Shown one piece after another: positions 1 through 64,000 of a stretch of 64,000 bases of DNA. The position numbers were made by a program, and so were the translations under genes. The notes beneath the pieces are model-generated. The model worked only from the letters and a program-made list of their open reading frames with translations. It did no database searches and was not told the origin of the DNA. The stretch spans positions 86,809-150,808 of the forward strand of contig NZ_VYIJ01000001.1 of assembly GCF_008709555.1 (NCBI RefSeq). Direction: 5' to 3'. Numbering within the stretch: the first letter of the stretch is position 1; every line of letters begins with the position of its first letter. The stretch comes from Thermoplasma sp. (GTDB lineage: Archaea; Thermoplasmatota; Thermoplasmata; Thermoplasmatales; Thermoplasmataceae).

Positions 1-902
1 CCGATCACCTTCGGAGTCAGAAGGTAAAGGAATACCGGATTCAGCGTGGCCAGCACTATTGCCGAGATGAACAGGAGTATGTCCAGAGAATAAAATACCA
101 CACCGTAGCGGAAGACCTTCGGCGATGCGCTTATGGATAGTGCCGTCTGCCTGTTTGACCATTCCCAGAACTGAGGCCAGCTCTCGGGGCTGTACACAAC
201 CGGCCTGGACTCCCTAACATAGGCGATCCTCAGCCCCTTTGATTTGCATATTGCCGTGAGTGCAGAGTCGTCAGAAACGCTCTCTGAGAAGAATGGCATG
301 GACGAATCAAGGAGGTTACGCCTGAATGCCAGCGATCCGCCCCAGCCAAATCTCGTGATCCTTGACTCCATGAGGGACTGGCCAACGGTGCCCCAGACCG
401 CCTTCACGCTTGACGCCAAGCCGCCCACCGGATGGAAATAAGGGAAGGTTGTGGAGATGCCAACATGATCATCAGAAAGCAGGCATACTAGGTGTCTGAG
501 CCAGTCACGTTTCACCCTGATGTCGGAGTCCGCTATCACATAGACATCGTAATCTGGATGCGCCTTCAATGCGGTGGATATTGCTCTGACCTTTCCGCTG
601 CAGGTGCTGCATTCGTAGTTTGACAGCATATATGGAACTCCGACCTTCTTTATATACTGCAGAGAAGGGTCTGAATCTGAATCAACAACCGTAACGTAGT
701 CTGCCTGAATATCCTGATCTATTATGGATCTCAGGTTTTCCTCAAAACCATAATCTAAACCTCTGCATGGTATTATGACGAGAATCCTGTAGGATACTGA
801 TCCATTGCACGCTTCATCTCGATCCTTGTGGATACCGATGTAGGAAAAACCAAATGCTATTAGTGTCAGAAGAGATATGAAAATGAAAAGAATCAGATTC
901 AT
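1..902 (-). CDS. Membrane-anchored family 2 glycosyltransferase (3' part outside window)
   Basis: The reverse strand is open from an ATG at 902 to the window edge, giving about 300 residues without a stop. It starts with one hydrophobic anchor (residues 2-22), followed by a GT-A type domain: IIPCRG near 43-48, VVDSDSD near 72-78 and the metal-binding ADSD at 124-127. An acidic SDDS follows later, then a WEWSNRQ segment resembling the QxxRW-like motif of ceramide-glucosyltransferase-type (GT21/GT2) enzymes, and a further hydrophobic stretch at the edge. It probably moves a sugar to a lipid carrier at the membrane. Its ATG overlaps the stop of the aEF-1beta gene (ATGA), so the two are co-transcribed. 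Donor and acceptor cannot be read. Confidence 0.85.
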   Translation of the reverse strand, partial: MNLILFIFISLLTLIAFGFSYIGIHKDRDEACNGSVSYRILVIIPCRGLDYGFEENLRSIIDQDIQADYVTVVDSDSDPSLQYIKKVGVPYMLSNYECSTCSGKVRAISTALKAHPDYDVYVIADSDIRVKRDWLRHLVCLLSDDHVGISTTFPYFHPVGGLASSVKAVWGTVGQSLMESRITRFGWGGSLAFRRNLLDSSMPFFSESVSDDSALTAICKSKGLRIAYVRESRPVVYSPESWPQFWEWSNRQTALSISASPKVFRYGVVFYSLDILLFISAIVLATLNPVFLYLLTPKVI

Positions 903-1165
903 ATTAGAGAAACATTTTCAGTGCTTATCTCGCCAACCCCGTCTATTGCCGATATCTTATTCTCAACGCTGTCGATCTCACCTTCCCTGTCCTGCACGAT
1001 TATCTCCAGCTTTACGTATTTCAGGCCGAAGCCGATGTCCACCTCTTCCATCCTGTTTATGGTGCAGAGGCCAGCTATGCTCTTCTTTACCTGATCCTCG
1101 AGAGCCGAGATATCAACATCCGTATCCTTGGGGAGGATCTTGAGCGAAACGAGGACGTCTCCCAT
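899..1165 (-). CDS. ef1b: Translation elongation factor 1-beta (aEF-1beta)
   Basis: This 88-residue protein has the full length and pattern of archaeal EF-1beta, the nucleotide exchange factor that recharges EF-1alpha with GTP. It begins MGDVLVSLKILPKDTDVD, contains GFGLKYVKLEIIVQD near the middle (the family has GLKxL) and ends with a short VENKISAIDGVGEI segment. It sits 5 bases after the zinc-ribbon gene and overlaps the glycosyltransferase by 4 bases, so the three probably form one transcript. The zinc ribbon plus EF-1beta pairing is common in archaea. Confidence 0.93.
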   Translation of the reverse strand: MGDVLVSLKILPKDTDVDISALEDQVKKSIAGLCTINRMEEVDIGFGLKYVKLEIIVQDREGEIDSVENKISAIDGVGEISTENVSLI

Positions 1166-1170
1166 CTAGA

Positions 1171-1338
1171 TCACGGCCCCTGAAAACCGCAGTTTTCACA
1201 GACATATGGCGTGGAATGCTCTCTGCAAGTTTTGCACCTTCCTATTACCTCATTTCCACAGTTCGGGCACAGGAATACCGAATAACCTTCATCTATGAGT
1301 CCAACACCGCATGATGTACAGGTTTCCTTATATACCAT
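1171..1338 (-). CDS. Small zinc-ribbon protein (DUF1610-like)
   Basis: The product is 55 residues with four CxxC pairs: CTSC, CPNC, CKTC and CENC. Two rubredoxin-like zinc knuckles are therefore expected. Small archaeal proteins of this type are annotated as predicted RNA-binding zinc ribbons and commonly lie next to aEF-1beta, as here. I chose the ATG at 1338 rather than the upstream in-frame ATG at 1353, because a TATA-like AATATAG at about 1358-1366 lies 22-28 bases before 1338, as expected for a leaderless mRNA. From 1353 the box would be too close. Function beyond zinc and RNA binding is not shown. Confidence 0.82.
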   Translation of the reverse strand: MVYKETCTSCGVGLIDEGYSVFLCPNCGNEVIGRCKTCREHSTPYVCENCGFQGP

Positions 1339-1522
1339 ACTCGCAGATATCATTCTCCTATATTAGGTTACGGCATCTCTCATCCTTGACACGGATAGGG
1401 AATGCTGTATCCAAGGCTGTTTCTAGCGAGTGTATGAGCTCGGAACAGAACACATCAACCGATACAATGGAACAGCGTATCAGCGCCCAATCATTTTATA
1501 GGGGATGGCGTTATTCTTGATC

Positions 1523-2866
1523 ATGGCTGATCAGAGGCTCTTCGGCACCAATGGAATAAGGGGAATACCAAACGAAGATCTCACGCCTGATTTTGCGTTG
1601 CGTGTGGGCAAGAGCATAGGAATGTTCGTTTCAGGTGAAGTGGCCGTGGGAAGGGATACAAGGATCAGCGGTGACATGATAATGTCATCGGTTAATGCAG
1701 GCCTCATGGCGACCGGACATGACATAATTGACCTTGGTATACTGCCCACCCCCGCCCTTCAGTATTACTGCAAGACCCATGGTATATATGGCGTCATGAT
1801 AACCGCGTCCCACAATCCGCCCCAGTATAACGGCATCAAGGTAATAGACAGGGATGGCACTGAGATAGAAAGGCCATCTGAGGAGAAGATAGAGGGCATA
1901 TACGGCGGCAATTCTTTCAACATGGTCAAATGGGAAGGGGTGGGACGATTGCGCCATGTGGATGACGCCATCGATCAGTATATAAATGCCGTCTTGTCCA
2001 GGGTTGACGTTAAGAGGATAAGGGAGAGGAAATTCAGGATACTTGCGGATACCGGCAACGGCGCTGCCTATTTCTCGACCCCAAGACTTCTTGAAAAACT
2101 GGGCTGTACTGTTGTTACGCTGAATGCAAATCCGGACGGCAGATTCACCTCCAGGAACGCCGAGCCGAAACCGGAGAACCTCAGAGATTTGATGTCTCTG
2201 ATGGCTGATGGAAACTTCGACCTGGGAATAGCGCATGATGGCGATGCCGACAGAGTGGTGTTCATCGATGAAAGGGGGGAGTTCATAGATGGAGACAGGA
2301 GTCTGGCCCTCCTGGTAAAGAACGTCGCGTCTGCGGGGGACATAGTGGTGACGCCCGTCAGTTCATCTGACGCCATATCTGACGTGTGTGCATCCGTGGG
2401 CGCAACACTCATAAGGACAAAGGTCGGTGCGCCAATAGTTGCGAGGACGATGATACAGAACGGGGCGGTCATAGGCGGAGAGGAGAATGGAGGTGTCATA
2501 TACGGAAAGCATCAGTACTGCAGAGACGGAGCGATGACTCTATCGTTGATGCTCGATCTCATGGCGAGGAGCAACAGGAAGATATCGGAGCTCGTGCGCG
2601 AACTTCCACAGTACTTCCTGGACAAGCGGCAGGTCGAAAGGACGGTTGACTGGACCCTGCTGGAGAGAGAACTGCGCAGGGGCGAAAAGGTCGACACAAC
2701 CGACGGCATCAAGATCATGAAGGAGGACGGTTGGATACTTATAAGGCCGTCCGGTACAGAGAGGATACTCAGAATATACGCGGAATCGACAGATATGGCG
2801 GCGGCAAGGCACTACGCCGATCAGTATGTGTCCAAAATAAAGGACCTCCAGGAGAAACTGGGATGA
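1523..2866 (+). CDS. glmM: Phosphohexomutase (phosphoglucosamine/phosphomannomutase family)
   Basis: This 447-residue alpha-D-phosphohexomutase interconverts sugar 1- and 6-phosphates. It has the phosphoserine loop TASHNP at 94-99 (Ser96), the metal loop DGDADR near 230, the sugar loop GEENGG and the phosphate-binding RPSGTERILRIY near the C-terminus, so all four domains are present. The N-terminus LFGTNGIRG resembles GlmM-type enzymes, but archaeal members often act on several hexoses, so the substrate is uncertain. The start at 1523 is preferred over 1505 because TTTATA at about 1495-1500 sits some 25 bases upstream. It converges on the next gene with only 5 bases between stops. Confidence 0.9.
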   Translation: MADQRLFGTNGIRGIPNEDLTPDFALRVGKSIGMFVSGEVAVGRDTRISGDMIMSSVNAGLMATGHDIIDLGILPTPALQYYCKTHGIYGVMITASHNPPQYNGIKVIDRDGTEIERPSEEKIEGIYGGNSFNMVKWEGVGRLRHVDDAIDQYINAVLSRVDVKRIRERKFRILADTGNGAAYFSTPRLLEKLGCTVVTLNANPDGRFTSRNAEPKPENLRDLMSLMADGNFDLGIAHDGDADRVVFIDERGEFIDGDRSLALLVKNVASAGDIVVTPVSSSDAISDVCASVGATLIRTKVGAPIVARTMIQNGAVIGGEENGGVIYGKHQYCRDGAMTLSLMLDLMARSNRKISELVRELPQYFLDKRQVERTVDWTLLERELRRGEKVDTTDGIKIMKEDGWILIRPSGTERILRIYAESTDMAAARHYADQYVSKIKDLQEKLG

Positions 2867-2871
2867 AGATC

Positions 2872-3477
2872 TCAGTTTCCGGAGAGCCTCCTATATATTA
2901 TGAAGAACCGCTGTATCACTGTGGCTGTACCGAATACACCGAATATTATTAACATAAGATTTGTGGGTGTCAGGTTCATCTGCGGTATATGGTAGAAGGT
3001 TGCAACAAATATCTGAATTATTACGAAGATAATCATTATGACGAGCCTGTCAGCACGGCCCATTATGCCCGCGTACAGACGGTTCAGTCCCAGGGCCTGT
3101 GCCTGCGTTCCCAAATAGCTGGTCATCAGTACCCCGATGAGGGCGAAGAGACCCAGATAGACATTGCCATATCTGCTAAAGGCAAAGCCCAGTATGAGGA
3201 AGACGTCTGCGAAGCGGTCGAAGCTGTGGTCTATGAAATCCCCGAGCTTGGAAGAAACGCCCTTGATCCTGGCCAGTTTGCCATCAACGGCGTCAAACAG
3301 CGCGGATAGTATAACCATTACAAGCGTGATGGCAGGATAACCAAAAAAATAGACCAGTCCTCCTATACCGGCTAAAATGAGAGAGAGGAGCGACACTGTG
3401 TTCGGGTTCCACCCAATGAAGGCCTTCGAAATCGGCGTCAGGATTGCGTCAACCTTGTTTCTGTAAGAGTCCAGCAT
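2872..3477 (-). CDS. CDP-alcohol phosphatidyltransferase (archaetidylinositol-phosphate synthase type)
   Basis: The product is 201 residues with about six membrane helices. It carries the complete CDP-alcohol transferase signature D-x2-DG-x2-AR-x8-G-x3-D-x3-D, read here as DAVDGKLAR followed by GDFIDHSFD. This family condenses CDP-archaeol with a polar head group. Members of this size in Thermoplasmatales are archaetidylinositol-phosphate synthases, which fits an organism rich in inositol lipids. The head group is inferred from family, not read from the sequence. A TATA-like AATAATATATTG lies at about 3510-3521, implying a leader of roughly a dozen bases. Confidence 0.88.
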   Translation of the reverse strand: MLDSYRNKVDAILTPISKAFIGWNPNTVSLLSLILAGIGGLVYFFGYPAITLVMVILSALFDAVDGKLARIKGVSSKLGDFIDHSFDRFADVFLILGFAFSRYGNVYLGLFALIGVLMTSYLGTQAQALGLNRLYAGIMGRADRLVIMIIFVIIQIFVATFYHIPQMNLTPTNLMLIIFGVFGTATVIQRFFIIYRRLSGN

Positions 3478-3582
3478 TTCCGCACAGCTTATCCATGAAC
3501 ATGGACTTCAATATATTATTTCCGTGAAGAGAATACACGATAATATTGACATTTCAAATTGATTCGGCCTTTTATCATGAAA

Positions 3583-4050
3583 TTAGACCTTATCTTGGAT
3601 TATTCCGAGGATCTTTGATATGGTTGCTTGCAGATCCGTATTCCTGATCCGGAATATCCTTGTGGCAGGCAGCCTATCAAGGCTCTCCGAGTATATGATA
3701 TCCGATCTCTGCGCATCTAAGTTCTCCTGGATCTTCTCAGGAGGGTAGGCGCGTTCAGCCATCCTTTTCCTGAGTACTGCTTCATCAGCTTCCAGTATTA
3801 CGACGATATCGCATGGCAGGAGATGTGAGTAATGCGCAGCCACGATGCCTGAGAAACCATCTCTCAACAAACCGTCTGAGAGGCAGTCCACATCAACCTC
3901 ATCGCCTGAAAGGCATCCGTATCTGGCTGCAAGGGTATTTCCCTCTACGCACAGGTATCCCATATTTCCGATGATGCTGCATACCGTACTCTTTCCCGTA
4001 CCTGGGATGCCGCTTATGCAGATTAGCCTCTTCCTAACTGTTTCCTTCAT
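3583..4050 (-). CDS. AK6/Fap7-type adenylate kinase-like NTPase
   Basis: The product is 155 residues with a P-loop GIPGTGKST near 14-22. The lid-like RKRMAERAYPPEKIQENLDA and an AAHYSHLLP segment in place of the usual DYH motif resemble AK6 (hCINAP/Fap7), a nucleoside monophosphate kinase/ATPase involved in small-subunit ribosome maturation in eukaryotes and archaea. The length is typical of the family (about 170-180). CATAATTTC at about 4075-4083 is positioned as the TATA box of a leaderless transcript starting at 4050. Whether it acts mainly as a kinase or as a ribosome assembly ATPase is not visible. Confidence 0.87.
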   Translation of the reverse strand: MKETVRKRLICISGIPGTGKSTVCSIIGNMGYLCVEGNTLAARYGCLSGDEVDVDCLSDGLLRDGFSGIVAAHYSHLLPCDIVVILEADEAVLRKRMAERAYPPEKIQENLDAQRSDIIYSESLDRLPATRIFRIRNTDLQATISKILGIIQDKV

Positions 4051-4094
4051 CTTGCATAGTCACCGTTTGCGGAGAAATTATGCCATGCCGTGCA

Positions 4095-4246
4095 GTGAGC
4101 TGCTCCTCGCTGAAGCTTCGGATCTTCCTGCTTCATCCACCAAACTCGATCCAAATACGACCGGATCACAGTTTCCCTTCATCGGAAACTCTATTTCGAT
4201 CCACGTCTGGAACTAGGTTTAGCGAGGTTGCGTTATCCACAGGCGT
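4095..4246 (-). mobile_element. Degenerate IS200/IS605-type 3' end (TnpB-tail repeat, copy 1)
   Basis: On the reverse strand this stretch begins ACGCCTGTGGAT and ends with CCGAAGCTT, a purine-rich gap and AGCAGCTCAC. The same opening and the same ending occur in the repeats at 19960-20063, 35905-36006 and 59753-59854. The middle is longer and diverged, so this is the most decayed copy. The gap 4051-4492 contains no convincing gene: besides this remnant it holds the AK6 promoter, a strong hairpin at 4353-4383 and the hemL promoter. Confidence 0.45.
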
Positions 4247-4352
4247 TAATTCTGGCTGCACCAGCACTACCTAGGTATCACACCGCTTGGTTATCGTGGA
4301 GGATACACACTTTAAAAATATTTCCATTGGAGGAATAGCGTGTATCTCATCG

Positions 4353-4383
4353 CTGAGGCTGTTGAGACCTACAGCCTTCTCAG
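4353..4383. repeat. Strong imperfect hairpin beside a bidirectional TATA element
   Basis: CTGAG and GGCTGT at 4353-4362 pair with ACAGCC and CTCAG at 4371-4383, with a two-base bulge and an 8-base loop. TTTAAATATATTAT at 4398-4411 lies at promoter distance for a reverse-strand transcript that would begin with the hairpin. It could be the left-end hairpin of the degenerate IS605-type element at 4095-4246, or the 5' end of a small RNA. Confidence 0.4.
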
Positions 4384-4464
4384 AACACCTAACCTTCCTT
4401 TAAATATATTATCGCCAACCGATGTAATGATCCCTAGGGTATGGATACATTGCAATACAAATGA

Positions 4465-4473
4465 GTTAAATCG
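4465..4473 (+). promoter_or_regulatory. TATA box of the hemLCD operon
   Basis: GTTAAATCG is centred about 25 bases before the hemL ATG at 4493, the usual distance between archaeal TATA box and transcription start. No Shine-Dalgarno sequence precedes the ATG, so a leaderless mRNA is likely. Confidence 0.5.
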
Positions 4474-4492
4474 ATAATTGCGATGATCGGCC

Positions 4493-5758
4493 ATGGGTTC
4501 AAAAGATCTCTTTCAGGCAGGTTCGTCTCTTTTCCCGATGGGTGTGAATTCCCCCGTCAGATACTTCAGGGATTATCCGTTCTATGTTGATCATGCAAGG
4601 GGATCGAGGATATACGATGTTGACGGAAATGAATACATAGACTACTGCCTGGCCTATGGTCCGTCCATCCTTGGGCATGCCGATCCGGATGTCGTGCATG
4701 CGGTCATTGATCAGGCAGAGAAGGGTCTGATCTACGGTGCACCGTCGGAGTCTGAGATAAGGCTAGGAGACCTCATAAGGAGGTCATCCAGAAACATAGA
4801 GATGATGAGATTCGCAAACTCCGGAACCGAGGCAACCATGCATGCTATAAGGCTTGCCAGAGCCTACACAGGAAGAAATATAATAGTGAAGATGGAAGGG
4901 GGGTTCCACGGCGCTCACGATTACGCACTCATAAAATCTGGAAGTGGCACGTTGACCTTCGGTTCCCCGTCTTCACCGGGTGTACCGGAGGAAGTCGCCA
5001 GAACTGTTGTGGTGGGAAGATACAACGATGAAGAGAACATAAAGAGCATATTCAACCAGTACGGAAACAGGATCGCTGCGGTCATAACGGAACCGATAAT
5101 GGGCAATGTAGGCGTTATACTTCCAGATCCAGGTTTCATTGAATTCCTGCGCGAGATAACAGAGAGAAACGGGTCTCTTCTGATCTTTGACGAGGTCATA
5201 ACGGGATATCGCTTTGCCTTCTCACCGTATCAGGATATTATTGGGATCAGACCGGATCTGACCACCATGGGGAAGATAATAGGCGGAGGCATGCCCATAG
5301 GGCTTTTCGGCGGATCATCGGATATAATGAAGAGAGTGTCACCTTCAGGCGACGTCTATCAGAGCGGGACATTCTCAGGAAACCCGGTCACGATGGCTGC
5401 CGGCTATGCCGCGCTCAAGAAGCTCCAGGGCATGGACTATTCATCGATCATAAACAGAACGAAGAAGCTGATGGAAGGCATAGACGAGGTGCTGACCAAA
5501 CACAGGATAAGGCATGTAATTAACGGATATGGTACCATGTTCCAGTTCTTCTTTGCTAACAGCGCAGCGAACTACGATGAGGTGATGAAGGCTGACAGGG
5601 ATCTCTACTTCAGGATATTCAAGGCCCTGATGGGTCATGGCGTGTACATCCCGCCGTCCCAGTTCGAAACAAACTTCGTGAGCTTCTCGCATTCTGATGA
5701 TGATATAGAGAAGACCATAGAGGCGCTGGATGCATCTGTTGGAGAGGTCATGGGATGA
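4493..5758 (+). CDS. hemL: Glutamate-1-semialdehyde 2,1-aminomutase
   Basis: This 421-residue PLP enzyme converts glutamate-1-semialdehyde to 5-aminolevulinate, the precursor of heme, siroheme and cobalamin, in the C5 pathway. FANSGTEA at about 108-115 binds cofactor phosphate, FDEVITGYR at 232-240 supplies the pyridine-binding Asp, and [14 protein letters not shown] places the Schiff-base lysine at 261. The length is normal. It is the first gene of an operon: its stop overlaps the hemC start (ATGA at 5755-5758). Confidence 0.95.
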
Positions 5759-6642
5759 GGACGATAAGGCTGGGTACCAGGCCGAGCAGGCTGGCCGTAC
5801 GGCAGGCTGAGATGGTGGCTTCTGCGATCAGAACCGCCGGATACGATGTGGAGATAGTCAGATATACCTCAGAGGGTGATTCTGATCTGAAATCACCACT
5901 GTATTCCATAGGAAAGACCGGCGTGTTTGTGGACAGGCTCAATGCCATTATACTGTCCGACGAGATTGACGCTGCAGTCCACAGCGCGAAGGATATACCA
6001 TATGAGATCGATGAGAGGCTCAGTATATCAGCCGTGATGCCGCGCGGCAGATATGAGGACGCCATGGTATCTGACAGACCGATCCAGGACCTACCAGCCG
6101 GTTCGGTTATAGGCACATCCAGTTTAAGGCGAAGGTATCAGATCCTATACCAGAGGAGCGATTTGCGCGTCGTCAACTTACGCGGAAACATAGACACGAG
6201 GATCGAGAAGATGAGGACAGAGGGCATGGCCGGCATGGTCATGGCGCTTGCGGCCATAGAGAGGCTTGATCTCAAGGTCAAGTACTGGCCAATGGATCCA
6301 GAGAGGTTCGTTCCGGCCCCAAACCAGGGCATCATAGCCGTGGTCTCAAAACGTGGATCCGATGTTTCGGAGATACTTTCAGGCATCAGCGATAAGGCAA
6401 CATTTATGGATATGATGGCCGAGCGGCTGATAACACAACGTCTCAGGCTCGGATGCTCGACTCCAGTTGGCATTCTGAGCAGGCATACAGAGAATGGAAT
6501 GCGCATTCTAGCACAGTTCTTCTCCATGGACGGTTCCGATATGATGATGTTTGATCAGCACGTGGACGGCCTGGATGATATAGATGATGTGGTCTCGTAT
6601 ATAAAGGGCAATATTCCAGAGGAGTATGGGTACAATATATGA
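5755..6642 (+). CDS. hemC: Porphobilinogen deaminase (hydroxymethylbilane synthase)
   Basis: The 295-residue product polymerises four porphobilinogens to hydroxymethylbilane. It shows the N-terminal [14 protein letters not shown], the HSAKDIPYE loop with the catalytic Asp near 80, [10 protein letters not shown] near 120 (pyrrole carboxylate binding) and [11 protein letters not shown], whose Cys234 carries the dipyrromethane cofactor. It overlaps hemL by 4 bases and hemD by 4 bases, so translation of the three genes is coupled. Confidence 0.95.
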
Positions 6643-7310
6643 GAAAGTATGTTTTATCCACAAGGCCTGAGGAAAAGGCAAATACTGTGGACGGCGGCTG
6701 TTTCAGCGTTCTCAACGTACCGGTCACTCGGCTGGAGCCGATCGATATTGACTACGACAGCGTCATTGGTCAAGATGTGGAATGTTTGGCGTTTACCAGC
6801 TCCTATGGGGCAAGGCTTTTCTTCGAAAGGGCTTCGAGGAAAAATTTCGGATATCTCGGTATAGGAAGATCCACATGCGAAGAGATCAGAAAGAACGGAT
6901 ATGATTGTGAATATCCAGAGAGGATGGATTCGGAGGGGCTGGCAGATCTGATCCTGTCTCGGTGCCGCAACGTGAAGGTGGCGCTGATAAGGAGTGAAAA
7001 CGCCAATGAGATAGTAAATGAAAGGATCCGCGGACGTATCGATTTCATAGATATCAGAAACTACCGGGTCGTGCCAACAGGCATCGACATCGCAGCATAT
7101 CTCATGGACGAAGGATGCCTGGGCATCATAGTCACTTCCTCGATGGAGGCGAGGATCTCCATCCCCGCCATAAGGGCTTCAGGCAGGCCGGTTTTCTCAA
7201 TAGGAAGCGTTACGAGCAAAACCCTGGAGGAGGCGGGAATACATCCCACCATCTCCGGCAATTCAGATTTCGAGGATCTTGTTGAAAAAATAAGGAGATA
7301 TATCTGCTGA
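6639..7310 (+). CDS. hemD: Uroporphyrinogen-III synthase
   Basis: This 223-residue protein is placed directly after hemC with an ATGA overlap. It has the weakly conserved HemD features: STRPEEKA at the N-terminus, FTSSYGARLFFE near 54-65, a middle VALIRSENA, VTSSMEA near 164-170 and SIGSVTSKTLEEAG near the end. It cyclises hydroxymethylbilane with D-ring inversion. HemD is poorly conserved, so operon position carries much of the weight. It completes a hemLCD set making uroporphyrinogen III, the branch point to heme, siroheme and cobalamin. Confidence 0.9.
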   Translation: MRKYVLSTRPEEKANTVDGGCFSVLNVPVTRLEPIDIDYDSVIGQDVECLAFTSSYGARLFFERASRKNFGYLGIGRSTCEEIRKNGYDCEYPERMDSEGLADLILSRCRNVKVALIRSENANEIVNERIRGRIDFIDIRNYRVVPTGIDIAAYLMDEGCLGIIVTSSMEARISIPAIRASGRPVFSIGSVTSKTLEEAGIHPTISGNSDFEDLVEKIRRYIC

Positions 7311-7312
7311 TC

Positions 7313-7777
7313 TCAGCTGAAGATGTCCTTCTCACCCATCGTTCTCTCACAGTACACGCACCTGATCACGAGGGGATGTTTCGAGACGATCTCGAACTCA
7401 GACTCAACAGGTTCATGCGTGTTTGTTATGCAGTTCTGGTTCCTGCACTTCAGCACACCGATGAGCCTTGAGGGCAGTTCTACCTGGAATTTCTCGCTTA
7501 TCTCATAGTTTTTGATTATGCTTATGGTGGCGTTCGGTGCTATCAGTGATATCATGTCCAGTTCGTTTCTGTCAAGGAATCTGTTCTCTATCTTTATTAC
7601 GTCCTTGAAGCCCATCTTGCTGCTGGGGACATGTATCGCAAGGCTGACCGTGTAATTGACATCCTCGTGCACACCTAGAATACCTATGACTCGTATCCCC
7701 TTACCTGACGGTACGTGATCTATAACCGTTCCATCCCTTATCTTTGATATCCTCAATGTCTTTTCCATTTCAATCAC
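7313..7777 (-). CDS. pyrI: Aspartate carbamoyltransferase regulatory chain
   Basis: The product is 154 residues. The C-terminal zinc site is complete: C111-x4-C116 (CRNQNC) and C140-x2-C143 (CVYC). The N-terminal allosteric nucleotide domain has the usual GKGIRVIGILG and an NRFLDRNELD segment. It binds the PyrB trimers and passes on CTP/ATP feedback in pyrimidine synthesis. The ATG at 7777 lies inside the end of pyrB (8-base overlap), so the order is pyrB then pyrI on the reverse strand. It converges on hemD with 2 bases between stops. Confidence 0.95.
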   Translation of the reverse strand: MIEMEKTLRISKIRDGTVIDHVPSGKGIRVIGILGVHEDVNYTVSLAIHVPSSKMGFKDVIKIENRFLDRNELDMISLIAPNATISIIKNYEISEKFQVELPSRLIGVLKCRNQNCITNTHEPVESEFEIVSKHPLVIRCVYCERTMGEKDIFS

Positions 7778-8687
7778 CCAGTATGCGGTATATGAGGGCC
7801 ATCCTTACGGGTACGCCGTAATATGCCTGTTTGAAGTACCTTGCCTGCGGGAGCTCGTCCACCTCCGGCCTGATCTCATCGACTCTTGGAAGTGGGTGCA
7901 TTATTATGGCATCTTTCTTCATCTTTGACACGAGATCCCCGTCAACAGAGTAAGAACCTATTACGCTTTGGTACTCGTTCTGATCGGTGAACCTCTCTTT
8001 CTGTATCCTTGTGACGTACAGTACGTCGGTGTCGGCTATGACGCTCGAGAGATCATCGTACTCCTTTATCCTGCTCCTGTCGCCGATCTTCGTGTAAACG
8101 TACTCCGGGAGCCTTAGGATCTGCGGGCTCACGAGATTTATCTTGACATCGTATTTTGAGAGCGCTATGATCAGCGAGTGTATGGTTCTTCCATAGCGGA
8201 GATCGCCGACCATCGTGACGACCTTTCCGTCAATGGATCCGGTCTCCTTTCTCATCGTGTAAAGATCGAGAATGGTCTGGGTAGGGTGCTGACCGGATCC
8301 GTCGCCTGCATTTATCACAGGCCTGTTGGCAAACTTGGATGCCAGCCTTGCAGCCCCTTCCAGCGGGTGCCTTATCACTATTATGTCAGAGTATGATGAA
8401 GCCATCCTTATGGTATCAGCCAGCGTCTCTCCCTTTGCCACTGAGCTCGTCTTCACATCCGAGACCGTTATGACTGACCCTCCAAGCCGGTGCATTGCGC
8501 TCTCGAACGATAACCTCGTCCTCGTACTGGGTTCATAGAAAAGCGTGGCCATTATCTTGTTTCTGAGAAGATCGGTGCTTCCCCCCTTCTCGATCGTCCT
8601 TAACATTGAATCCGAGAGATCGAAGAGATCGTTGAGATCATCGCTGTCCACATCTTCGATTGAAACAACGCTTCTGTTCTTCAACAT
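7770..8687 (-). CDS. pyrB: Aspartate carbamoyltransferase catalytic chain
   Basis: The 305-residue product forms carbamoyl-aspartate from carbamoyl phosphate and aspartate, the committed step of pyrimidine synthesis. The phosphate loop STRTR lies at 54-58, HPTQTILDLYT follows in the hinge region, and HPLPRVDEI supplies late active-site residues. Length is standard. CATTTTTAACTC at about 8708-8719 is well placed as the TATA box of a leaderless transcript from 8687. It is coupled to pyrI by overlap. Confidence 0.96.
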   Translation of the reverse strand: MLKNRSVVSIEDVDSDDLNDLFDLSDSMLRTIEKGGSTDLLRNKIMATLFYEPSTRTRLSFESAMHRLGGSVITVSDVKTSSVAKGETLADTIRMASSYSDIIVIRHPLEGAARLASKFANRPVINAGDGSGQHPTQTILDLYTMRKETGSIDGKVVTMVGDLRYGRTIHSLIIALSKYDVKINLVSPQILRLPEYVYTKIGDRSRIKEYDDLSSVIADTDVLYVTRIQKERFTDQNEYQSVIGSYSVDGDLVSKMKKDAIIMHPLPRVDEIRPEVDELPQARYFKQAYYGVPVRMALIYRILGD

Positions 8688-8742
8688 CCACTGGACATAA
8701 ACGGCGAGTTAAAAATGTTATCTCGAGATACCATCATCCATT

Positions 8743-10587
8743 TCAGAATCTCCTGTAACCAGAGTAAAGGCCAATCCTGCCCTGTCCATCCATCTCTATG
8801 AGGCGTCCTCCGGAATACCTGCATATTTCCTCATTGTACGATGGCATGAATTTCTCGCTGCCCATTGTGGATGAGATCAGGAACAGATCGCTTCTAGTAC
8901 CCAGTTTCGTTGACCACTCCTTGATATCACGTGATACATCGCTGCCCAGCGGTACATTTGCACGGCCATCGGTGATCATTATGGATACTGTCCTCTGCCT
9001 ATACCTGCCGGAGATATCGTACATCATCTTCAGTGCAGCCGGTATGGGTGTCTTGCCTTGCGGAACTGTTCTGGATATCTCCCTCTCTATGAGTTCCAGG
9101 TTTCTGGTCGGTTCAACCATGAGGTGGCTCTCATTCCCATAGAAGGTTATATACGAGAGTTTAACGCGCATTCTGTAGGCCGATTGCAGGAACGATCTGG
9201 CTATACCCCTTGCCAGTGCTATCCTGTGCATGGTCTCCATGGACCTGCTGGCGTCAACCGCAAGTATAACGGGTATCGATGCCCTTGATCTGGACGCCAC
9301 AAAGGCAAGATCATCGTACCTCATCCTCCTATGCCCGTTCATTATCATACGGATAAGGCTGGATCTATAATCGAAGTGTTCTCCAGGCCTGTTATGATCG
9401 ATGACCCTGAACATGTCTGATGAACCCGTTCTCCCGCTCCTGTTGGAGTCCTCTTCGAATGCAGCCGAGACCTCAGCGCTCCTCTCCTCACTGTCGCCGC
9501 GTTCCGACCTCACATCTTTCCTGCCGCTGGATTCCTGGCCCTCCTCGTATCCGCTGTTCGGCCCGGCCTCTATGGAGCTCGTTGACAGATCCCTTGACTC
9601 CCTTTCTATCGTGCCCTTTATCATGGCACTGTCCTTCACCCGGTGCTTCAGTACGAGGTTTAGGGCCTCCTTTACATCGTCCAGGATCACGTAGTCTCTC
9701 CCGTTGTATGCTGCTATTGCCTTGGAAGCCTTGACTGCAGTGATCATTGCCCTGTTTCCAGCCTGCAGCTTAAGAACAACATCTGCGATGAAACGCTTGA
9801 GTTCACCATCGATGTTCACGCGCTTCAGGATCGATCTTGCCCTGATTATCCTCTCCCTTATCTCATTCTGGATACCCTCGTATTTCCTTCGGAAAGCCAG
9901 GGGGTCCCTGTCGAATTCCTCAACCCTGTTGGATATCTCTATGAGTTCATCTGGATCGGACGGTTGCGTTGCTGTGACGGACAGGCCGAAACGATCCTTC
10001 AGCTGAGGCCTCAGATCACCCTCTTCTGGGTTCATTGTTCCAATCAATATGAACCTGGCAGGATGAGTCACGCTTATACCCTCCCTCTCCACAACGTTTA
10101 TACCAGAGGCAGCTGAATCGAGAATTGAATCAACAACCGAATCATCAAGGAGATTTACCTCATCTATGTATATTATTCCCCGGTTTGCCTCTGCCAGCAG
10201 CCCAGGCTGCAGCGCACGGAGGCCCTCATCTATGGCCCTCTTCAGATCGAGGCTTCCTACCACCCTGTCCAGCGTTGCTGTCACGGGCATGTTCACGAAG
10301 GGTATCTTCCTCCTCTCCGATACGATTGAACCCTCCCTGTACTTCTTCAGGCATTCATCGCACATGGATCCAGGATCATGCGGATCGCACTTGAAGGGAC
10401 AGTCCTTGATCACATCTATGTCGGGGAGCAGGTCCGTTAGAGCTCTCGCTATGGTGGATTTTGCCACCCCCTTAGGCCCCATTATGAGGACTCCACCTAT
10501 ACGCTGATCGATTGCGTTCAAAATAAGCGCCATCTTAAGATCGTCCTCATCAACAACCGCACTGAAAGGGAACAGAATCTTCTCCAT
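8743..10587 (-). CDS. Magnesium/cobalt-chelatase-type fused AAA+ and VWA protein (BchI/BchD-like)
   Basis: This 614-residue protein fuses the two accessory parts of class I chelatases. The AAA+ part has Walker A GPKGVAKST at 37-45, a cysteine cluster CPFKCDPHDPGSMCDEC near 62-78 that may bind metal, IIYIDEVNLLDD (Walker B) and a sensor segment IGTMNPEEGD. After a charged, low-complexity linker at about 335-400 comes a VWA domain with the MIDAS motif DASRSM and a late TDGRANVPLG. Such proteins power metal insertion by a CobN/BchH subunit. No such large subunit is in the window. With hemLCD close by, cobalt insertion for cobalamin is a reasonable guess, but some VWA/AAA+ pairs act elsewhere. 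Confidence 0.85.
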   Translation of the reverse strand: MEKILFPFSAVVDEDDLKMALILNAIDQRIGGVLIMGPKGVAKSTIARALTDLLPDIDVIKDCPFKCDPHDPGSMCDECLKKYREGSIVSERRKIPFVNMPVTATLDRVVGSLDLKRAIDEGLRALQPGLLAEANRGIIYIDEVNLLDDSVVDSILDSAASGINVVEREGISVTHPARFILIGTMNPEEGDLRPQLKDRFGLSVTATQPSDPDELIEISNRVEEFDRDPLAFRRKYEGIQNEIRERIIRARSILKRVNIDGELKRFIADVVLKLQAGNRAMITAVKASKAIAAYNGRDYVILDDVKEALNLVLKHRVKDSAMIKGTIERESRDLSTSSIEAGPNSGYEEGQESSGRKDVRSERGDSEERSAEVSAAFEEDSNRSGRTGSSDMFRVIDHNRPGEHFDYRSSLIRMIMNGHRRMRYDDLAFVASRSRASIPVILAVDASRSMETMHRIALARGIARSFLQSAYRMRVKLSYITFYGNESHLMVEPTRNLELIEREISRTVPQGKTPIPAALKMMYDISGRYRQRTVSIMITDGRANVPLGSDVSRDIKEWSTKLGTRSDLFLISSTMGSEKFMPSYNEEICRYSGGRLIEMDGQGRIGLYSGYRRF

Positions 10588-10841
10588 CAGACACCCCAGA
10601 TCAATATTGCAGCGCTAAGGTTCTATCCTGGTATACCCCATGCGCTGTTCAATCCTATCCAGATATGGTATATCTAAATTGCTGTTTCATGTCCATGCAG
10701 AATAGTCCTTCCCTGGTTCCTTATTTCTATGCTGGTTGCGTTGAACGAAATGAAATGTCGATGGCATGCGAAGCGTTGATTGTAACGGATAGCGCAGGGG
10801 TGAAAAATAAAGTGTTTATCCTGAGGTTCGATTCCCTGGAC

Positions 10842-12095
10842 ATGAAGTATGATGTTGCCATCATAGGTTCAGGGATCGTCGGTCTTTCCACAGCTTTCCA
10901 CCTGTCGGAGAAGCACAGCGATCTAAAGATAGCCGTCATAGACAAGTTTCACACCTACGCACAGGGCAATACCGGCAAGAGCGCTGCAGGTTTCAGGGAT
11001 GTCTTCTCATCTGATACAAGCTTCAAGCTCTCTTCCTCTTCCATAAGGTTCTACGATCATGTTCAGAGGATACTGGGAATAGATCTTGGCATGAAGCATG
11101 TTGGTTATCTCTTCCTGATGGATAATGAATCTGCATCTGAGACTATGGAAGAGATCGGCAGGAAGACGAAGATAGAGGAGATAGGCCTGGACAGACTAGC
11201 AGATCTTGGGATATCAGTCAGACCAGATGCCGATGTCAAGGACGTTATGGGGCTGGATGATATAAGGAAGGCCTATCTCGCGCATAATGCAGGCATAATG
11301 GAACCGGATAAGATAGCGGCTTTTTATTACAACCAGTGCGTGAACAGAAACATAGATTTTCTCTTCGGTACCAATGTGCAGTCTCTGAACCTTGTTCCGG
11401 AGAAGCCGCTTGACTATCCCGGTGAACCGTTCATATGGCAGGACAAGACCATAGGGAGCATCAACACGGACAGGGGTGAGATAAGCGCCGATACCTTCGT
11501 GCTTGCAACGGATGTCTGGACTAATTTTCTGACCGATCCTGTGGGAATAGACAGCCATATAAGACCCAAGAAGAGGCAGCTATTCAAGATAAGGAACGAA
11601 TTCATAGAGGCCATTGTCGGCAGAAAGGTACTGTCAACAGAATCATTTCCATTCACCGTATTCCCAAAGGGCGTGTACATAAGGCCTTCCCCTGCGGAAA
11701 GGACTTTCTGGGCCGGAGTAGCCGATGATATAGGGCGGGACTTCTCGTTCGTTGAGGATCCGCAGCCGGAGCCACATTTCTACACATACAACGTGTATCA
11801 GGTTCTCCAGGCATACATGAAACCGGTGGCATCTGCATCGGTTACGGGAATGTGGGCAGGTTATTATTCGTATAATACGATCGATGGTAATCCATACATA
11901 TTCAGAACCCTGAACCTGATAGTGGCAACAGGAACAAGTGGAAGTGGCATCATGAAAGGGGATGCCATTGGCCGCGTTGCCACAGCTCTATACGATGGGG
12001 AGGAGAAGGCAAAGTTGTATGATGGCATGCGCATAAACACCGCAGACCTAGGTGTGAAGAGCAGACACGTGGAGGAAGAAAAACTGGTTTTATGA
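10842..12095 (+). CDS. FAD-dependent oxidoreductase (DAO/sarcosine-oxidase-like family)
   Basis: The product is about 417 residues. The N-terminus MKYDVAIIGSGIVGLSTAFH is a Rossmann FAD-binding motif (GxGxxG), followed by GNTGKSAAGFRDVFSSD. GTSGSGIMKGDAIGR near the end closes the FAD site. The fold resembles D-amino-acid oxidase, sarcosine oxidase and glycerol-3-phosphate dehydrogenase, which oxidise C-N or C-O bonds. The substrate is not readable. The frame is open further upstream to 10665, but TTTAT at 10815-10818 lies about 25 bases before the ATG at 10842 and the extra residues do not resemble this family, so I use 10842. Confidence 0.85.
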   Translation: MKYDVAIIGSGIVGLSTAFHLSEKHSDLKIAVIDKFHTYAQGNTGKSAAGFRDVFSSDTSFKLSSSSIRFYDHVQRILGIDLGMKHVGYLFLMDNESASETMEEIGRKTKIEEIGLDRLADLGISVRPDADVKDVMGLDDIRKAYLAHNAGIMEPDKIAAFYYNQCVNRNIDFLFGTNVQSLNLVPEKPLDYPGEPFIWQDKTIGSINTDRGEISADTFVLATDVWTNFLTDPVGIDSHIRPKKRQLFKIRNEFIEAIVGRKVLSTESFPFTVFPKGVYIRPSPAERTFWAGVADDIGRDFSFVEDPQPEPHFYTYNVYQVLQAYMKPVASASVTGMWAGYYSYNTIDGNPYIFRTLNLIVATGTSGSGIMKGDAIGRVATALYDGEEKAKLYDGMRINTADLGVKSRHVEEEKLVL

Positions 12096-12170
12096 AATTT
12101 ATACGAAATATGTGGTCAGATCTGTCCACACAAATTTTTATATCGTATATTCCAATCGGTCTTCAGGAAT

Positions 12171-12938
12171 ATGGAAAAGAGTGGTATGAAATTTGACGGT
12201 TACTTCAATCTTTATGGTGTAATAATTTCGCTTATCCTTGTTGCGATTACGGCAACTGAGATATTCGAAATTGTTGAGCTGCCATTTGAAAAGATCCTAT
12301 CAGACATAAGCATTGGTTCGCTGTTCAGCTTCTCGGTATCGATTGTCTCAAAGTCAGGATATCTCGGTGTTTTCGGCCTTATGACGCTGGAGAGCACCTT
12401 TGTTCCGGTCCCAAGTGAGGTAATACTGCCGCTGTCTGGATACTTGGTTTACATGCATACCTTCTCATTTCCAATGATAGTTGCAGACGCGATAGTGGCC
12501 TCAATGGTTGGTTCATTCATTGATTACTACCTTGGTCTTTTTATAGGCCGTCCAATAATAGTGAAGATCCTCGCTCTGTTCTACGTGAAAGAGGATTCCC
12601 TTGTAAAGGCAGAAAACTGGCTTGACAGGTGGGGGGCAAGCTCCGTGTTCTTTGCTAGGTTCATACCGGGCGTCAGGAGCCTCATATCAATACCGGCGGG
12701 CATGCTGAAGATGAAGGTATGGGTCTTCGCTCTTATGACATTTCTTGGGTCGATTATATGGTCAACGCTGCTGGTCTACATTGGCATGAAAGCAGGGCCA
12801 TACTGGTCATCGGCTGTACACAGCTTCAGCGTGATACTGGATCAGGTGATAATAGACGCGGTGTTTGCAGCATGTCTTGCCTACATAGGCTATTTCATAT
12901 ATCTGAAAATAAGATCGAGAACGAAACCATCATATTGA
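12171..12938 (+). CDS. DedA/SNARE-associated family membrane protein
   Basis: The 255-residue polytopic protein has the DedA hallmarks: LESTFVPVPSEVILPLSGYL (E-x-P-x-P-x-E), then an amphipathic WLDRWGASSVFFARFIPGVR with the conserved Arg/Pro/Gly and PAGMLKMK. Five or so hydrophobic helices are visible, starting with one at 12-32. DedA proteins handle lipid carrier recycling and membrane homeostasis; some bacterial members flip undecaprenyl phosphate. Here a dolichyl-phosphate-type carrier could be the substrate, which is an inference. TTTATATCG at about 12137-12145 is the likely TATA box. Its 3' end overlaps the convergent next gene by 9 bases. Confidence 0.88.
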   Translation: MEKSGMKFDGYFNLYGVIISLILVAITATEIFEIVELPFEKILSDISIGSLFSFSVSIVSKSGYLGVFGLMTLESTFVPVPSEVILPLSGYLVYMHTFSFPMIVADAIVASMVGSFIDYYLGLFIGRPIIVKILALFYVKEDSLVKAENWLDRWGASSVFFARFIPGVRSLISIPAGMLKMKVWVFALMTFLGSIIWSTLLVYIGMKAGPYWSSAVHSFSVILDQVIIDAVFAACLAYIGYFIYLKIRSRTKPSY

Positions 12939-13226
12939 GGTTTCGTTCATGAATATTCTGTTCTTTGGCATCTCTTCCAGAATTGATTTTCCGTATTCCG
13001 TCGTCTCCTTGAATGGTCTGCTGGAAACAAATTCCTTGAATTTATCCAGGCTCTCCCACTCAGTAAATATCATGTACTGCTGAGGGTCATTTACGTCCCT
13101 GTAAAGCTTTACCTCCTTTATGCCCATGCTGGAACTCTTCAGCATGGCCATAACGCTGTTGAAGGTCCTCTCGAACTCTTCCTCGTGTCCTTTTTTTACC
13201 CTGTAGTAGAGACCTACGTTTATCAT
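12930..13226 (-). CDS. Antibiotic-biosynthesis-monooxygenase-like (ABM) dimeric alpha-beta barrel protein
   Basis: This 98-residue protein has the ABM-like pattern: YRVKKGHEEEFERTF (strand, then helix), a middle VKLYRDVNDPQQYMIFTEWE (strands, with YMIFTEWES resembling the family's E-W) and DKFKEFVSSRPF. Such small ferredoxin-fold dimers include heme-degrading and quinol monooxygenases as well as proteins with no known activity. Substrate and activity are unknown. CTATTTATAAAAAG at about 13242-13255 fits a leaderless start at 13226. Confidence 0.72.
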   Translation of the reverse strand: MINVGLYYRVKKGHEEEFERTFNSVMAMLKSSSMGIKEVKLYRDVNDPQQYMIFTEWESLDKFKEFVSSRPFKETTEYGKSILEEMPKNRIFMNETSI

Positions 13227-13350
13227 GTTTGCTTAATGCCATCTTTTTATAAATAGAGTTTCATATCAGCGATTACACCACATTTTTGATCATCGCTAAA
13301 TAGGCTGCTGAAAATGCTCTACACGAAAGGATCATCGGTTGAATGAAATG

Positions 13351-13365
13351 CAAGATTCAATCTTG
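13351..13365. promoter_or_regulatory. Perfect 15-base palindrome, candidate operator
   Basis: CAAGATT-C-AATCTTG is a perfect inverted repeat with a single central base. It ends a few bases before the TATA-like ATAATTATA at 13371-13379 of the methyltransferase gene, in the divergent gap to the ABM-like gene. The position suits a repressor or activator site. Confidence 0.4.
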
Positions 13366-13394
13366 TCTTCATAATTATAGCCAAATCCCGATGA

Positions 13395-14117
13395 ATGGAA
13401 ATCATTTTGAGTCATGCTTTGATCTTAACGATGATGGATGATTCAGAGGATGCGTTTGGTCATGCCCTGAAAGACTATCACCTTGGAAAATGTAGCTATG
13501 AGATGGTTGAAACAAAGGATGGCAAGATAGATGTGACATCGATATCATACTACTTCAGAGACTACGATGATTGGCCAGCCATGGAGAGGGAAGCGATAAG
13601 GTATGCTGGAGGTCGCATTATAGACGTAGGTGCCGGGGCAGGAAGGCACTCGCTCTATCTTCAGAACCATGGATTTGACGTGACCGCTTTCGATGTATCG
13701 CCTCTTGCCGTGGAGGTGATGAGGGATCGGGGCCTGAAGAACGTTAAGCTTGCGGGAATAGATGAAATCGATGGAGGGTGGGAAACCATGATCCTGTTGG
13801 GCAACAATTTTGGATTGCTGCGAACTATCAGAGAAGCCCATGAATTCCTCCGGCGGTTCTATTCAGAATCGTCAGAGGGTGCAAAGATCATAGCGGAAAC
13901 AACTGATCCAATCAGTGCAGGCTTTCATGCGGAATCAGGCTATCCCGGCGAACTTGAGATCAGGATCACGTATGAGCGCTACCGTACCGGCTGGTTTAGG
14001 TATCTTCTGGTGGATAGAGTAAAACTTGAAGAGATTGTCGATGGTACGGGATGGCACATAGAAAGCATCTTCGATATGAATGGCGTTGATGTATACTGTT
14101 TCGTGCTTTCGAAATGA
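13395..14117 (+). CDS. SAM-dependent class I methyltransferase
   Basis: The product is up to 240 residues. The SAM motif I is IIDVGAGAGRHSLYL near 75-89, followed by VTAFDVSPLAVEVMRDRG, whose acidic residue binds the ribose, and MILLGNNFGLLR as motif IV. This is the usual Rossmann methyltransferase core, and the C-terminal half is less conserved. The substrate is unknown; the size and the GNNFGLL motif recall small-molecule methyltransferases. The start could be 13395 or the MM pair at 13431/13434. ATAATTATA at 13371-13379 favours 13395. Confidence 0.8.
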   Translation: MEIILSHALILTMMDDSEDAFGHALKDYHLGKCSYEMVETKDGKIDVTSISYYFRDYDDWPAMEREAIRYAGGRIIDVGAGAGRHSLYLQNHGFDVTAFDVSPLAVEVMRDRGLKNVKLAGIDEIDGGWETMILLGNNFGLLRTIREAHEFLRRFYSESSEGAKIIAETTDPISAGFHAESGYPGELEIRITYERYRTGWFRYLLVDRVKLEEIVDGTGWHIESIFDMNGVDVYCFVLSK

Positions 14118-14120
14118 CAA

Positions 14121-14145
14121 GAACTTAAAAATTAAAAAAAAGTTC
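14121..14145. terminator. Inverted repeat between convergent genes, candidate terminator
   Basis: GAACTT (14121-14126) and AAGTTC (14140-14145) enclose an A-rich loop just past the methyltransferase stop, between two convergent genes. On the reverse strand the loop reads as a T tract. A bidirectional termination role is likely. Confidence 0.4.
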
Positions 14146-14163
14146 ATATATAAAAATACCGCA

Positions 14164-15411
14164 TCAGGCGGCAGTTGCATCAAGTCTAGCGTTCTTGCTC
14201 TCTTTTCCCAAGAACCACATCACTGCGGTCAACGGAAAGATTATCAGCACGAGCAGAAGCATTGAGTAGGAGTAGTTGTCGTGGAACATGGATGACACGA
14301 GCACCTCTATTGTGGACGCGGTAGACGCCACCATGACGCCTATCATATAGGCCACTCCAGGTATTGTTGCTCTTGCCTCCGCTGGAGACCTCTCGTTCAT
14401 GTATACGCCAGGCATTGCCCATGCACCCTGAACGATGAACTGCATGATGACAGGAGCCAGAAAGGCCATATAAAGCAGAGAGGATCTTCCGAATATCTCT
14501 GGAAATGCCCAGAGAGGTGATATGGCTATACCCACCAGCAGGAAGGCTATGGCGTTCCACCTTCTTCCGAGTCTGGTATTCTGGGATATTATTCCCGATA
14601 TGACACCACCAACTATGGCGGCAGCGTTGTAGGCTATGGCTATGGATGCCACATATGTTGTACTGAAGTGTAGCTGATGTTCAAGGAAGGTAGGATAGAG
14701 ATCCTGGGTGGAATGCGAAACAAAGTTCATACCGATCAGCAGGATTGATAGATAGATGAAGAGCTTCCAGTGTTTTCCGATGGTGGTGAATGTCTGCCTG
14801 AATGAAGCCCGCTTCTTGAACTCGTTGTATACGGGGCTCTCCTTCGTTGTTATCATTATGTAGATCACAGCAATGGCAGGCAGGGCGGCAAAATAGAACA
14901 TAGGCCTCCAGCCAAATCTCGGATAGATGAACAGGTATACGATCGCCGCCAGAAGATATCCGGTTGGATATCCACCCTGAATGAGTCCGGAAACCCATCC
15001 GCGTGCCTTTGTCGGAAGGGACTCCATGGCAAGTGCGAAGCCTGAACCCCACTCGCCTCCCATGCCAAAGCCATATAGGGCTCTCAGTATGAGAAAGACA
15101 GTTATAGTTGGCGAGAAGGCAACAAGCGTATCAAAGAAGGCCAGAAAAATAAGGCTGATCACCATGGTAATCTTTCTTCCATATTTGTCTCCGACCGGGC
15201 CGAAGAAGAGCGATCCAAGGAACCTCATACTCAGCGTGAGGGTGATACTGAGCGTTATCACAACCAGTGCAACATTGAACGTCTTCGCTATGGCCAGCAT
15301 CACGAACGTGATGAGAAAGAAGTCGAAGGCATCTAGGGACCATCCCAGATACGTGGCAACTATGGTGTGTGCCTGTGATCTGGTGATATGCTCATTGACA
15401 TTAGCTTCCAT
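14164..15411 (-). CDS. MFS transporter (sialate/lactate:proton symporter-like, SHS type)
   Basis: The 415-residue protein has about twelve membrane helices. LGWSLDAFDFFLITFVM in helix 1 and GDKYGRK in the helix 2-3 loop are the marks of the metabolite:H+ symporter/SHS branch of the MFS. GMGGEWGSGFALAME in helix 5 is the second signature. Likely cargo is a small carboxylate taken up with protons, as suits an acidophile, but substrate is inferred only from the family. TTCTTATACATAC at about 15434-15446 is the probable TATA box. The following 207-base gap to the thiolase holds nothing else I recognise. Confidence 0.86.
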   Translation of the reverse strand: MEANVNEHITRSQAHTIVATYLGWSLDAFDFFLITFVMLAIAKTFNVALVVITLSITLTLSMRFLGSLFFGPVGDKYGRKITMVISLIFLAFFDTLVAFSPTITVFLILRALYGFGMGGEWGSGFALAMESLPTKARGWVSGLIQGGYPTGYLLAAIVYLFIYPRFGWRPMFYFAALPAIAVIYIMITTKESPVYNEFKKRASFRQTFTTIGKHWKLFIYLSILLIGMNFVSHSTQDLYPTFLEHQLHFSTTYVASIAIAYNAAAIVGGVISGIISQNTRLGRRWNAIAFLLVGIAISPLWAFPEIFGRSSLLYMAFLAPVIMQFIVQGAWAMPGVYMNERSPAEARATIPGVAYMIGVMVASTASTIEVLVSSMFHDNYSYSMLLLVLIIFPLTAVMWFLGKESKNARLDATAA

Positions 15412-15618
15412 GGGAAGTATAAAATGATGTATGTATAAGAATATTTCACTTGAGTTTCATATAGATAATATTGAAAATCATGAGGATGAAATCAATATAT
15501 TACTGTGCCATTATGGCTTCCCGATAGAGATGATAATTTACGTCGATGTCTCTAAATATATGAAAAATAGAAACTAAATGTGAACATGATCCTTAAAGAA
15601 TAAGGTTCCTGGCGGTTT

Positions 15619-16785
15619 TCATTCAACCATTTCAAGCGTAAGCGTGTGTGCACCGCCTCCGCCATGGCATAATGTCGCCAAGCCAGTCTTCATATGCCTG
15701 TGTTTCAATGCGTTTATCAGAGTCACTATGATCCTAGCGCCGCTGTTTCCGATTGGGTGTCCTATGGCAACGGCACCGCCGTTCACATTGAATCTGTCAT
15801 TGTCTATCTTGAGCTCATTTCTAACTATCACTGAAGCTATGGAGAAAGCCTCATTGTGTTCCACAAGATCGTAATAATCTATGGTTTTATGCTGCTTCTC
15901 AAGGAGCTTTCTTGTTGCGGGTATCGGTGCTTCAACGAAATCCAGCGGGTCGAGGGAAGCCTGATCATATCCAGTGATCCTTGCTATCGGCTTCAGGCCG
16001 TATTCGTTGATTGCCTTTTCGGAGGCTATCATCAGTGCTGATCCACCGTCAGAAAGCTGAGCAGAGTTGCCTGCCGTGAGTATTCCGTTCTTATCGAAGG
16101 CCGGTGGGAGCCTCGCAAGATCATCCATGGTCGTTTTTCGTATACCCTCATCGCGGTCAAGTCCCTCAAAGGGTACTATTTCATCAGCGAATTCTCCAGA
16201 CTCAGTGGCCCTTATGGCCCTTTCATAGCTCTGTACAGAGTACTCGTCGGCCATCTCCCTTGTAATTCCGAACTTCTTTGAGGTGCGTTCCGCGGATATG
16301 CCCATGTGTTCAAAGTAAAAGGCGTCCAGCAGACCATCAGTGAGCATTGCATCATCTATCCTATAATTCTTGTGGAGCAGGTGCTTTGGACCCCATCTTA
16401 GGTCCGCGGGTAGAAGAAAGGGAGCATTGCTCATGCTCTCCATGCCGCCGGCAATGACGAGATCTCTCTCACCAAGGGCGATCTCTCTGGCTGCACTCTC
16501 CACGGCAAGCATACCGGAAGCACATACCACGTTAACGGTGTATTTCAGAACTGAATTTGGAAGCCCACCATGGAATGCCGCCTGGCCGGCCGGATTCTGG
16601 CCATTTCCCGCCTGAATCACGTTGCCCATTATGACCTCTTCAACGGATCCCACATCTACGTGAGTCTCATCTATGACAGCCTTTATTGCGGCGCCACCCA
16701 GCTGTGGTGCCTTTAGCTTAGAAAAGGAACGACCGAACTTTCCTATGGCGGTTCTCTTTGCGGCCACTATATATACGTCTCTCAT
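15619..16785 (-). CDS. Acetyl-CoA C-acyltransferase (thiolase)
   Basis: The 388-residue enzyme has the complete thiolase triad: nucleophile Cys88 in VNVVCASGM, His in AVAIGHPIGNSGAR, and LCHGGGGAH with Cys373 near the C-terminus. EHNEAF is present as well. It condenses two acetyl-CoA to acetoacetyl-CoA, the first mevalonate step, or cleaves 3-ketoacyl-CoA. Unlike the usual archaeal thiolase, there is no DUF35 or HMG-CoA synthase gene beside it, so a catabolic role is possible. GTATTAATTG at about 16805-16814 fits a leaderless promoter. Confidence 0.92.
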   Translation of the reverse strand: MRDVYIVAAKRTAIGKFGRSFSKLKAPQLGGAAIKAVIDETHVDVGSVEEVIMGNVIQAGNGQNPAGQAAFHGGLPNSVLKYTVNVVCASGMLAVESAAREIALGERDLVIAGGMESMSNAPFLLPADLRWGPKHLLHKNYRIDDAMLTDGLLDAFYFEHMGISAERTSKKFGITREMADEYSVQSYERAIRATESGEFADEIVPFEGLDRDEGIRKTTMDDLARLPPAFDKNGILTAGNSAQLSDGGSALMIASEKAINEYGLKPIARITGYDQASLDPLDFVEAPIPATRKLLEKQHKTIDYYDLVEHNEAFSIASVIVRNELKIDNDRFNVNGGAVAIGHPIGNSGARIIVTLINALKHRHMKTGLATLCHGGGGAHTLTLEMVE

Positions 16786-17120
16786 ATTCTAAAATAGCTA
16801 GGCAATTAATACACTTTTAGTTGTGCATATTCATGAAGCGGATCAGCATGTATGATCATATATGAATTATCTGATAGAAAGGATAGAGCTGCGTCTGGAT
16901 AAAATAATCTTGTACTGTTTTATAGCCATGGAAATTTACATCAATGATGTCGAAGAAAGGAAGAAGCGCAACTGTACAGATTCAACATTCTTTCAATAAA
17001 AATTTCCATCCGGAAAAAAATTACAAAATATCCAATATTTTCCAGTTTATTTCGGCATTCTGATCGAATATAAGTTTAAATCATGGACAATGTTAATAAG
17101 GTAATGTCAAAGGTGATGCC
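16786..17120. other. Intergenic promoter region between thiolase and actin operon
   Basis: This 335-base A/T-rich gap holds the reverse-strand thiolase promoter (16805-16814), and TATA-like AAGTTTAAATC near 17070-17082 plus a Shine-Dalgarno-like AGGTGAT at 17111-17117 for the actin gene. A TATGATCATA palindrome is also visible in the first third. I see no iteron or parC-like direct repeat array, and no convincing gene. Confidence 0.5.
17111..17117 (+). promoter_or_regulatory. Ribosome binding site that fixes a TTG start
   Basis: AGGTGAT lies 3 bases before the TTG at 17121. No ATG or GTG in frame matches the known N-terminus of the actin homolog, so this site decides the unusual TTG start. 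Confidence 0.6.
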
Positions 17121-18101
17121 TTGGTAGTTGTAGGATTGGATGTAGGTTATGGTGATACGAAGGTAATAGGGGTTGACGGTAAAAGGATACTGTTTCCATC
17201 CAGATGGGCAGTGACGGAGACCGAGAGCTGGGGTATAGGTGGAAAGATACCTGTACTCAGCACCGATGGTGGCCAGACAAAGTTCATATACGGTAAGTAT
17301 GCAAGTGGAAACAACATACGTGTTCCGCAGGGAGACGGCAGACTCGCGAGCAAGGAAGCCTTCCCGCTCATAGCGGCCGCACTCTGGGAATCAGGCATAC
17401 ATAATGACGGTAGCCCAGTCGATCTTGTAATAGGTAGCGGTACACCTCTGGGAACATTCGATCTGGAAGTTAAGGCCGCTAAGGAGGCTTTAGAGAATAA
17501 AGTGCTGACCGTGACAGGTCCTGAGGGTGAGGTCAGGCAGTTCAACATAACCAGGCTGATAATGAGGCCGCAGGGTGTTGGAGCTGCGCTTTACCTGCTC
17601 AATCAGGGAATCATCGAACAGCAGCCAGGTTACGGGGTGGTCATAGATGTGGGTTCAAGAACGACCGATGTCCTTACCATAAACCTCATGGATATGGAGC
17701 CTGTTGTGGAGCTGTCGTTTAGCCTGCAGATAGGTGTGGGTGATGCCATATCCGCGCTTTCCAGGAAGATAGCCAAGGAAACGGGATTCGTTGTTCCATT
17801 TGACCTGGCTCAGGAGGCGCTATCGCATCCGGTTATGTTCAGACAGAAGCAGGTTGGAGGACCAGAGGTTTCAGGTCCGATACTCGAAGATCTTGCCAAC
17901 AGGATAATAGAGAACATAAGGCTCAACCTCAGGGGAGAGGTGGACAGAGTGACCTCGCTGATACCGGTCGGCGGTGGTTCAAACCTCATAGGCGATCGTT
18001 TCGACGAGATCGCGCCTGGCACATTGGTGAAGATAAAACCAGATGACCTCCAGTTCGCAAATGCGCTGGGATACAGGGATGCGGCGGAAAGATCGATGTA
18101 G
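17121..18101 (+). CDS. Archaeal ParM-like actin homolog (matches Ta0583)
   Basis: This 326-residue actin-fold ATPase has phosphate-1 GLDVGYGDTK at 5-14, phosphate-2 VIDVGSRTTDVLT at 174-186 and the adenosine loop PVGGGSN at 282-288. I recognise it as the T. acidophilum actin homolog Ta0583, which is crystallised, closest to plasmid ParM/AlfA-type actins, and polymerises in vitro with nucleotide. Its cellular job is not established as far as I know. It begins with TTG (TTG GTA GTT GTA GGA), set by the upstream AGGTGAT. The next gene follows after 7 bases and encodes an RHH protein, the fold of ParR adaptors. Confidence 0.95.
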   Translation: MVVVGLDVGYGDTKVIGVDGKRILFPSRWAVTETESWGIGGKIPVLSTDGGQTKFIYGKYASGNNIRVPQGDGRLASKEAFPLIAAALWESGIHNDGSPVDLVIGSGTPLGTFDLEVKAAKEALENKVLTVTGPEGEVRQFNITRLIMRPQGVGAALYLLNQGIIEQQPGYGVVIDVGSRTTDVLTINLMDMEPVVELSFSLQIGVGDAISALSRKIAKETGFVVPFDLAQEALSHPVMFRQKQVGGPEVSGPILEDLANRIIENIRLNLRGEVDRVTSLIPVGGGSNLIGDRFDEIAPGTLVKIKPDDLQFANALGYRDAAERSM

Positions 18102-18108
18102 ATAATGC

Positions 18109-18417
18109 ATGACAATACGAATAGTCCTTGACCTGAGCGATGAGGAGAAGAAGATAGTGGATCTGATAAGGATTCAGGGAGAGACATACGTCGATACAAT
18201 CAGAAGGATCATCGAGGACTATTACGAATACCAGCTGGTCAGGGACGCAGTCAATAAAATATACGAAAAGCTTGGTCTTTCTGAGAAGAAGGCCGAAGCA
18301 TCCGATCCTCCGGCAAACGCCCCCGCCAAGAAGGAGGTGGCGATCAGTACCGGGCATCCAGTGAGTGTGACGAAGATAGAGGAGCTTAAGAAGAATCTGG
18401 AAAGCAGATGGAAATAG
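18109..18417 (+). CDS. Small ribbon-helix-helix-like protein, putative partner of the actin homolog
   Basis: The 102-residue protein starts with a strand (TIRIVLDLS), then two helices (DEEKKIVDLIRI and YVDTIRRIIEDYYEYQ), the ribbon-helix-helix order of MetJ/Arc-type DNA-binding dimers. A charged coil (KIYEKLGLSEKKAE), a Pro/Ala-rich linker near 65-77 and a basic tail (KIEELKKNLESRWK) follow. It lies 7 bases after the actin homolog stop, so they are one transcript. In ParMRC systems the adaptor ParR is an RHH protein with a C-terminal tail that contacts the filament, so an adaptor or autorepressor role is a natural hypothesis, though not shown. T-rich sequence at 18421-18450 probably ends the transcript. 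Confidence 0.8.
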   Translation: MTIRIVLDLSDEEKKIVDLIRIQGETYVDTIRRIIEDYYEYQLVRDAVNKIYEKLGLSEKKAEASDPPANAPAKKEVAISTGHPVSVTKIEELKKNLESRWK

Positions 18418-18450
18418 GCTTTTCAGTTTTTCATTTTTCATCGTTTCTCT
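18418..18450 (+). terminator. U-rich transcript end of the actin operon
   Basis: Directly after the RHH stop the sequence runs CTTTTCAGTTTTTCATTTTTC, three T tracts in a row. Archaeal termination uses U-rich tracts with the FttA factor, which is itself encoded at 48682. Confidence 0.4.
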
Positions 18451-18596
18451 TCATATAGTTCTCTGCGATATCTTTTCGTTGTTGAAACGTTAACTTTAAG
18501 TTTAATGAAATAATACCGGCTTAAATCATGTCTATGTAAGAAAAATCACGTACATGATAAATAAGATTAAATGTAAAAAAATATGATGGTGAGAAC

Positions 18597-18944
18597 ATGG
18601 CGAAGATGCTGGTTATGGTGATCACTGGCAAAGAAAACATAAACACTGAGATGGTTGCATTCAATTTTGCCATTAATTCAGTGCAGAATGCAAAAGCCAC
18701 AGTTGAGATGTTATTTCTGGGTAGGGGCGTTGAGGCGCTGTTCAAGAATCAGAACAACTCAGATTCCTTCTTTGCGCAGGTGCAGAAGGCCAGGTCGTTG
18801 AATATAAAGCTCACGGTATGCTCCGTCAGCATGAAATCGCTTGGCGTAACGGACGATATGATCTTTGAGGGTATCGATAAGGTAATGGGCGGTGTTGAAA
18901 CGGCTGCCAGGATCGATGAGGGATACCAGGTAATAACGTTCTAA
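18597..18944 (+). CDS. DsrE/DsrF-like sulfur relay family protein
   Basis: This 115-residue alpha/beta protein begins MAKMLVMVITGKENINTEMV and ends with GGVETAARIDEGYQVITF. The pattern of one early strand, an amphipathic helix, and VEMLFLGRGVEAL then LTVCSVSMKSLGV matches the DsrE/DUF1291-like fold. A cysteine at about residue 75 (LTVCS) lies where DsrE-type proteins hold their persulfide cysteine. It precedes a TauE/SafE-type exporter by 4 bases, which supports a sulfur-handling role in an organism that respires sulfur. A GGTGA at 18589-18593 serves as ribosome binding site. Confidence 0.72.
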   Translation: MAKMLVMVITGKENINTEMVAFNFAINSVQNAKATVEMLFLGRGVEALFKNQNNSDSFFAQVQKARSLNIKLTVCSVSMKSLGVTDDMIFEGIDKVMGGVETAARIDEGYQVITF

Positions 18945-18948
18945 GCTG

Positions 18949-19782
18949 ATGGAAATGGACATAACTATATTGCAGTATATATTTTCGGTGATATCTGGCG
19001 TGATAGTCGGTTTCTCTCTGGGTCTGATAGGTGGCGGAGGATCCATACTGGCTATACCTCTTCTCATCTATTTCGTGGGTATCAGGAACCCGCATCTGGT
19101 CATAGGGACGACTGCACTAGCAGTTGGTATAAACGCGTTGATCAACGTATACAGCCATCTCAGGAAGAAGAACGTGAACCTCCGCACGGGAGCCATCTTC
19201 ACGGTCTTTGGTGTCATCGGCGTTCTAATAGGAACGACACTCGGCCTAATAACACCTGGTGGCAAGCTCCTCTTTCTCTTCTCATTCCTGATGATGATAA
19301 TCGGTGCCTACATGTTCGTGACCAAGTGCAGGACATGCAAGAACTACGATGCCATACCAGGAAACGCGAAAAACCAGGATGATCCTCCTGATCCACCAAA
19401 GAAGGGTTTCTGGCAGAAGACGAAGCTTGAAATCTTCGGTATACTAGCTGGATTCGCCTCCGGGTACTTCGGTATAGGTGGCGGTTTCCTAATTGTTCCA
19501 GCTCTGCTATACTCAGCAGATATAACCATGAATCTCGCAGTGGGTACTTCGCTGCTATCCGTGGGCACGTTTGGGCTTGTCACTGCTCTGAGATACGGCA
19601 TAGCGGGGAAGGTTCTCGTCCCAATAGCGTTGCTTTACGTCCTTGGCGGCATATTCGGTGGCTTTGCAGGCGCAAGGCTTTCTTCGACCATGAAGAGATC
19701 CACGCTGCGTAGGTTCTTCTCGCTGATAATAATAGTTGTGGGTATATACATGGCCATTGAATCCTATGCAGCAGTGTTCTGA
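18949..19782 (+). CDS. TauE/SafE family anion exporter
   Basis: The 277-residue protein has about eight membrane helices in two repeats. Each repeat carries the family's glycine-rich mark: GFSLGLIGGGGSILAIPLL in the first and ASGYFGIGGGFLIVPALL in the second. The loop between repeats has KCRTCKNYD, a CxxC. The family exports sulfite, sulfoacetate or related anions. With the DsrE-like gene just upstream, export of a sulfur oxyanion fits. The CxxC could take part in redox or persulfide chemistry, which is speculation. Confidence 0.87.
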   Translation: MEMDITILQYIFSVISGVIVGFSLGLIGGGGSILAIPLLIYFVGIRNPHLVIGTTALAVGINALINVYSHLRKKNVNLRTGAIFTVFGVIGVLIGTTLGLITPGGKLLFLFSFLMMIIGAYMFVTKCRTCKNYDAIPGNAKNQDDPPDPPKKGFWQKTKLEIFGILAGFASGYFGIGGGFLIVPALLYSADITMNLAVGTSLLSVGTFGLVTALRYGIAGKVLVPIALLYVLGGIFGGFAGARLSSTMKRSTLRRFFSLIIIVVGIYMAIESYAAVF

Positions 19783-19814
19783 GGGTATTTTTTCCCTCTT
19801 CCAATTCTTTTTTA
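19781..19814 (+). terminator. Hairpin plus T tract after the TauE gene
   Basis: GAGGG (19781-19785) pairs with CCCTC (19794-19798) across a T-rich loop, followed by TTCTTTTTT. It begins inside the TauE stop codon. Confidence 0.45.
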
Positions 19815-19959
19815 AAGATATTATGTGTTTGAGGGAAGCAGTAAATCCCCATCTTCTGGCATGAGATGCACTGACTTCTCTAATCGATATGATCATTGTT
19901 ATGAACCAAATAAAGAAGATATGTCTTATAATTGTAATGCTCGTTCGTTTCTTGTCCAA

Positions 19960-20063
19960 GCCTGTGGATATCGCTACAACACGATCGTCCATTATATATC
20001 TATACAAGCAGGTGTCCCTTCGCTGAGATGGATCTTCGATACCTTAGCATAGGAATGGCTCAC
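19960..20063 (+). mobile_element. TnpB-tail/IS605 3'-end repeat (copy 2)
   Basis: This stretch starts GCCTGTGGATATCGCTA, contains AGCAGGTGTCCCTTCGCTGAGATGG and ends GGAATGGCTCAC, collinear with the repeats at 35905-36006 and 59753-59854. The frame reads KPVDIATT and runs to a TGA after VSLR. The stem GGATAT (19966-19971) with ATATCT (19996-20001) replaces GGACAT/ATGTCC of the other copies, a compensating change. The 359-base gap 19783-20141 otherwise holds only the terminator at its start and the Lhr promoter (TTTTTATAAG at 20103-20112). Confidence 0.6.
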
Positions 20064-20141
20064 CAAGCATCGGTAATGAAATATGGAATCACACGGCTCA
20101 ACTTTTTATAAGATTATAACCTATAGTTAAGACCAAATAAG

Positions 20142-23100
20142 ATGGAATCAGAAACCAGGCTATTCAGGATAGAGGACTTCTTTCCGTTTCTGGACAGGCA
20201 CGTATCGAAATGGTTTGACAACAACTATACTTCGCTCACGGAACCACAGAAATACGCCATACCACTGATACATTCCGGAAGCAACGTTCTTGTTTCAAGC
20301 CCGACTGGAACGGGCAAGACGATGACAGCGTTTCTCACCATCATAAACGAACTTGTTTCACTTGCTAAGGATGGGAGACTGGAGGATCGTGTGTACTGCG
20401 TATACATAAGTCCACTGAAGGCCTTGGCGAACGACATCAATAAGAACCTGAAGTTCCCTTTGGACGGGATATACTCTGTCATGGAATCCGAGGGTATCAA
20501 GGTTCCAAGGATCCGCATATCTGTGAGATCTGGAGATACAACAGAAAGTGAGAGGCAGAAGATGGTGCGGAAACCACCGCACATACTCATAACAACTCCA
20601 GAATCATTCTCTCTGGCTCTTTCTTCGCCCAGGATGAGAGACAACCTCAGAAATGTGAGGTACGTCATAATAGATGAAATACATGAAATTTCATCCACAA
20701 AGAGGGGAAGTCTTCTATCTGCAAATCTTGAGCGCCTAAACATGATCGCCCCTGGCGTAATAAGAATAGGGCTTTCTGCAACTCAGTCTCCAATTGAAGA
20801 GATAGCGAAATATCTTGTGGGATTTGATGGAGAAAGGCCGAGACCATGCCAGATAGTGGAGGTGCGCGGAGAAAAACACCTTGATCTTCGTACAATAACG
20901 CCTGTTCCAGACCTCACGAGGGTCAGCTATGAAGTCGCCAACGACAGGATGTACGATATCATAGCGGATCTCGTGAAACAATACAGAACCACGCTTATAT
21001 TCACAAATACTAGGAGCGGAACAGAACATGTGGCTATGAGGCTCAAGAGTAGGGGCATAGAGAGCCTTGAAGCGCATCACTCATCCATGGGAAAGGATCA
21101 GAGGCTTGAAGTTGAAAACAAGCTTAAGAATGGAGAACTGAAGTGCGTCATAACCTCCACCTCGCTGGAACTCGGTATTGATATAGGATTCATCGATCTC
21201 GTCATTCAGATAGGCAGTCCAAAGTCTGTCAGCAAGGGTCTTCAGAGGATAGGGCGTTCCGGACATGGTGTGGATGAGCTCTCCAAGGGCATATTCATAG
21301 TATTCACGCTCGACGATCTCGTCGAATGTGCCGTCTTGACGAAGGCCGCATACAGCAGGCAGATAGACAGGGTTGACATCCCTAAGAACCCGCTCGATGT
21401 CCTCGCACAGATTCTGGTGGGAATGTCTCTGGAGAGGGTGTGGAAGATTGAAGAGGCCTACCAGGTGCTCAGGAATTCATACACGTTCCACGACCTTAGT
21501 TATGATGAATTCATGATGACAATGGATTATCTCTCTGGAGAGCTTGAGAGCCTGTCGATTTATCCTAAGATCTGGGTAGATCGTGATGCAGGCACATTCG
21601 GTAAGAAGCGCAGCACTAGGATGATATACTTCATGAACGTTGGAACCATCCCGGATGAGGCAAATTACAAAGCAATAAATGAGAAGGGAAAAAATGTCGG
21701 AGAGCTCAGCGATAAATTTGTCGAGCGCTTGAAGTCCGGAGACGTCTTTGTACTCGGTGCAAGAACATACATATTTGAAAAGACTGTCAGGAACAGGGTC
21801 TATGTCAGATCCGTTACAGGCATGAAGCCTACTGTACCTTCATGGACCGGCGAAATGCTTCCAAGAAGCTATGATCTTGGCGTTATGATAGGGGAGTTCA
21901 GGAAGCATATCGCATCCATGATCGAAGCGGGCGAAGACCCAACGGAGATGCTAATAAGGGAATACCACGTTGATGAAAACGGAGCACGCAGCATAATATC
22001 GTACATAAAGGCGCAGATGGATTATGGCGTACCAACAGAGGATCATGCCCTGATAGAGGGTTATCAGGAATCTGATGGAGTGTACGGACTTATATTCCAC
22101 GTTCCCCTAGGGAGAAAGGTAAACGATGCCCTATCGAGATCATATGCCCTTGCAATATCTAACAGATACGGTTCCAACACGCGTATCACCATAACTGATG
22201 ATGGTTTCATAGTCTATACGGAGCGGAAGATACCGATCGATGAAGCCATAAGAACGGTGAATTCTTCAGATTTCAGAGATCTGGTGCGAAGATCGATAGC
22301 CAATACTGAACTCTTCAAGCAGCGTTTCAGGCACTGCGCGGCCAGATCGCTCATGGTTCTGCGATCCTACAAGGGTTACGATATATCCGTGGCTAGACAG
22401 CAGCTCAGGAGCGACAGACTGCTGAACGAGCTTCAGAAGCATGAGGGCTTCTCCATCATCAGAGAAACCTACAGGGAGATCATGGAGGATCTCATGGACG
22501 TCCCGAGGGCCGAACAATATGTCAGATCCGTAATGGATTCAAATTCATACACAGTGAGGAATTACACCAAGGAGACGAGCCCGTTCTCATATGGCATGAT
22601 AATGGCCGGGTCATCCGACATAGTCATGATGGAGGACAGGTCAAAGATGCTCCGTGATCTGCAGAGCAGGATGCTTGAGAAGATTTACGGTGGGGAGGCC
22701 ATACATTTTCTATTCGAGAACCAGAAGGATGTCGAGGACTATTTCAGAAAGAAGATACCAGTAGTGCATGATGAGGAATCGCTGATCAGGTTTGCAAATC
22801 ATTTTCCGTACATAGATGTACTAAAGGATCGCTACAACTCACCCTATCAGCATGCTGAAGGAGAGGTTAAGGAACTGGTGGAAAAGGCGATCGAAGATGG
22901 AAAGATCGTTTCTGCATATGTACGGGGGCTCGTATGGACCTCTTCAGATAACTATCCCATACTGTGGACACTGTTCAGGAAGAGGATCGATACCAGCGAT
23001 ACTGAAAAAGAAATACTTGATCATTGCACCGGGCGATCATTCTCCGAACTCAAAAGCGATCTGAATTTCGATGAAAATAGCCTCAAAAATGCGCTTACAA

Positions 23101-25214
23101 AGTTGGAGTCAGCCTATCTCATAAGAAGAAAGATGAAGGATGGGATCACCGTTTTCCACAGAAACGAAGGCGAATTTTCTGTTGACGTGGACTCAGCTGC
23201 AAGGCGTCTCATTGAACTGACGCTATCATCCTACGGGCCACTTACTATCGACGAGATAGATATCAAGATACCTCTGGGACGGGAGAGAATAGAGGCCATA
23301 TTGAAGGCCATGGTAGCTGAAGGTAATGTGATCTATGATTATATAACACCCGTATACAGCAAGCAGTACATGCTTTACTCGGATCTTAAGTCGCTGACCA
23401 GCGTGGAGGATATAACGAAGGTGAGACTCTCTAGGATAACCCGGAAGGTAAACGATCCACTCGAGTACTTCGATGTCTATGGCTTCGCATTTGACGTTGA
23501 GAACGTGAATGCGCGTCTCAAGCGCGGAAGGATAGATAGCTTCGAGGATCTTGTCAAAAGCGGACTCGTGATCAGAGGGCATTTCATCAAAAATAAGGTC
23601 ACGTATGCGTCCAGATGGTTCATAGACACCTTATTCAGCCTGAGAGATCACACGATCAGCGCTGAGGAGAGGATCGTATTGAACTCCGTGAAGGATGGCA
23701 TAACCAGCGAGAAGATAATAGCGGAGACGACCGGCATGGATAAGAAGATCATCCGCCAGATAGTGAGATCGCTGGAATACAAGCTTGTCCTGTCCAGAGA
23801 CGGCGATTCGATAAGTCTCGTAAATGCACAGGACATAGGCTACGAGAGGGCACTACGCACAATCATAGAGAGGTTTGGGCCCCTCACCCATGACGAGATA
23901 AGGCGGTTTTTCTGGTTCAATCCTGATCTAAGATCCCTAAGCCTGAACAGCGTGTTCTTCAAGGGAGATCTCTACTATTATACAGATAGATCCAAGGAAA
24001 TTCCTAGTACATCAATAATCCCCGTCATTGACCCTGTGATGATGTATCTCCAGATTTATGTGGAAAACATCGACTATAACAGGATACTCATTGTCGACGG
24101 CGAGGAGGTAGCCACTTTCTATCTGGAGGAGAAGGACGGCGTTAGATGGATAAGTGATCTGTCTTCAACCGGAACTTACGATGAGGTCGTGAAACGTCTG
24201 ATGGATGCCTACCAGGATGGCTGGATCGTGATAATGGCAGGCGCATCGGCTGGACGTGCAACGGCTGAACCTGTGACGAGGCCAGATGGTCTCATCATAA
24301 ACTATGACGAATCACAGATGATGGGCCTAGCAGTGAAGCTGCTCAGGAAGAAGGAGAAGAAGACGAATCTATACGAGCTTCTATCAGAGATATATTTCGG
24401 AATAAGGGACTCGATGGAAGCCCAGAGATATGGTATTTCAGAAATGAATGTAGATAATTACTATGAATCTTCGCTGCTGTATCAGTTCAATGGGCCTTTC
24501 GACAAGACCTCCATGGCCACTAGAGAGATAATATCCATCTACAGATCGGTGGCTGACCGAAAACTGGACAAGGATGCAGAGGCGGTGATGAGATCGATAA
24601 TGGTGCTTGAGGAGGCCAGTGAAAGGCAGATAATGGCCAACGTTGATCTGGATCAGCGTGGGCTGAAAAATATTCTCGACTCCCTGTACAGAGACAGGTA
24701 CATCGCCAGAAATTACGAGAGGAAATACGTCGCCATACCACAGAAATACACGCGTGATGAGGCCATAAGGCTCCTGGCATATTCTGTGATACGCGATATA
24801 GGCATGATAACTCCATCGAGGTTCTCTGCTATGATAGGCATCGGTACGGACGAATCGTTGAGATTCCTCAATGATGTCGAGGGATGCAGGAGGTACTTCA
24901 ACCTGAAGACAAAGGAGGTCTATTTCAGTAGAGGAGATCTTGCAGCAGAATCTGCACGCGATCCGATCGAGGATGCCATATTCTCATCAAAGGACATACT
25001 TTCCCTCATCTATGGTGACTACCTCAAGATGATCTTCGGAACGGGATACGATATGTTCTATTTCGATGGAAGATCATTTTCTGCAGCGCTTTCAGTCCAG
25101 AGAACGGTGAGACATCTCAGGCTGAAGAAGTTTGCAGGTGACAGCTCGCTGATCACCAGGATAGGCGAAAGGATAAGGGAGCTCGGTTACCTTCTATCGA
25201 TCCAGAATAAATGA
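20142..25214 (+). CDS. lhr: Very long Lhr-type ATP-dependent DNA/RNA helicase
   Basis: This 1690-residue superfamily 2 helicase has Walker A SSPTGTGKT at 52-60, the DEIH box at 178-181, motif III SAT near 212, TSTSLELGIDIG near 339-350 and motif VI QRIGRSGHG at 368-376. An Lhr-core (RecA pair, winged helix, domain 4) fills about the first 900 residues. The remainder contains repeated winged-helix-like segments, similar in layout to long bacterial Lhr (about 1500) rather than the usual archaeal Lhr-core (about 900). Lhr unwinds RNA:DNA hybrids and is tied to repair. TTTTTATAAG at 20103-20112 is the promoter. It stands alone. Confidence 0.92.
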   Translation: MESETRLFRIEDFFPFLDRHVSKWFDNNYTSLTEPQKYAIPLIHSGSNVLVSSPTGTGKTMTAFLTIINELVSLAKDGRLEDRVYCVYISPLKALANDINKNLKFPLDGIYSVMESEGIKVPRIRISVRSGDTTESERQKMVRKPPHILITTPESFSLALSSPRMRDNLRNVRYVIIDEIHEISSTKRGSLLSANLERLNMIAPGVIRIGLSATQSPIEEIAKYLVGFDGERPRPCQIVEVRGEKHLDLRTITPVPDLTRVSYEVANDRMYDIIADLVKQYRTTLIFTNTRSGTEHVAMRLKSRGIESLEAHHSSMGKDQRLEVENKLKNGELKCVITSTSLELGIDIGFIDLVIQIGSPKSVSKGLQRIGRSGHGVDELSKGIFIVFTLDDLVECAVLTKAAYSRQIDRVDIPKNPLDVLAQILVGMSLERVWKIEEAYQVLRNSYTFHDLSYDEFMMTMDYLSGELESLSIYPKIWVDRDAGTFGKKRSTRMIYFMNVGTIPDEANYKAINEKGKNVGELSDKFVERLKSGDVFVLGARTYIFEKTVRNRVYVRSVTGMKPTVPSWTGEMLPRSYDLGVMIGEFRKHIASMIEAGEDPTEMLIREYHVDENGARSIISYIKAQMDYGVPTEDHALIEGYQESDGVYGLIFHVPLGRKVNDALSRSYALAISNRYGSNTRITITDDGFIVYTERKIPIDEAIRTVNSSDFRDLVRRSIANTELFKQRFRHCAARSLMVLRSYKGYDISVARQQLRSDRLLNELQKHEGFSIIRETYREIMEDLMDVPRAEQYVRSVMDSNSYTVRNYTKETSPFSYGMIMAGSSDIVMMEDRSKMLRDLQSRMLEKIYGGEAIHFLFENQKDVEDYFRKKIPVVHDEESLIRFANHFPYIDVLKDRYNSPYQHAEGEVKELVEKAIEDGKIVSAYVRGLVWTSSDNYPILWTLFRKRIDTSDTEKEILDHCTGRSFSELKSDLNFDENSLKNALTKLESAYLIRRKMKDGITVFHRNEGEFSVDVDSAARRLIELTLSSYGPLTIDEIDIKIPLGRERIEAILKAMVAEGNVIYDYITPVYSKQYMLYSDLKSLTSVEDITKVRLSRITRKVNDPLEYFDVYGFAFDVENVNARLKRGRIDSFEDLVKSGLVIRGHFIKNKVTYASRWFIDTLFSLRDHTISAEERIVLNSVKDGITSEKIIAETTGMDKKIIRQIVRSLEYKLVLSRDGDSISLVNAQDIGYERALRTIIERFGPLTHDEIRRFFWFNPDLRSLSLNSVFFKGDLYYYTDRSKEIPSTSIIPVIDPVMMYLQIYVENIDYNRILIVDGEEVATFYLEEKDGVRWISDLSSTGTYDEVVKRLMDAYQDGWIVIMAGASAGRATAEPVTRPDGLIINYDESQMMGLAVKLLRKKEKKTNLYELLSEIYFGIRDSMEAQRYGISEMNVDNYYESSLLYQFNGPFDKTSMATREIISIYRSVADRKLDKDAEAVMRSIMVLEEASERQIMANVDLDQRGLKNILDSLYRDRYIARNYERKYVAIPQKYTRDEAIRLLAYSVIRDIGMITPSRFSAMIGIGTDESLRFLNDVEGCRRYFNLKTKEVYFSRGDLAAESARDPIEDAIFSSKDILSLIYGDYLKMIFGTGYDMFYFDGRSFSAALSVQRTVRHLRLKKFAGDSSLITRIGERIRELGYLLSIQNK

Positions 25215-25360
25215 AAAGGTCAAGATATGAACTAGTTAGATCCATCATGATCGCATCTCATGCATCTTGGGATGAAACGCTTGCAATGACTATGCTTCAC
25301 ATGTCAGATTAGGCAATTCCGTCTGGATAAATTTATATATATCCACATCTTTAATAATGT

Positions 25361-25804
25361 ATGAGAGCTCTGATAGCATACGATGGCAGTGAAACAGCTC
25401 AGTGCGCACTGGAGTTCGCGTTGAATCTGAAGAATTCAATAAACAAATACCTTGTACTTTATGTCATCCCCCAGATAATAGGTACGACTCCAACATACGA
25501 TACATATGTACCGGAATCCATGTTCGAGGATGAGAGGAAGAAGGCTGAGGATGTGATAGAAAAGGCCAGGAAGATCGTAGCAAACGAGACTCTTGACATA
25601 GACTTTCAGATCGTAGACTCAGGAACAAAAACTGTTGCGAAGAAGATCGTTGAGGTTGCAGAGGAGAATGGCGTGGATATCATAATAACGGGATCAAGGA
25701 ACCTCAAGGGCCTGACCAAGATAATATTGGGATCGGTCAGCAGTGAGCTACTCAAGCTCAGCAACGTTCCTGTTATGGTATGCAGCACCAACGCCTGCAA
25801 GTGA
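25361..25804 (+). CDS. Universal stress protein (UspA family)
   Basis: The 147-residue single-domain Usp starts MRALIAYDGSETAQCALEFA and carries the ATP-binding motif G-x2-G-x9-GS as GSRNLKGLTKIILGSVS, so it belongs to the ATP-binding type. AATTTATATATATC at about 25329-25343 sits at the right distance for a leaderless mRNA. No partner gene is adjacent in an operon sense: S17e follows 30 bases later with its own TATA box. Confidence 0.93.
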   Translation: MRALIAYDGSETAQCALEFALNLKNSINKYLVLYVIPQIIGTTPTYDTYVPESMFEDERKKAEDVIEKARKIVANETLDIDFQIVDSGTKTVAKKIVEVAEENGVDIIITGSRNLKGLTKIILGSVSSELLKLSNVPVMVCSTNACK

Positions 25805-25834
25805 TCTTTTTATATAGCTTATCTATGTGGGAGC

Positions 25835-26062
25835 ATGGGAAGTATCAGACCATTCAATGTCAAGAGGACTGCGGAAGAGCTTGCAGATAAATTTCCAGAT
25901 GTATTCAGCGATAAATTCGAGGAAAACAAGAAAAAGCTTGAGAAAATGATGCCGAACGTCTCTAAACGTACCATAAATATGATTGCCGGATACATAACAA
26001 GATATTCTGTGAAAAAGAAGGAGAAAGCCAAGAGGGAGATAGAAGAGAATTCACTCAATTGA
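25835..26062 (+). CDS. rps17e: Small ribosomal subunit protein eS17
   Basis: The 75-residue protein reads MGSIRPFNVKRTAEELADKF, then FSDKFEENKKKLEKMM and NMIAGYITRYS, the archaeal/eukaryotic S17e pattern (IRxxxIKRxAxELVEKYPDxFTxDFExNK and RNRIAGYxTR). Archaeal S17e is about 60-70 residues, so this is a normal length with a slightly longer basic tail. TTTTATATAGC at 25807-25817 is its TATA box and no leader is needed. Confidence 0.9.
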   Translation: MGSIRPFNVKRTAEELADKFPDVFSDKFEENKKKLEKMMPNVSKRTINMIAGYITRYSVKKKEKAKREIEENSLN

Positions 26063-26105
26063 TTTTCGTTATCCTGGTATTTTCTTATTCTCCTGGCAGT
26101 GATCC

Positions 26106-26495
26106 ATGGATAGGCATAAGGTGATAGAATTCCTGGAGAAGAACGCACACCTCTTCGATGTTCAGGATGCCCGTGAATTTATAGATCAATATTTTGGTGT
26201 AAGCTTTTTCAAGGATATATTGGATATAGACACCGATGGCGAGTATTCGTTCATATCTGACGTGACTGGAATTATCGGGGAGAGGTCCATAGACAGAGAG
26301 GACAGGGTGATACGATACAGAAAATTCTGGGTAGGCAACAGGATAATTTTCACCCTTTGGAATGATGAAATAGAAAAGTATGCCGGTCTCATTGCCGTGT
26401 CCGCAAAGCTGAAATTCATATTCTGCAGGATACAGATTACGCGATTCGGAATAGAGGGAAGTCTGGGGCTCAGAGGATTCATAGAACGGTACTGA
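26106..26495 (+). CDS. Hypothetical protein
   Basis: I do not recognise this 129-residue product. It is predicted soluble, with an acidic N-terminal half (two helices in MDRHKVIEFLEKNAHLFDVQ) and a strand-rich basic C-terminal half (KLKFIFCRIQITRF). It follows S17e by 43 bases on the same strand and could be read from the same transcript. Codon use looks like its neighbours, which supports a real gene. Confidence 0.6.
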   Translation: MDRHKVIEFLEKNAHLFDVQDAREFIDQYFGVSFFKDILDIDTDGEYSFISDVTGIIGERSIDREDRVIRYRKFWVGNRIIFTLWNDEIEKYAGLIAVSAKLKFIFCRIQITRFGIEGSLGLRGFIERY

Positions 26496-26580
26496 TTTCC
26501 CTGTTCAATTGAGGAAACCTCGACCTGTCATGATGAGAAGATCGAACTCGCAAAGAGTTAAATTTTTAAGATAGTTCATA

Positions 26581-26784
26581 ATGCTTGCGTGGATGGTTAA
26601 CTGGGTAAGGGGTATTTCAGCAGCCTTATTGTTCATAGGTCTAGCGTTCTATCTGTCATGGTCTATTCTGTATGATACCTGGTTCGATATTGGTTTATAT
26701 TCATTCACCATAGTCCTGGTGGTCTTCGGTATACTTGGTATAATGCTGACCACAATAAAGGATGAAAACGAAACGACCGCATAA
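26581..26784 (+). CDS. Small two-helix membrane protein
   Basis: The 67-residue product has hydrophobic helices at about 9-28 and 36-57 and a charged C-terminal tail (TTIKDENETTA). TTAAATTTTTAAG at about 26556-26568 gives a leaderless promoter for the ATG at 26581. It lies 20 bases from the convergent end of the VirB4-like operon. In crenarchaeal Ced systems small two-helix proteins (CedA1, CedA2) accompany CedA, so a link to that operon is possible but not supported by strand. Confidence 0.6.
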   Translation: MLAWMVNWVRGISAALLFIGLAFYLSWSILYDTWFDIGLYSFTIVLVVFGILGIMLTTIKDENETTA

Positions 26785-26804
26785 CTATACACGTATAATC
26801 AATA

Positions 26805-28718
26805 TCAAGAGTCGTCTTCGCCCGTTATGAGAAGTTTCATATATTTATCACCGTAGGCATAATAGCATTCTGAAAAATTGCGGTTCTTTCCTCCTGCCAG
26901 CTTTCTCACATCGTCTTCTTCCGGAATATAGCGACGTATCTCGTCCGCCGACATTGCGGATCTGAAGAAGAACCTGTGGACGCTGTTCTCCTCGATGGTC
27001 ATCCCCAACTTTATATCGCTGATGCTCTGCGTTATTATGAAAACCGAAGTTTCAAAATGTCTGGAGTGCCTCACCGTATTCTCTACGATCCTCAGTGCAT
27101 CATCGTTTCTCAGCACCATGTTCGCCTCGTCTAGCAAAATTGTTTTGCGTCCATCAACCCGCGACATGAACTTAGATATTGCCTCTGCTATGGCGATGCC
27201 ATACCTGGCGTCCTTCTCTGCTTGCACCAGATCGTACTTCACAATTAACACGTCGGGTGATCTCATATCGGTATCTTCCCGGATGGCGGTTTCGTTGAAA
27301 ACATAGAGATCGATCTCAATGCAGGCATCCCCGTAGTCCGCACAGTGATACTCATTGAGCGGATCGAGTATCATCAGTTTTGAATACCTTTCTCTGTAGA
27401 CCCTCCTGGAGAATATCTTTGCAAAATACGATTTACCAGATCCAGTTTCCCCGGTGACTATGAAATTGTAAGACGTGTGGGAAAAATAGTCCAGATATAT
27501 GGGTTTGCCTGTATACTCATTGATTCCCAAAAAGATTCCCGCACTCTCCTCTGTGGAGAAGTAGGCCGGAAAGAACGAGCCAATCGAGGGCAGATCCATT
27601 GGATACGGTATGTTTTCTTTGCTAAGGTCAAAGAAATTTTGGACAGACCGCCCTGCCCTGAAACTGACGTTCTTTACCTTCATTCCTGCTATTTTGAGCC
27701 CCCTGTCCAGCTTGGATATCTCGCGCGTCAGTCCATATGGCGTATTGTTCATAACAAGGAAATCCAGGCCGCATGTGAATACATCCGGATTCTCCTTTCT
27801 CGATTCGTTGGAAAGGATCTCAGCCGATCTCATGACCGATCTCAGGTATTCGGTATTCTCCTTACGGCTGCTCCTCTGCCCAAGTTCAAAGGTCAGGTCG
27901 GCGATCTTTGCCGCTGCCGTCCTTACAAGCGCTTTTTTCTCCATGCGCCTGGCGCTGAACTTAATGGCCGTGTTAATATCGCTAATCTCCAGAGCCTCGC
28001 AATAGGATGGAAATATATCTTTCTCGGAGTCCACTAGGCTGAATATCGATATGTTTCTTTCACCAGAAATGTAATTATTTCTTGGATTCATCTTCTTGCC
28101 CGGGAAGAGACTCCCTATCAGTTCAATATCATCGTCGCCGATGCTGAAGGTTAGTCCAGATCTGTCATCCCCCATCAGGAGGTTTCCGGTCGATCCGATG
28201 AGATTTTTATCCTTTTTTTCTTGGTGCCATAGCAGGAGGTATGTGGTATAGTACACCTTTCCACTCAGGTTCGGTAGAACGTCGGCTCTGTCGGCTGCAT
28301 GCGGTATTGAATACGCAGTTACATTGAATCCGGAGTCAAGAATACCAGTTATGAAGGAAGAGATGGCTGAGAAGCTTTCAGGATGGTTATCATAGGCGGT
28401 GTTTAGTCTGGCCACAACCGCAGTTGTTCCTTGCACGTCGATGATAGTGCGATCTCCTGATCTCACGATCTTGGGCCGTGCTACTCTGACTGGTAATATG
28501 CCATGCACCCATGCGACAATGGTATTCCTGGTTTTTGCCCGAATGATGATGATGTATATCGGGACCGCAATGACGGCGTACGGCCCAAATAACCTTATGA
28601 GGATCAGAAATGACGATCCCGAGGCTATCAGTGCAAGCAGTGTTGTCATCGGTATGCCATAGTATTCAGGTCTGTATGCAAGCACGTTTCTCAGCACCGT
28701 TCTCTGGTTGCGATTCAA
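26805..28718 (-). CDS. VirB4/HerA/CedB-like membrane-anchored ATPase
   Basis: The 637-residue protein has two N-terminal membrane helices at about 22-42 and 46-60, a middle VirB4-type region, then a RecA-like motor with Walker A GETGSGKS at 423-430, LDPLNEY at 451-457, Walker B TILLDEA at 526-532 and ITQS at 562-565. This is the layout of VirB4/TraC ATPases of type IV secretion and of the archaeal CedB DNA-import ATPase. It is the last gene of an operon: its ATG overlaps the stop of the VirB6-like gene (28715-28718). It probably drives a DNA or protein channel in the membrane. No relaxase or coupling protein is nearby. Confidence 0.85.
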   Translation of the reverse strand: MNRNQRTVLRNVLAYRPEYYGIPMTTLLALIASGSSFLILIRLFGPYAVIAVPIYIIIIRAKTRNTIVAWVHGILPVRVARPKIVRSGDRTIIDVQGTTAVVARLNTAYDNHPESFSAISSFITGILDSGFNVTAYSIPHAADRADVLPNLSGKVYYTTYLLLWHQEKKDKNLIGSTGNLLMGDDRSGLTFSIGDDDIELIGSLFPGKKMNPRNNYISGERNISIFSLVDSEKDIFPSYCEALEISDINTAIKFSARRMEKKALVRTAAAKIADLTFELGQRSSRKENTEYLRSVMRSAEILSNESRKENPDVFTCGLDFLVMNNTPYGLTREISKLDRGLKIAGMKVKNVSFRAGRSVQNFFDLSKENIPYPMDLPSIGSFFPAYFSTEESAGIFLGINEYTGKPIYLDYFSHTSYNFIVTGETGSGKSYFAKIFSRRVYRERYSKLMILDPLNEYHCADYGDACIEIDLYVFNETAIREDTDMRSPDVLIVKYDLVQAEKDARYGIAIAEAISKFMSRVDGRKTILLDEANMVLRNDDALRIVENTVRHSRHFETSVFIITQSISDIKLGMTIEENSVHRFFFRSAMSADEIRRYIPEEDDVRKLAGGKNRNFSECYYAYGDKYMKLLITGEDDS

Positions 28719-29644
28719 TTCGATTCTCCCCTCCTGTAAGATGCTTCATTCGAATACACCTCACTCCAGTCTATCCTTCTACCACCGGAGACCACGGTAT
28801 CGATCTGCCCACCTATGAAACCGCTGATCAGACCAACAGGTATCCTTAAGGGCTGCATCCTTAGGCCTTCGTTCCTTGTCCAGATAAAGATAAGTGATGG
28901 TATTGCTGGCGCCAGCAGGAAGAAACCAAGTTCGAGAACAGGATCGTATGAAAATATGCTGGCTAGGATCAGATCCATGATCACCGGAACCGGTAGAAAG
29001 TTCAGCTCTAGAAATGTGGTTATGGAACGAAAGAGGTATTCCTGAGTCTTTCCAGTGAACGCTATTGCGGCAAATACCGGTATGATCATCATGAGGAGGA
29101 GTTCTGCCGCCTCCCTGAATATCAGTTCGGCAAGCAGGGAGCTCATGGCTATGAAGTAGCTGGTCAGATAGAGAAAGACGATGACAGTTGACGAAGAATC
29201 CGTCCCGGAAGAAAAGTTAAGGATACCCGTGACGCTGAATACGGAGTACCAGTTTATGCCGGGATAGTTCCATAGATACCTGAAAAGATATTCGGAAACC
29301 AGCGTCAAATAGGTGAGGGCCCTGAAGGTGAATGCAAGTGCAAGAAATGGTATGAGCAGGTTCATAAGCGCGCGTGTTGTCCTGAAGTTCAGCAGGGACG
29401 ATCTCATCGCTATGATAAGGGAGAAAATGATAAGAGACACTGGAATTATGCTCTCATAGACCAGATCTGTTATATGCATATACAGGGACAGGTATTCAGG
29501 CCCAGGATCAAGTATTATGCCGTAAGAATTCTTCGGATCAAGGCCATAGCAAACTATCAGGTGCCATACCGGATCAAGCACCGCCAGGTATATGGCTACA
29601 ATGCCCCTCAATAAATCGTACAAGAGGCTTGAGATTCCGATCAT
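28715..29644 (-). CDS. Polytopic membrane protein, VirB6/TrbL/CedA-like
   Basis: The 309-residue protein has six or seven hydrophobic helices (for example at about 10-32, 64-80, 93-110, 152-170, 180-197, 219-232 and 238-255) and a polar C-terminal tail of about 50 residues with GLISGFIGGQIDTVVSGGRR. Size, topology and place between a two-helix pilin-like gene and a VirB4-type ATPase fit CedA/TedA or VirB6. Sequence identity with those families cannot be judged by eye, so the call rests on topology and operon order. It overlaps both neighbours by 4 bases. Confidence 0.68.
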   Translation of the reverse strand: MIGISSLLYDLLRGIVAIYLAVLDPVWHLIVCYGLDPKNSYGIILDPGPEYLSLYMHITDLVYESIIPVSLIIFSLIIAMRSSLLNFRTTRALMNLLIPFLALAFTFRALTYLTLVSEYLFRYLWNYPGINWYSVFSVTGILNFSSGTDSSSTVIVFLYLTSYFIAMSSLLAELIFREAAELLLMMIIPVFAAIAFTGKTQEYLFRSITTFLELNFLPVPVIMDLILASIFSYDPVLELGFFLLAPAIPSLIFIWTRNEGLRMQPLRIPVGLISGFIGGQIDTVVSGGRRIDWSEVYSNEASYRRGESN

Positions 29645-29916
29645 GATCCTGTTATTATATAATTGAATATGGCGTAGAGAAGGCCACTCACAGCAAGTAC
29701 GTATATGAAAGTCCCTATGGCGGCATTCTTCAATCTTGTCCTGGCGATCATTCTCTTATTCTCGTCTGTGCTGAAAAATTCAAAGGCTATGGGTATCCAG
29801 AGCAAAGATATGAGCACTGCCGAGATGGATATTGCTATCTCGTCTATCCTTGAGAGCACGTTGGAGATATTGTTCCCGCCGCTTGCCAGAAAGGGGATCA
29901 ATAAAATAAGTGCCAT
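29641..29916 (-). CDS. Small VirB2/CedA1-like pilin-type membrane protein
   Basis: The 91-residue protein has an N-terminal hydrophobic leader (ALILLIPFLASGG) that looks like a signal sequence, an amphipathic stretch, then two membrane helices separated by a basic loop, ENKRMIARTRLKN. That is the VirB2/TrbC and CedA1/TedC pilin plan. It heads the three-gene operon. I take the ATG at 29916; TTG at 29925 is an alternative. ATAAATTTATA and TATATATAG (29934-29953) are two possible TATA boxes just upstream. Confidence 0.68.
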   Translation of the reverse strand: MALILLIPFLASGGNNISNVLSRIDEIAISISAVLISLLWIPIAFEFFSTDENKRMIARTRLKNAAIGTFIYVLAVSGLLYAIFNYIITGS

Positions 29917-29993
29917 ATATGTCAATAATTAAACTATATATAAATTTATACTTAATAAATGAAATGTAATTGTTTCAATTATTACAATTTTGG

Positions 29994-31328
29994 TCATCTT
30001 TGTATTCGAGTGAATTTCTCATCGCCCAGGAGCGCCATCGATTTCCGGATCTTTGATTCAATGAATTCCGATCTGCCTATGTCTTTCCTCACGTAATAAT
30101 TGCCTTTGACATGAGCTATGGATGAATCAACTATATCAGAGGCCTCCGGTATGCTCTCGGCCTTCGCAATTATTGCCAGGGATCTGGAGGTGGTTTGCTT
30201 GAGTCTATACATATCACCGCTTACGGATGCGTACAGGACGTCAACTCCGTTTTGGAAGATCTCTCTGTCCAGCTCTATCTCACCCGGTTTTGGATCGGAT
30301 CCATAGCCTACAGGAACGATGTATTTCAGCACCGTGGCCTTCTTCTCGAATATCTTGTCTCCCTGGAGGTTTCCGTCATATATCTGATGCAGTGTCTCGA
30401 CGAAGTCGCTCTTCAGAAGCGAGAGCACATTTATTCCCTCCGGATCGGCGAACCTTGCGTTTATCTCTATTACCTTCACTCCGCGCGGGGTATCCATGAA
30501 CTGCCCGTACATTACACCCTTGAACGGAGTATTCTCTGAGTTCATAGATCTAACGATATCGATTATTATGTGTCTTGCCTCCTCCGGGGCCCGATCGCTG
30601 AGGAAAGGCAGCGTGAACGTCGAATCGGATATAGACCCCATGCCGCCCGTGTTTGGCCCGGTATCACCCTCGTACGCCCTCTTGTAATCCTGTACTATCG
30701 GCATGAATGAGGCGTTCTTCCCGTCCACGAACGCCTGAAGACTGAACTCCTCCCCAACCATCTTTTCCTCGATGAGCACGACACCGTCCCTCCTAAGAAC
30801 TTCGAGTGCATAGCTTCTTGCTTCTTCGACCGTCTTCAGCTGCTCGCCCATAACCTTTACTCCCTTTCCACCTGTCAGTCCAATTGGCTTAACTGCAACA
30901 TCATGGTCTAGGCTTCTGAAAGCTTCGTTTACCTCCTCCTCGCTAAAGCATTCTTTGAAATCAAGGTTCCCTGGTATATTGTGCCTCTTCATGAGTTCCC
31001 TCATGAACATTTTTGAGGTCTCAATCCTTGCCGCCTCCATGGTAGGCGATGCAACCGGAATCCCGCGCTTCAGGAGGTTGTTGACCAGCGGTGTGTCAAG
31101 GACTGGATCGGGCCCTATGAATACGATGTCAACGGAATTGTCAACTGCAAACTCCTCTATCTTCCTGTAATCCAGTTCATTCGCAATAACATACTTAGAA
31201 GAAAGAGATTTTATGGATGGGTTTTCATGCCCTATGGCCGAGATGAGTGTTGCTCCTGACCTTGTTATGGCTCTTGCTATCGCATCCTCCCTTCCACCGC
31301 TGCCAACGAGCATAACCTTCTCTGTCAT
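29994..31328 (-). CDS. purD: Phosphoribosylamine-glycine ligase
   Basis: This 444-residue ATP-grasp enzyme of purine synthesis begins VMLVGSGGREDAIA, has VAVKPIGLTGGKGVKVMG (ATP lid), GEEFSLQAFVDG, TGPNTGGMGS and VIEINARFADPE (metal-binding E and N). All domains and the usual length are present. It joins phosphoribosylamine and glycine to GAR with ATP. It is not in an operon with other pur genes here. Confidence 0.95.
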   Translation of the reverse strand: MTEKVMLVGSGGREDAIARAITRSGATLISAIGHENPSIKSLSSKYVIANELDYRKIEEFAVDNSVDIVFIGPDPVLDTPLVNNLLKRGIPVASPTMEAARIETSKMFMRELMKRHNIPGNLDFKECFSEEEVNEAFRSLDHDVAVKPIGLTGGKGVKVMGEQLKTVEEARSYALEVLRRDGVVLIEEKMVGEEFSLQAFVDGKNASFMPIVQDYKRAYEGDTGPNTGGMGSISDSTFTLPFLSDRAPEEARHIIIDIVRSMNSENTPFKGVMYGQFMDTPRGVKVIEINARFADPEGINVLSLLKSDFVETLHQIYDGNLQGDKIFEKKATVLKYIVPVGYGSDPKPGEIELDREIFQNGVDVLYASVSGDMYRLKQTTSRSLAIIAKAESIPEASDIVDSSIAHVKGNYYVRKDIGRSEFIESKIRKSMALLGDEKFTRIQR

Positions 31329-31449
31329 ATCATTTCACCATTGAATTGCATCATACAATGAAGCAGATCCTCAATTCATCTTTTCATATATTACACATTC
31401 GATCCGGATGACCTCGCGTGCAACGATGGAACAAGCTGATCCAAAAGCA

Positions 31450-32001
31450 TCATTCCTGTTGATTCGATGCACTACCGTCATCTCCGGATGATTTGTTAGC
31501 TATCTCGCTTCTTATCCTCTTTGCGAATTCCTCTTTTGAAATGCCGAAGTAGCTTTCAAATTTCCTTCCCAGTGTGTATATTCTGGAATTTCCTCTGCTA
31601 ACGGATCTCACAAGACCCATGTCCTCCAGATGCCCAAGAATCTGGTCAGTTCTCTGGTGCGCTATCTTCTTTATCGCAGTAAGGCTAAGCCCTCTCTCAC
31701 TTATGGCTATATTGGCTATCACCTTCATTTCAGATCCTGAGATATCTGGAGGAGAGACAGCATAGGCCTCAGAAAAATACTGTGATTTAAGCTGTATTCT
31801 GTATTTGTATCCATAGGAGGCCACTTCCAATGCTCCATCCCTTTTCTCGTAATCCCTCCTGAGGTCCATCACGGCCCTTCTTACTATCAAAGGATCAACT
31901 GAGAGTATCTGTGAGATCAGTTTGATGCTCACTGGTGACCTGCTGGAATATAAAATTGCCTCTACCTTTCTGATTACCTCACCATCCAGATCCAGACTCA
32001 T
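31450..32001 (-). CDS. scpB: Segregation and condensation protein ScpB
   Basis: The 183-residue protein has two winged-helix domains: VIRKVEAILYSSRSPVSIKL with QILSVDPLIVRRAVMDL, then SGSEMKVIANIAISERGLS with QILGHLEDMGLV and GRKFESYFGI. These match ScpB, the kite subunit that binds kleisin ScpA in SMC complexes for chromosome compaction and segregation. ScpA is usually next door but is not here. A polar tail rich in Ser/Asp follows. The TATA-like AAATTTTAG at about 32019-32027 lies just upstream. Confidence 0.9.
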   Translation of the reverse strand: MSLDLDGEVIRKVEAILYSSRSPVSIKLISQILSVDPLIVRRAVMDLRRDYEKRDGALEVASYGYKYRIQLKSQYFSEAYAVSPPDISGSEMKVIANIAISERGLSLTAIKKIAHQRTDQILGHLEDMGLVRSVSRGNSRIYTLGRKFESYFGISKEEFAKRIRSEIANKSSGDDGSASNQQE

Positions 32002-32312
32002 ATGATCTTCACCCTAAAATTTCGAATTGGATTGAGATGCCCTAAATGCGGAACACAGTCAAAATATGCCTCGATCCTATCATCATTCCTGGCGCTCATG
32101 AAAGAGGGCTCATGGCGTGTATTCTTCTCACGAGTAAACATAGATGTGCGGAAATTTATGCCGTCGGAATATATGAACCTTCCATTTCTAATGTGTAGGC
32201 CAAAAGATTAACCATGTTATCAAGAAAAGTTCGAATTCGGATCGAAAGATCTTCGTGGTTCTGCTCTGATAGTAGATAATAAAATTTATTAATGATAGCG
32301 CACTGCTGAATT

Positions 32313-33677
32313 ATGAATGCCGAACACAAGTTCGGATCTGATATAGAAAATTACAGTAATTTAGGGAATGAAGCTGATCTTGCGAATGACAGAAGACCAT
32401 CCACCATGTTCTACATATGGTTTGCCTCTAACCTTACGGTGGGTGACTTTGCGGTTGGCTTTATTCCTGTATACCTTGGCCTCCCTCTGATCTATTCTGT
32501 ATTGGCGATTGTTATCGGTACGCTTGCCGGCGGTGTCATGCTCGCGTATATGAGCCAGCTGGGGGCAATCTACAGGGTTCCACAGATGTACATGGGGAGG
32601 GTGCCATTTGGTTCCGTTGGAGGTTCGCTCTTGTCCGTGCTGCAGTGGGGAAATACGGCAGGTTGGCTGACCGTTAACGTGATTCTCGCATCGCTGGCCA
32701 TATATCAAATAGTCAGGATACCATATTATTTTATAGTTCTGCTGATCGTCGCAATAGTGGCTTTAACAGCGATAATAGGCTACCGGGCGATAAGGATCCT
32801 TGAAAGATCTATGTCGTATGTTCTCGGGATCCTCTTCGTTTTCCTTGTGCTGTTTCTGCTGCATTCTCACGCTACCATATCTTACCAATACACGGTTTCA
32901 TTCAATATACCGGCTGCGTTCGGAATAACGTTCGCCTCAGCATTCTCGTATATAATGTCCTGGGGTCCATACGCTGCGGATTACTCCAGACACGTATCAT
33001 CGACAAGAGGTTCGAAGCTGATATTCCATTACACTCTACTTGGCTCAGTGATTGCATCGATATTTGCTGAGATGGTGGGCATTATGGTTTCCGCGGCTTC
33101 AGGAAACCCTTCTGGATCTCCTGCCGCCGATCTTGCCAAAGTGATGGGCAGATATGCAATGATAGGCTTAGTAGCGCTGTTTCTCGGCGGTATCTCTGCT
33201 AATGCCATAAACCTCTATTCTAACTCACTGGCATTCCTGTCCATAGGCTTCAAAACACGGAGGTGGGTAGCAATCGTCGTGGCATCGGTATTCTCCTTTG
33301 CTCTGGGCATAGTGGGGTTCTTCAGGTTCTACGGTTTCTATGAGACGTTTCTATTCATACTCGATTACTGGATAACACCATGGATAGGCATAATGATAGC
33401 GCATTTCTTCGTTCTCGCAAGGCTCGGGCACGCAGAGTTTGAAAGGCTTCCTAGGCTGGTGAAACCAGGTATATATGCCTACATAATATCTATAATAATA
33501 TCCATACCATTCATGTCTCCAGCAGGGATAATAAACATGCCCATTGCCACTATTCTCCATGGTGTTGACATAAGCTATTTTGTGTCATTCTTTTCTGCCA
33601 TGATACTCTACATCTATTTTTCGGAAAGGTTTAGAAACGAGGCCGTTTCCAGCTCCGTTTCAGGTACGACAAGATGA
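32313..33677 (+). CDS. NCS1-family nucleobase permease (cytosine/purine type)
   Basis: The 454-residue protein has about twelve membrane helices. [20 protein letters not shown] in helix 1 and an early [11 protein letters not shown] resemble CodB-type permeases, as do the central [16 protein letters not shown] and the [18 protein letters not shown] helix. It would import cytosine, uracil, a purine or a related compound with H+ or Na+. The dCTP deaminase-type gene follows 76 bases later with its own TATA box, so pyrimidine salvage is a plausible theme. AATAAAATTTATTAATG at 32278-32296 is the promoter. Confidence 0.88.
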
Positions 33678-33753
33678 TGAATACAGGTCGATAACTGGAC
33701 ACTGCCAAAAACGGAAATCACATTTATCTATTTATGATCGGATAACCGTCATA

Positions 33754-34257
33754 ATGATATTGAACGATGGTACAATAATGAGGATGGTAGGCGAGGGATT
33801 TCTCATCTCTGAAAATTTTGATGCAAGCAGCCTTACACCCAATGGGTATGATCTCCGTGTTGATGTTATTGACATCCAGGGCAAGCAGTGTACGGAATGC
33901 GAGATCAAGCCAATGAGGCATTTTCTTGTTTCAACAATAGAGATATTGAATATGCCGGAAGACACGGTTGGTATGATATGGACAAGATCTACCTTTGCTC
34001 GCAAAGGGATAATTGGATCGTTCGGAGCAATAGATGCAGGATACCATGGCAATCTCACACTTTCCTTCTTCAATGCTGGAATTGGTCTGAATCTGAAGAG
34101 AGGTGAGAGGATTGCACAGATCGTATTTATGAAGATGAATGAGAATGCAGAGAGGCCATATCACATGAGATCAGGCAACTATCAGCATTCTCGCGGACTG
34201 GTCAGGGAACCGCAGGCTTCAAACAAGGACGGAGACCACAATCTCCCGTCGCAATGA
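33754..34257 (+). CDS. dCTP deaminase/dUTPase superfamily protein
   Basis: The 167-residue protein has the conserved [32 protein letters not shown] block. RSTFARKG is the phosphate-binding motif and AIDAGYHG holds the Asp that dUTPases use to activate water. dCTP deaminases normally have a catalytic Glu in the following strand (TLEL); here the strand reads LTLSFFN, without it. That favours dUTPase, or another pyrophosphatase, over deaminase activity. [11 protein letters not shown] at the C-terminus could form the lid. TATA-like CATTTATCTATTTATG (33721-33736) gives a leaderless start. Confidence 0.85.
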
Positions 34258-34297
34258 AGCCCCTACCTTTAGTGTGGATAGGGATTAACCCTTCAGT

Positions 34298-34492
34298 TCA
34301 AACTTTCTTCCCAGCTAAGAACGGGAGGAGGCACTCACAGATACGTTCATCAATTTCAATGGGGCCTGTGATTAAGTTTCCAGGACAGCCTCTGGAAGGA
34401 AATTCTACAACAGGAATTTCATGCATGGAATCGTATATAGAGACAGGGTTGCAGTCAATCAGCCTGTTGTGACGATTACTATTTTCGCTCAT
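34298..34492 (-). CDS. Possible small protein of unknown function
   Basis: The reverse strand encodes 64 residues from an ATG at 34492, which is preceded by a good Shine-Dalgarno sequence (GGGAGG at 34498-34503, 5-base gap). The composition is ordinary for a soluble protein (EIPVVEFPSRGCPGN, IEIDERICECLLPF). No family is recognised and no TATA box is clear. The 517-base gap 34258-34774 otherwise shows only the thioesterase promoter at its end. Confidence 0.35.
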   Translation of the reverse strand: MSENSNRHNRLIDCNPVSIYDSMHEIPVVEFPSRGCPGNLITGPIEIDERICECLLPFLAGKKV

Positions 34493-34774
34493 TCGATCCT
34501 CCCAGCTGCAAGATCTGATGCTTTAGCAAGGAGCAGCTGACAAATAGAGATCGATCGCTGAAGAATAGGATGTATTATTCATAAGGATTCCTTTTCATTT
34601 CAAGTCTCTTCTATTTTTCGATACATCATTCAGTTCACGGTCATGGCAAATGATTACAGGAAATCGTAATTATCGCATTCAGGCTCATTTAGGATAATCT
34701 GTTTGATCATATCTCTTCGATTCTTGTTCAAAATTGTATGGATAAAAATATAAATTATGCAATGATAGGGACTT

Positions 34775-35272
34775 ATGGAAACCAAGAAGCCATCGGAATC
34801 TGAAACATTCGTTGAGAGGATGGTTCTGCCCGAGGATATGGATATATACGAATACCTGTATGGCGGCAGACTCATGGAATGGATTGATAACTGTGCATCG
34901 ATAGTTGCAACAAAGCACTGCAGGAAAAGAACGGTTACAGGAAGCATTGACTCGCTTTTCTTTCTCCTGCCCATACACTTGGGGGATATGGTTATCCTCC
35001 ATGGCTACATAAATTACACAACGAAGTCAACCATGGAGATAGAGATAGATGTCATAAAGGAGGAAGGTCTGACAGGAATAAGGAGATACGCCACAAAAGC
35101 CTATCTAACCTATGTCGCCATAGATTCAGATGGGCGACCAACAGAGATCCCTCAGATTGTGCCTGAGACGGATGAGGAGAAGAAGAGATACCAGGATGCA
35201 GAGAAAAGGGCTGAAGAAAGAAGAAAACGCCTGGAATCAATAAAACAGCAGCTGGCCACAATGGTCCCATGA
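34775..35272 (+). CDS. Hotdog-fold acyl-CoA thioesterase
   Basis: The 165-residue protein has the acyl-CoA hydrolase pattern: MVLPEDMDIYEYLYGGRLMEW, where the catalytic Asp/Asn and GG are at about 21-32, then IDSLFFLLPIHLGDMVILHG and a strand AKAYLTYVAIDSDGRP. A long charged C-terminal helix (about 130-165) follows. It hydrolyses acyl-CoA to free acid and CoA. Archaea lack fatty-acid phospholipids, so it may serve short or branched acyl-CoA pools. GGATAAAAATATAAATTATGC (34740-34757) is a good promoter. Confidence 0.88.
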   Translation: METKKPSESETFVERMVLPEDMDIYEYLYGGRLMEWIDNCASIVATKHCRKRTVTGSIDSLFFLLPIHLGDMVILHGYINYTTKSTMEIEIDVIKEEGLTGIRRYATKAYLTYVAIDSDGRPTEIPQIVPETDEEKKRYQDAEKRAEERRKRLESIKQQLATMVP

Positions 35273-35472
35273 ATGAAGCCTGCGTTATTATTCCTGGACA
35301 TGACATATTAGGTCTGATCTATCAACATAAGGAAAGATGCTGTTCGGAGAATGTTTCCATTGAGAAGTTTTATATTTTTTCATGGGATTCGCCATCCATA
35401 TCCGCCTCAATATAAACATAAGTGGACTTAAGGTTGAAAAAACAATATGGGCGGGTAACGAAGAAATGAGGG

Positions 35473-35739
35473 GTGGTTAGGGTGGATCAGAACCTTTTCA
35501 ATGAAGTGATGTACCTCCTGGATGAACTGTCTCAGGATATAACGGTTCCAAAGAACGTCAGGAAAGTTGCTCAGGATTCAAAAGTAAAGCTGTCTCAGGA
35601 GAACGAGAGCCTTGATCTTAGGTGCGCCACCGTTCTTTCCATGCTGGACGAGATGGCAAACGATCCGAATGTCCCAGCGCATGGGAGGACTGATCTGTAC
35701 ACGATCATAAGCAAACTCGAAGCTCTATCTAAAAGTTGA
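35473..35739 (+). CDS. UPF0147 family protein
   Basis: The 88-residue alpha-helical archaeal protein contains VMYLLDELSQDITVPKNVRK and the repeat SMLDEMANDPNVPAHGRTDL, two copies of a D-x2-VPx2-R motif typical of UPF0147. The function is unknown. GTG at 35473 or GTG at 35482 could start it; the upstream GAGGGGTGG is a likely ribosome binding site and sits better for 35482. T tracts at 35741-35747 and 35811-35818 follow. Confidence 0.88.
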   Translation: MVRVDQNLFNEVMYLLDELSQDITVPKNVRKVAQDSKVKLSQENESLDLRCATVLSMLDEMANDPNVPAHGRTDLYTIISKLEALSKS

Positions 35740-35904
35740 ATTTTTATATTATGCCACGGCTGATCTCGTATCTCAAAGATGGTATGATGATCCTGGATAG
35801 ACTAACCACGCTTTTTTTATTGTAGTTTCTCTATTTTCCTTTGCATATCCTCTACGCTTACCAAGTGGTGTGATGCTTGAGTAATATTGGTGCATTCCGA
35901 ACTC

Positions 35905-36006
35905 ACGCCTGTGGACATCGCTATTTTGGCTTGTCTGGATGTCCGGAGAGGCAGATGTCCCTTCGGCGGGAGGAAGCTCCGAAGCTTAACCTGAGATGCA
36001 GCTCAC
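35905..36006 (+). mobile_element. TnpB-tail/IS605 3'-end repeat (copy 3)
   Basis: This 102-base unit shares its first 43 bases exactly with the copy at 59753-59854 and has the same length and the same CTCAC end. In one frame both read TPVDIAILACLDV, then a basic residue and GR, C or S, PF, and then a stop, which looks like the C-terminal tail of TnpB. The upstream part of any TnpB is gone: a stop precedes it by 11 codons. GGACAT (35913-35918) pairs with ATGTCC (35939-35944). The 378-base gap 35740-36117 contains this remnant, T-rich ends of the upstream gene and the HTH-gene promoter. Confidence 0.65.
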
Positions 36007-36117
36007 ATTTGCCATTTGTCTCCATGAGAATGGTAAATCGATGGGACGATCAAAAAGTATATATACACCATTATTTAAAAAAGCTAAATATTTATAGAAA
36101 TATAATATTATGGTACG

Positions 36118-36480
36118 ATGAACATGGTTCTGAGCGAAGATGCTGAGAAACTGGCAAAATATCTGATGATTGCAGATATTCCAAGGAGCGTCGCGTATAC
36201 CCTTGTATACATGAGGGACAAGGACGAAGTAACCAGCGTTGAGATAGAGAGAGAAACCGGACTCAGACAGCCGGAAGTCTCTATCGCCATGCAATGGTTG
36301 CGCAGGAAAGGGTGGATCACTAAACGGAACATGAAAAAGGAAGGAAAGGGCAGGCCCATCCATGGATACAGGCTTTCCAAATCTTTCAATGAGATCCTTG
36401 AGGAGATCATACAGGACCTGAGCAAGAAGATCAACGAAATAAACTACAATATTGAGCAATTGAAGAATTACAGGAGATAA
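36118..36480 (+). CDS. Winged-helix transcriptional regulator (TrmB/ArsR-like)
   Basis: The 120-residue protein has a winged helix at about 15-85: RSVAYTLVYMRDKDEVTSVEI, ETGLRQPEVSIAMQWLRRKG as the recognition region and a wing with KKEGKGRPIHGY. A coiled C-terminus (IIQDLSKKINEINYNIEQL) probably dimerises it. It is likely a repressor or activator. The upstream TATTTATAGAAATATAATAT (36089-36108) is its promoter. The neighbouring GT-C gene 124 bases downstream is a possible target. Confidence 0.85.
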   Translation: MNMVLSEDAEKLAKYLMIADIPRSVAYTLVYMRDKDEVTSVEIERETGLRQPEVSIAMQWLRRKGWITKRNMKKEGKGRPIHGYRLSKSFNEILEEIIQDLSKKINEINYNIEQLKNYRR

Positions 36481-36604
36481 TCTTCAGATCACTATTTTTA
36501 TTTCATATGTATTTTTATATTAGCATGGTCGTATTCTTCTTCGACGCATGAAATTCCAATTTTACTGAGAAAATTAATTAATATAGAATGCGATCCTCAT
36601 TTTA

Positions 36605-38602
36605 ATGAACCGAAGGATAGTCTCAGCTCTTGGTGTTATCGCTATTGCAGCGCTTATCATAAGGCTGATACCATCCTTGACCAGCTATGGCTGGGGCAAT
36701 GACTTCGGCATATATTATTACATAACGCAGGACTATGTTAAATCAAGATTGCTGGTCATAGATGTACCTTCGCAGTGGGGTACATCAGGTTACGGTTCAT
36801 TTCCTGTAATGTACTGGGTAATTTCCCTGATCTACTTTGTCACAGGAATAAAGTGGAATATACTGCTCAAGTTTGTTCCACAGTTCTTCGGCGCGATGAC
36901 GGTGATCCTCATATTCTTCATAACGAGGGAGATAACCAGAGACGACAGGATGGCTCTTGTGGCCGCGGCGTTCCTCTCTGTAAATCCGGTTCAGGCCTAC
37001 CAGACCTCAATATCATCTATACTTGTTTTCGGTCACTTCTTTGGGCTTCTGACCATCCTTTCTCTGTTTGTGTCGTTCAGAAAGAGGTATTTTATAATAC
37101 CTACATCGATATTTTCAGTGTTTCTGGTGATGTCTCACCAGCTTTCAACATTCATGTATCTGCTTGAGATCATAGGAATCCTCGCTTACTACAAGATATC
37201 TAAAGGTTATGTCGAAGAAAGATACAGGCACTTCCTATTCGGTTTTTCCGCATTCATGTTTGTATATTGGCTCGTAAACGTTCCAAACACGAAAGGATTT
37301 ATAACAGGCGGTGCTGACGGCCTCCCATGGTATGCGGTTATTGCCATTTATTTTGCCGTCATATACATGTTCTTCAACCTGCCTGGAAAATACATGACCG
37401 TTATCAGGAACCTGATCTTGAAACTGAAGCCCATGGATAAGAAGATAACTGCTCCGATCACCGTTGCTCTTTCATTTCTAGTGCCAAGCGTCGCGGTATT
37501 GATCTATCAAAAATACATAGTGAACCTGAGCGGTTATTCGTTCTTCGTGTTCATACCGGTTCTGCTTTCGGTCAGCATAGCTGCCTATGGATATATCGTG
37601 GTCTGGAAGAAGTATAGGATCCTGCTGGGGATGCTATCACTCCTCCTTATTGTGGCAATATACGCTGCCATGACCATGAGCGGTGTACTGCTGCCAGGAA
37701 GATTCTTTGAGTATATATTCGAGATACTCTCTATTTATGATGGCATCGCCATAGTCAGCTATCTAGACTCCAAGAAGCCCAAGGAAATAAAGATAGAATA
37801 CAAGATCAAATCAACGAAGCCATCCCCTGTGGTGGTGGGCCCATCGTTCGGAATAAACGTTACGGCACCATCGATCTATTACTATCCATCAGGAACCGGA
37901 TACGAGAGCACGAAGTTCTACTATCAACGGAAGAGGTACAGTGCTTCGCAGATACTGATATCTGCAGTCATGATAGTGATCATAGTCGGATCCGCTGGAT
38001 CAGTTTATCCGCTCGGTCATGTCGTTGTGCCGTCTGGTACTCAGGCAATATCGTATCAAGATTACTATGCTATAGAATGGATAGACTCGCATGCAAACGC
38101 CAACTACAGCGTGCTTTCTGATCACAGGCTCGGGTTGCTCATCGAGGCCGACAACATAAGCGATCCGTTCGAATACGCATCATTCATATGGAATTCCACC
38201 GACTACCCAATAATAGTGCAGGAACTATCAGGGCATTTCACAAACCACACCACGAAGCCAATCGAATTCATCCTCATTGATAATTACATGTACACAGACG
38301 GTGTCTGGGGATACGAGGGTGCCGTCAATCCGGACAGGCCTCCCATCAAATTCACCAACGAGACATTTCTTAAATTCATGTACGAACCGTTCGTGCCTGT
38401 TTACTTCAACTATTCAGCTGATAAAAGCCAATGGGCACTTATAATAGAGGTGAACTGGACATATATAGACGATCACTATTCAATGAATGTTAGCGCTCCG
38501 CCGATCGTGCATACGCCGGTATCCTCCAACGTGGTTTTCGTACTGAATACAATAAATCCACAGCTCATAGTATCTTACAGCAAATATGATCAGTCATCCT
38601 GA
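36605..38602 (+). CDS. GT-C-type multi-spanning membrane protein, putative glycosyltransferase
   Basis: The 665-residue protein has an N-terminal membrane helix (7-25) followed by a loop with WGNDFGIYYYITQDYV, where the acidic residue sits in the first extracellular loop as in GT-C (Dol-P-sugar) transferases. About a dozen helices reach to about 380, then a charged region at 385-440, one helix at 447-467, and an extracellular domain of about 200 residues rich in NxS/T (for example NYSVLS, NISD, NSTD, NHTTK). It resembles AglB/PMT-type enzymes in topology but lacks the WWDYG sequon-binding motif of AglB. Function is unassigned. Confidence 0.75.
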   Translation: MNRRIVSALGVIAIAALIIRLIPSLTSYGWGNDFGIYYYITQDYVKSRLLVIDVPSQWGTSGYGSFPVMYWVISLIYFVTGIKWNILLKFVPQFFGAMTVILIFFITREITRDDRMALVAAAFLSVNPVQAYQTSISSILVFGHFFGLLTILSLFVSFRKRYFIIPTSIFSVFLVMSHQLSTFMYLLEIIGILAYYKISKGYVEERYRHFLFGFSAFMFVYWLVNVPNTKGFITGGADGLPWYAVIAIYFAVIYMFFNLPGKYMTVIRNLILKLKPMDKKITAPITVALSFLVPSVAVLIYQKYIVNLSGYSFFVFIPVLLSVSIAAYGYIVVWKKYRILLGMLSLLLIVAIYAAMTMSGVLLPGRFFEYIFEILSIYDGIAIVSYLDSKKPKEIKIEYKIKSTKPSPVVVGPSFGINVTAPSIYYYPSGTGYESTKFYYQRKRYSASQILISAVMIVIIVGSAGSVYPLGHVVVPSGTQAISYQDYYAIEWIDSHANANYSVLSDHRLGLLIEADNISDPFEYASFIWNSTDYPIIVQELSGHFTNHTTKPIEFILIDNYMYTDGVWGYEGAVNPDRPPIKFTNETFLKFMYEPFVPVYFNYSADKSQWALIIEVNWTYIDDHYSMNVSAPPIVHTPVSSNVVFVLNTINPQLIVSYSKYDQSS

Positions 38603-38715
38603 TCTTCAGATTATGGGCATCGAATTCTGGTGAAGGACGATCTGAACATTATCTGATTTTTTCCCTCATGCCTCAATGTATATAGATGTCATAGAAAGTA
38701 TCTGTCTAGCATTCT

Positions 38716-38739
38716 GCAAAATAATATGTATTGTTTTGC
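38716..38739. promoter_or_regulatory. 24-base dyad over the P5C dehydrogenase promoter
   Basis: GCAAAA at the left end and TTTTGC at the right end frame a near-palindrome with AATA...TATT inside; 20 of 24 positions are symmetric. It covers the region where the TATA box for the ATG at 38751 must lie, a position typical of a repressor site. Confidence 0.5.
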
Positions 38740-38750
38740 AATAATATGCT

Positions 38751-40298
38751 ATGCCATTCGAAAATGAAAACACCTATATCAGGATGGTAGAGGCAGGAAA
38801 AGAGGACGAATTTCATAGGAAGTACGAGGAAGCACTCAAGCAGGTGGAAGTCTATTTCCACAAGGAATATCCGAATATCATAGCCGATGACGTCGTTGAG
38901 AGCAAGAAGATAAAAGACATAAGCCCGATCGATGGAAGTGAAATTGCAACATTCCAGCTGGCGTCTGATGAATCCGTCAAAAGGGCAGTAGACATGCTTC
39001 ATCGGTCTTACAAGGATTGGTACAATCTCGGCTACATGAAGCGGGCTCTCACATTCCTGAAGGCAGCAGACATGCTTAGCGATCAGAAATTCAAGTTTGC
39101 AGCCATACTCACATACGAGAATGGTAAGAACAGGTATGAAGCCATGGGGGACGTTGACGAAGCAATAGACTTCATGCGCTTCTATGCGATCAACCTGATA
39201 GAGAACCAGGGCTTCATCAAACTCACGGGTAAGGCTTACAAGAACGAGGAATCCATGAGTGTGATGAAGCCTTATGGTGTATTCGGTGTCATATCTCCGT
39301 TTAACTTCTTCTCCATAGGCGTAGGAATGAGCTCTGGGCCACTCGTTACTGGAAACGCGGTCATACTCAAGCCCAGCAGTGATATACCTCTGTCGCTGTA
39401 CCTCTGGGTCCGCCTAATGCATGAGGCCGGTGTTCCAAAGGAAGTGCTGGCTTACGTATCTGGATCGGGCAGCGTCGTCGGAAGGCATATCGTTGAGAAC
39501 AGAAATGTGGCCGGTATAGTTTTCACAGGATCAAGAGAGGTCGGGCTGGACATACAGAGGAAGTCCATAGACAACGGTCCTAAAGTCGTAATCACTGAGA
39601 TGGGTGGAAAGGACGCCATAATCGTATCAAACAAGGCCGATCTGAACAAGGCCGTGGAAGGTGTAGTGAGGGCAGCATTCGGCTTTGCAGGGCAGAAATG
39701 CAGCGCCTGCTCGCTGCTCTACGTTCACAAGGATATCTACGATGAGTTCATGAAGCGCCTGAAGGAGAGGACTGAGCAGATAAAGCCAGACGATCCTAGA
39801 AAGAAGGAAACTTTCCTCAACCCCGTCATAAACAAGGAGGCCTATGATAAATTCGTATCTTTGAAGGCTGAATACAATAAAGGCAAGATACTCACCGGTG
39901 GGCACGAGTTGAAGAGGCCGGGATTCTATGTCGAACCAACCATAGTCACAGATCTGCCTAGGGATGCTTACATAGCCAGAAATGAGATCTTTCTCCCAGT
40001 ACTCAGCGTGTTCAAGTGCAACAGCGTGAAGGAAGCCATAGATGATATAAACAGCATGGATTACGGCTTGACAGGCGGTATATTCACCGAGGATCCGAAT
40101 GAGATACAGTACTATTTCGACAACGTGGAGGTCGGTGTCCTGTACGCCAACAGAAAGAGCGGTGGATCTACGGGTGCCATGGTTGGATCGCAGCCATTCG
40201 TCGGCTGGAAGCTCAGCGGTGTCTCAGGAAAGGGCACAGGGTCATTCTATTACCTCATGCAGTTCCTGAGAGAGCAGGCACAGACCATAGCACACTAA
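38751..40298 (+). CDS. 1-Pyrroline-5-carboxylate dehydrogenase (aldehyde dehydrogenase family)
   Basis: The 515-residue ALDH oxidises glutamate semialdehyde/P5C to glutamate with NAD(P)+. Features are a long helical N-terminus typical of P5CDH, GVISPFNFFSI (substrate pocket), KPSSDIPLS (NAD-binding Lys), FTGSREVG, the general base Glu in TEMGGKDA and the catalytic cysteine in FGFAGQKCSACS. The final VSGKGTGS matches the family end. It serves proline or arginine breakdown. No proline dehydrogenase is next to it. The dyad at 38716-38739 suggests substrate-dependent control. Confidence 0.92.
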   Translation: MPFENENTYIRMVEAGKEDEFHRKYEEALKQVEVYFHKEYPNIIADDVVESKKIKDISPIDGSEIATFQLASDESVKRAVDMLHRSYKDWYNLGYMKRALTFLKAADMLSDQKFKFAAILTYENGKNRYEAMGDVDEAIDFMRFYAINLIENQGFIKLTGKAYKNEESMSVMKPYGVFGVISPFNFFSIGVGMSSGPLVTGNAVILKPSSDIPLSLYLWVRLMHEAGVPKEVLAYVSGSGSVVGRHIVENRNVAGIVFTGSREVGLDIQRKSIDNGPKVVITEMGGKDAIIVSNKADLNKAVEGVVRAAFGFAGQKCSACSLLYVHKDIYDEFMKRLKERTEQIKPDDPRKKETFLNPVINKEAYDKFVSLKAEYNKGKILTGGHELKRPGFYVEPTIVTDLPRDAYIARNEIFLPVLSVFKCNSVKEAIDDINSMDYGLTGGIFTEDPNEIQYYFDNVEVGVLYANRKSGGSTGAMVGSQPFVGWKLSGVSGKGTGSFYYLMQFLREQAQTIAH

Positions 40299-40341
40299 AA
40301 GCATGAAATAATTTTATTCTCTTTTTTACATACCCCTAGCG

Positions 40342-41871
40342 TTGTTAAGCAGGAAGTCGCCGATCATCGTCACTGCAAATATAATCAACGCCATTGCAGG
40401 GTATCTTGGCCTTTTCTTCATCACGAGGTACGTTGGCATAATCATATGGGGATTCGTCGCCTTCGGTATGGGGTTCACAGGCATTTTTTCTCTGGCGACA
40501 GAGCTTGGATTCAGCTCCGCTTACACCAAGAGCGTCTCAGAGGGCTATGACGTCCGGGATGCAACAAGCACATTCTTTGCGGTCAAGCTGATGCTGGCCG
40601 TTATATTTGTTATCATCACGCTCTCCGCGCTCACTGTATGGACTGATGTACTGCACAGGGGTTTTCAGAATCCAGTGGAATACTGGGTCATAATAGCGCT
40701 GATACCTTATTATTTCTCCGGTACTCTGCTTTCGATACCCAGATCCTATTATTCTTCCACATTTTCCCCATACAGGCAGGTTCTCCCATCAATAGTTGAG
40801 GCGCTTTCGAGAAACAGCCTCTTCATTGCCATAGGTGTGGTCTACTACACGCATATATGGAGGCTACCTGATGCAGACATCGCAATAGTCATAGGATCTG
40901 TTTATTCCCTCACATACACCGTATATTTCCTGTTCATGATGCATCTGGGTAAGCCATGGCATTTCCAGAAGCCAAGCATCTCTACGTTCAGATACTTCGC
41001 CGCCGTTGCAATACCGCTTGCCGCAACCACCGGAATTGCCACAATAAACGGAAATATCGATAAGGTCATCATACAGTTCTACTGGCATGCCGATGCAACC
41101 AGTGCTCTTTACACCTCACAGATACTAGGTACTGCGCTGATATCATTCTCCGGCGCGATAACAGGCTTCTTTTTGCCCATATTGGCGAGGAGGCACAAGA
41201 AGATCGACATGACGTATGATTCTTATGACCTTGAAAAATACGTATCTCTGTTCATTCTTCCATTTGTCATAATACTGGCAATGTTCTCCATCTACTTCCT
41301 CAACATATTCAGCGCAGGATACAGGAAGTACTCCGACATACTGGTCTTTGTCGCTCTTGGAAACTATATTTCGATAATAACGTCGCCTTTTACCTCAGCT
41401 GTCATAGCTTCTGGCAAGACCTGGAACATAGCCAAGATAACCACGCCGTCCATAATAGCAAACATCGCTCTTAACTTCCTTTTTGTCCCCCGATCCGTTT
41501 TCGGATTCACTGGTTTATCAATGGGCCCAGCAGGCACAGTATTTGCATCATTTCTTACGGCGTCTGCGGATTACGTGATATACCGCTACCTGTACTATCG
41601 TGTTGAGGGCTGGAACGACGTGACAATACTCAGGCAGTTGATACCGGCTTTAGCTGAAATAGCGGTTGGATACGTCATAATAAGGATGATAAAACCGTAT
41701 CCATTCATCGAGCTCTTGGGATCATCTCTACTGCTTCTTCTTGTTTTCTTCCTTGTTGCCATTGCCATCGGAGAGATAACTGGTTCAGAGATACTGGAGT
41801 TCCTCAAAAACCTGAATCCTGTAAATATACCAAGAAACATAAGAGAGGAGAGGCAGACCGATAAGAAATGA
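40342..41871 (+). CDS. Polysaccharide/lipid-linked sugar flippase (MOP superfamily, Wzx-like)
   Basis: The 509-residue membrane protein has about fourteen helices. It starts SPIIVTANIINAIAGYLGLF and has ELGFSSAYTKSVSEG after helix 2, the pattern of Wzx/RfbX exporters, which flip lipid-linked oligosaccharides for glycoprotein or lipoglycan assembly. It starts with TTG at 40342: no better codon exists and AATAATTTTATTC at 40308-40320 is about 26 bases upstream. It lies two genes after the GT-C protein, so both may serve surface glycosylation. Confidence 0.85.
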   Translation: MLSRKSPIIVTANIINAIAGYLGLFFITRYVGIIIWGFVAFGMGFTGIFSLATELGFSSAYTKSVSEGYDVRDATSTFFAVKLMLAVIFVIITLSALTVWTDVLHRGFQNPVEYWVIIALIPYYFSGTLLSIPRSYYSSTFSPYRQVLPSIVEALSRNSLFIAIGVVYYTHIWRLPDADIAIVIGSVYSLTYTVYFLFMMHLGKPWHFQKPSISTFRYFAAVAIPLAATTGIATINGNIDKVIIQFYWHADATSALYTSQILGTALISFSGAITGFFLPILARRHKKIDMTYDSYDLEKYVSLFILPFVIILAMFSIYFLNIFSAGYRKYSDILVFVALGNYISIITSPFTSAVIASGKTWNIAKITTPSIIANIALNFLFVPRSVFGFTGLSMGPAGTVFASFLTASADYVIYRYLYYRVEGWNDVTILRQLIPALAEIAVGYVIIRMIKPYPFIELLGSSLLLLLVFFLVAIAIGEITGSEILEFLKNLNPVNIPRNIREERQTDKK

Positions 41872-41898
41872 GAAATATAGGAGAATCGATCAAACTTC

Positions 41899-42528
41899 CT
41901 ATTTCTTCTCCTGTTTGTCCCTCTCTATGATCTCGCCTATGGCCACATCGTTCTTTACCTTTTTTATGCGTATCTTTACGGTCTCTCCCTTCTTGGCACC
42001 GGGGACGAATATGGTGTACCCCTTATAGGTTGTCCTGCCCTCACCGGAACTGCCAACCTCGGTTATTTCTACCACGTATTCCTTTCCCTCTTCCACGGTC
42101 TCATCATCCTTGACCTCCCTCACCGAGTGTATGGGATGCTGCGCACCGCATGCCTTGCATACGAGGAGAGAGATCCTTCCTGACTTCTGTATTTCGGTAT
42201 CCAGCGACCCGCACTCGTAGCATCTGACATACGTGTTTATGTATTCGTTCATCTTGTCTAGGAGTTCTTCGAGCGTCAGTTTACGATTTATTATCAGTCT
42301 CCTCCCGTTCTGAACAATGTTTGTACCGAATTCTCTTGTGAGGAACTTTATGATGTGTTCCGGGTCCCTGTTTATGATATCCACTATGTCCTGAAAATTC
42401 CTGATTATCGTGGCCTTGCCTTCCCGGATTATCTCCGGATCTGGTATCTTCAGCCTGTCAATGTTCTTCGTTGAACTTGATAATACACCCTTTGCCTTTT
42501 CAAGGAGTTTTTCATAATCATCGGTCAT
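41899..42528 (-). CDS. eif2b: Translation initiation factor aIF2-beta fused to a TRAM domain
   Basis: The 209-residue protein's first 140 residues are aIF2-beta: a helix near 4-16, KFLTREFGTNIVQNGRRLII and a zinc ribbon with C103-x2-C106 and C124-x2-C127, ending GAQHPIHSV. Residues 148-205 (EEGKEYVVEITEVGSSGEG, then GYTIFVPGAKKGETVKI, then ATGEI-like AIGEI) form a TRAM RNA-binding domain. aIF2-beta is usually about 135-145 residues and without TRAM. The subunit works with alpha and gamma to deliver initiator tRNA. The extra TRAM may tighten binding to tRNA or rRNA. Confidence 0.93.
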   Translation of the reverse strand: MTDDYEKLLEKAKGVLSSSTKNIDRLKIPDPEIIREGKATIIRNFQDIVDIINRDPEHIIKFLTREFGTNIVQNGRRLIINRKLTLEELLDKMNEYINTYVRCYECGSLDTEIQKSGRISLLVCKACGAQHPIHSVREVKDDETVEEGKEYVVEITEVGSSGEGRTTYKGYTIFVPGAKKGETVKIRIKKVKNDVAIGEIIERDKQEKK

Positions 42529-42706
42529 GTATGACGTATGCTAACGTTCAATATTAATTTGAAGATTACTGCAGGATGCCTCCTCAGATCGTGTGCATTT
42601 ATATGCAATAATTAAATACTAATAATACATGATAAATGTACAAATGTCAGTACATGGTAGAAAAATTAATATAGTATCTGCATTATAGTTTTATGAGGAG
42701 TTGAAA

Positions 42707-43117
42707 TTGCTCAACAAAGATGTCAAGCTCACACTGCGTATATCTGAGGAAGACATCAATGAAATAGATAACTTCTTGAATTCTTATCCTGAATTCGGCA
42801 GCAGATCCGAATTTATCAGGCATGCCGTGATGTCGTACATATCAAGCAGGAGGGTTTCCGTTGTCAGGGATCAATCTCAGAGCAGTTCTGATCTCGATCT
42901 GGATGAAAATACTGTCAATATTATAAAGACTGTCATAGAGAAAGGCTTCTTCAAGTCGGAGAGGGATCTCATAAGCGCCATAGTCAGGGAGTATGTGGAC
43001 GTGTTTCTGCTGGACTTCGTTAAGAGAAAATCGAAGAACATGAAAGATCTCATGGGCGAACTCTCCTCGTTTGAAGGAATCAAGCACAGTAATCTGGAGA
43101 AGAAGAATGGAAGGTGA
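42707..43117 (+). CDS. Double ribbon-helix-helix protein paired with an FtsZ-like gene (CdrS-like context)
   Basis: The product is about 136 residues. The first RHH is VKLTLRISEEDINEIDNFLN with SRSEFIRHAVMSYISS. A second RHH-like unit follows a polar linker: DLDENTVNIIKTVIEKG with SERDLISAIVREYVDV. TTG at 42707 is preceded by GAGGAG at 42695-42700 with a 6-base gap; TTG at 42701 would overlap that site. The next gene starts at a GTG inside this stop codon. In haloarchaea the RHH regulator CdrS sits directly before ftsZ2, so gene order here recalls that pair. Confidence 0.82.
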   Translation: MLNKDVKLTLRISEEDINEIDNFLNSYPEFGSRSEFIRHAVMSYISSRRVSVVRDQSQSSSDLDLDENTVNIIKTVIEKGFFKSERDLISAIVREYVDVFLLDFVKRKSKNMKDLMGELSSFEGIKHSNLEKKNGR

Positions 43118-43860
43118 TCGATATACAAAAGCGTTTCGAGGTTTTCGAAAGGAGCATGGATTCCCGTGCGAGCCTGGCTGAACTCTACTACCGGCAGAAA
43201 GCGAACGTTGCCGTAGTCTCGATAGGCAATGCCGGCTTCAGGGTTGTTAAGAAGATGAGGCCCATAGAGGTGAAGAACGTTGATACCTACGCGATAATAC
43301 AGGATAGCAATCAGCAGAGTCATGCCTATGACGGTATGGTATCGGACGATCGCGGAGAAATTAAAATTTCGCTTTACACGCTGAATTCAGAGAAAAATCC
43401 GTTCCTCAGATATACGTCGGGTCCAATTAAGATATTGAACGGCGTTAACAACCGCAAAGAGGATGAGGATATGTTCATGAGGATCGCCGATAGTGCAGTA
43501 GCTTTCGTTATAGTCAGCGGATTTGGTGGTAATTTCTCGCAGGCTGTACATCTGCATCTCCTTGGTTGTCTCAACGCCATGGGGAAGGAAACGCTGAACG
43601 CGATCATCATACCAGGCAGATATGAGGAAAAACGCAGGCAGAAGGCGATATCTGGCATAAAGAAGCTTGAAAAGATGAATGTACCATACGTAACATTTGA
43701 CAATGAGGATCTAAAGGAGTCCATAGATACGGCGGTGATAACTGAGAGAATAGATGCAGTCAATCTCAGGATAGCGGATAGCCTTGACGAATACATATCA
43801 TCTATTTCATCCTCTATAGACCGGCTGAAATACAATCTCATTGAGGATATAAGGCGTTGA
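43114..43860 (+). CDS. Divergent, truncated tubulin/FtsZ-like protein
   Basis: The 248-residue protein follows the FtsZ N-terminal domain: NVAVVSIGNAGFRVVKKM at about 31-48 (FtsZ IKVVGVGGAGGNAV), VDTYAIIQDSNQQ at 56-68 (FtsZ VEFIAVNTDAQ), AVAFVIVSGFGGNFSQAV at 128-145 (FtsZ DMVFVTAGMGGGTGTGAA) and IIPGRYEEKRRQKAISGI at 165-182 (PFxFEGKRR). The helix at 205-237 matches H7. The signature GGGTGTG is degenerate and the protein ends before T7 and the C-terminal domain, so classic GTP hydrolysis between subunits is not possible. The GTG start overlaps the RHH stop (GTGA). Confidence 0.72.
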   Translation: MIDIQKRFEVFERSMDSRASLAELYYRQKANVAVVSIGNAGFRVVKKMRPIEVKNVDTYAIIQDSNQQSHAYDGMVSDDRGEIKISLYTLNSEKNPFLRYTSGPIKILNGVNNRKEDEDMFMRIADSAVAFVIVSGFGGNFSQAVHLHLLGCLNAMGKETLNAIIIPGRYEEKRRQKAISGIKKLEKMNVPYVTFDNEDLKESIDTAVITERIDAVNLRIADSLDEYISSISSSIDRLKYNLIEDIRR

Positions 43861-44053
43861 TGATCCGGTGCCTTTGGATATAATGATCAATTTTTTTAAA
43901 AGTACGATAAATCCGAAATTGTATCGCTCGGCAATCTCAGTATCGAAACGTGAGTATCTGATTACAAAGATATGACCAGGAAAGTTCAGAACGTCAGCGA
44001 GGAGGTGAACTGCGAGAAGTATATAAATAGAGATGGTAGAATGTTTTTGAAAG

Positions 44054-44413
44054 ATGGAAAAAGTCAACAAGGAGAAGGAATACCACCATGAAAGTCATAT
44101 AGTGTACAGTTGTCAGTACCATGTGATATTTTGCCCGAAATATAGGAGAAGTGTGCTTGATCCACCAATTGATGGCAGGTGGAAACAACCCATCATTGAA
44201 GGGTAGGATGATTATGGGTATAAGGTACTTGAAATGGAGGTGATGTCAGACCACGTCCATCTCCTTTTAGATGCTAACACGAAGATGTGTGTGTACTATG
44301 TTGTGAATATAATTAATGAAAAATAGGGGTTTGGTGGAAGCTTTAGGTCTCAACACTTCAAAGAGGAGTAGATCACAATAGCGCGATATTCAGAAATGGA
44401 ATATATGACCTGA
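44054..44413 (+). pseudogene. IS200/IS605 TnpA transposase remnant
   Basis: Reading from ATG 44054 gives KEYHHESHIVYSCQYHVIFC, then PKYRR, then a stop, then in the same frame GYKVLEMEVMSDHVHLLL with the HxH of HUH single-strand transposases. Two further stops interrupt, and the segment with the catalytic tyrosine is missing. About 120 codons of frame survive with three in-frame stops. AGTATATAAATAG at 44017-44029 is still a usable promoter. No tnpB follows. The gap 43861-44430 holds this remnant, T tracts after the FtsZ-like gene and no other gene. Confidence 0.85.
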
Positions 44414-44430
44414 AATAAGGAAGAAGGTTT

Positions 44431-44862
44431 TCACTTGACCTCTGAGAACACGGTTATTGTCTGTGCTCTCTCCACGCCAGGCATCTCCCTGAGTTTGTCA
44501 AGGACAAAGTTCCCAACGGCCTCGGTGGATGACTCTCTTACCTTTATGAGGATATCCCATTCACCGGCTATTATATAGACATTTTCCACGTCCTTGAAGT
44601 TCGCTATCTTTGCTGCAAGCTCGCGCTGCGACAGTCCATCCTTTGGCGTGTACGCGACCAGTATGAAGGCAACAACAGGGACACCCAGTGCCTTATAGTC
44701 TGGAACTATGGTGAACTTTTTTATGATTCCGGACTTTATCATGTTCTGCATTCTTTCATATATTGTTACACGTGGTATATCCAGAACGCGCGACATATCT
44801 GAGATCTTGTCCCTCGCGTTATCCATGAGGTAATTCAGTATCTGTATGTCTTTTTCGTCCAT
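44431..44862 (-). CDS. Lrp/AsnC-family transcriptional regulator
   Basis: The 143-residue protein has an N-terminal helix-turn-helix (MDEKDIQILNYLMDNARDK, SRVLDIPRVTIYERMQNM) and a RAM ligand domain (ELAAKIANFKDVENVYIIAG with GEWDILIKV). It probably binds an amino acid and forms dimers or octamers. It is divergently placed from the asparagine synthetase gene, with two dyads in the 132-base gap, so asparagine or aspartate control is a strong possibility. Confidence 0.93.
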   Translation of the reverse strand: MDEKDIQILNYLMDNARDKISDMSRVLDIPRVTIYERMQNMIKSGIIKKFTIVPDYKALGVPVVAFILVAYTPKDGLSQRELAAKIANFKDVENVYIIAGEWDILIKVRESSTEAVGNFVLDKLREMPGVERAQTITVFSEVK

Positions 44863-44921
44863 GGTACAATGATAATAAATGATTATTTAAATTTAGTCAT
44901 AATGTCTATATTAAGAAATTG

Positions 44922-44961
44922 ATGTTGACGAACATGAACAAAACGTTGATTAAAAATTAAC
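44922..44961. promoter_or_regulatory. Two dyads in the Lrp/asparagine-synthetase gap
   Basis: ATGTTGACGAACAT (44922-44935; 5-base arms) and GTTGATTAAAAATTAAC (44945-44961; one mismatch) are spaced by about one and a half helical turns, just upstream of the TATA-like CATAAATC near 44969-44976. This is the usual place for an Lrp-type activator or repressor. Confidence 0.5.
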
Positions 44962-44994
44962 AAAATTCATAAATCTTATCCTGATAGGTTCTGT

Positions 44995-45939
44995 ATGGAA
45001 TCTGGAGAAATAAATGCACTCGTTGAAGAGATAAGCGATCATCTGGAAAAACCGGAGCTATACCATGCACTGAAGGTGCAGAGTTCCATTAGATCCATAA
45101 CTTCTGAGTTTTTGAAGGAAAGAGGGTTCATAGAGGTACCGCCGGTCATAATATCTGTGCTCACAGATCCGCTGAACCATCCGGTCTTTGATCCAACGAT
45201 CGATTATTACGGATACAGGTACTCGCTCACGAAGAGCATGATATTCCACAAGCACCTGCTGACAAAGCATTTTGACAGAATATTCACGTTCTCTCCGAAC
45301 ATCAGGCTTGAGGAGCAGGATAAGGTTAAGACAGGCCGGCACCTGGCGGAATTCACCCAGCTTGACCTTGAGATGAAAGGAGCAAGCAGGGATGAGGTCA
45401 TTGGGCTCGGCGAGGAGATGATAATAGATCTCTTCAGGAAGATAAAGAAGACTAACGGAGAGGATCTGAAATTCTTTGGAAGGGATCTCGCAATTCCGTC
45501 AAGGCCATTCAAGAGGATAGCATATCTGGATGCATACAGGCAATACGGCGAGGACTTCGAACACATACTTTCAAGCGAGATGAAGGAACCGTTCTGGATA
45601 GTTGATATACCACTTGAGAAAAGAGAATTCTATGATAGGGAGGATCCGTCAAGGCCAGGTATTCTGGTGGACATGGATCTCATATATCCAGAGGGTTATG
45701 GTGAGGCACTTTCAGGTGGCGAAAGGGAATATGAACTCAGCAGGATCATAGATAGAATACACAGAAAGGGGCAGACAGAGGAACAGTTCAAGTGGTACAT
45801 AGAATTTGCCAGGGAAGGCCTGAACCCTTCTGCTGGTTTCGGTATTGGAATAGAACGCCTGACGAGGTTCATATGCGGTCTTGAAAGGATAGAGGATGCC
45901 CATCCATTCCCAAAAATTCCGGGGCACCTATCCCTCTGA
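44995..45939 (+). CDS. Archaeal asparagine synthetase related to AsnRS/AspRS (AS-AR)
   Basis: The 314-residue class II synthetase core has no anticodon-binding domain. VQSSIRSITSEFLKERGFIEVPPV carries motif 1, FTFSPNIRLEEQDKVKTGRHLAEFTQLDLEM is motif 2 and GFGIGIERLTRFICGL is motif 3. This length and missing domain fit the archaeal asparagine synthetase derived from AsnRS, which amidates aspartate with ammonia and ATP. The lysyl/asparaginyl-tRNA role is excluded by the absence of a tRNA-binding part. The start at 44995 has a TATA box 20-26 bases upstream. Confidence 0.9.
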   Translation: MESGEINALVEEISDHLEKPELYHALKVQSSIRSITSEFLKERGFIEVPPVIISVLTDPLNHPVFDPTIDYYGYRYSLTKSMIFHKHLLTKHFDRIFTFSPNIRLEEQDKVKTGRHLAEFTQLDLEMKGASRDEVIGLGEEMIIDLFRKIKKTNGEDLKFFGRDLAIPSRPFKRIAYLDAYRQYGEDFEHILSSEMKEPFWIVDIPLEKREFYDREDPSRPGILVDMDLIYPEGYGEALSGGEREYELSRIIDRIHRKGQTEEQFKWYIEFAREGLNPSAGFGIGIERLTRFICGLERIEDAHPFPKIPGHLSL

Positions 45940-45948
45940 TCCTTTTTA

Positions 45949-47349
45949 TCATTGATGATTTTCCATAAGCTTTTCAGATAGCACAGTGAATAGAGCCAGA
46001 AGGCTTGCTGCGCCAGATACGAGAAATGTTATGGAGATCCCGTTCAGGAAACCTGATTTCACCGCTTCGAAACCAGGTATCTTTATACCAAGGAAGGCAG
46101 AGCTTAGAGCCGTCTCTGGTACGTACAGAGCTACTATTGTGAACACCATTGACATACCTATGACTGATCCCAGGTTCAGGATGACCGTCCTTATACCGGC
46201 AGCAGATCCTCTCCTGTCTGGAGGAGCGGATGACATCAGTATGGCATTGCTCGGAGTATAGAAAAGCCCAATCCCGAATCCGACCATAACAAGGCCGATG
46301 TAGAATGGCACGTTTACGGATCTGACCAGCGAAAGAACTATCGACCCAAAGAAGGAAAGAAACAGACCCGCATATATCAGATGCGATTCCATTCTCCTCG
46401 TATTGATGTTCCCGACGAGATAGGAAGAAAGGCTCAGCGATACGGCATATGGTATCACGATTATACTGGATCTCAAAGGCGAAATACCTAAAGGACCCTG
46501 CAGCATTATTATAACTATTAGAAGAGCAGAATACCTCGTTATCGAGTTGAGAAACGTCGCTATTGACTGTGTGGCAAATGGCCTTAACCTGAAGAGGGAG
46601 ATGTCGATGAGCGAATCATCCCTGCCCCTCGACATCAGGATGAAAACTATCAGTGAAACCACTGAGACCACGAGGAATATGACATCCACTGGATTCAACC
46701 AGAGATCCGGCGGGGCGAATGTTAGATAAACAACGATGAACACTATGAAGATCGAGAAGAACACGGCAGGCTTCCAGTTTATACTCACCCTGCGCCTCTC
46801 TATCTCCCTTAGTTTCAGCGACATAACGTATCCCACAATGCCGAAGGGAACGTTGAAAACGAAAACATATCTCCAGTTTATGGCTGTAAGCAGGCCACCC
46901 ACAAGAGGGCCTATGGCAGTCGCAATCCCTATCACAAGGCTGTTTGTACCGATGGCCCATTTCAGCTCGTCCTGCCTGAAAGCATCGGCTATTATCGCCA
47001 GACTGTTAGAGAAGAGCAGTGCACCTCCAAGACCCTGGAGAACCCTTGCTACCAGCAGCAGAGGGGCATCAGGACTGACCGCGGCCACAGCCGATCCAGA
47101 GATGAAGAAAAGATATCCCAGGGCGTAGAGCCTGTTTCTTCCCACAAAATCAGAGTATCTTCCGAACAGTGGAGCACCGATGGTCATTACAAGCGGATAA
47201 ACGACAAGGATCCATATAACATAGAAGAACGTGGTATGCAGTGATATCATTATTGTGGGCAATGATATCAGAAGCGACGTACTGTTGATCACAGCAAGTA
47301 GCGATCCAATGCTCGTGACAGTTATTGCAATCAATTTATATGAATCCAT
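45949..47349 (-). CDS. MFS drug/proton antiporter (DHA2/EmrB-like, 14 helices)
   Basis: The 466-residue protein has about fourteen membrane helices. APLFGRYSDFVGRNRLYALGY is the MFS motif A region (GxxxDxxGRxxxx). LLVARVLQGLGGALLFSNSLAII (motif B) and AIGTNSLVIGIATAIGPLVGGLL (motif C, the antiporter motif) mark the drug:H+ antiporter type. It follows the CBS-domain gene by 7 bases and is likely in one operon with it. It probably exports small hydrophobic compounds. Confidence 0.9.
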   Translation of the reverse strand: MDSYKLIAITVTSIGSLLAVINSTSLLISLPTIMISLHTTFFYVIWILVVYPLVMTIGAPLFGRYSDFVGRNRLYALGYLFFISGSAVAAVSPDAPLLLVARVLQGLGGALLFSNSLAIIADAFRQDELKWAIGTNSLVIGIATAIGPLVGGLLTAINWRYVFVFNVPFGIVGYVMSLKLREIERRRVSINWKPAVFFSIFIVFIVVYLTFAPPDLWLNPVDVIFLVVSVVSLIVFILMSRGRDDSLIDISLFRLRPFATQSIATFLNSITRYSALLIVIIMLQGPLGISPLRSSIIVIPYAVSLSLSSYLVGNINTRRMESHLIYAGLFLSFFGSIVLSLVRSVNVPFYIGLVMVGFGIGLFYTPSNAILMSSAPPDRRGSAAGIRTVILNLGSVIGMSMVFTIVALYVPETALSSAFLGIKIPGFEAVKSGFLNGISITFLVSGAASLLALFTVLSEKLMENHQ

Positions 47350-47356
47350 TTGAGGG

Positions 47357-47779
47357 TCAGAGGTTGCCGAATCTGGATATTATGTCCGAGATGCTATCCA
47401 TGTAGTCTTTGAATATCCTGAGGATATCGCGAGATGTTATCACGCCAAGGAGCTTGCCGTTCTTCATGACCGGGAGTCTCCGGATACCATTCTTGGCCAT
47501 GATCTCGGTAACCTTGAATGTTGGTGTGTCTGGATCTATGGATATTATGGGCGAATTCATTATTTCATCGATACGGACTTTCCTCGGGTCTCGGTCTTGC
47601 GCTATGATCTTGTTGATGTAGTCCCACTCAGTTACCATCCCTCTGATCTCTCCATTCTCTGCGACTATTGCAAAGCCAACGTGATCCTGAGCCATTATCT
47701 TTGCGGCTTCGTATGCAGATGTTTCGCCCGCCATAACCTTGTCGTATTTCCTCATGACGTCTGAAGCGTAAAGCACCAT
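47357..47779 (-). CDS. CBS-domain pair protein
   Basis: The 140-residue protein is a tandem CBS (Bateman) module: SDVMRKYDKVMAGETSAYEAAKIM, GMVTEWDYINKI and then IMNSPIISIDPDTPTFKVTEIM with GVITSRDILRIF. Such modules bind adenosine nucleotides or S-adenosyl compounds and modulate partner proteins. It heads a short operon with the MFS transporter. Confidence 0.93.
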   Translation of the reverse strand: MVLYASDVMRKYDKVMAGETSAYEAAKIMAQDHVGFAIVAENGEIRGMVTEWDYINKIIAQDRDPRKVRIDEIMNSPIISIDPDTPTFKVTEIMAKNGIRRLPVMKNGKLLGVITSRDILRIFKDYMDSISDIISRFGNL

Positions 47780-47795
47780 GTCGCAATATCACAAT

Positions 47796-47809
47796 TCTGT
47801 ATTTACAGA
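47796..47809. promoter_or_regulatory. Dyad at the CBS-MFS promoter
   Basis: TCTGTATTTACAGA has 6-base arms with a two-base centre. On the reverse strand its core (GTAAATACAG) is also the best TATA-like element, some 18-30 bases before the CBS ATG at 47779. A regulator bound here would block TBP. Confidence 0.4.
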
Positions 47810-48004
47810 TTTGTCAGATATCCAGGTTTTCAGATTGACAAGTGCTCCATTTTCATATTAATTCTGTGACACTGCAAATTGACGATGAGGCCGTATGTGG
47901 GATTTTCATTAAATATCAGAATTCAGTTGTCTGATGGAAACGATGGAAAACATTTAATATCATAGGTTAATTATGAGTTAGCCTTTTTAAAAGGAGTTGA
48001 TGTT

Positions 48005-48640
48005 ATGAATCAGACTTTAGAAACTGGTACAACCACTGTTGGTATCACACTGAAAGATGCTGTGATCATGGCTACTGAAAGGCGCGTCACAATGGAGAAT
48101 TTCATCATGCATAAGAACGGTAAAAAGCTGTTTCAGATCGATACTTATACCGGGATGACAATAGCGGGGCTTGTTGGAGACGCACAGGTTCTCGTCAGGT
48201 ACATGAAGGCTGAACTTGAGCTCTACAGGCTTCAGAGGAGAGTCAACATGCCTGTAGAGGCCGTTGCCACCCTTCTATCGAACATGCTCAATCAGGTTAA
48301 GTACATGCCATACATGGTACAGCTTCTCGTAGGTGGAATAGACACAGCTCCTCACGTCTTCTCGATTGATGCCGCCGGAGGATCAGTTGAGGATATTTAT
48401 GCCAGTACAGGATCCGGATCACCGTTCGTCTACGGTGTACTCGAGTCACAATACAGCGAGAAGATGACGGTTGATGAGGGAGTAGATCTCGTTATAAAGG
48501 CCATAAGCGCGGCCAAACAGAGAGATTCGGCATCTGGAGGCATGATAGATGTCGCCGTAATAACGAAGAAGGACGGATATGTCCAGCTTCCCACCGAACA
48601 GATAGAATCCAGGATCAGGAAGCTCGGATTAATTCTGTAA
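48005..48640 (+). CDS. psmB: Proteasome beta subunit (20S catalytic)
   Basis: This 211-residue protein is the well-known T. acidophilum beta subunit: propeptide MNQTLETG is removed to expose Thr9 (mature Thr1) in TTTVGIT. Other active-site groups are Asp in [10 protein letters not shown], Lys in HKNGKKLFQ and Ser in GSGSPF. It forms two heptameric rings inside alpha rings, making the proteolytic chamber. AGGAGTTGA at 47992-48000 is the ribosome binding site. The preceding CATTTAATATC (47951-47961) is a candidate TATA box. Confidence 0.99.
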
Positions 48641-48681
48641 AATCATCCAATATTTTTTTAAATTTTAAAGGTGTACGACCT

Positions 48682-50601
48682 ATGGGTTTTCATGACTATA
48701 TTGAAGAAACAAGGCATATATTTGACCGTCTGTATCCGGATAACAAGATAACGGACATAGACTATGAGGGTCCAACGATAGTAGTTTACACGAAGGATCC
48801 TGAGCTGTTCGCGAAGAGAGATGACCTTGCTAGGCAGATAGCCCAGGAGATCAGGCGCAGGATAGCCATTAGGCCAGATCCATCAATACTGCTGCCGGAG
48901 GATCAGGCACGTGATTCAATAGAGAAGATAATACCGAAGGAGGCAGGCCTTGAAGACATATACTTTGAACCAGATACCGGCGAGGTCATAATAGAACTGG
49001 ATGAGCCGTCCATAGTTACTGCGCGCGGTACGGACTATGTCCAGGAAATAAAGAGCAAGACGCAGTGGTCACCACGCATAGTGCGGGCACCACCCATGTA
49101 CTCCAGAACAGTCAAGGAAGTAAGGGAGTTCATGAGGGAGGTGAAGCAGGAGAGAAAGGAGTTCCTGCACAACCTCGGTGTTAAACTCTCAGGGCCACCT
49201 ATGGTTGGAGAGACATGGGTAAGGTTGACGGCGCTAGGAGGCCATTCAGAGGTTGGAAGGAGTGCTACACTGGTTTCAACAAAGAATTCGAAGGTACTCA
49301 TAGACTGCGGTATGATGAACGTCGGTCCAGATGCCGACCCATGGGATGCTGCACCATATCTCTATGTTCCAGAGGTACAGCCTCTTAGCACTATCGATGC
49401 CGTGATACTTACTCATGCGCATCTCGATCACTCCGGTCTGCTCCCCCTTCTCTTCAAGTATGGGTACGACGGCCCGGTCTACATGACGCCGCCCACCAGG
49501 GATCTTGCGGCTCTCCTTCAGAACGATTACATAAAGGTTGCCAGGATGGAGGGCGGAAAGGTTCCATACGAATCAAAGTACATACGCGAGGAACTGAAGC
49601 ACACCATAACTCTGAGATACGGGGAGACTACCGACATAACCAGGGATATGAGGCTGACCTTTTACAACGCAGGCCATATACTAGGATCGGCCTCAGTGCA
49701 TCTGCATATAGGCGACGGGCTTTACAACGTTGTCCTGTCCGGGGACGTTAAATTCGAGAAGACATGGCTCTTTAACCCGGCGAACAACAAGTTTCCAAGG
49801 GCTGAAACATTCATGACCGAATCGACGTACGGCGGACGCGATGATTATTCTTTCACAAGGGAGGAGGCAACGCAGACGCTGATCGATATCATAAACAGGA
49901 CGCATGACAGGGGCGGATCAGTCCTGATACCCGTTTTTGCCGTCGGCAGGAGCCAGGAGGTCATGATAGTCCTGGAGGACGCCATGCGCAACGGCAGGAT
50001 ACCACAGATGGACGTTTACCTTGATGGTATGATAATGGAGGCAACGGCAATACACGCTGCTTATCCAGAATACCTCAACAAGGAGCTCCGCGAGGCCATA
50101 ATGGTCAGGAAGGAGAACCCATTCCTGAGCCCGATATTTAAGAAGGTAGAAACGAGAGAGCAGAGGGAGGACATCTCTGAGAGCCCTGAGAGCAAGATCG
50201 TTCTCGCCACATCCGGTATGATGAACGGCGGCCCGGTCATGGAATATTTCAAGGCCTGGTCATCCAATCCTAAGCATACCCTGGTATTCGTCGGTTATCA
50301 GGCCGATGGTACGCTGGGGAAGAAGATACAGAGCGGCGCTCCAGAGGTAATGCTGTCTGACGAGGGAAAGAACGTAACCTATCCCGTGAAGATGGATGTC
50401 GAGACCGCAGAGGGCTTTTCCGGACATTCCACCAAGAAGCAGCTTCTGGCCTATATCGCAACAATGCAGCCAAAACCAAAGAAGATCCTTGTGAACCATG
50501 GGGACAATGGAAAGACAGCCGAGTTCGCACGTCTCGTGAGACAGAGATTCAATATAGAAGCTTATGCGCTTAAAAATTTAGAGACTATACGACTGTTCTA
50601 A
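48682..50601 (+). CDS. fttA: aCPSF1/FttA beta-CASP ribonuclease and transcription termination factor
   Basis: The 639-residue protein has two N-terminal KH-like RNA-binding regions (about 1-145), a metallo-beta-lactamase core with THAHLDHSG at 244-252 (HxHxDH), VVLSGDVKF and a beta-CASP domain with GRSQEVMIVLED and SGMMNGGPVMEYF. The last GFSGHSTKKQL and KILVNHGDNGK complete the zinc site. aCPSF1 cuts nascent RNA at U-rich tracts and terminates transcription in archaea. Length and layout are normal. It lies 41 bases after psmB with T-rich sequence between, so it may read through or use its own start. Confidence 0.97.
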   Translation: MGFHDYIEETRHIFDRLYPDNKITDIDYEGPTIVVYTKDPELFAKRDDLARQIAQEIRRRIAIRPDPSILLPEDQARDSIEKIIPKEAGLEDIYFEPDTGEVIIELDEPSIVTARGTDYVQEIKSKTQWSPRIVRAPPMYSRTVKEVREFMREVKQERKEFLHNLGVKLSGPPMVGETWVRLTALGGHSEVGRSATLVSTKNSKVLIDCGMMNVGPDADPWDAAPYLYVPEVQPLSTIDAVILTHAHLDHSGLLPLLFKYGYDGPVYMTPPTRDLAALLQNDYIKVARMEGGKVPYESKYIREELKHTITLRYGETTDITRDMRLTFYNAGHILGSASVHLHIGDGLYNVVLSGDVKFEKTWLFNPANNKFPRAETFMTESTYGGRDDYSFTREEATQTLIDIINRTHDRGGSVLIPVFAVGRSQEVMIVLEDAMRNGRIPQMDVYLDGMIMEATAIHAAYPEYLNKELREAIMVRKENPFLSPIFKKVETREQREDISESPESKIVLATSGMMNGGPVMEYFKAWSSNPKHTLVFVGYQADGTLGKKIQSGAPEVMLSDEGKNVTYPVKMDVETAEGFSGHSTKKQLLAYIATMQPKPKKILVNHGDNGKTAEFARLVRQRFNIEAYALKNLETIRLF

Positions 50602-50640
50602 CGGCATAAACATTATATATACATATTTTAATGCACGACT

Positions 50641-52302
50641 ATGAACATAAAGATAATAGTGATATCCGTGGCGATTTTTTCTGTCATGGGTTTCGCTCTG
50701 ACCAGCATGGCTGCCACCAGTCCGACACCGACTGAGGTGACCGCTGGTAATTATACAATAAATATATTCAACAACAGTGTCATAAAAAATATAAGCTTCA
50801 ACGGAACTTCCATAGTGAACTATGGAAAGGTATCCGGTAAGAATCTGTCAAGCCAATCAGGCATGATTGGCAACATGAACCAGTTCAGCGGTGTGTACAA
50901 CCTCAGCTACATGAACACCGAGGACGGCAGCGGGCTACTGATGGCAACATATGGATCGACGGCAAGCATACAGCTGAATTTCACGGCGACTCCGAAGCCT
51001 CTGCCCATAGGTCATACGGATGATATGTCAAACTATGTTAATCTTTACTATGTTGACATTTCGGGATACAACTTTACCATAGCCTCAACAGTCGCTGCGA
51101 CTGTTGCCGGAAGCAACTACACGTTTTCAGTTCCTTCGTCCTCATTCGTCAAGTATGTGATCGTTGCGATAGTGAGCAATAGCGCCATGAATAACATGTT
51201 CGATCATTTTGAGCATGAGATAAACGGATACAGATTCTCTTACGACAGTTCGACTGGTCTCGTAAATGGGAGATTCCTGAATTTCACATTCTACAGCTCA
51301 AATCAGACAATATCGAATTACTTCGATAAGCTCTCCAACATGACCATCTTCAAGAACATAACTGCAAAAGCAACAGGTAATCAGAATTTCCAGTTTTACA
51401 CAGGTATGTATGTTGGAAACATATTCTACGATTCATCGGCCTATTACAGCCTGATGGTTCATGACAACCCGGCACTTCAGTCAACATTCATGCTTATAAA
51501 TGGAACCATACACTTCAATGTTTCCAAGAACATGACCATAACACAGAAGAACTTCACATTCAACGACAGGTTTGATTACAGCGGAGAATTCGACAATCTA
51601 TCCATGGACATGCAGCAGAGTGTCTACGGTGGCGGATCATTCGTGTTCCTCAGTGCTCCGCACTTCTACGGAATGATGACCTTCGCAGGGGCCAGGAACG
51701 TAATGGTCAACGGGACGGAGATAACGGCCAATACGAATGGTACCATGGTCGTTTCGTTTGTCTCTCCACCGGGCCTGTCCAATGGCGTGAAGCATTTTGC
51801 TCCCATGGCCTACGCTCTTGAGCACGGTAAGCTTGGTCTGCAGGTGGCCATAGAGAAGGTAAATTCAACGCTCAACAACATGACGCTTGATCTGAACACC
51901 TCCATAAGCGCCGTGATAAAGAGTGCCAGCTCGAGCGGCGTCGTGATAAATATTAATTCATCCGAATCCAGCGGTACAGTGATAGCGGTGTATGTGGCAA
52001 GCAACGTCATGAATGCATCGAAGCTTGTGGTTAAATTTGATGGGTCCGCGGCCGTACAGGTTTCTGCGTCTGCTCTGGTAAACGAGACCTCAACGACGAC
52101 AGCATACTACAACGTGACGGCTGATGGCAATGGATCGCTCGTTATGATATACATACCGCACTTCTCGGACCATACCATAGAGATCGAACCATACGTCGCT
52201 ACTTCGACGCCCGTATCTATGTATTATTACATAGCGGTAATAGTGGTGATTGTTGCCATAATAGCTGCAGTCGGATACGTAATGGTAAGAAGAAAACAAT
52301 AA
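50641..52302 (+). CDS. Secreted, membrane-anchored surface glycoprotein
   Basis: The 553-residue protein has a signal peptide (MNIKIIVISVAIFSVMGFAL, then TSMAA) and one C-terminal membrane helix (YYIAVIVVIVAIIAAVGYVM) with a short RRK tail. Between them lie more than 500 extracellular residues rich in Ser/Thr/Asn, with about 25-30 N-x-S/T sequons (for example NYTINI, NGTS, NLSS, NFTFYS, NMTIT). Beta-strand propensity is high. The layout fits the glycosylated coat of wall-less Thermoplasma. No known domain is recognised. A hairpin of AATAAAT/ATTTATT lies directly after the stop. Confidence 0.85.
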   Translation: MNIKIIVISVAIFSVMGFALTSMAATSPTPTEVTAGNYTINIFNNSVIKNISFNGTSIVNYGKVSGKNLSSQSGMIGNMNQFSGVYNLSYMNTEDGSGLLMATYGSTASIQLNFTATPKPLPIGHTDDMSNYVNLYYVDISGYNFTIASTVAATVAGSNYTFSVPSSSFVKYVIVAIVSNSAMNNMFDHFEHEINGYRFSYDSSTGLVNGRFLNFTFYSSNQTISNYFDKLSNMTIFKNITAKATGNQNFQFYTGMYVGNIFYDSSAYYSLMVHDNPALQSTFMLINGTIHFNVSKNMTITQKNFTFNDRFDYSGEFDNLSMDMQQSVYGGGSFVFLSAPHFYGMMTFAGARNVMVNGTEITANTNGTMVVSFVSPPGLSNGVKHFAPMAYALEHGKLGLQVAIEKVNSTLNNMTLDLNTSISAVIKSASSSGVVININSSESSGTVIAVYVASNVMNASKLVVKFDGSAAVQVSASALVNETSTTTAYYNVTADGNGSLVMIYIPHFSDHTIEIEPYVATSTPVSMYYYIAVIVVIVAIIAAVGYVMVRRKQ

Positions 52303-52323
52303 TAAATTAATTTTTTATTTATT
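52301..52323. terminator. Bidirectional terminator hairpin
   Basis: AATAAAT (52301-52307) and ATTTATT (52317-52323) flank a T-rich loop between the convergent surface glycoprotein and transaldolase genes. Either strand offers a stem followed by U-rich RNA. Confidence 0.5.
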
Positions 52324-52993
52324 ATAAAATAAATTTACCATCAGGAGAAACTTTTTTCCAATCTTCAAGGAATTTTGCTAGGCCTTCATCCGTTTTAGGA
52401 TGCTTCATGAGCGATTTGAGGACAGCAAAGGGTACGGTCACCACGTCCGCACCTATCACGGCTGAACGCAGCACATGAACAGGGTTCCTGATGGATGCCA
52501 CAAGTATCTGCGTCTTTATTATGTAGTTGTTGAATATCGTCCTGATCATATCTATTATCTGCATACCATCCTCTCCGATGTCATCAAGCCTCCCTACGAA
52601 TGGAGAAACGTATGTAGCACCAGCCTTTGCTGCCAGAAGGGCCTGAATGGGATTAAACACAAGGGTACAGTTCGTGTTGATGTGTTCAGAACTCAACGTC
52701 TTTATGGCCCTGAGGCCATCCTCCGTCATCGGTATCTTGACCACAGCATTGTCGCCAAGGCCGTGTATTTTTCTTGCCTCCTCAACCATGCCCTCATACT
52801 TTGTGGAGACGACCTCTACGCTCACGGGGCCATCCACTGTCTTCAGTATCTCCCTTATTATGTCTCCGTATTTCTTTCCGTTGACGGCCTCCTTGGATAT
52901 GAGCGTTGGATTAGTCGTTACGCCATCCACAATGCCCCAGTTTATTCCAGTGCGTATCTCCTCTATATTTGCTGTGTCAAGGAATATTTTCAT
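52322..52993 (-). CDS. tal: Transaldolase
   Basis: The 223-residue protein is the short TalB/MipB-type transaldolase that I recall as Ta0616 of T. acidophilum. [14 protein letters not shown] opens the barrel, [11 protein letters not shown] is strand 2, and the Schiff-base lysine is Lys86 in [10 protein letters not shown]. It transfers a dihydroxyacetone unit between sugar phosphates, linking hexose and pentose pools. Its ATG lies inside the end of the transketolase C-terminal gene (17-base overlap), so it is the last gene of a three-gene operon. Confidence 0.97.
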
Positions 52994-53927
52994 AGTTCTT
53001 CTCCTCCAAGCAGGTCATAGCTTCGTTTATTATATCTTTAACATCCATGTGGAAGTATGAGAATAGCTCCCAGGCCTTTCCGGACTTACCGAATGTATCG
53101 CGCATACCTATACGCCTCACCGGTACCGGATAGTATTCCGAGGTCACCTCCGCAACACGGCTTCCAAGACCGTTATAGATGGAATGTTCCTCAGCCGTTA
53201 TTATGTGACCTGTTTCCCGGGCAGCCTTTATTATGGCGTCCCTGTCTATGGGCTTTATCGAGGACATATTGATTACCCTGGCGTCGATGCCCTGTTTCTT
53301 AAGGGCCTCAGCAGCTTCGAGGGACTTCGATACCATAACTCCATCGGCCACTATGGTGATGTCATTACCATCCCTCATTGTCTTCGATCTGCCCATCCTG
53401 AATTCGTAGTCTTCATCGTTTATAACCGGGAACTTCTCCCTGCTGAGCCTTACATAGTGTGGTTTATCCACGCCTGCGAGATAGTCTATTACGCTTCTCG
53501 TTTCTACTGAATCCGCAGGCACTATGACGTTCATATTTGGAAGGCCGGCCATTATCCCGACGTCTTCAACGATCTGGTGCGTCGCCCCGTCCTCACCCAC
53601 GGTTATTCCTCCATGGGTTACCACAAATCTGACAGGTGCATTGTTGTAGCACACGGACTGTCTGATCTGTTCGTAGGTTCTGGTGAGGAATATAGCAAAC
53701 GTGGACACGAATGGCTTCTTTCCTGAGAGAGCAAGACCAGCTGCGGCAGTGACCATGGACTGTTCAGATATGCCCATGTTGAAGAACCTGTCAGGGAAGG
53801 CGTTTGCGAAGTATCCAGTCTTCGTCGAAGAGGACAGGTCGGCATCAAGGACGACAATGTTCCTGTCTACGGATCCGAGCTTCACCAGTTCCTTACCGTA
53901 AACATCCCTGAGACTCTCTGTCTTCAT
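52977..53927 (-). CDS. Transketolase, C-terminal subunit
   Basis: The 316-residue protein is the pyrimidine-binding half of a split transketolase. [20 protein letters not shown] and [18 protein letters not shown] contain the Glu that contacts the TPP pyrimidine. [15 protein letters not shown] and [11 protein letters not shown] follow, and the C-terminal domain includes DVKDIINEA. It acts together with the N-terminal subunit, encoded directly upstream with a 4-base overlap. Confidence 0.95.
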
Positions 53928-54745
53928 ATCTCCTCACCCAGCTGTTTCATCGCTCTCCTGTAGAGATCCTCTGATTCTGGCGGACTGCCATGATATTTTG
54001 GATTGTTCTCCATGAAATCAACGCCCTTTCCCTTGACAGTGTTGGCTATGATGAACGTCGGCCTATCCGACCTCTTCGATCTTTCTATTGCATTTTCTAT
54101 CTCGCTGAAGCTGTGACCATCGATCTCCATGACGTTCCATCCGAAGCTCTCGACCATCGCATGGATATCGTGCAGCGGCATTATGTCCCTTGTGTAGCCA
54201 TCAAGCTGGATGCCGTTCCTGTCCAGTATGGCAACGAGGTTCTTCAGATTGTACTTGTAGCCGGCCATCAGGGATTCCCAGACGTTGCCTTCCTCCATCT
54301 CACCGTCTCCGAGGATGACGAAGACCCGGTAGTCTAGTCCGTCGATCTTGGATGCCAGAGCCATCCCGACACCCACGCCAAGACCCTGGCCCAGGGATCC
54401 TGTTGATACCTCCACACCAGGTATCTCCCTGGAAACATGGCCCTCGAGGTGCGAATCTATCTTCCTGAATCCAGCAAGATCGGAAACTGGGAAGAACCCG
54501 CGAAGAGCAAGAGTTGCGTAAAGGGCGGGAGATGCATGCCCCTTGCTCAGAATAAGGCGATCTCTCTTTGGATCCTGTGGATTCTTTGGATCAATGTTCA
54601 TCTCCCTGAAATACAGGACCGTCAGAATATCTGCAATGCTCAAGGAACCACCAGGATGGCCACTCTGAGCATTATAGACCATCCTCACTATTTCCCTCCT
54701 GATCCGGAGGGCGATCTCGCTCAAGTCGACCTGATAGGTTTCCAT
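53924..54745 (-). CDS. Transketolase, N-terminal subunit
   Basis: The 273-residue TPP-binding half has SGHPGGSLSIADILT at about 29-43, RLILSKGHASPALYATLA, and the TPP motif GDGEMEEGNVWES followed 25 residues on by DRNGIQLDG, which together hold Mg and diphosphate. It transfers two-carbon units between ketoses and aldoses. Split transketolase is normal in archaea. The operon order is TK-N, TK-C, transaldolase. Confidence 0.95.
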   Translation of the reverse strand: METYQVDLSEIALRIRREIVRMVYNAQSGHPGGSLSIADILTVLYFREMNIDPKNPQDPKRDRLILSKGHASPALYATLALRGFFPVSDLAGFRKIDSHLEGHVSREIPGVEVSTGSLGQGLGVGVGMALASKIDGLDYRVFVILGDGEMEEGNVWESLMAGYKYNLKNLVAILDRNGIQLDGYTRDIMPLHDIHAMVESFGWNVMEIDGHSFSEIENAIERSKRSDRPTFIIANTVKGKGVDFMENNPKYHGSPPESEDLYRRAMKQLGEEI

Positions 54746-54829
54746 TTTATTTACGGGAGATCATATCAAACAAATATATAAGCAAGTATTAACCTCATCA
54801 GTAACAACGGCAGGACTTGGGATTTTACG

Positions 54830-55699
54830 TCAGCGGGTGGGATATTTTCCGTACCGCCGCAGTATGGCGTTGATCTCTGTTCGCAGCTTTTCTTCTGATT
54901 CCAGATCCAGTGCATAAAATGGCGGTCTGGGATCGCCTGCATCGTATCCACGGAGTATCCTCACGAGACTATAGTTTGATGCCCATTGACCGTAGCGTGA
55001 AGCTGCATCGATGATCTCATCGATGATGATCTGGTTTGTCCGGCCATATCTGGCGGTATCATCAAGGATCTGAACGAACATCTCTGTGGCATAATTTCCT
55101 GCTGCAGCAACTGCACCATCCAGTCCGTTTAGTGCTGCATATAGTACGTAGTTGCTTGGTCCGGAAAAGACGAGAAAGTCATCTAGAACGTATTTGTACC
55201 TCAGCATATGGTCGATGTCGTTCACCGTATCCTTGACGCCCACAATGTTTCCGCCACGCTTACGGATCTTTTTAGCAATGTCAGCGTTCACGTCATAGCC
55301 TGTGAATTTTGGATAGTTGTATATGAACGTATCCATGATACCGGATATCTCAGTATAATAGCGTACGATCCATTCTTCAGGTATGCCTCCGAAGTAGTAT
55401 GGTGGAATGGCGGCTGCTGCATAGAAGCCCATTGCCCTTGCGATCTTGGCAAGTTCTATGCTCTCCTCCAGATTGAGTGATCCAACCTGGAATATGACCC
55501 TGTCCGGTATATCGGAACAGTATTCCGCTAGCTTCTTCCTCTCCTGAAATGAAAGAGTAGGCCCCATACCGTTGGTGCCGGCAATAAAAATCATGTCTAT
55601 TCCGTCCTCCAGAAGCCTGCGACAGTGATCCTTGAACTTATCTCCATCTATTTCTTTACCCTTGAAGGGGGTCAACACCGGTACGACCTTGAATGGCAT
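54830..55699 (-). CDS. kdgA: 2-Keto-3-deoxygluconate aldolase (DHDPS/NAL superfamily)
   Basis: The 289-residue class I aldolase cleaves KDG to pyruvate and glyceraldehyde in the non-phosphorylative Entner-Doudoroff route. GTNGMGPTLS at 41-50 binds the pyruvate carboxylate, Tyr129 is in IYNYP and the Schiff-base Lys156 is in GVKDTVND. It matches what I recall as Ta0619. The gap to the transketolase operon is 84 bases and holds that operon's promoter. Confidence 0.95.
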   Translation of the reverse strand: MPFKVVPVLTPFKGKEIDGDKFKDHCRRLLEDGIDMIFIAGTNGMGPTLSFQERKKLAEYCSDIPDRVIFQVGSLNLEESIELAKIARAMGFYAAAAIPPYYFGGIPEEWIVRYYTEISGIMDTFIYNYPKFTGYDVNADIAKKIRKRGGNIVGVKDTVNDIDHMLRYKYVLDDFLVFSGPSNYVLYAALNGLDGAVAAAGNYATEMFVQILDDTARYGRTNQIIIDEIIDAASRYGQWASNYSLVRILRGYDAGDPRPPFYALDLESEEKLRTEINAILRRYGKYPTR

Positions 55700-55820
55700 G
55701 TATGAATATCGAAATATGATGTATTAAAGTGTCTTTCACGCCTGATCCAAATATTTTTATATAAGAATGTAATAAGATTAATTACACATTTTTACACAAA
55801 AGTAAAAATGAACCTGTTTC

Positions 55821-55848
55821 CACCCCTGGGGTGAAATTCCCTAGGGAA
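55821..55848. promoter_or_regulatory. Two tandem perfect palindromes before the APC permease
   Basis: CACCCCTGGGGTG (55821-55833) and TTCCCTAGGGAA (55837-55848) lie 3 bases apart in an otherwise A/T-rich 237-base gap. Both are perfect and GC-rich in the arms. They stand about 100 bases before the permease start and downstream of ATTTTTATATAAG (55750-55762). Confidence 0.45.
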
Positions 55849-55945
55849 ATGATTGTTGTGTTTTCTCAATATTATTGTGCTGAATTATTAATCAGATATA
55901 TTTGATAAATTTTAAATATATATTTGATTATGATCATTGGATAGA

Positions 55946-57541
55946 ATGGAAAACAAGGATGGTGAAGTAAAACTAAATAAAGCTCTGACCTTCCCACAGA
56001 TGCTGGTGATAGGCCTCATCGCTGCGGTTGGTACCGGAGCACTGTTTGCTCCTGTTGCAATGGTAAGCGTTGCCGGTCCGTCTGCTGTGCTGGGTTGGAT
56101 AATCGGAGCGATCATGTATGCATTTGTATCGCTGACGTTCGTTGAACTGTCGAAGACATATCCAGAGGCCGGTGGCCCTTCTAGGTATTCTCTGTACACG
56201 CATGGACGTTTCACGAATGCACTCAATGCCTTTGCGAGCCTGATCTGGTACATATTCATACCACCAATAGAAGCACTTGCAACGGTGGAAGGGCTTCAGT
56301 ATCTTTATCCACACTTCATATCCAGCAGTGGCGCTCCCACGCTACTCGGTGCAGGTCTAGGCGTGGTCATATTACTTCTCTTTCTACCTCTTAACTATTT
56401 CGGTGTTAGGGCATTCGGTCGTTCATCCTTCTTTATCGGTGTGATAAAGCTCGTCGTCTATCTGCTTGCGGCCTTTGGAATGGCCATCGTTTTCTTCAAG
56501 TTCCAGAATTTCTACGCCTACAGGGGTGGTTTCGTTCCATACGGCTTCTCCGGCATACTCTTCGCTATACCATACGCCATGTTTGCCTTTGGAGGCATCA
56601 GGGTTGTGCCTGACTATTCCGAGGAGACCACGGAAACTAAAAAGAAGAGGTTTCTCGGCAGGACAATAGTATACACTGTGTTGGGTCAATCGCTCATATA
56701 CGTTCTCTTCTCAATAGTCTTCATAGGCGGGATCAAGTGGTCAGCCGTAGGCGGAGGAATTTCGCCGGGATCATGGGGTGTATTGAACAGCGTCATAAAT
56801 GAGAATCCATTTGTGTATCTCGCCAGCACTTTCCATTCATATCCTGTACTGATAATAGTGCTGATAGTCTCCATACTTGGTCCGTTCGTCACAGGATACG
56901 TATACGTTGGTGGTGGCGCCAGAGTCCTGTTGGCCACTGCCAGATCCAAGATAATGTCATCGTCCATGAAAAAGTTAAGCGAGACCTATGCTGTTCCGTA
57001 CTGGGCCATAATAGCCTTCGTGATAGTCGGAGCTGTAGTTGCGTTCATATCTGCGCCTGTTCCAGGAATTTACGCTCTTCTGACGGATGCGGTAGTTGCG
57101 GGATACCTTGGGTTTGTCGTTGCCCCAGTATCGATGATCGTGAGCAGGCGCCAGTCCATAACGAAGCCTGCGGACATGATCCCGGGTGGAACTGCAATAG
57201 CGGTGGTAGCCTTCGTGAGTTCATCTCTCATAGCCTTCTGGAGCGGATGGCCCTCAGTACCCTACGCGCTTCTCATATTGACCATAACCATGATCGTGTT
57301 CGGCCTCGTATTCAGGATAAAGGAACATTTCGTGAATTCCATATGGTACATACTCTTCATGCTCTTCATACTGGTTATGTCGTATATAGGAGGCGACGGT
57401 GCCCTTACAATGATCTCCTTTGTCGATTCGACTATAATCGTTGTTATTGTCTCTGCGCTCGTATTCTTCCCATGGGGGATAATATCCGGACTGAAGACTG
57501 CTTATGTGCCAGAAGGACAGGTTTTACCAGAACTTGATTGA
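55946..57541 (+). CDS. APC-family amino acid permease
   Basis: The 531-residue transporter has about twelve helices. GLIAAVGTGALFAPVAMVSV in helix 1 has the family's G-[SA]-G ligand site, and FAIPYAMFAFGGIRVVPDYS in helix 6 followed by EETTETKKKRFLGR is the second hallmark. It should import amino acids with protons. I use ATG 55946; TTG 55937 is possible. TTTTAAATATATATTTG at about 55911-55926 is the TATA box. It lies next to KDG aldolase, but divergently, with no clear link. Confidence 0.9.
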   Translation: MENKDGEVKLNKALTFPQMLVIGLIAAVGTGALFAPVAMVSVAGPSAVLGWIIGAIMYAFVSLTFVELSKTYPEAGGPSRYSLYTHGRFTNALNAFASLIWYIFIPPIEALATVEGLQYLYPHFISSSGAPTLLGAGLGVVILLLFLPLNYFGVRAFGRSSFFIGVIKLVVYLLAAFGMAIVFFKFQNFYAYRGGFVPYGFSGILFAIPYAMFAFGGIRVVPDYSEETTETKKKRFLGRTIVYTVLGQSLIYVLFSIVFIGGIKWSAVGGGISPGSWGVLNSVINENPFVYLASTFHSYPVLIIVLIVSILGPFVTGYVYVGGGARVLLATARSKIMSSSMKKLSETYAVPYWAIIAFVIVGAVVAFISAPVPGIYALLTDAVVAGYLGFVVAPVSMIVSRRQSITKPADMIPGGTAIAVVAFVSSSLIAFWSGWPSVPYALLILTITMIVFGLVFRIKEHFVNSIWYILFMLFILVMSYIGGDGALTMISFVDSTIIVVIVSALVFFPWGIISGLKTAYVPEGQVLPELD

Positions 57542-57587
57542 AAATGCAGGGTTAAAAAACCATATCATTTTCAAATATAATTTTTGA

Positions 57588-58184
57588 TCAATCAACAAGA
57601 TTAACTGGGCTGCTCTCTTTGTCGCTAGACTTGTAAAGGAGCCTATTGAGGGCGTCTGCTGCTTTTCCAGCTGATTCCGAATCGACTATTATCCATATCT
57701 CCTTGCTGAGCCTGTATATATTCCTGACTGAAACTCCATTTATCTCAAGAAATTCAGTTATGAGCAGTGTTATGCCAGCCGTTGTGCATGATCCAGGTGG
57801 CAGGAGTATTTTTGCAATGACAAGAGAGTTTCCATCCGTCGTCTTTATTATGCCGGAGTATCCATTGCTTTCCTTTATCACAAGTATTGCATCGTCAGGA
57901 ATATCGCTTCTATTCTCTGTGGTGATCTCCTTATAGTTGTATTCTAGGGTTAGTATGGATTGCTTCAGAATCAGCAAAACGTCCTTTGGTTTTGCCTTAA
58001 TTTCTATGTTTGTTAACGCCTTCACTATTGTGTTTATCTTCACCTTCTTTCCGGTCAAAAAATCAACCTGACTCTTTATCTCCCTTGCAAGTTTAGTGTA
58101 GTTGACAAGGCCAGTGTTAAGAAGCAAAGTATATATATTATTGCTATTTATTATTCCCTTAACTGCATCTGACGCCTTGGTCAT
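57588..58184 (-). CDS. Conserved-looking hypothetical protein with possible ACT-like C-terminus
   Basis: The 198-residue soluble protein was not recognised. The N-terminal 60 residues look helical (VKGIINSNNIYTLLL, TKLAREIKSQVDFL). The second half alternates strands and helices: DAILVIKESNGYSGIIKT, TAGITLLITEFLEINGVSVR and IWIIVDSESAGKAADALNR, a beta-alpha-beta order that could be an ACT-type ligand domain. The 302-base gap 58185-58486 that follows upstream is mostly non-coding; it holds the NAD-kinase leader and nothing else I can support. Confidence 0.6.
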   Translation of the reverse strand: MTKASDAVKGIINSNNIYTLLLNTGLVNYTKLAREIKSQVDFLTGKKVKINTIVKALTNIEIKAKPKDVLLILKQSILTLEYNYKEITTENRSDIPDDAILVIKESNGYSGIIKTTDGNSLVIAKILLPPGSCTTAGITLLITEFLEINGVSVRNIYRLSKEIWIIVDSESAGKAADALNRLLYKSSDKESSPVNLVD

Positions 58185-58486
58185 ATAACTATATATGATT
58201 GTAAAAGATAAAGTTTTCTAAAAGGTGAATTTATTCCAATTCATTCACGAAAATGATTGAAATTCTAGAAATTTAACCTATTGATGAGGAAGATGAATAT
58301 CAAATGATGTTGCAGGCAGCCGAGGGCATCAGTCCACAGTTCATCCACCTTATTGATCTAAAATGGATGATGATGCCATTGTAAATTCAGCAGCCTGACC
58401 GAATTGATTAAGTTTATGGTTCACATTATCCACCTGTTCAGAGGGCGAATGCCTGATCAGTATTCATCACCCTGAAGGGATCACCT

Positions 58487-59305
58487 ATGAAAATTGCATT
58501 TGTCATAAGAAAGGACTGCGACAGGTGTGCCAGAATAGCCGAGAGTATTATTGATCTGTTGCCGAAGGACTGGGATATAATCTATGACCATGAGTCCGCG
58601 AAATATCTAAATGGCAGCGGCGTTGATATTTCAGAGATATCAGCCGATGTCATTATAACCATAGGTGGCGATGGTACTGTGCTTCGTACGCTGCAGATGG
58701 CAAAGGGCCCGGTTCTCGGTATAAATATGGGTGGTCTCGGATTTCTGACAGAACTGGAGGTGGATGAGGTAGGATCCGCTGTATTCAAACTCCTGAAGGG
58801 GCAGTACCGTGTCAGCGAGAGCATGAAATTGAAGGTTGAGATAAATGGGGATAGGGTTGAAGACTGCACCAACGAGGCCGTTGTCCACACTGAGAGAATA
58901 GCCAGGATAAGGCAGTTCAAGATATACATAGATGGGCATTTCCTGAGCACCATGAAGTCAGACGGCATAATAGTGGCAACGCCCATCGGATCCTCTTCCT
59001 ACTCCTCATCGGCTGGTGGTCCGCTGCTTCTGCCTACTCTGAAGGGGATGGTTATATCATATTTGGCACCATATTCTTCAAGATTGAAGCCCGTCGTCGT
59101 ACCATCTGATTCCACAGTCGAGATCAGGATAGCAGGCAGGGATCAGGAATGCATACTGATATTGGATGGTCAGCGCGAATACCGCGTGAAAAGCGGAGAT
59201 ATCGTCAGGATATCAAGGTCGGAAAACAATGCCAGATTCATATCCTTCAGGGAGTCCATATACGATCGCATAAGGGATAAGGTAATCAAGCATGTGGTTA
59301 ATTAA
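58487..59305 (+). CDS. nadK: NAD kinase
   Basis: The 272-residue protein makes NADP from NAD. The motif IGGDGTVLRTL places GGDGT at 60-64. NEAVVH near 123-128 is the NE/D motif, DGIIVATPIGSSSYSSSAGGP is the late conserved block and ILDGQREY lies near the end. An N-terminal CDRCARI holds a CxxC. No TATA box lies within 30 bases, so the message probably has a leader. The JAMM gene overlaps its last 14 bases. Confidence 0.95.
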   Translation: MKIAFVIRKDCDRCARIAESIIDLLPKDWDIIYDHESAKYLNGSGVDISEISADVIITIGGDGTVLRTLQMAKGPVLGINMGGLGFLTELEVDEVGSAVFKLLKGQYRVSESMKLKVEINGDRVEDCTNEAVVHTERIARIRQFKIYIDGHFLSTMKSDGIIVATPIGSSSYSSSAGGPLLLPTLKGMVISYLAPYSSRLKPVVVPSDSTVEIRIAGRDQECILILDGQREYRVKSGDIVRISRSENNARFISFRESIYDRIRDKVIKHVVN

Positions 59306-59654
59306 GAAGAACGTCCTGCAGATGGTGATGGAGGCCTCAAAGGACTCCTATCCAAGGGAGTTCGGAGCGTTGTTGAGGGCAGAAGGCAATATCATATATG
59401 AAATAGCGCTCGTGCCAGGCACGATACAGAGCGAAAGGTACACGCTCTTCTATATGTACAACAAGCCCATTGATTTCTCAATAGTTGGATCGGTGCATTC
59501 CCATCCATCTGGTGTCACTCTGCCTTCTGATGAGGATCTTCACATGTTCTCTATGACTGGCAGCGTTCATATAATTGTTGGTTATCCGTTCAACCTGGAA
59601 AATTACAGCGCATACGATAGGTCTGGTAACAGGATACAGGTCGATATACTGTGA
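59292..59654 (+). CDS. JAMM/MPN+ metalloprotease (desampylase-like)
   Basis: The 120-residue protein has the complete JAMM zinc motif: Glu23 (REFGALL), then H69-x-H71-P-x7-SD80 in GSVHSHPSGVTLPSD. These enzymes cut isopeptide bonds, and the closest characterised archaeal members remove SAMP (ubiquitin-like) tags. It overlaps nadK by 14 bases and is translationally coupled. Possible SAMP targets cannot be told from the sequence. Confidence 0.92.
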   Translation: MWLIKKNVLQMVMEASKDSYPREFGALLRAEGNIIYEIALVPGTIQSERYTLFYMYNKPIDFSIVGSVHSHPSGVTLPSDEDLHMFSMTGSVHIIVGYPFNLENYSAYDRSGNRIQVDIL

Positions 59655-59752
59655 TCTCTCCTGCGTTCAAGGCTATAGATCTGATTCGCTCAAATAGGAA
59701 TACAATTGAAGAAATTAAGTTGATAAAAGTAAGGCTGGTGCAGTCCAAATCT

Positions 59753-59854
59753 ACGCCTGTGGACATCGCTATTTTGGCTTGTCTGGATGTCCGGAAAGGC
59801 AGAAGTCCCTTCGCTGAGATGTAGCTTCGATACTCTAGCTGAGGAGGATCTCAC
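59753..59854 (+). mobile_element. TnpB-tail/IS605 3'-end repeat (copy 4)
   Basis: This 102-base unit is identical to the copy at 35905-36006 over its first 43 bases and ends with the same CTCAC. An unbroken frame runs from a GTG at 59651, which overlaps the JAMM stop (GTGA), through this repeat to the TAG after SPFAEM, giving about 57 codons that end in the TnpB-like tail. No other TnpB sequence remains. Confidence 0.65.
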
Positions 59855-59899
59855 AATGAAGTCGATCATCATGGAAGGAAATTTCTGAGTTATGATGCA

Positions 59900-59984
59900 T
59901 GCGGAGGGAGGGATTTGAACCCTCGAACCCCTTCGGGAATGGACCCTAAATCCATCGCCTTTGACCAGTCTCGACAACCTCCGC
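59900..59984 (-). tRNA. tRNA-Leu (anticodon UAG)
   Basis: The reverse strand reads GCGGAGG at the 5' end and CCTCCGC plus discriminator A at the 3' end (7-base acceptor stem). The anticodon arm ATGGA-TTTAGGG-TCCAT carries TAG, a long variable arm (TCCCGAAGGGG) marks a class II tRNA, and the T arm is GAGGG-TTCAAAT-CCCTC. Leu codon CTA is decoded. No intron is seen and CCA is not encoded. CTTTTATATTTGA at 60021-60034 is the promoter, implying a short 5' leader. Confidence 0.95.
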
Positions 59985-60020
59985 TTTTCAGCAGGTAATA
60001 CGCTTTGGGCAATCATGGGA

Positions 60021-60034
60021 TCAAATATAAAAGT
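60021..60034 (-). promoter_or_regulatory. TATA box of tRNA-Leu
   Basis: CTTTTATATTTGA on the reverse strand lies about 43 bases before the mature 5' end, so RNase P would remove a leader of some 15-20 bases. Confidence 0.5.
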
Positions 60035-60100
60035 TAGCCATCTGTTCTGCTCTGGCCTAACGAGGAATTAGCCTTCAGCGCCTTTAGTGTTCTATTGGTA

Positions 60101-60170
60101 TGATAATATGATGAAAATTAAAAACAGTCGCTGTGCATTCTTCATAATGGGATTGAGGTTTTCTGATATC
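60101..60170 (+). ncRNA. Weak C/D-box sRNA candidate
   Basis: ATGATGA (60108-60114) matches the C box, and CTGA (60163-60166) the D box, about 50 bases apart. GATA (near 60102-60105) and TATC (60167-60170) could form a terminal stem. The internal D' and C' boxes are poor. The gap 59985-60266 has no gene besides this possibility; a TGTTGAT/ATCAACA hairpin is also at 60192-60219. Confidence 0.25.
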
Positions 60171-60266
60171 CCGCAGGCAGGGCCAGGATCCTGTTGATCC
60201 GCATCGATCCCAATCAACAAGCTGACCGGATAGTTCACTTTTTTAATGTGTCTGCTATACTTAAAT

Positions 60267-60632
60267 ATGGATAGTTTGGACGCGTATCTGGATTATGTTT
60301 CGGGTATCTGGTCAAAAATAGACAAAAAATTTCATGATCAGGATATTTCAACAAAGATAGCGATACTGCAGCTTGTAGCAAGGCCTTATTATTACTGGAT
60401 ACAGGAGAATCCCGTGCAGGAGAAATCCACATTGGAAGAAGCGCAACCAAGAAAACAGGACGCCATAAAAGAAATAACCTCCAAATACGGAGACGCTCTT
60501 CTGGTCGATAATGATACAGTCAGGATCGTCAAGAGGCTTAACACCGATGAATTCAACAGACTCAAGGAGGAACTAAGACAGATAGGTTTCCTATATGATG
60601 CTCAGCTCAGAGGCTTCAAGAAGAAGCAGTGA
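60267..60632 (+). CDS. Conserved small protein of unknown function
   Basis: The 121-residue soluble protein is not recognised. The N-terminal helices MDSLDAYLDYVSGIWSKID and STKIAILQLVARPYYYWIQ are followed by a polar linker and an alpha/beta C-terminal part (DALLVDNDTVRIVKRLN, RLKEELRQIGF) with a basic tail. The start at 60267 is chosen because CACTTTTTTAATGTG at 60237-60250 is the TATA box; the ATG at 60246 lies inside that box. It overlaps the next gene's possible GTG start. Confidence 0.72.
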   Translation: MDSLDAYLDYVSGIWSKIDKKFHDQDISTKIAILQLVARPYYYWIQENPVQEKSTLEEAQPRKQDAIKEITSKYGDALLVDNDTVRIVKRLNTDEFNRLKEELRQIGFLYDAQLRGFKKKQ

Positions 60633-60637
60633 TAAGG

Positions 60638-61210
60638 ATGACTTACGTATATCTAATGAGGCATGCTAGAACTGTAATGAACATACAGGGAAGATGGCAG
60701 GGAATAAACGACAGCGAAATTCCAGAGGAAAGCCTCGGGCATTTTAAAGAACGGCTTATGTTCTTTAAAGACATGAAGATAACGAAGATATACTCAAGCT
60801 GTCTCGTTCGTTCCATAAGATCAGCCACCATCGCCGCATCGATCCTTGGAATTGATCATGTGGAGGCTGTAAGGGGCTTCAACGAGCGTGATCTTGGTCT
60901 CATGGATGGGAAAACGAACGATGAAATATTTGAGAAATTTGGAATAAATGATATTTTCATCGCATCAAGGGCAATCGAGATCATACCCATGGTGGAGCCA
61001 TGGCCAGAATTCGTTAAAAGAGTTATGGCTACGCTTGATGAGTTCAGGGAGAAGGACGGATCCCTAGTGATCACGCATGGAGGCGTAATGAGAGCTATAT
61101 ACAATACGCTAACAGGTAGCAATGAGCGAAAGGTCATATTCGATAATGGCTACATATTAGAACTGGAATTTTCCGGTTCCTGGAAGATATCAAACATAAT
61201 TGGCCCCTGA
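60638..61210 (+). CDS. Histidine phosphatase (phosphoglycerate-mutase-like)
   Basis: The 190-residue protein has YLMRHARTVMN (the RHG-type motif, with Ala for Gly), YSSCLVRSIRSATIAAS, GFNERDLGLMDGK with the acidic catalyst and VITHGGVMRAIYNT with the second histidine. Activity may be phosphatase or cofactor-dependent mutase; alpha-ribazole phosphatase is one option. ATG at 60638 is used; GTG at 60629 overlaps the stop of the previous gene. The A/T-rich gap to porG (239 bases) holds no gene. Confidence 0.88.
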   Translation: MTYVYLMRHARTVMNIQGRWQGINDSEIPEESLGHFKERLMFFKDMKITKIYSSCLVRSIRSATIAASILGIDHVEAVRGFNERDLGLMDGKTNDEIFEKFGINDIFIASRAIEIIPMVEPWPEFVKRVMATLDEFREKDGSLVITHGGVMRAIYNTLTGSNERKVIFDNGYILELEFSGSWKISNIIGP

Positions 61211-61473
61211 CTTCAATCTATTTTAAAATAAGCAAATTGATAAATGATATTGTATTCGAATATTTAAACAAAACGAAGGGCTAATTTGGAACTATTTCAA
61301 ATTTTGCATGGAATTTATTAGTCTATCCATAATAAAGCGAAATTTTAAGCTTCGGTTATTACTCAAAAATTAAATCAATTTTTCAGATGTTCTATAAATA
61401 AATAATTTATGAAAAGTATAGATATAACCAGGAATAATTAAATATTCTAATGAGAAATCTCCAATTGATAGAA

Positions 61474-62037
61474 ATGCATGAGATTAGGTTCCATGGAAGA
61501 GGGGGCCAGGGCGCTGTAACTGCCAGTAGGATACTGGCAGCCGCGGCCTTTGCCGAGGGTAAATATGTGGTCTCCTTCCCATTCTTCGGAACGGAGAGGA
61601 GGGGAGCGCCTGTAACCGCTTTCACCAGGATAGACGATTCGGAGATCTATCTGAAGAGCCAGATATACAACCCTGATATCGTTGTTGTTCTTGACACCTA
61701 TGTGCTTAGGACCTCCAACGTTACCGATGGTCTGAAGGAGAACGGAACTGTGATAATAAACTCTCCCAGAGATCCGTCAGATTTCAACCTAGATGCCAAC
61801 GTAGCAACGGTGGATGCTGTTGCCATTGCTGTCAAGCACGGGCTTGGAAGCAGGGCGAATCCTGTTATCAATACATCGATGCTCGGTGCGTTCGCCAAAG
61901 TGACCGGCATAGTTTCTCTTGAGAGTGTGCTGGAGGCAACGAAACAAAACGTTCCTGGGAAGGTGAAGGAGAATATGGATGCTGTGAGAGAGGCCTACGA
62001 TTCTGTGAAGATGCTTAAGAGGATGGAGGTAAGGTGA
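61474..62037 (+). CDS. porG: 2-Oxoacid:ferredoxin oxidoreductase, gamma subunit
   Basis: The 187-residue subunit opens with MHEIRFHGRGGQGAVTASRI, the signature of PorG/VorG. FPFFGTERRGAPVTAFTRI and VVVLDTYVLR follow. I use ATG 61474 rather than 61450, because TTAAATAT at about 61438-61445 is 25-30 bases upstream and the family N-terminus starts there. It is the first gene of a gamma-delta-alpha-beta operon for oxidative decarboxylation of pyruvate to acetyl-CoA with reduced ferredoxin. Confidence 0.93.
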   Translation: MHEIRFHGRGGQGAVTASRILAAAAFAEGKYVVSFPFFGTERRGAPVTAFTRIDDSEIYLKSQIYNPDIVVVLDTYVLRTSNVTDGLKENGTVIINSPRDPSDFNLDANVATVDAVAIAVKHGLGSRANPVINTSMLGAFAKVTGIVSLESVLEATKQNVPGKVKENMDAVREAYDSVKMLKRMEVR

Positions 62038-62042
62038 TAGGT

Positions 62043-62333
62043 ATGGTTCTTGTTCCGGTTTCTACGGTTTCCACAAGAAACCATCCAACAGACAGCTGGC
62101 GCATACAGAGACCGACGATACAGTATGACAAGTGTATAAGATGCATGATATGCTGGAAATACTGCCCGGATAACGCCATAAACATAGAAAATGGTGATGA
62201 AAGGGCTCCAAACGATAGGGTAGCCAAGATGGAGTACCCTGTGATCGATTACAATTTCTGCAAGGGCTGCGGAATTTGTGCCAATGAATGCCCAGAGAAA
62301 TGCATAGATATGGAGTTTGAGGTGATAGAATGA
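62043..62333 (+). CDS. porD: 2-Oxoacid:ferredoxin oxidoreductase, delta (ferredoxin-like) subunit
   Basis: The 96-residue polyferredoxin has two [4Fe-4S] motifs: CIRCMICWKYCPDNAI and CKGCGICANECPEKCI. It passes electrons from the TPP site to external ferredoxin. GGTGAT at 62032-62037 precedes ATG 62043 by 5 bases; GTG 62034, overlapping the porG stop, is another possible start. The gene overlaps porA by 4 bases (ATGA). Confidence 0.94.
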   Translation: MVLVPVSTVSTRNHPTDSWRIQRPTIQYDKCIRCMICWKYCPDNAINIENGDERAPNDRVAKMEYPVIDYNFCKGCGICANECPEKCIDMEFEVIE

Positions 62334-63508
62334 AGTCGGTTTCTGAATTTAGGACGATAATGACCGGTAATGATGCAGTGGCCTATGGAGCGAAGCTTGC
62401 CCGTGTAAAATTCATATCCGCATACCCAATAACGCCGCAGACCACGATCGTCGAAAAGCTTGCCTCCATGATCGCCAACGACGAGCTCGACGCGAAGTAT
62501 GTTGAGGTCGAAAGCGAGCACAGTGCACTTGCAGCGGTGTTTGCATCAGAACTCACGGGGGTGAGATCATACACGGCGACAAGTTCGCATGGTCTCCTGT
62601 ACATGCATGAAATGCTGCACTGGGTTGCCGGTCAACGCCTGCCGATCGTAATGAGTGTTGTCAACAGGGCGATTGGCCCGCCATGGAATATATGGGCTGA
62701 TCAGAGCGATACCATAAACCAGAGGGATACTGGCTGGATGCAGGTCTACAGCGAATCAAACCAGGAGGCAATGGACACCATAATCATGGGCTATAAGATC
62801 GCGGAAAACGCAGATGTGATGCTTCCTCTGATGTCCATGGAGGATGCGTTCATACTGTCTCATACCTCGGAACCAGTTTCAATGAGGAACCAGGACCTTA
62901 TCAACGAATATCTTCCGGATCTCGATCTTAAGTTCAGGATAGACCCTGAAAACCCAATGGGCTATGGATCCTACGATACGCCAGATGGTTCGTTCATGGA
63001 GCTCAAGAAGGATATGGTAGACTCAATGGGTAAGGCCAGGAAGGTAATAATGCAGGAGACCGAAAAATTCAACGAGATATTCGAAACCAACTATGGTGGG
63101 TTGGTGGAGAGATACAGAATGGATGATGCAGACTATGCAATCATAGCTATGGGTACGGTTGCATCAACAGCAAGATTCGTTGTCGATAAGCTGAGGGGGA
63201 AGGGAATGAACGTAGGCCTCATACGCATAAGGTACTTCAGGCCGTTCCCATACGATGAGATCCTGGCGGATCTGAAGAACGTGAAATCGGCAGGCATCAT
63301 AGACAGATCGGTGAGCTTCGGCTACGCAGGTGCAACTTATTCTGAAGTCGTATCTGGTCTTTATGGCCGGATAAATATACCGGTCTCTAGCTTCATCACC
63401 GGAATTGGAGGAAGGGACGTACGCAGTGAAGACATCGAGAACATTGCGGAGACCATAAGGAAGGGATCGAATGGGACTTACTGGATCAACGTGAAGAGGG
63501 TGATCTGA
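62330..63508 (+). CDS. porA: Pyruvate:ferredoxin oxidoreductase, alpha subunit
   Basis: The 392-residue alpha subunit starts with the conserved VKFISAYPITPQTTIVE (pyruvate-binding YPITP), then VEVESEHSALAAVFASELTG and ATSSHGLLYMHEMLHW, and ends with YAGATYSEVVSGLYG and IGGRDV. It binds substrate and helps hold TPP in the alpha-beta half. Length is typical of PorA. It is translationally coupled with porD and leads directly into porB. Confidence 0.95.
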   Translation: MKSVSEFRTIMTGNDAVAYGAKLARVKFISAYPITPQTTIVEKLASMIANDELDAKYVEVESEHSALAAVFASELTGVRSYTATSSHGLLYMHEMLHWVAGQRLPIVMSVVNRAIGPPWNIWADQSDTINQRDTGWMQVYSESNQEAMDTIIMGYKIAENADVMLPLMSMEDAFILSHTSEPVSMRNQDLINEYLPDLDLKFRIDPENPMGYGSYDTPDGSFMELKKDMVDSMGKARKVIMQETEKFNEIFETNYGGLVERYRMDDADYAIIAMGTVASTARFVVDKLRGKGMNVGLIRIRYFRPFPYDEILADLKNVKSAGIIDRSVSFGYAGATYSEVVSGLYGRINIPVSSFITGIGGRDVRSEDIENIAETIRKGSNGTYWINVKRVI

Positions 63509-64000
63509 ATGCCGACATCGATACCGAAGCAGGAACTCATGGCCCCAGGCCATACGGCATGCCATGGATGCGGTGCCACTTTGGCCATGAGGTACGTGCT
63601 GAAGGCGCTTGGAGAGAAGACAGTTGTCTCGGTGCCAGCATCCTGCTGGGCAGTTATCCCGGGTGCCATGCCTTTCAGGACGCTGGATGTACCGATGGTT
63701 TACACACCATTCGCAGCAACAGGTGCGAGCATTTCAGGCCTCAGAGAAGGGCTCGACATACAGGGGAAGACCGATTATAACGTCGTTGGTTTCGCAGGAG
63801 ACGGTGGTACAGCAGATATAGGCCTGCAGGGTCTCAGCGGTGCCATGGAGCGTGGCCATAACGTATTCTACATAATGTACGATAACGAAGGCTATATGAA
63901 TACCGGCGTGCAGAGGTCTGGAAGCACGCCCTATGGAGCGAGGACCACCACCACACCAGTTGGAAAGGAGAGGGATTTCAAGAAGGAGAACAAGAAGATC
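63509..64000 (+). CDS. porB: Pyruvate:ferredoxin oxidoreductase, beta subunit (cut by window end)
   Basis: The first 164 codons of the beta subunit are present from ATG 63509, which overlaps the porA stop by one base. PGHTACHGCGATLAMRY holds the first cysteines of its [4Fe-4S] cluster, and GDGGTADIGLQGLSGAMERG with YDNEGYMNTGVQRSG is the TPP/Mg motif. The frame is still open at the window end. The CHGCG form is closer to Por than to Vor or Kor enzymes. Confidence 0.95.
   Translation, partial: MPTSIPKQELMAPGHTACHGCGATLAMRYVLKALGEKTVVSVPASCWAVIPGAMPFRTLDVPMVYTPFAATGASISGLREGLDIQGKTDYNVVGFAGDGGTADIGLQGLSGAMERGHNVFYIMYDNEGYMNTGVQRSGSTPYGARTTTTPVGKERDFKKENKKI

Follow-up and report, generated by a model that had tools for sequence, protein, structure and literature searches.

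A ParM-type actin gene on the chromosome of a Thermoplasma species has a small gene directly behind it, and this actin-partner pair is real, conserved and selected. On balance, it appears probable that the actin and partner genes make up a single operon encoding a chromosomal actin module of the ParM-ParR kind, in which the partner protein would carry an RHH-like part at one end and an actin-docking tail at the other. The module is placed with ParM-ParR by its way of working and not as a proven member of ParMRC. The pair lies in a window of 64,000 nucleotides (the whole stretch of DNA that was analyzed) from a genome of Thermoplasma type, which totals 1.45 Mb over 46 contigs (for an overview of the features see Table 1).

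In the portions of the literature covered, Ta0583 stands without a partner or a settled role, and the conserved neighbor is the first candidate partner. If the partner holds DNA, the pair would represent an archaeal chromosomal ParM-ParR system; if it holds none, the partner would be an actin-binding protein whose layout resembles that of a partition adaptor. A Ta0583 partner is not mentioned in the available text of PMC2651865, PMC10354927, PMC1852104, PMC4911067, PMC7613921, PMC11381335 and PMC2701414. More generally, the searched texts on Ta0583, ParM/ParR and archaeal actins do not report a partner; the primary Ta0583 papers stand outside this scope and could still mention one.

Table 1. 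Position and strand of the features of the actin-partner pair within the window
Feature	Position	Strand	Remarks
Conserved promoter region	17075..17117	+	TATA-like TTTAAATC (17075-17082), ACAATGTTAxTAA and Shine-Dalgarno AAGGTGAT (17110-17117), putative elements
ParM-type actin, ortholog of Thermoplasma acidophilum Ta0583	17121..18101	+	326 aa, TTG start; PDB 2fsj, E 2.9e-212; Pfam ALP_N and MreB-like_C
Actin codons D320 to R324, last helix	18078..18092	+	both residues in 28/28 partnered actins, 0/7 partnerless
Partner gene, 102 residues, ATG start	18109..18417	+	7 bases past actin stop (gap 18102-18108); family in 29 loci
RHH-like strand-helix-helix part, residues 1-56	18109..18276	+	helices at 11-20 and 27-54 in the model; AtaR aligns over residues 2-48
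Variable linker, probably unstructured, residues 57-86	18277..18366	+	pLDDT <50 at 60-85; 8/32 identical to G061 over 57-88
C-terminal helix, proposed actin-binding tail, residues 87-102	18367..18414	+	motif L93-x3-L97-E98-x2-W101
Possible archaeal oligo-T terminator, T-rich tract just past partner gene	18420..18441	+	TTTTCAT x3; function suggested by sequence

The first-pass annotation had described a ParM-type actin related to Ta0583 and, 7 bases behind it on the same strand, a gene of 102 residues; the gap, the strand, both lengths and the orthology with Ta0583 hold. The TTG start of the actin sits behind a good Shine-Dalgarno sequence (AAGGTGAT). In the PDB sequence search, the next matches after the Ta0583 structure are ParMs (E 9e-10 and 1e-9). 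All five PDB sequences that match the actin are Ta0583 or ParMs, and none is of the crenactin type. The NCBIfam ParM model is matched at E 4.7e-12, which is under the cut-off of that model. The crystal structure of Ta0583 dates from 2006, as referenced in PMC2651865 in the part available. The pair is flanked upstream by a thiolase gene on the opposite strand and downstream by DsrE and TauE genes, and the gene order suggests that actin and partner are co-transcribed. Between Thermoplasma species, dN/dS is ~0.01 for the actin, a sign of strong purifying selection, and 0.03-0.07 for the partner where computable; these are values from a rough method with synonymous sites near saturation.

To delimit the partner family, the DNA downstream of every actin was inspected for a small gene; those found begin no more than 84 bases past the stop codon. 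Among 117 genomes searched across the Thermoplasmatales, the actin is present in 36, and the small gene lies directly behind it in 28 of these (29 of 37 loci, 9 genera); genomes with the actin do not, then, consistently lack the neighbor. The gap measures 7-8 bases in Thermoplasma and 8-84 in the other genera. A family HMM finds matches in 25/117 genomes at E 0.001, each of them adjoining an actin except in G053, where a contig of 3156 bases stops within the small gene. Four partners of genus group g3 were found at E 2e-8 to 1e-7 by an HMM built without g3 sequences, which confirms the family independently. The g6 partners (4 loci) are missed by the family HMM and were assigned by position and tail only. 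A match from a looser HMM search in G024 (E 0.0094, inside a 912-residue frame) was taken as chance. At the BLAST cut-off used, no gene family within 6.5 kb, apart from the actin, is common to more than 6 of the 12 genus-level groups.

Eight of the 36 actin genomes have no partner: three in group g2, among them Acidiplasma aeolicum, and five in g5, among them Ferroplasma acidarmanus; in one of the five g5 genomes the actin is broken. In the actin tree, the partnerless sequences nest inside the partnered ones (enclosing clade of 11 at 100/98), which makes the pair older than its loss. One g2 actin stands beside g13 (97/90), so that one or two partner losses have to be assumed. Thus, judging by the tree, the missing neighbor in the Acidiplasma and Ferroplasma groups is apparently due to loss.

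Several loci depart from the common arrangement. In the partnerless g2 and g5 actins (L059-L065) the last helices are altered, and those that were aligned have GFKTTD, GFRTTD or GYKTTD in the nucleotide loop instead of GSRTTD. Within g5, G029 has a broken actin, G023 retains a remnant and several genomes have none, as if the actin decayed following partner loss. In Thermogymnomonas acidicola (L067/L104) the actin is split over several frames beside an intact partner gene, owing to a sequencing error or to pseudogene formation. The complete genome of clone ASS_A1 (G034) has two actin-partner pairs (L052 and L058) with very different partners, the second pair located ~16 kb from a second Orc1/Cdc6-like gene. 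Nearness to the origin was rejected as a general rule, the distance from the actin to the best Orc1/Cdc6 gene not being constant: 54-55 kb (G058, G000), 139 kb (G061), ~93-100 kb (two g5 genomes), 727 kb (G004) and ~900 kb (G064).

Partner proteins comprise 102-237 residues and, outside Thermoplasma, share only ~15-33% identity with the window protein. Their most constant part is the C-terminal tail motif, whose glutamate and tryptophan are found in 29 of 29 loci. The motif [LMFIV]xxx[LM]ExxW occurs in all 29; among the other ORFs of 90-250 residues in the flanks, a slightly looser form has a background of 1 in 210. Only E40, E98 and W101 are invariant in an alignment of 14 diverse partners; E25, R33 and L97 are nearly so. 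Between the window protein and that of the Thermoplasma genome G061, 42/56 residues are identical in the N-terminal part, 8/32 in the linker and 10/14 in the tail.

A structural model of the partner, computed from 17 sequences, returns the order of parts that had been read from the letters, namely strand-helix-helix, linker and short tail. Two helices (residues 11-20 and 27-54) are followed by a stretch of low confidence (60-85) and a final helix (87-100). Confidence is moderate, with a mean pLDDT of 62.7 and values of 76-80 per block for residues 11-50. The expected strand at residues 3-9 is coil in this monomer model, as would be expected of an RHH strand that lacks its dimer mate. A second-look structural alignment against 20 chains ranks the AtaR antitoxin first (Z 5.1; 1.8 Å over 47 residues, positions 2-48 of the model), and next come MazE-mt1, AtaR and VapB; we take all four to be RHH antitoxins. 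A Foldseek search of the model against the PDB gave nothing at E 0.001, PDB sequence searches gave nothing convincing, and family searches in Pfam, NCBIfam and PHROGs gave no ParR or RHH family above cut-off, nor, in Pfam, any other family. The cut-off of Pfam RHH_1 (PF01402) is reached by other proteins in these genomes and by none of 17 partner members (best E 0.26, in 2/17). Matches to an adhesin EplA model (E 0.00098; 19.5 bits versus a cut-off of 150) and to IpCS3 (E 0.00064) were discarded as low-scoring matches due to chance or composition. Taken from the model, the fold of the N-terminal part is likely RHH-like, and the partner may dimerize through this domain.

The actin sequence itself differs with the presence of the partner. 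We compared 28 intact partnered with 7 intact partnerless actins, leaving out the broken or partial loci L066, L067 and L068. Six alignment columns separate the two groups (at least 90% one residue with the partner, at most 1/7 without), among them D320, R324 and S325, which fall within the final seven residues of the protein. Position 320 is D in 28/28 partnered actins and I or L in 7/7 partnerless ones, although the 35 actins are not independent cases since the covariation rests on one or two loss events. By alignment with actin, the last helix with D320 and R324 presumably lies along the groove that separates subdomains IA and IIA. In related Bacillota actins, D320 is found in 1/10 and R324 in 6/10, and all six loci with R324 carry an acidic tail residue at the position of E98. 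Among the loci without R324, the residues at the E98 position of the tail and at actin 324 are Q/G in L097, sister of L096, H/H in L103 and E/Q in L105. In these small numbers, the evidence leans towards a contact between R324 and E98. A model of an actin-partner read-through fusion (mean pLDDT 52.2) is uninformative on docking, as the actin itself is poorly predicted with 7 sequences.

These observations suggest how the two proteins could meet. A flexible linker would let the partner reach the actin with its amphipathic C-terminal helix (L...LE..W), which would dock in the IA-IIA groove beside the last helix with D320 and R324. This contact is the best-supported step of the mechanism that we infer. 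Two known tails offer precedents. A 17-residue tail of ParR acts on ParM, and its peptide lies between ParM subdomains IA and IIA (PMC4911067, PMC3794156, in the parts available). According to the accessible text of PMC5173319, arcadin-2 ends in a conserved helix behind a non-conserved linker; this helix binds the IA-IIA groove of crenactin, which it is thought to contact through a tryptophan, and arcadin-2 depolymerizes crenactin.

The small protein could also be a plain autorepressor, or an unrelated neighbor, which never touches the actin. RHH proteins are often autoregulators and the promoter region is highly conserved, but a function confined to the promoter sits badly with a tail that is the most constant part of the protein, with actin residues D320 and R324 that track partner presence, and with a pair that persists through changed surroundings. 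We regard this explanation as very improbable, the least probable of those considered here.

In the module as proposed, a partner dimer would use its two tails to cap or nucleate the ends of filaments in the manner of ParR. The RHH end would tie the filament to something, most likely DNA, which may be its own promoter and/or a chromosomal site. The promoter region is strongly conserved in an alignment of four Thermoplasma genomes. A 14-codon ATG frame (MDNVNKVMSKVMPW, 17083-17127) is situated in this conserved leader, overlapping the start of the actin, and G061 has a similar open frame; the frame probably reflects conservation of the promoter and not a peptide. As noted in the first-pass annotation, no repeat array stands out upstream of the pair, nor elsewhere in the window when a tandem-repeat search is included, with a scan that barely detects known parC. 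None of 12 loci scanned has upstream iterons above shuffles, the R100 parC control itself scoring 4 against a shuffle maximum of 4; the parC-type scan also covered 10 bacterial loci. The missing array is thus weak evidence, since the R100 parC is hardly detected by the same scan.

In these genomes, the domain of an ordinary RHH_1 protein opens in most cases with RITVR or a similar stretch. The putative DNA-reading strand of the partner has no R-x-T-x-R, its surface positions vary among genera, and the last of them is D in Thermoplasma, which makes a DNA-independent regulator of actin a live rival. The RHH-like part would then only dimerize and bind no DNA, while the tails would sequester, depolymerize or nucleate actin, in the manner of arcadin-2. 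RHH folds are mostly DNA-binding, however, and arcadin-2 (203 residues) is, to our knowledge, not known as an RHH protein. In favor of such a regulator are, besides a strand that is neither conserved nor basic and the lack of iterons in our weak scan, the layout of arcadin-2, which with its tryptophan uses the same groove and depolymerizes its actin (PMC5173319, as far as available). Furthermore, the bacterial chromosomal Cb-cParR destabilizes aged filaments independently of parC, according to the available part of PMC12270681. We consider this alternative rather unlikely, though it deserves serious attention. It would parallel arcadin-2 and the eukaryotic groove-binding actin regulators. In evolutionary terms, a ParR-like protein of the Thermoplasmatales would have lost its centromere binding and turned into a DNA-independent nucleator, capper or sequesterer of actin with two tails, and a plasmid-partition module would have become the actin cytoskeleton of a wall-less cell, equipped with its own binding protein; such a course is conceivable and somewhat doubtful. 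Net charge was dropped as a mark of lost DNA binding: over the first 65 residues it is negative in 29/29 archaeal partners and positive in the 6/6 bacterial ones tested, but most ordinary RHH_1 proteins from the archaeal genomes have a negative charge as well. We favor a ParR-like partner whose other end holds DNA over one which only dimerizes, arcadin-2-like in effect.

Relatives of the pair occur in bacteria. Actins 36-47% identical were found in Bacillota metagenome bins, and at 9/11 loci an ORF of 85-128 residues comes next, within 2 bases or overlapping, and resembles the partner in the order of its parts and in its tail. The strict LE..W is present in one of nine aligned ORFs (L096); the others have looser versions such as LD..F, IQ..W, LE..Y and LH..F. 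At L106 the small ORF lies further downstream and was left out of the tail alignment. A profile comparison between the partner family and the Bacillota ORFs was not significant (E 0.53 and 0.37). The bins (L096-L107 except L104) have several Ta0583-like actin loci each, some beside genes for T4SS coupling proteins, and both of the two downstream 663-residue genes tested encode such conjugation proteins. On the Sulfobacillus plasmid pY0017, a more distant ParM is followed by a 93-residue ORF ending AILGAFGIEDDE. A second RHH-like ORF stands downstream of these two (L118 4738-5163), with a weak FitA-like_RHH match (E 0.0042). We also note, without giving it weight, that the R100 ParR tail EETKKNAMKLIN and the window tail EELKKNLESRWK are alike at 5/12 positions.

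With coupling-protein neighbors and a plasmid pair, the closest bacterial relatives look mobile. This raises the question whether the archaeal pair is a residual par locus which still serves plasmids or integrated elements and not the chromosome. Its patchy presence (36/117 genomes) and the two pairs in G034 would agree with such an origin. On the other hand, the strong purifying selection on both genes between Thermoplasma species, the single copy in nearly all genomes other than G034, and metabolic neighbors such as thiolase speak for a resident function, and no relative of the pair was found in the viral contigs searched. A locus still working for a mobile element is therefore improbable in our estimation. 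Of the chromosomal ParM-ParR-like pair proposed at the outset, the conserved gene pair, the RHH-like part (by model), the linker and the C-terminal helix stand, while DNA binding, a centromere site, autoregulation and a role in segregation would be predicted properties of the module.

Like crenactin-arcadin-2 of Pyrobaculum, the pair consists of an archaeal actin and a neighbor-encoded protein that ends in a short conserved tryptophan helix behind an unstructured linker (PMC5173319, in the part available); the layout is common and homology is not implied. Crenactin, in contrast, belongs to a different, eukaryote-like actin family, and arcadin-2 works as a depolymerizer. With ParMRC (R1, R100, pSK41) the pair shares the ParM-type actin, the small gene at once behind it, an N-terminal part that is likely RHH-like by model, and the C-terminal helix. 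It differs in its location on archaeal chromosomes, in lacking a ParR sequence match, in a parC that was not found by a scan barely detecting that of R100, in a non-basic and variable DNA-reading strand, and in very different linker lengths. Bacterial chromosomal ParM-ParR pairs were characterized only in 2025. Those of Desulfitobacterium and Clostridium likewise combine a chromosomal ParM-type actin with a poorly conserved neighbor predicted as RHH (PMC12270681, as far as available). Unlike them, the pair described here belongs to an archaeal order and has a shared tail motif and covarying actin residues.

Follow-up and report, generated by a model that had tools for sequence, protein, structure and literature searches.

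In the literature that we found, chromosomal T4SS-like machines for DNA exchange in archaea are described only from the Thermoproteota, namely Ced and Ted. Ced, of the Sulfolobales (CedA1/CedA/CedA2/CedB/CedD), has been proposed to exchange chromosomal DNA, and its proteins CedB and CedD reportedly match two separate portions of the N-terminal domain of VirB4 (PMC11868833). Ted, of the Thermoproteales (TedC/TedA/TedB), is a chromosomal VirB2/VirB6/VirB4 set that was published as a domesticated T4SS (PMC9905601). Plasmid-borne archaeal VirB4s are encoded on pT33-3 of Thermococcus nautili, for which conjugation has been demonstrated experimentally (PMC12857230), and on Haloprofundus pMHR1-2. In Cuniculiplasma, the genes CSP5_1185-1189 / CPM_1190-93 (arCOG04034 VirB4, arCOG05369, arCOG05340) were listed as T4SS components in 2016; they form a cluster that combines a VirB4 with multipass proteins, and a VirD4-family ATPase is encoded elsewhere (PMC5155288). 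The accessible part of that account contains neither the names VirB2, VirB6 and VirB3 nor distribution, inheritance or phylogeny (PMC5155288).

The locus analyzed here is a three-gene operon of the acidophilic archaeon Thermoplasma sp., and the Cuniculiplasma cluster is very probably orthologous to it. The locus itself was thus already on record; what is added is the identity of its parts, a VirB3-like module among them, how widely it occurs in the class and evidence that it is inherited vertically.

Gene layout and promoter

Three minus-strand ORFs lie within positions 26805-29916 of the window (the whole 64,000-nucleotide stretch under analysis) and are transcribed in the order pilin, 309-residue protein, ATPase, with a 4-nt overlap at both gene junctions. 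An ORF check returned all three overlapping reverse-strand genes where the first-pass annotation had placed them, with 91, 309 and 637 residues, and the Walker motifs coincided with its positions to the residue (Table 1). The ATPase gene is present in single copy in the genome. By archaeal promoter spacing, the distance of the TATA box from the pilin ATG suggests that the pilin-first mRNA is leaderless. The upstream element is kept in four Thermoplasma genomes and occurs once in the window versus 0.03 expected.

Table 1. Features of the operon and their positions in the window.
Feature	Position	Strand	Remarks
VirB2-like pilin	29641..29916	-	91 aa from ATG; 94 aa from in-frame TTG at 29925
VirB6-like polytopic channel/platform protein	28715..29644	-	309 aa
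VirB4-type ATPase (VirB4 N-terminal domain + motor)	26805..28718	-	637 aa, TTG start
PrgI/VirB3-like membrane module	28494..28718	-	~residues 1-75 of ATPase ORF; assigned only via homologs
Walker A GETGSGKS	27429..27452	-	ATPase residues 423-430; core residues invariant in homolog alignment
Walker B TILLDEA	27123..27143	-	ATPase residues 526-532
Promoter: TATA box TTTATATATA + upstream element TTTCATTTATTAAGTATAA	29934..29964	-	TATA ~24 nt before pilin ATG

The VirB4-type ATPase

Profile, structural and phylogenetic comparisons supported the 637-residue protein as a VirB4-type ATPase, as had been proposed from the letters of the DNA. Pfam AAA_10 matched at 1.4e-10, and the motor also showed DUF87/HerA-type similarity. 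The best NCBIfam model was VirB4_plasma (5e-16); TraC and the CD1110 VirB4 family came next, and CedB ranked below them (8e-8). When the AlphaFold2 model (34 homologs; pLDDT 88.5; pTM 0.86) was compared with the PDB by Foldseek, ranks 1-18 were all VirB4-containing entries (R388 TrwK, Thermoanaerobacter VirB4), the top match being full-length R388 VirB4 (1.2e-20 over 710 columns); HerA-NurA appeared at rank 20. An ML tree of motor domains placed all Thermoplasmata ATPases in the VirB4 clade (support 98/96). This large clade also holds Bacillota, haloarchaeal (among them the Haloprofundus pMHR1-2 VirB4), pT33-3 and pNOB8 proteins, whereas the motors of CedB, HerA-like and VirD4-like proteins fall in other groups.

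The pilin and the VirB6-like protein

The 91-residue protein consists of two hydrophobic helices linked by the charged loop DENKRMIARTRLKN, and its assignment as a VirB2-type pilin, anticipated in the first-pass annotation, is supported by profile matches. Pfam T4SS_pilin (PF18895) scored 1.7e-5 and 25.3 bits with the window pilin, slightly below the curated cut-off of 26.6 bits, and is matched by 36 of 39 pilin homologs (best 4e-8). The sole NCBIfam match of the window pilin was the Mbov_0395 T4SS pilin (8e-4). When 653 ORFs were searched with an order-wide pilin profile, the top rank went to an Mbov_0395 pilin encoded on a Pontibacillus plasmid (1.8e-4). PDB sequence searches with the pilin and VirB6 profiles gave chance matches only, and tblastn found no match to the pilin among the PLSDB plasmids.

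Seven hydrophobic segments were found in the 309-residue protein, for which six or seven helices and a VirB6 identity had been predicted. No Pfam or NCBIfam model matched this protein, nor, convincingly, its homologs. Its AlphaFold2 model (pLDDT 83.6; pTM 0.74), compared with the PDB by Foldseek, gave R388 TrwI/VirB6 chains at all of ranks 1-7; the best reached a probability of 0.96, but E-values were weak, none being below 0.09. The best VirB6 chain matches span most of the protein. In addition, the order-wide profile of the 309-residue protein ranked a haloarchaeal plasmid VirB6 first among 653 ORFs (4.6e-4), and this haloarchaeal protein itself matches Pfam TrbL_3 at 4.8e-14. The ranking of the modeled fold, the haloarchaeal profile link and the position in the operon together support a VirB6-type protein.

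A PrgI/VirB3-like module at the N-terminus of the ATPase

The two N-terminal helices noted for the ATPase at first pass are present; what had been missed is that they represent a PrgI/VirB3-like fourth part, which is a separate gene elsewhere. Many relatives have a distinct gene for what are here the first ~230 ATPase residues. In other genera this free-standing gene spans the N-terminal membrane module and the beginning of the VirB4 N-terminal domain. PrgI is the VirB3 of monoderm systems, and Pfam PrgI was the commonest family match among 30 modules, three of them bacterial controls. Because the matches of single archaeal modules to Pfam PrgI were weak (best noted 0.0012), the VirB3 assignment was based on profile tests. 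A profile built from Thermoplasmata modules only placed bacterial PrgI proteins at ranks 1-3 of 653 ORFs (1.2e-6, 2.4e-5, 0.0016), all three above all decoys. A module profile built without the window's family returned eight modules of that family as the top 8 of 2389 ORFs; Thermoplasma's own module was not recovered by this profile (best Thermoplasma match E 2.4). On these comparisons the N-terminal membrane module of the ATPase resembles PrgI/VirB3, for Thermoplasma itself transitively, via homologs. A 2025 paper states, as far as its accessible text goes, that VirB3 is absent from archaea, so the claim of a VirB3-like part in archaea should be viewed critically.

Distribution and inheritance

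Across the order, 96 of 117 genomes carry an ATPase homolog (45/51 good ones), and the operon occurs in nearly all genera, its gene order being kept in families f1, f2, f3 and f5. The pilin profile also matched family f15, a second group of the class that lies outside the order, in a sister order, and in which the pilin is followed by VirB6, a PrgI-like protein and VirB4. In a sample of 293 genomes from across the phylum, the VirB6 profile gave no match beyond the order and f15.

Within the window's family, the order pilin - VirB6 - VirB4 is found in 40 of 40 complete loci, of which 25 have a thioesterase-like gene immediately upstream. In two close species, dN/dS was 0.05 for the pilin and 0.16 for both VirB6 and VirB4, while dS of the operon genes (0.22-0.30) was similar to that of flanking genes. 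The invariant order and the low dN/dS argue against a chance arrangement of three genes. Distances obtained with the operon genes track those of two housekeeping neighbors (Mantel r 0.64-0.81, p=0.001). The locus did not show the pattern expected of an integrated mobile element, with a scattered distribution, a changing location, and genes for transfer and integration. The locus is chromosomal, vertically inherited and under purifying selection, and hence resident rather than mobile, as follows from the conserved order, the mostly conserved flanks, the dN/dS values and the distances that track housekeeping genes. The view that it is no integrated plasmid, expressed at the outset, was thus borne out, the ATPase gene being single-copy and the operon order-wide. 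Nothing in the analysis suggests acquisition from Sulfolobus; heavy gene exchange with Sulfolobus had been mentioned for the lineage at first pass.

The pilin is the most conserved part, with a median identity across the family of 0.50 (VirB6, 0.23; VirB4, 0.25). Next to it, VirB6 and VirB4 have evolved at an unusually high rate, a contrast that counts against the reading proposed below.

VirD4-like ATPase and relaxase

The first-pass annotation had seen no relaxase, VirD4 or mobile-element hallmark. This holds for the window with respect to VirD4, but a VirD4-like ATPase is encoded elsewhere in the genome (TrwB_AAD_bind 1.1e-9; TraG-D_C above cut-off). It groups with VirD4 in the ML tree, and no membrane helix is predicted in it. 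Family f5 has a gene for a VirD4-like ATPase immediately behind virB4; none was detected in the T4SS-bearing genera g2, g5 and g14. Relaxase family PF03432, the one family searched, was not found in this genome, and nine relatives yielded one sub-threshold match.

Comparison with known systems

Of the operons found, the most similar one lies on a Pontibacillus plasmid (Bacillota), with the order pilin - VirB6 - PrgI - VirB4 N-domain - VirB4 - peptidoglycan hydrolase, where the VirB6, PrgI and N-domain labels are based on position and profile tests. The MPF_FATA-like T4SSs of Bacillota, the Pontibacillus one among them, and the mycoplasma ICE (Mbov_0395/0397) have the same parts in the same order as the Thermoplasma operon, and it is from this group that the best family matches of the Thermoplasma pilin and ATPase come. 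In contrast to the MPF_FATA-like systems, the Thermoplasma operon lacks a peptidoglycan hydrolase and a relaxase, no VirB8 was identified, and VirB3, the VirB4 N-domain and VirB4 form one fused protein. Absence of the hydrolase is expected, since Thermoplasma-type cells are wall-less. Furthermore, the MPF_FATA-like systems are mobile, while the Thermoplasma locus is chromosomal and vertically inherited.

The Haloprofundus plasmid has VirB6 beside VirB4, as in Thermoplasma. Small two-helix proteins encoded upstream of pT33-3 virB4 looked pilin- or PrgI-like by eye; profiles did not support this.

Membership of the operon in Ced, to which it had been likened together with Ted, is not supported by the sequence comparisons. 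Alignments by hhalign gave a probability of 14% for the pilin against CedA1 and 0.1% for the channel protein against CedA, and hence no profile relation. The VirB6 profile found no match in four Sulfolobales genomes carrying CedA, a CedB model found none in this genome at 1e-5, and the motor belongs to the VirB4 clade, apart from CedB. As in Thermoplasma, the Ced pilin gene lies directly before the channel gene. However, Ced has CedB and CedD where Thermoplasma has one VirB4, no counterpart of CedA2 was identified in Thermoplasma, and the VirB4 N-terminal domain, of which CedB and CedD reportedly match different parts, is carried by one Thermoplasma protein. By sequence, the Thermoplasma system appears closer to the monoderm MPF_FATA-like T4SSs and the archaeal plasmid VirB4s than to Ced. 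What stands of the earlier likening is the set of VirB2/VirB6/VirB4 parts. By its published description, Ted is likewise a three-part chromosomal set with a VirB4 motor; it belongs to another phylum, its loci have HerA, ParA and Rad50 neighbors, and tedB is often apart from tedC/tedA.

Discussion

There is little doubt that the operon encodes a T4SS-type machine. The points at which such a reading could have failed were decided in its favor: matches to VirB6 and VirB2 were found, the ATPase lies outside the HerA clade and the operon is spread across the order. We propose, with a probability of roughly 0.65, that it is a chromosomal, vertically inherited, minimal T4SS of monoderm type (VirB2, VirB6 and a VirB3:VirB4 fusion) that moves DNA between cells. 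The operon would be read as one leaderless transcript. VirB4, held by its VirB3-like module, would assemble beneath a VirB6 platform, and ATP hydrolysis would power the extraction of pilin from the membrane to build a hollow pilus of lipid and protein. The complex could then pass single-stranded chromosomal DNA between neighboring wall-less cells for recombination, so that the machine may work like Ced and Ted; by this analogy, the job proposed for Ced would be its job as well.

DNA is the probable cargo. Concerning direction, we tentatively put import first, which is slightly preferred over export because the operon is without relaxase or coupling protein. In the reverse case, a sub-case of the proposed DNA transfer, the unlinked VirD4-like ATPase would serve as coupling protein, amounting to chromosomal conjugation. 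In favor of such export, this ATPase is encoded in the genome and groups with VirD4, and a VirD4-like ATPase adjoins virB4 in f5. We consider it rather unlikely, as the ATPase is unlinked, without a predicted membrane helix and not detected in g2, g5 and g14, and no PF03432 relaxase was found. It is less likely again that the same machine serves contact, adhesion or the passage of proteins or metabolites between cells (e.g. with the ultra-small ARMAN archaea) instead of DNA transfer. In cryo-tomography, needles, tubes and pili of Thermoplasmatales penetrate ARMAN cells (PMC4110969); Patescibacteria have a comparable VirB2/B3/B6/B4 set, which at least one of them needs for epibiotic growth (PMC12102498, PMC12857230); and in the sister order large surface proteins with PKD/Ig domains are encoded upstream of the pilin. 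However, the observed tubes and pili are tied to no gene, and the presence of the operon in nearly all genera probably extends beyond the known ARMAN hosts. A narrower version, in which the four-part T4SS would build a needle or pilus for contacting and penetrating other archaea including ARMAN, as a domesticated conjugation machine for inter-species exchange, seems improbable to us.

That the operon belongs to an integrated element (a plasmid or conjugative element, still mobile or in decay) and serves its transfer might be suspected from the relatives of its parts on archaeal and Bacillota plasmids. The single copy, the uniform order, the largely conserved flanks, the purifying selection and the housekeeping-tracking distances make this very improbable, as do the missing PF03432 relaxase in this genome and the missing PLSDB match to the pilin. 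Hardly any weight can be given to a HerA-type DNA-repair ATPase that merely lies beside two unrelated membrane proteins. The motor does show DUF87/HerA-type similarity, but the fold is that of full-length VirB4, HerA-like proteins are separate in the tree, and the arrangement with pilin and VirB6 is conserved.

If the proposed DNA transfer is correct, a resident set across the Thermoplasmatales and the sister order would carry the concept of chromosomal DNA-exchange machines to a second archaeal phylum. High population recombination has been described for Ferroplasma, a related genus of the Thermoplasmatales (PMC2704941), and the operon would offer a candidate route for it. A VirB3/PrgI-like part in archaea would contradict the 2025 statement of its absence. 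Having only three genes and no wall around the cell to pass through, the system would also rank among the smallest T4SSs and make a good experimental model.

The gene next to virB4

A 67-residue two-helix protein encoded next to the operon (26581-26784) was considered as a fifth part and rejected. Its gene was found in 51 of 51 good genomes, including genomes in which no T4SS was detected, and is sited elsewhere in some. In 33 of the 40 family loci it converges beside virB4.

Conservation and variation of the pilin

Between the window and another Thermoplasma locus, L034, pilin identity is 68%, while that of VirB6 is down to 36% and that of VirB4 to 32–34%. The channel (VirB6) and the motor (VirB4) change fast within Thermoplasma while the pilin is kept. 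In family f3 of the Thermoplasmatales (loci L046, L075, L076 and L077), the pilin domain forms the C-terminus of proteins of 320–616 aa, which are ectodomain-bearing pilins; at L046 and L075 their genes are arrayed in tandem. In family f15, of the same class outside the order, the pilin is directly preceded upstream by genes for large proteins of ~530–1760 aa carrying PKD or Ig-like domains (L103, L108 and L113); these are candidate contact proteins.

The window's own genome (G000) contains a second, marginal match to T4SS_pilin (E 0.009; contig C10, 21873–22037; L091). On the Thermococcus nautili plasmid pT33-3, two small two-helix proteins are encoded upstream of virB4 (L166:5169–6078), by eye one pilin-like and one PrgI-like; profiles gave no confirmation of either likeness.

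Neighbouring and distant features

Features of the window and of contig C41 of G000
Feature	Position	Remarks
19-nt element TTTCATTTATTAAGTATAA	29946–29964	upstream of TATA box
Conserved two-helix membrane protein, 67 aa	26581–26784	convergent with virB4 in most genera
Actin-like gene and small gene after it	17121–18417	actin-like gene ParM/Ta0583-like by eye
VirD4/TrwB-like soluble ATPase, 637 aa	G000:C41 (L171:7770–9683)	

The 19-nt element is kept in four Thermoplasma genomes and is possibly a regulator site. The 67-aa protein was found in 51 of 51 good genomes of the order, including those with no T4SS detected, and is therefore regarded as an order-wide protein. The small gene following the actin-like gene likely encodes a ribbon-helix-helix protein, and in L034 a pair of this type directly adjoins the T4SS block. 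The VirD4/TrwB-like ATPase gene is preceded by a 208-aa gene, and the C-terminal part of the ATPase looks nuclease-like by eye.

Follow-up and report, generated by a model that had tools for sequence, protein, structure and literature searches.

A sequence of 102 bases, at 35905-36006 of the 64,000-nucleotide stretch of Thermoplasma DNA analysed here (the window), reads like the end of a tnpB gene with no tnpB in front of it, and it recurs. Are such repeats loose tnpB tails, guide RNAs retained for their function, or parts of something larger? We conclude that they very probably represent non-autonomous IS200/IS605-group MITEs of the PATE type, derived by internal deletion from a tnpB-only (IS1341-like) element and now orphaned.

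Copies within the window

Four repeat units had been recognised in a preliminary description made from the window's letters, and most of its measurements hold. The units at 35905-36006 and 59753-59854 have exact coordinates and are each 102 bases long, share their first 43 bases, both finish in CTCAC and encode TPVDIAILACLDV in one common frame, while the third, at 19960-20063, is 104 bases. Profile E-values for the window units lie far beyond chance (3.7e-37, 1.9e-36 and 1.2e-15), and the fourth unit, running in reverse from 4246 to 4095, matches the family at both of its ends (4.1e-7 and 5.7e-4 in the window search). The units are real, but they are not wholes, as the element has a left end as well, found near positions 19807 and 4405 of the window.

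The type A mini-element at 19807..20063 (+) has both ends, finishing ...GGCTCAC, and matches positions 5-280 of the 280-position MITE profile (139.4 bits) with a left-end profile match at 19812-19885; the unit 19960-20063 is its right part. The element at 4095..4405 (-) is complete at 311 bases and belongs to a second subtype, type B, whose profile it matches over 4404-4091 at 296.9 bits, a score obtained against a profile built in part from this very copy. It reads left end, inner hairpin X, a type B body resembling a guide RNA, and right end, the unit at 4095-4246 being its right part. This copy had been called decayed, which can be ruled out: its body is intact but different, and over its full length the copy aligns with 15 others from three genomes to give the 16 rows of type B. 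At 35824..36006 (+) lies a type A mini-element whose left end cannot be recognised (MITE profile 100-280, 146.9 bits), with 35905-36006 as its tail, and at 59724..59854 (+) a solo right end or tnpB tail (MITE profile 149-280, 108.3 bits) for which the left-end profile gave no match. A tRNA gene at 59900-59984 (-), the only Rfam match in the window, starts 46 bases past this solo right end at 59854.

The window also holds the one Y1 match of its genome, a broken tnpA remnant at 44102..44323 (+) (PF01797, E 3.3e-19, positions 2-75 of 121) with one internal TAG. A probable terminal-only element of 66 bases at 44311..44376 (+), with boundaries set by eye, consists of a left-end-like stretch joined to GAGGAGTAGATCAC and gives a left-end profile match at 44320-44368 (E 2.9e-6). 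Within 44058-44376, this apparent terminal-only element directly follows the broken Y1 remnant.

Anatomy, partner genes and insertion sites across the genus

The family matches 5 of the 41 genomes examined, and these five are the genus Thermoplasma: the window's own genome (G000; 1.45 Mb in 46 contigs), in which the first unit has 13 DNA matches, and four congeners (G001-G004). A genus-wide listing gave 78 tail copies in the five genomes. Twenty candidates were scored in each genome, so copies in G002 and G003 are under-counted, and fuller match listings gave 58 in G002 and 42 in G003. The 78 include at least one element twice (L065) and one overlapping opposite-strand match (L028). Of these copies 54 passed a completeness filter; with the window's 19937-20063, included manually, they make up 55 aligned rows (38 TnpB-less and 17 TnpB-adjacent). 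A separate alignment holds 37 mini-elements, or 34 once three type B rows are removed, and the type B alignment holds 16 copies, with the truncated L271, G003:C39, G002:C19:54242 and G000:C1:49313 left out. Scanning the named genomes with a 17-base pattern returned 115 loci, mostly chance, of which 12 had tail-profile matches.

The term "TnpB tail" stands because the intact tnpB genes of the sister species G002, 405-413 codons long, run into the tail and its edge: they end ...TPVEIATSGLYGIYPYRQ..., in most followed directly by ...GAGTAGCTCAC, past which the sequence varies from copy to copy. Full IS605-type elements of this group thus do carry the tail, so that their absence, named in the preliminary description as grounds for refutation, does not arise. 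In the window's own genome a decayed tnpB Zn-ribbon (L016) continues into the same tail as the window units. Using a left-end profile made from full-length elements plus two mini-elements, which finds both kinds, we see TnpB sequence upstream of 21 of the 78 listed tail copies, a left end at most 400 bases away in 43 that have no TnpB, and neither in 14; for 7 of these 14 a contig end lies within 156 bases. Left and right ends of the listed TnpB-less copies are mostly 269-282 bases apart, with smaller groups at 218-220 and 244-262. In the left-end list, which omits entries 7, 29 and 69 together with every left end scoring no more than 30 bits, the first 20 bases of the left flank contain TTTAW in 31 of 49 cases and NTTAW in 47 of 49, whereas 20-mers drawn at random from the window do so at rates of 3.3% and 11%. 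Right ends read CTCAC in 56 of 70 cases, and the DNA past them differs between copies. Near-terminal palindromes at both ends are common to the mini-elements and the full-length elements; the former are present in multiple copies per genome, each too small for a transposase gene.

The repeats are therefore internal-deletion mini-elements (MITEs, PATE-type), mostly with their own left end, rather than loose tails, and we count their anatomy, their edges and the parentage of type A as established. The idea of retained omega-RNA-like ends was correct in so far as the units do hold a tnpB 3' end and an IS605-type right end; they are, however, the right halves of mini-transposons. As the right end is part of a mini-transposon, transposition alone would lead one to expect its retention, which taken singly does not show that a guide RNA was retained. 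A whole copy begins with a hairpin-bearing left end, inserted immediately 3' of a TTTAW-like site; then come a spacer, inner hairpin X, the closing portion of tnpB and a right end that in most copies finishes in GAGTAGCTCAC. Such copies would have spread by TnpA supplied in trans. Since the tnpB 3' end is kept, RNA made from a copy would be laid out like an omega-RNA, with 3' flanking DNA as its guide. TnpB, for as long as it was in the cell, could have cut the excision site and helped to re-copy the mini-element there, as the published model of TnpB action would predict.

A peptide search of the five Thermoplasma genomes gave 20 type B matches, in three of the five genomes, from elements of about 310-330 bases. 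None of the 20 has an open frame longer than 82 codons, and so no tnpB parent of type B was found in the five genomes searched. A 45-codon open frame recurs in 14 of the 20 copies; despite this, a type B micro-protein is ruled out, as pN/pS of the body is 0.66 and variable sites spread evenly over the codon positions (16, 21 and 20). Type B might consist of gene-less hyper-parasites that exploit TnpA to jump and an unlinked TnpB to be copied back, built round a structured, nucleotide-conserved omega-RNA-like body that outlived its tnpB parent, a proposal that we find rather doubtful.

In the window's own genome OrfB_IS605 (PF01385) has no match and the TnpB Zn-ribbon (PF07282) has three fragments, compared with many intact genes in G002, and no intact tnpB or tnpA was found in the 46 contigs of the assembly. 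Given that number of contigs and several copies at contig ends, an intact tnpB could hide in the gaps. The copies are most likely orphaned remnants, as no intact partner gene was found, and the system in this genome is probably dead and its copies now inactive. In every one of G001-G004 one or more Y1 genes are intact. Near these genes the profiles found no mini-element ends except for a weak left-end match beside a G004 tnpB (L041, E 1.7e-6), which counts against our reading, as does the missing type B parent.

Gap lengths at the sites of two window copies speak for mini-transposons. The intergenic stretch that holds 19807..20063 measures about 310 bases here as against about 86 in G001, 45 in G004, 126 in G002 and 171 in G003, and at the 35905 site the flanking matches lie 302-310 bases apart here, 152 in G001, 85 in G004, 621 in G002 and 480 in G003. 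The gap is thus shorter in all four sister genomes at the 19960 site and in two of four at the 35905 site, where G002 and G003 instead carry longer stretches of other DNA. Intergenic sequences have diverged too far for an exact empty site or a target duplication to be read in the congeners, including with queries L070 and L031 against G003 and G002; both points weigh against our reading. The L031 site in G002 seems to hold another element with a similar left end. In the flank comparison, no copy of the window's own genome occupies a site common to another Thermoplasma genome; what their flanks matched was element sequence or tnpB, and in the case of copy 59753 the tRNA region next to it.

G002 and G003 do share sites. 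At one (G002:C24:8432, L075, and G003:C21:12810, L085), identity is 0.791 within the element as against 0.94 and 0.93 in the flanks, a divergence that may stem from gene conversion among the copies or from a second element taking the site, and that would be expected from conversion and not from selection on a host RNA. For G002:C11:10167 (L068), the upstream flank matches one G003 copy and the downstream flank another (G003:C45:31748, L087, and G003:C14:267, L093), which suggests a rearrangement with its breakpoint within a mini-element. The flanks of G002:C34:31302 (L020) and G003:C16:16375 (L084) are 99.5-100% identical, compared with about 93-98% for other shared flanks of G002 and G003, which may reflect either recent exchange or mixed bins.

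RNA structure and competing explanations

A compensating change, GGACAT/ATGTCC in two copies to GGATAT/ATATCT in a third, had been proposed to mark a covarying stem. The change is literally present, but the stem is not conserved. Over the 38 TnpB-less copies 86.8% of its cells pair, as do 86.7% in shuffles, covariation scores 0.109 where shuffles average 0.116 (with 368 of 500 attaining the observed value), and no pair shows a both-side change, as measured against the commonest pair, which is U-G in this stem. Over all 55 copies covariation is 0.079 against 0.084, and the critical pair is G.A, G.G or C.A in 17 of 17 TnpB-adjacent copies. GGACAT/ATGTCC as a conserved RNA stem is ruled out by its shuffle-level covariation and by this mispairing.

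A different structure does emerge for the family. Named from one TnpB-adjacent copy, it comprises stem I, hairpin H and two right-end stems, and over the 55 copies it has 41 both-side-change cells compared with 24.6 in shuffles, and covariation of 0.140 compared with 0.121, scores that 0 of 500 shuffles reach and that relatedness among copies may inflate. The number of pairs with both-side changes and the number of further pair types are at shuffle level (220/500 and 309/500). Stem I occurs as GGATCG/CGATCC and as GGGCTG/CAGTCC, where pairing is kept as the protein changes from GSVRS to GLVQS. TnpB-adjacent copies have a conserved RNA structure, keeping 96/98 cells of stem I, 160/176 of hairpin H, 82/84 of the first right-end hairpin (RE1) and 66/68 of the second, whereas TnpB-less type A copies keep 150/224, 303/381, 141/187 and 136/152, respectively, and their alignment alone yields a fold of 3 pairs. 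Single-sequence folds of type A were dropped as support, since the TnpB-adjacent L049 (z -3.9) and L042 (z -2.7) alone stand out among eight, with the other six between -1.3 and 0.3.

Inner hairpin X lies at 4275..4306 (-) in the window, with a partial copy, seen by eye, at about 35845-35876 (+). Across the 37 mini-elements 264 of 325 cells pair, with 22 both-side changes where shuffles average 8.1 and none of 500 attains that number. By eye, hairpin X is missing from full-length tnpB elements. The type B consensus structure is preserved yet hardly covaries, with both-side changes in only 2 pairs; the window copy 4095..4405 keeps 28 of its 30 pairs and is one of two, among five single-sequence folds of type B, with z of about -2.3.

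Conservation between species bears on whether any of this structure has been selected as RNA. In the G000-G002 comparison, identity is 0.817 over the 112 columns of the type B body and 0.686 over the sequence to its left, an excess reached by 5 of 20000 column shuffles and 4 of 283 circular shifts; for type A the values are 0.748 and 0.667 (199 of 20000; 5 of 241). The type A excess between G002 and G003 is weak (0.759 against 0.726; 3076 of 20000). The highest identity in the G000-G002 comparison falls in the right-end part of both types. The better-kept body fits use as RNA during spread, and it could also reflect the needs of transposition or recent ancestry.

Mini-elements might therefore carry working omega-RNA scaffolds selected as RNA, borrowing TnpA and TnpB in trans, with TnpB, programmed by the RNA of the mini-element, acting to retain the element. 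Speaking for this are the body excess of both types between G000 and G002, a type B body without clear protein-like constraint in its pN/pS and codon positions, and a family structure that covaries past all 500 shuffles. Yet the TnpB-less type A copies have partly lost stems that TnpB-adjacent copies keep and fold with 3 pairs, the type B consensus changes on both sides in 2 pairs, the type A excess fades between G002 and G003, the L075/L085 element has diverged further than its flanks, and no intact TnpB was found in the window's own assembly. We regard working scaffolds as a credible account that is somewhat improbable on this balance, and favor orphaned mini-transposons.

Capture by the host, with copies serving as small regulatory RNAs or as leaders of neighbouring genes, would suit the position of the window copies in stretches between longer ORFs and the covariation of hairpin X in mini-elements. 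It is very improbable given that no own-genome copy was seen at a site common to another Thermoplasma genome in the flank comparison, and that the G002/G003 same-site pair differs more inside than outside. The 13-residue frame common to two window copies could also recall a protein-coding repeat unrelated to IS605, or a chance similarity; full tnpB genes finish in the tail, profile E-values reach down to 3.7e-37, and the codon positions of type B vary evenly, so that we count this reading as refuted, with next to no probability left to it. Orphaned non-autonomous MITEs derived from an IS1341-like element remain our preferred explanation.

Comparison with known systems

The omega-RNA portion of IS605 elements thus sits in many mini-transposons that lack genes, all within a single small genus of archaea. 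Some of its species retain intact tnpB and tnpA and one has seemingly lost both, so the genus offers a test of whether TnpB helps its own element alone or elements in trans as well. If TnpB gives no help in trans, this is an ordinary PATE family. We found no description of this Thermoplasma mini-element family in the open-licence literature, and a search of the text of a 2025 report on archaeal circular omega-RNAs found no mention of Thermoplasma, MITE or 'without tnpB' (PMC12558985).

Among the closest known systems are the IS1341-like full elements of the same genus (for example L049 and L042 of G002), which have left end, tail and right edge in common with the mini-elements; the full elements differ in encoding a TnpB of 405-413 codons between the ends. 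Other OMEGA systems have guide RNA loci apart from the nuclease gene, and the mini-elements would resemble these in providing a scaffold with no nuclease beside it.

In the model proposed for ISDra2, TnpB cuts the excision site and the element is thereby restored (PMC8612924). Like the reRNA or omega-RNA of ISDra2, the RNA portion here would span the 3' end of tnpB together with the right end, some 150 nt, with a guide from the 3' flank and a target motif on the 5' side (PMC8612924). The mini-elements differ in having no TnpB in cis, in being known from DNA sequence alone, and in a TTTAW-like motif instead of TTGAT.

The PATEs of Haloquadratum walsbyi are IS605-derived palindrome-associated transposable elements, of which HqIRS71 keeps part of a C-terminal coding region (PMC3119063). 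The Thermoplasma mini-elements are likewise IS605-derived, free of terminal inverted repeats, equipped with near-terminal palindromes, placed 3' of a short target and too short for a gene; some Haloquadratum copies were also made by core deletion, and the window element at 44311..44376 resembles the terminal-only PATEs described there (PMC3119063). The Thermoplasma family differs from those PATEs in lineage and sequence, in its covarying inner hairpin, in having two types of body and in conserving the body better than the left half. The type of element is thus already known, PATEs being of the same kind, and the Thermoplasma family appears, from its sequences, to be a new member of it.
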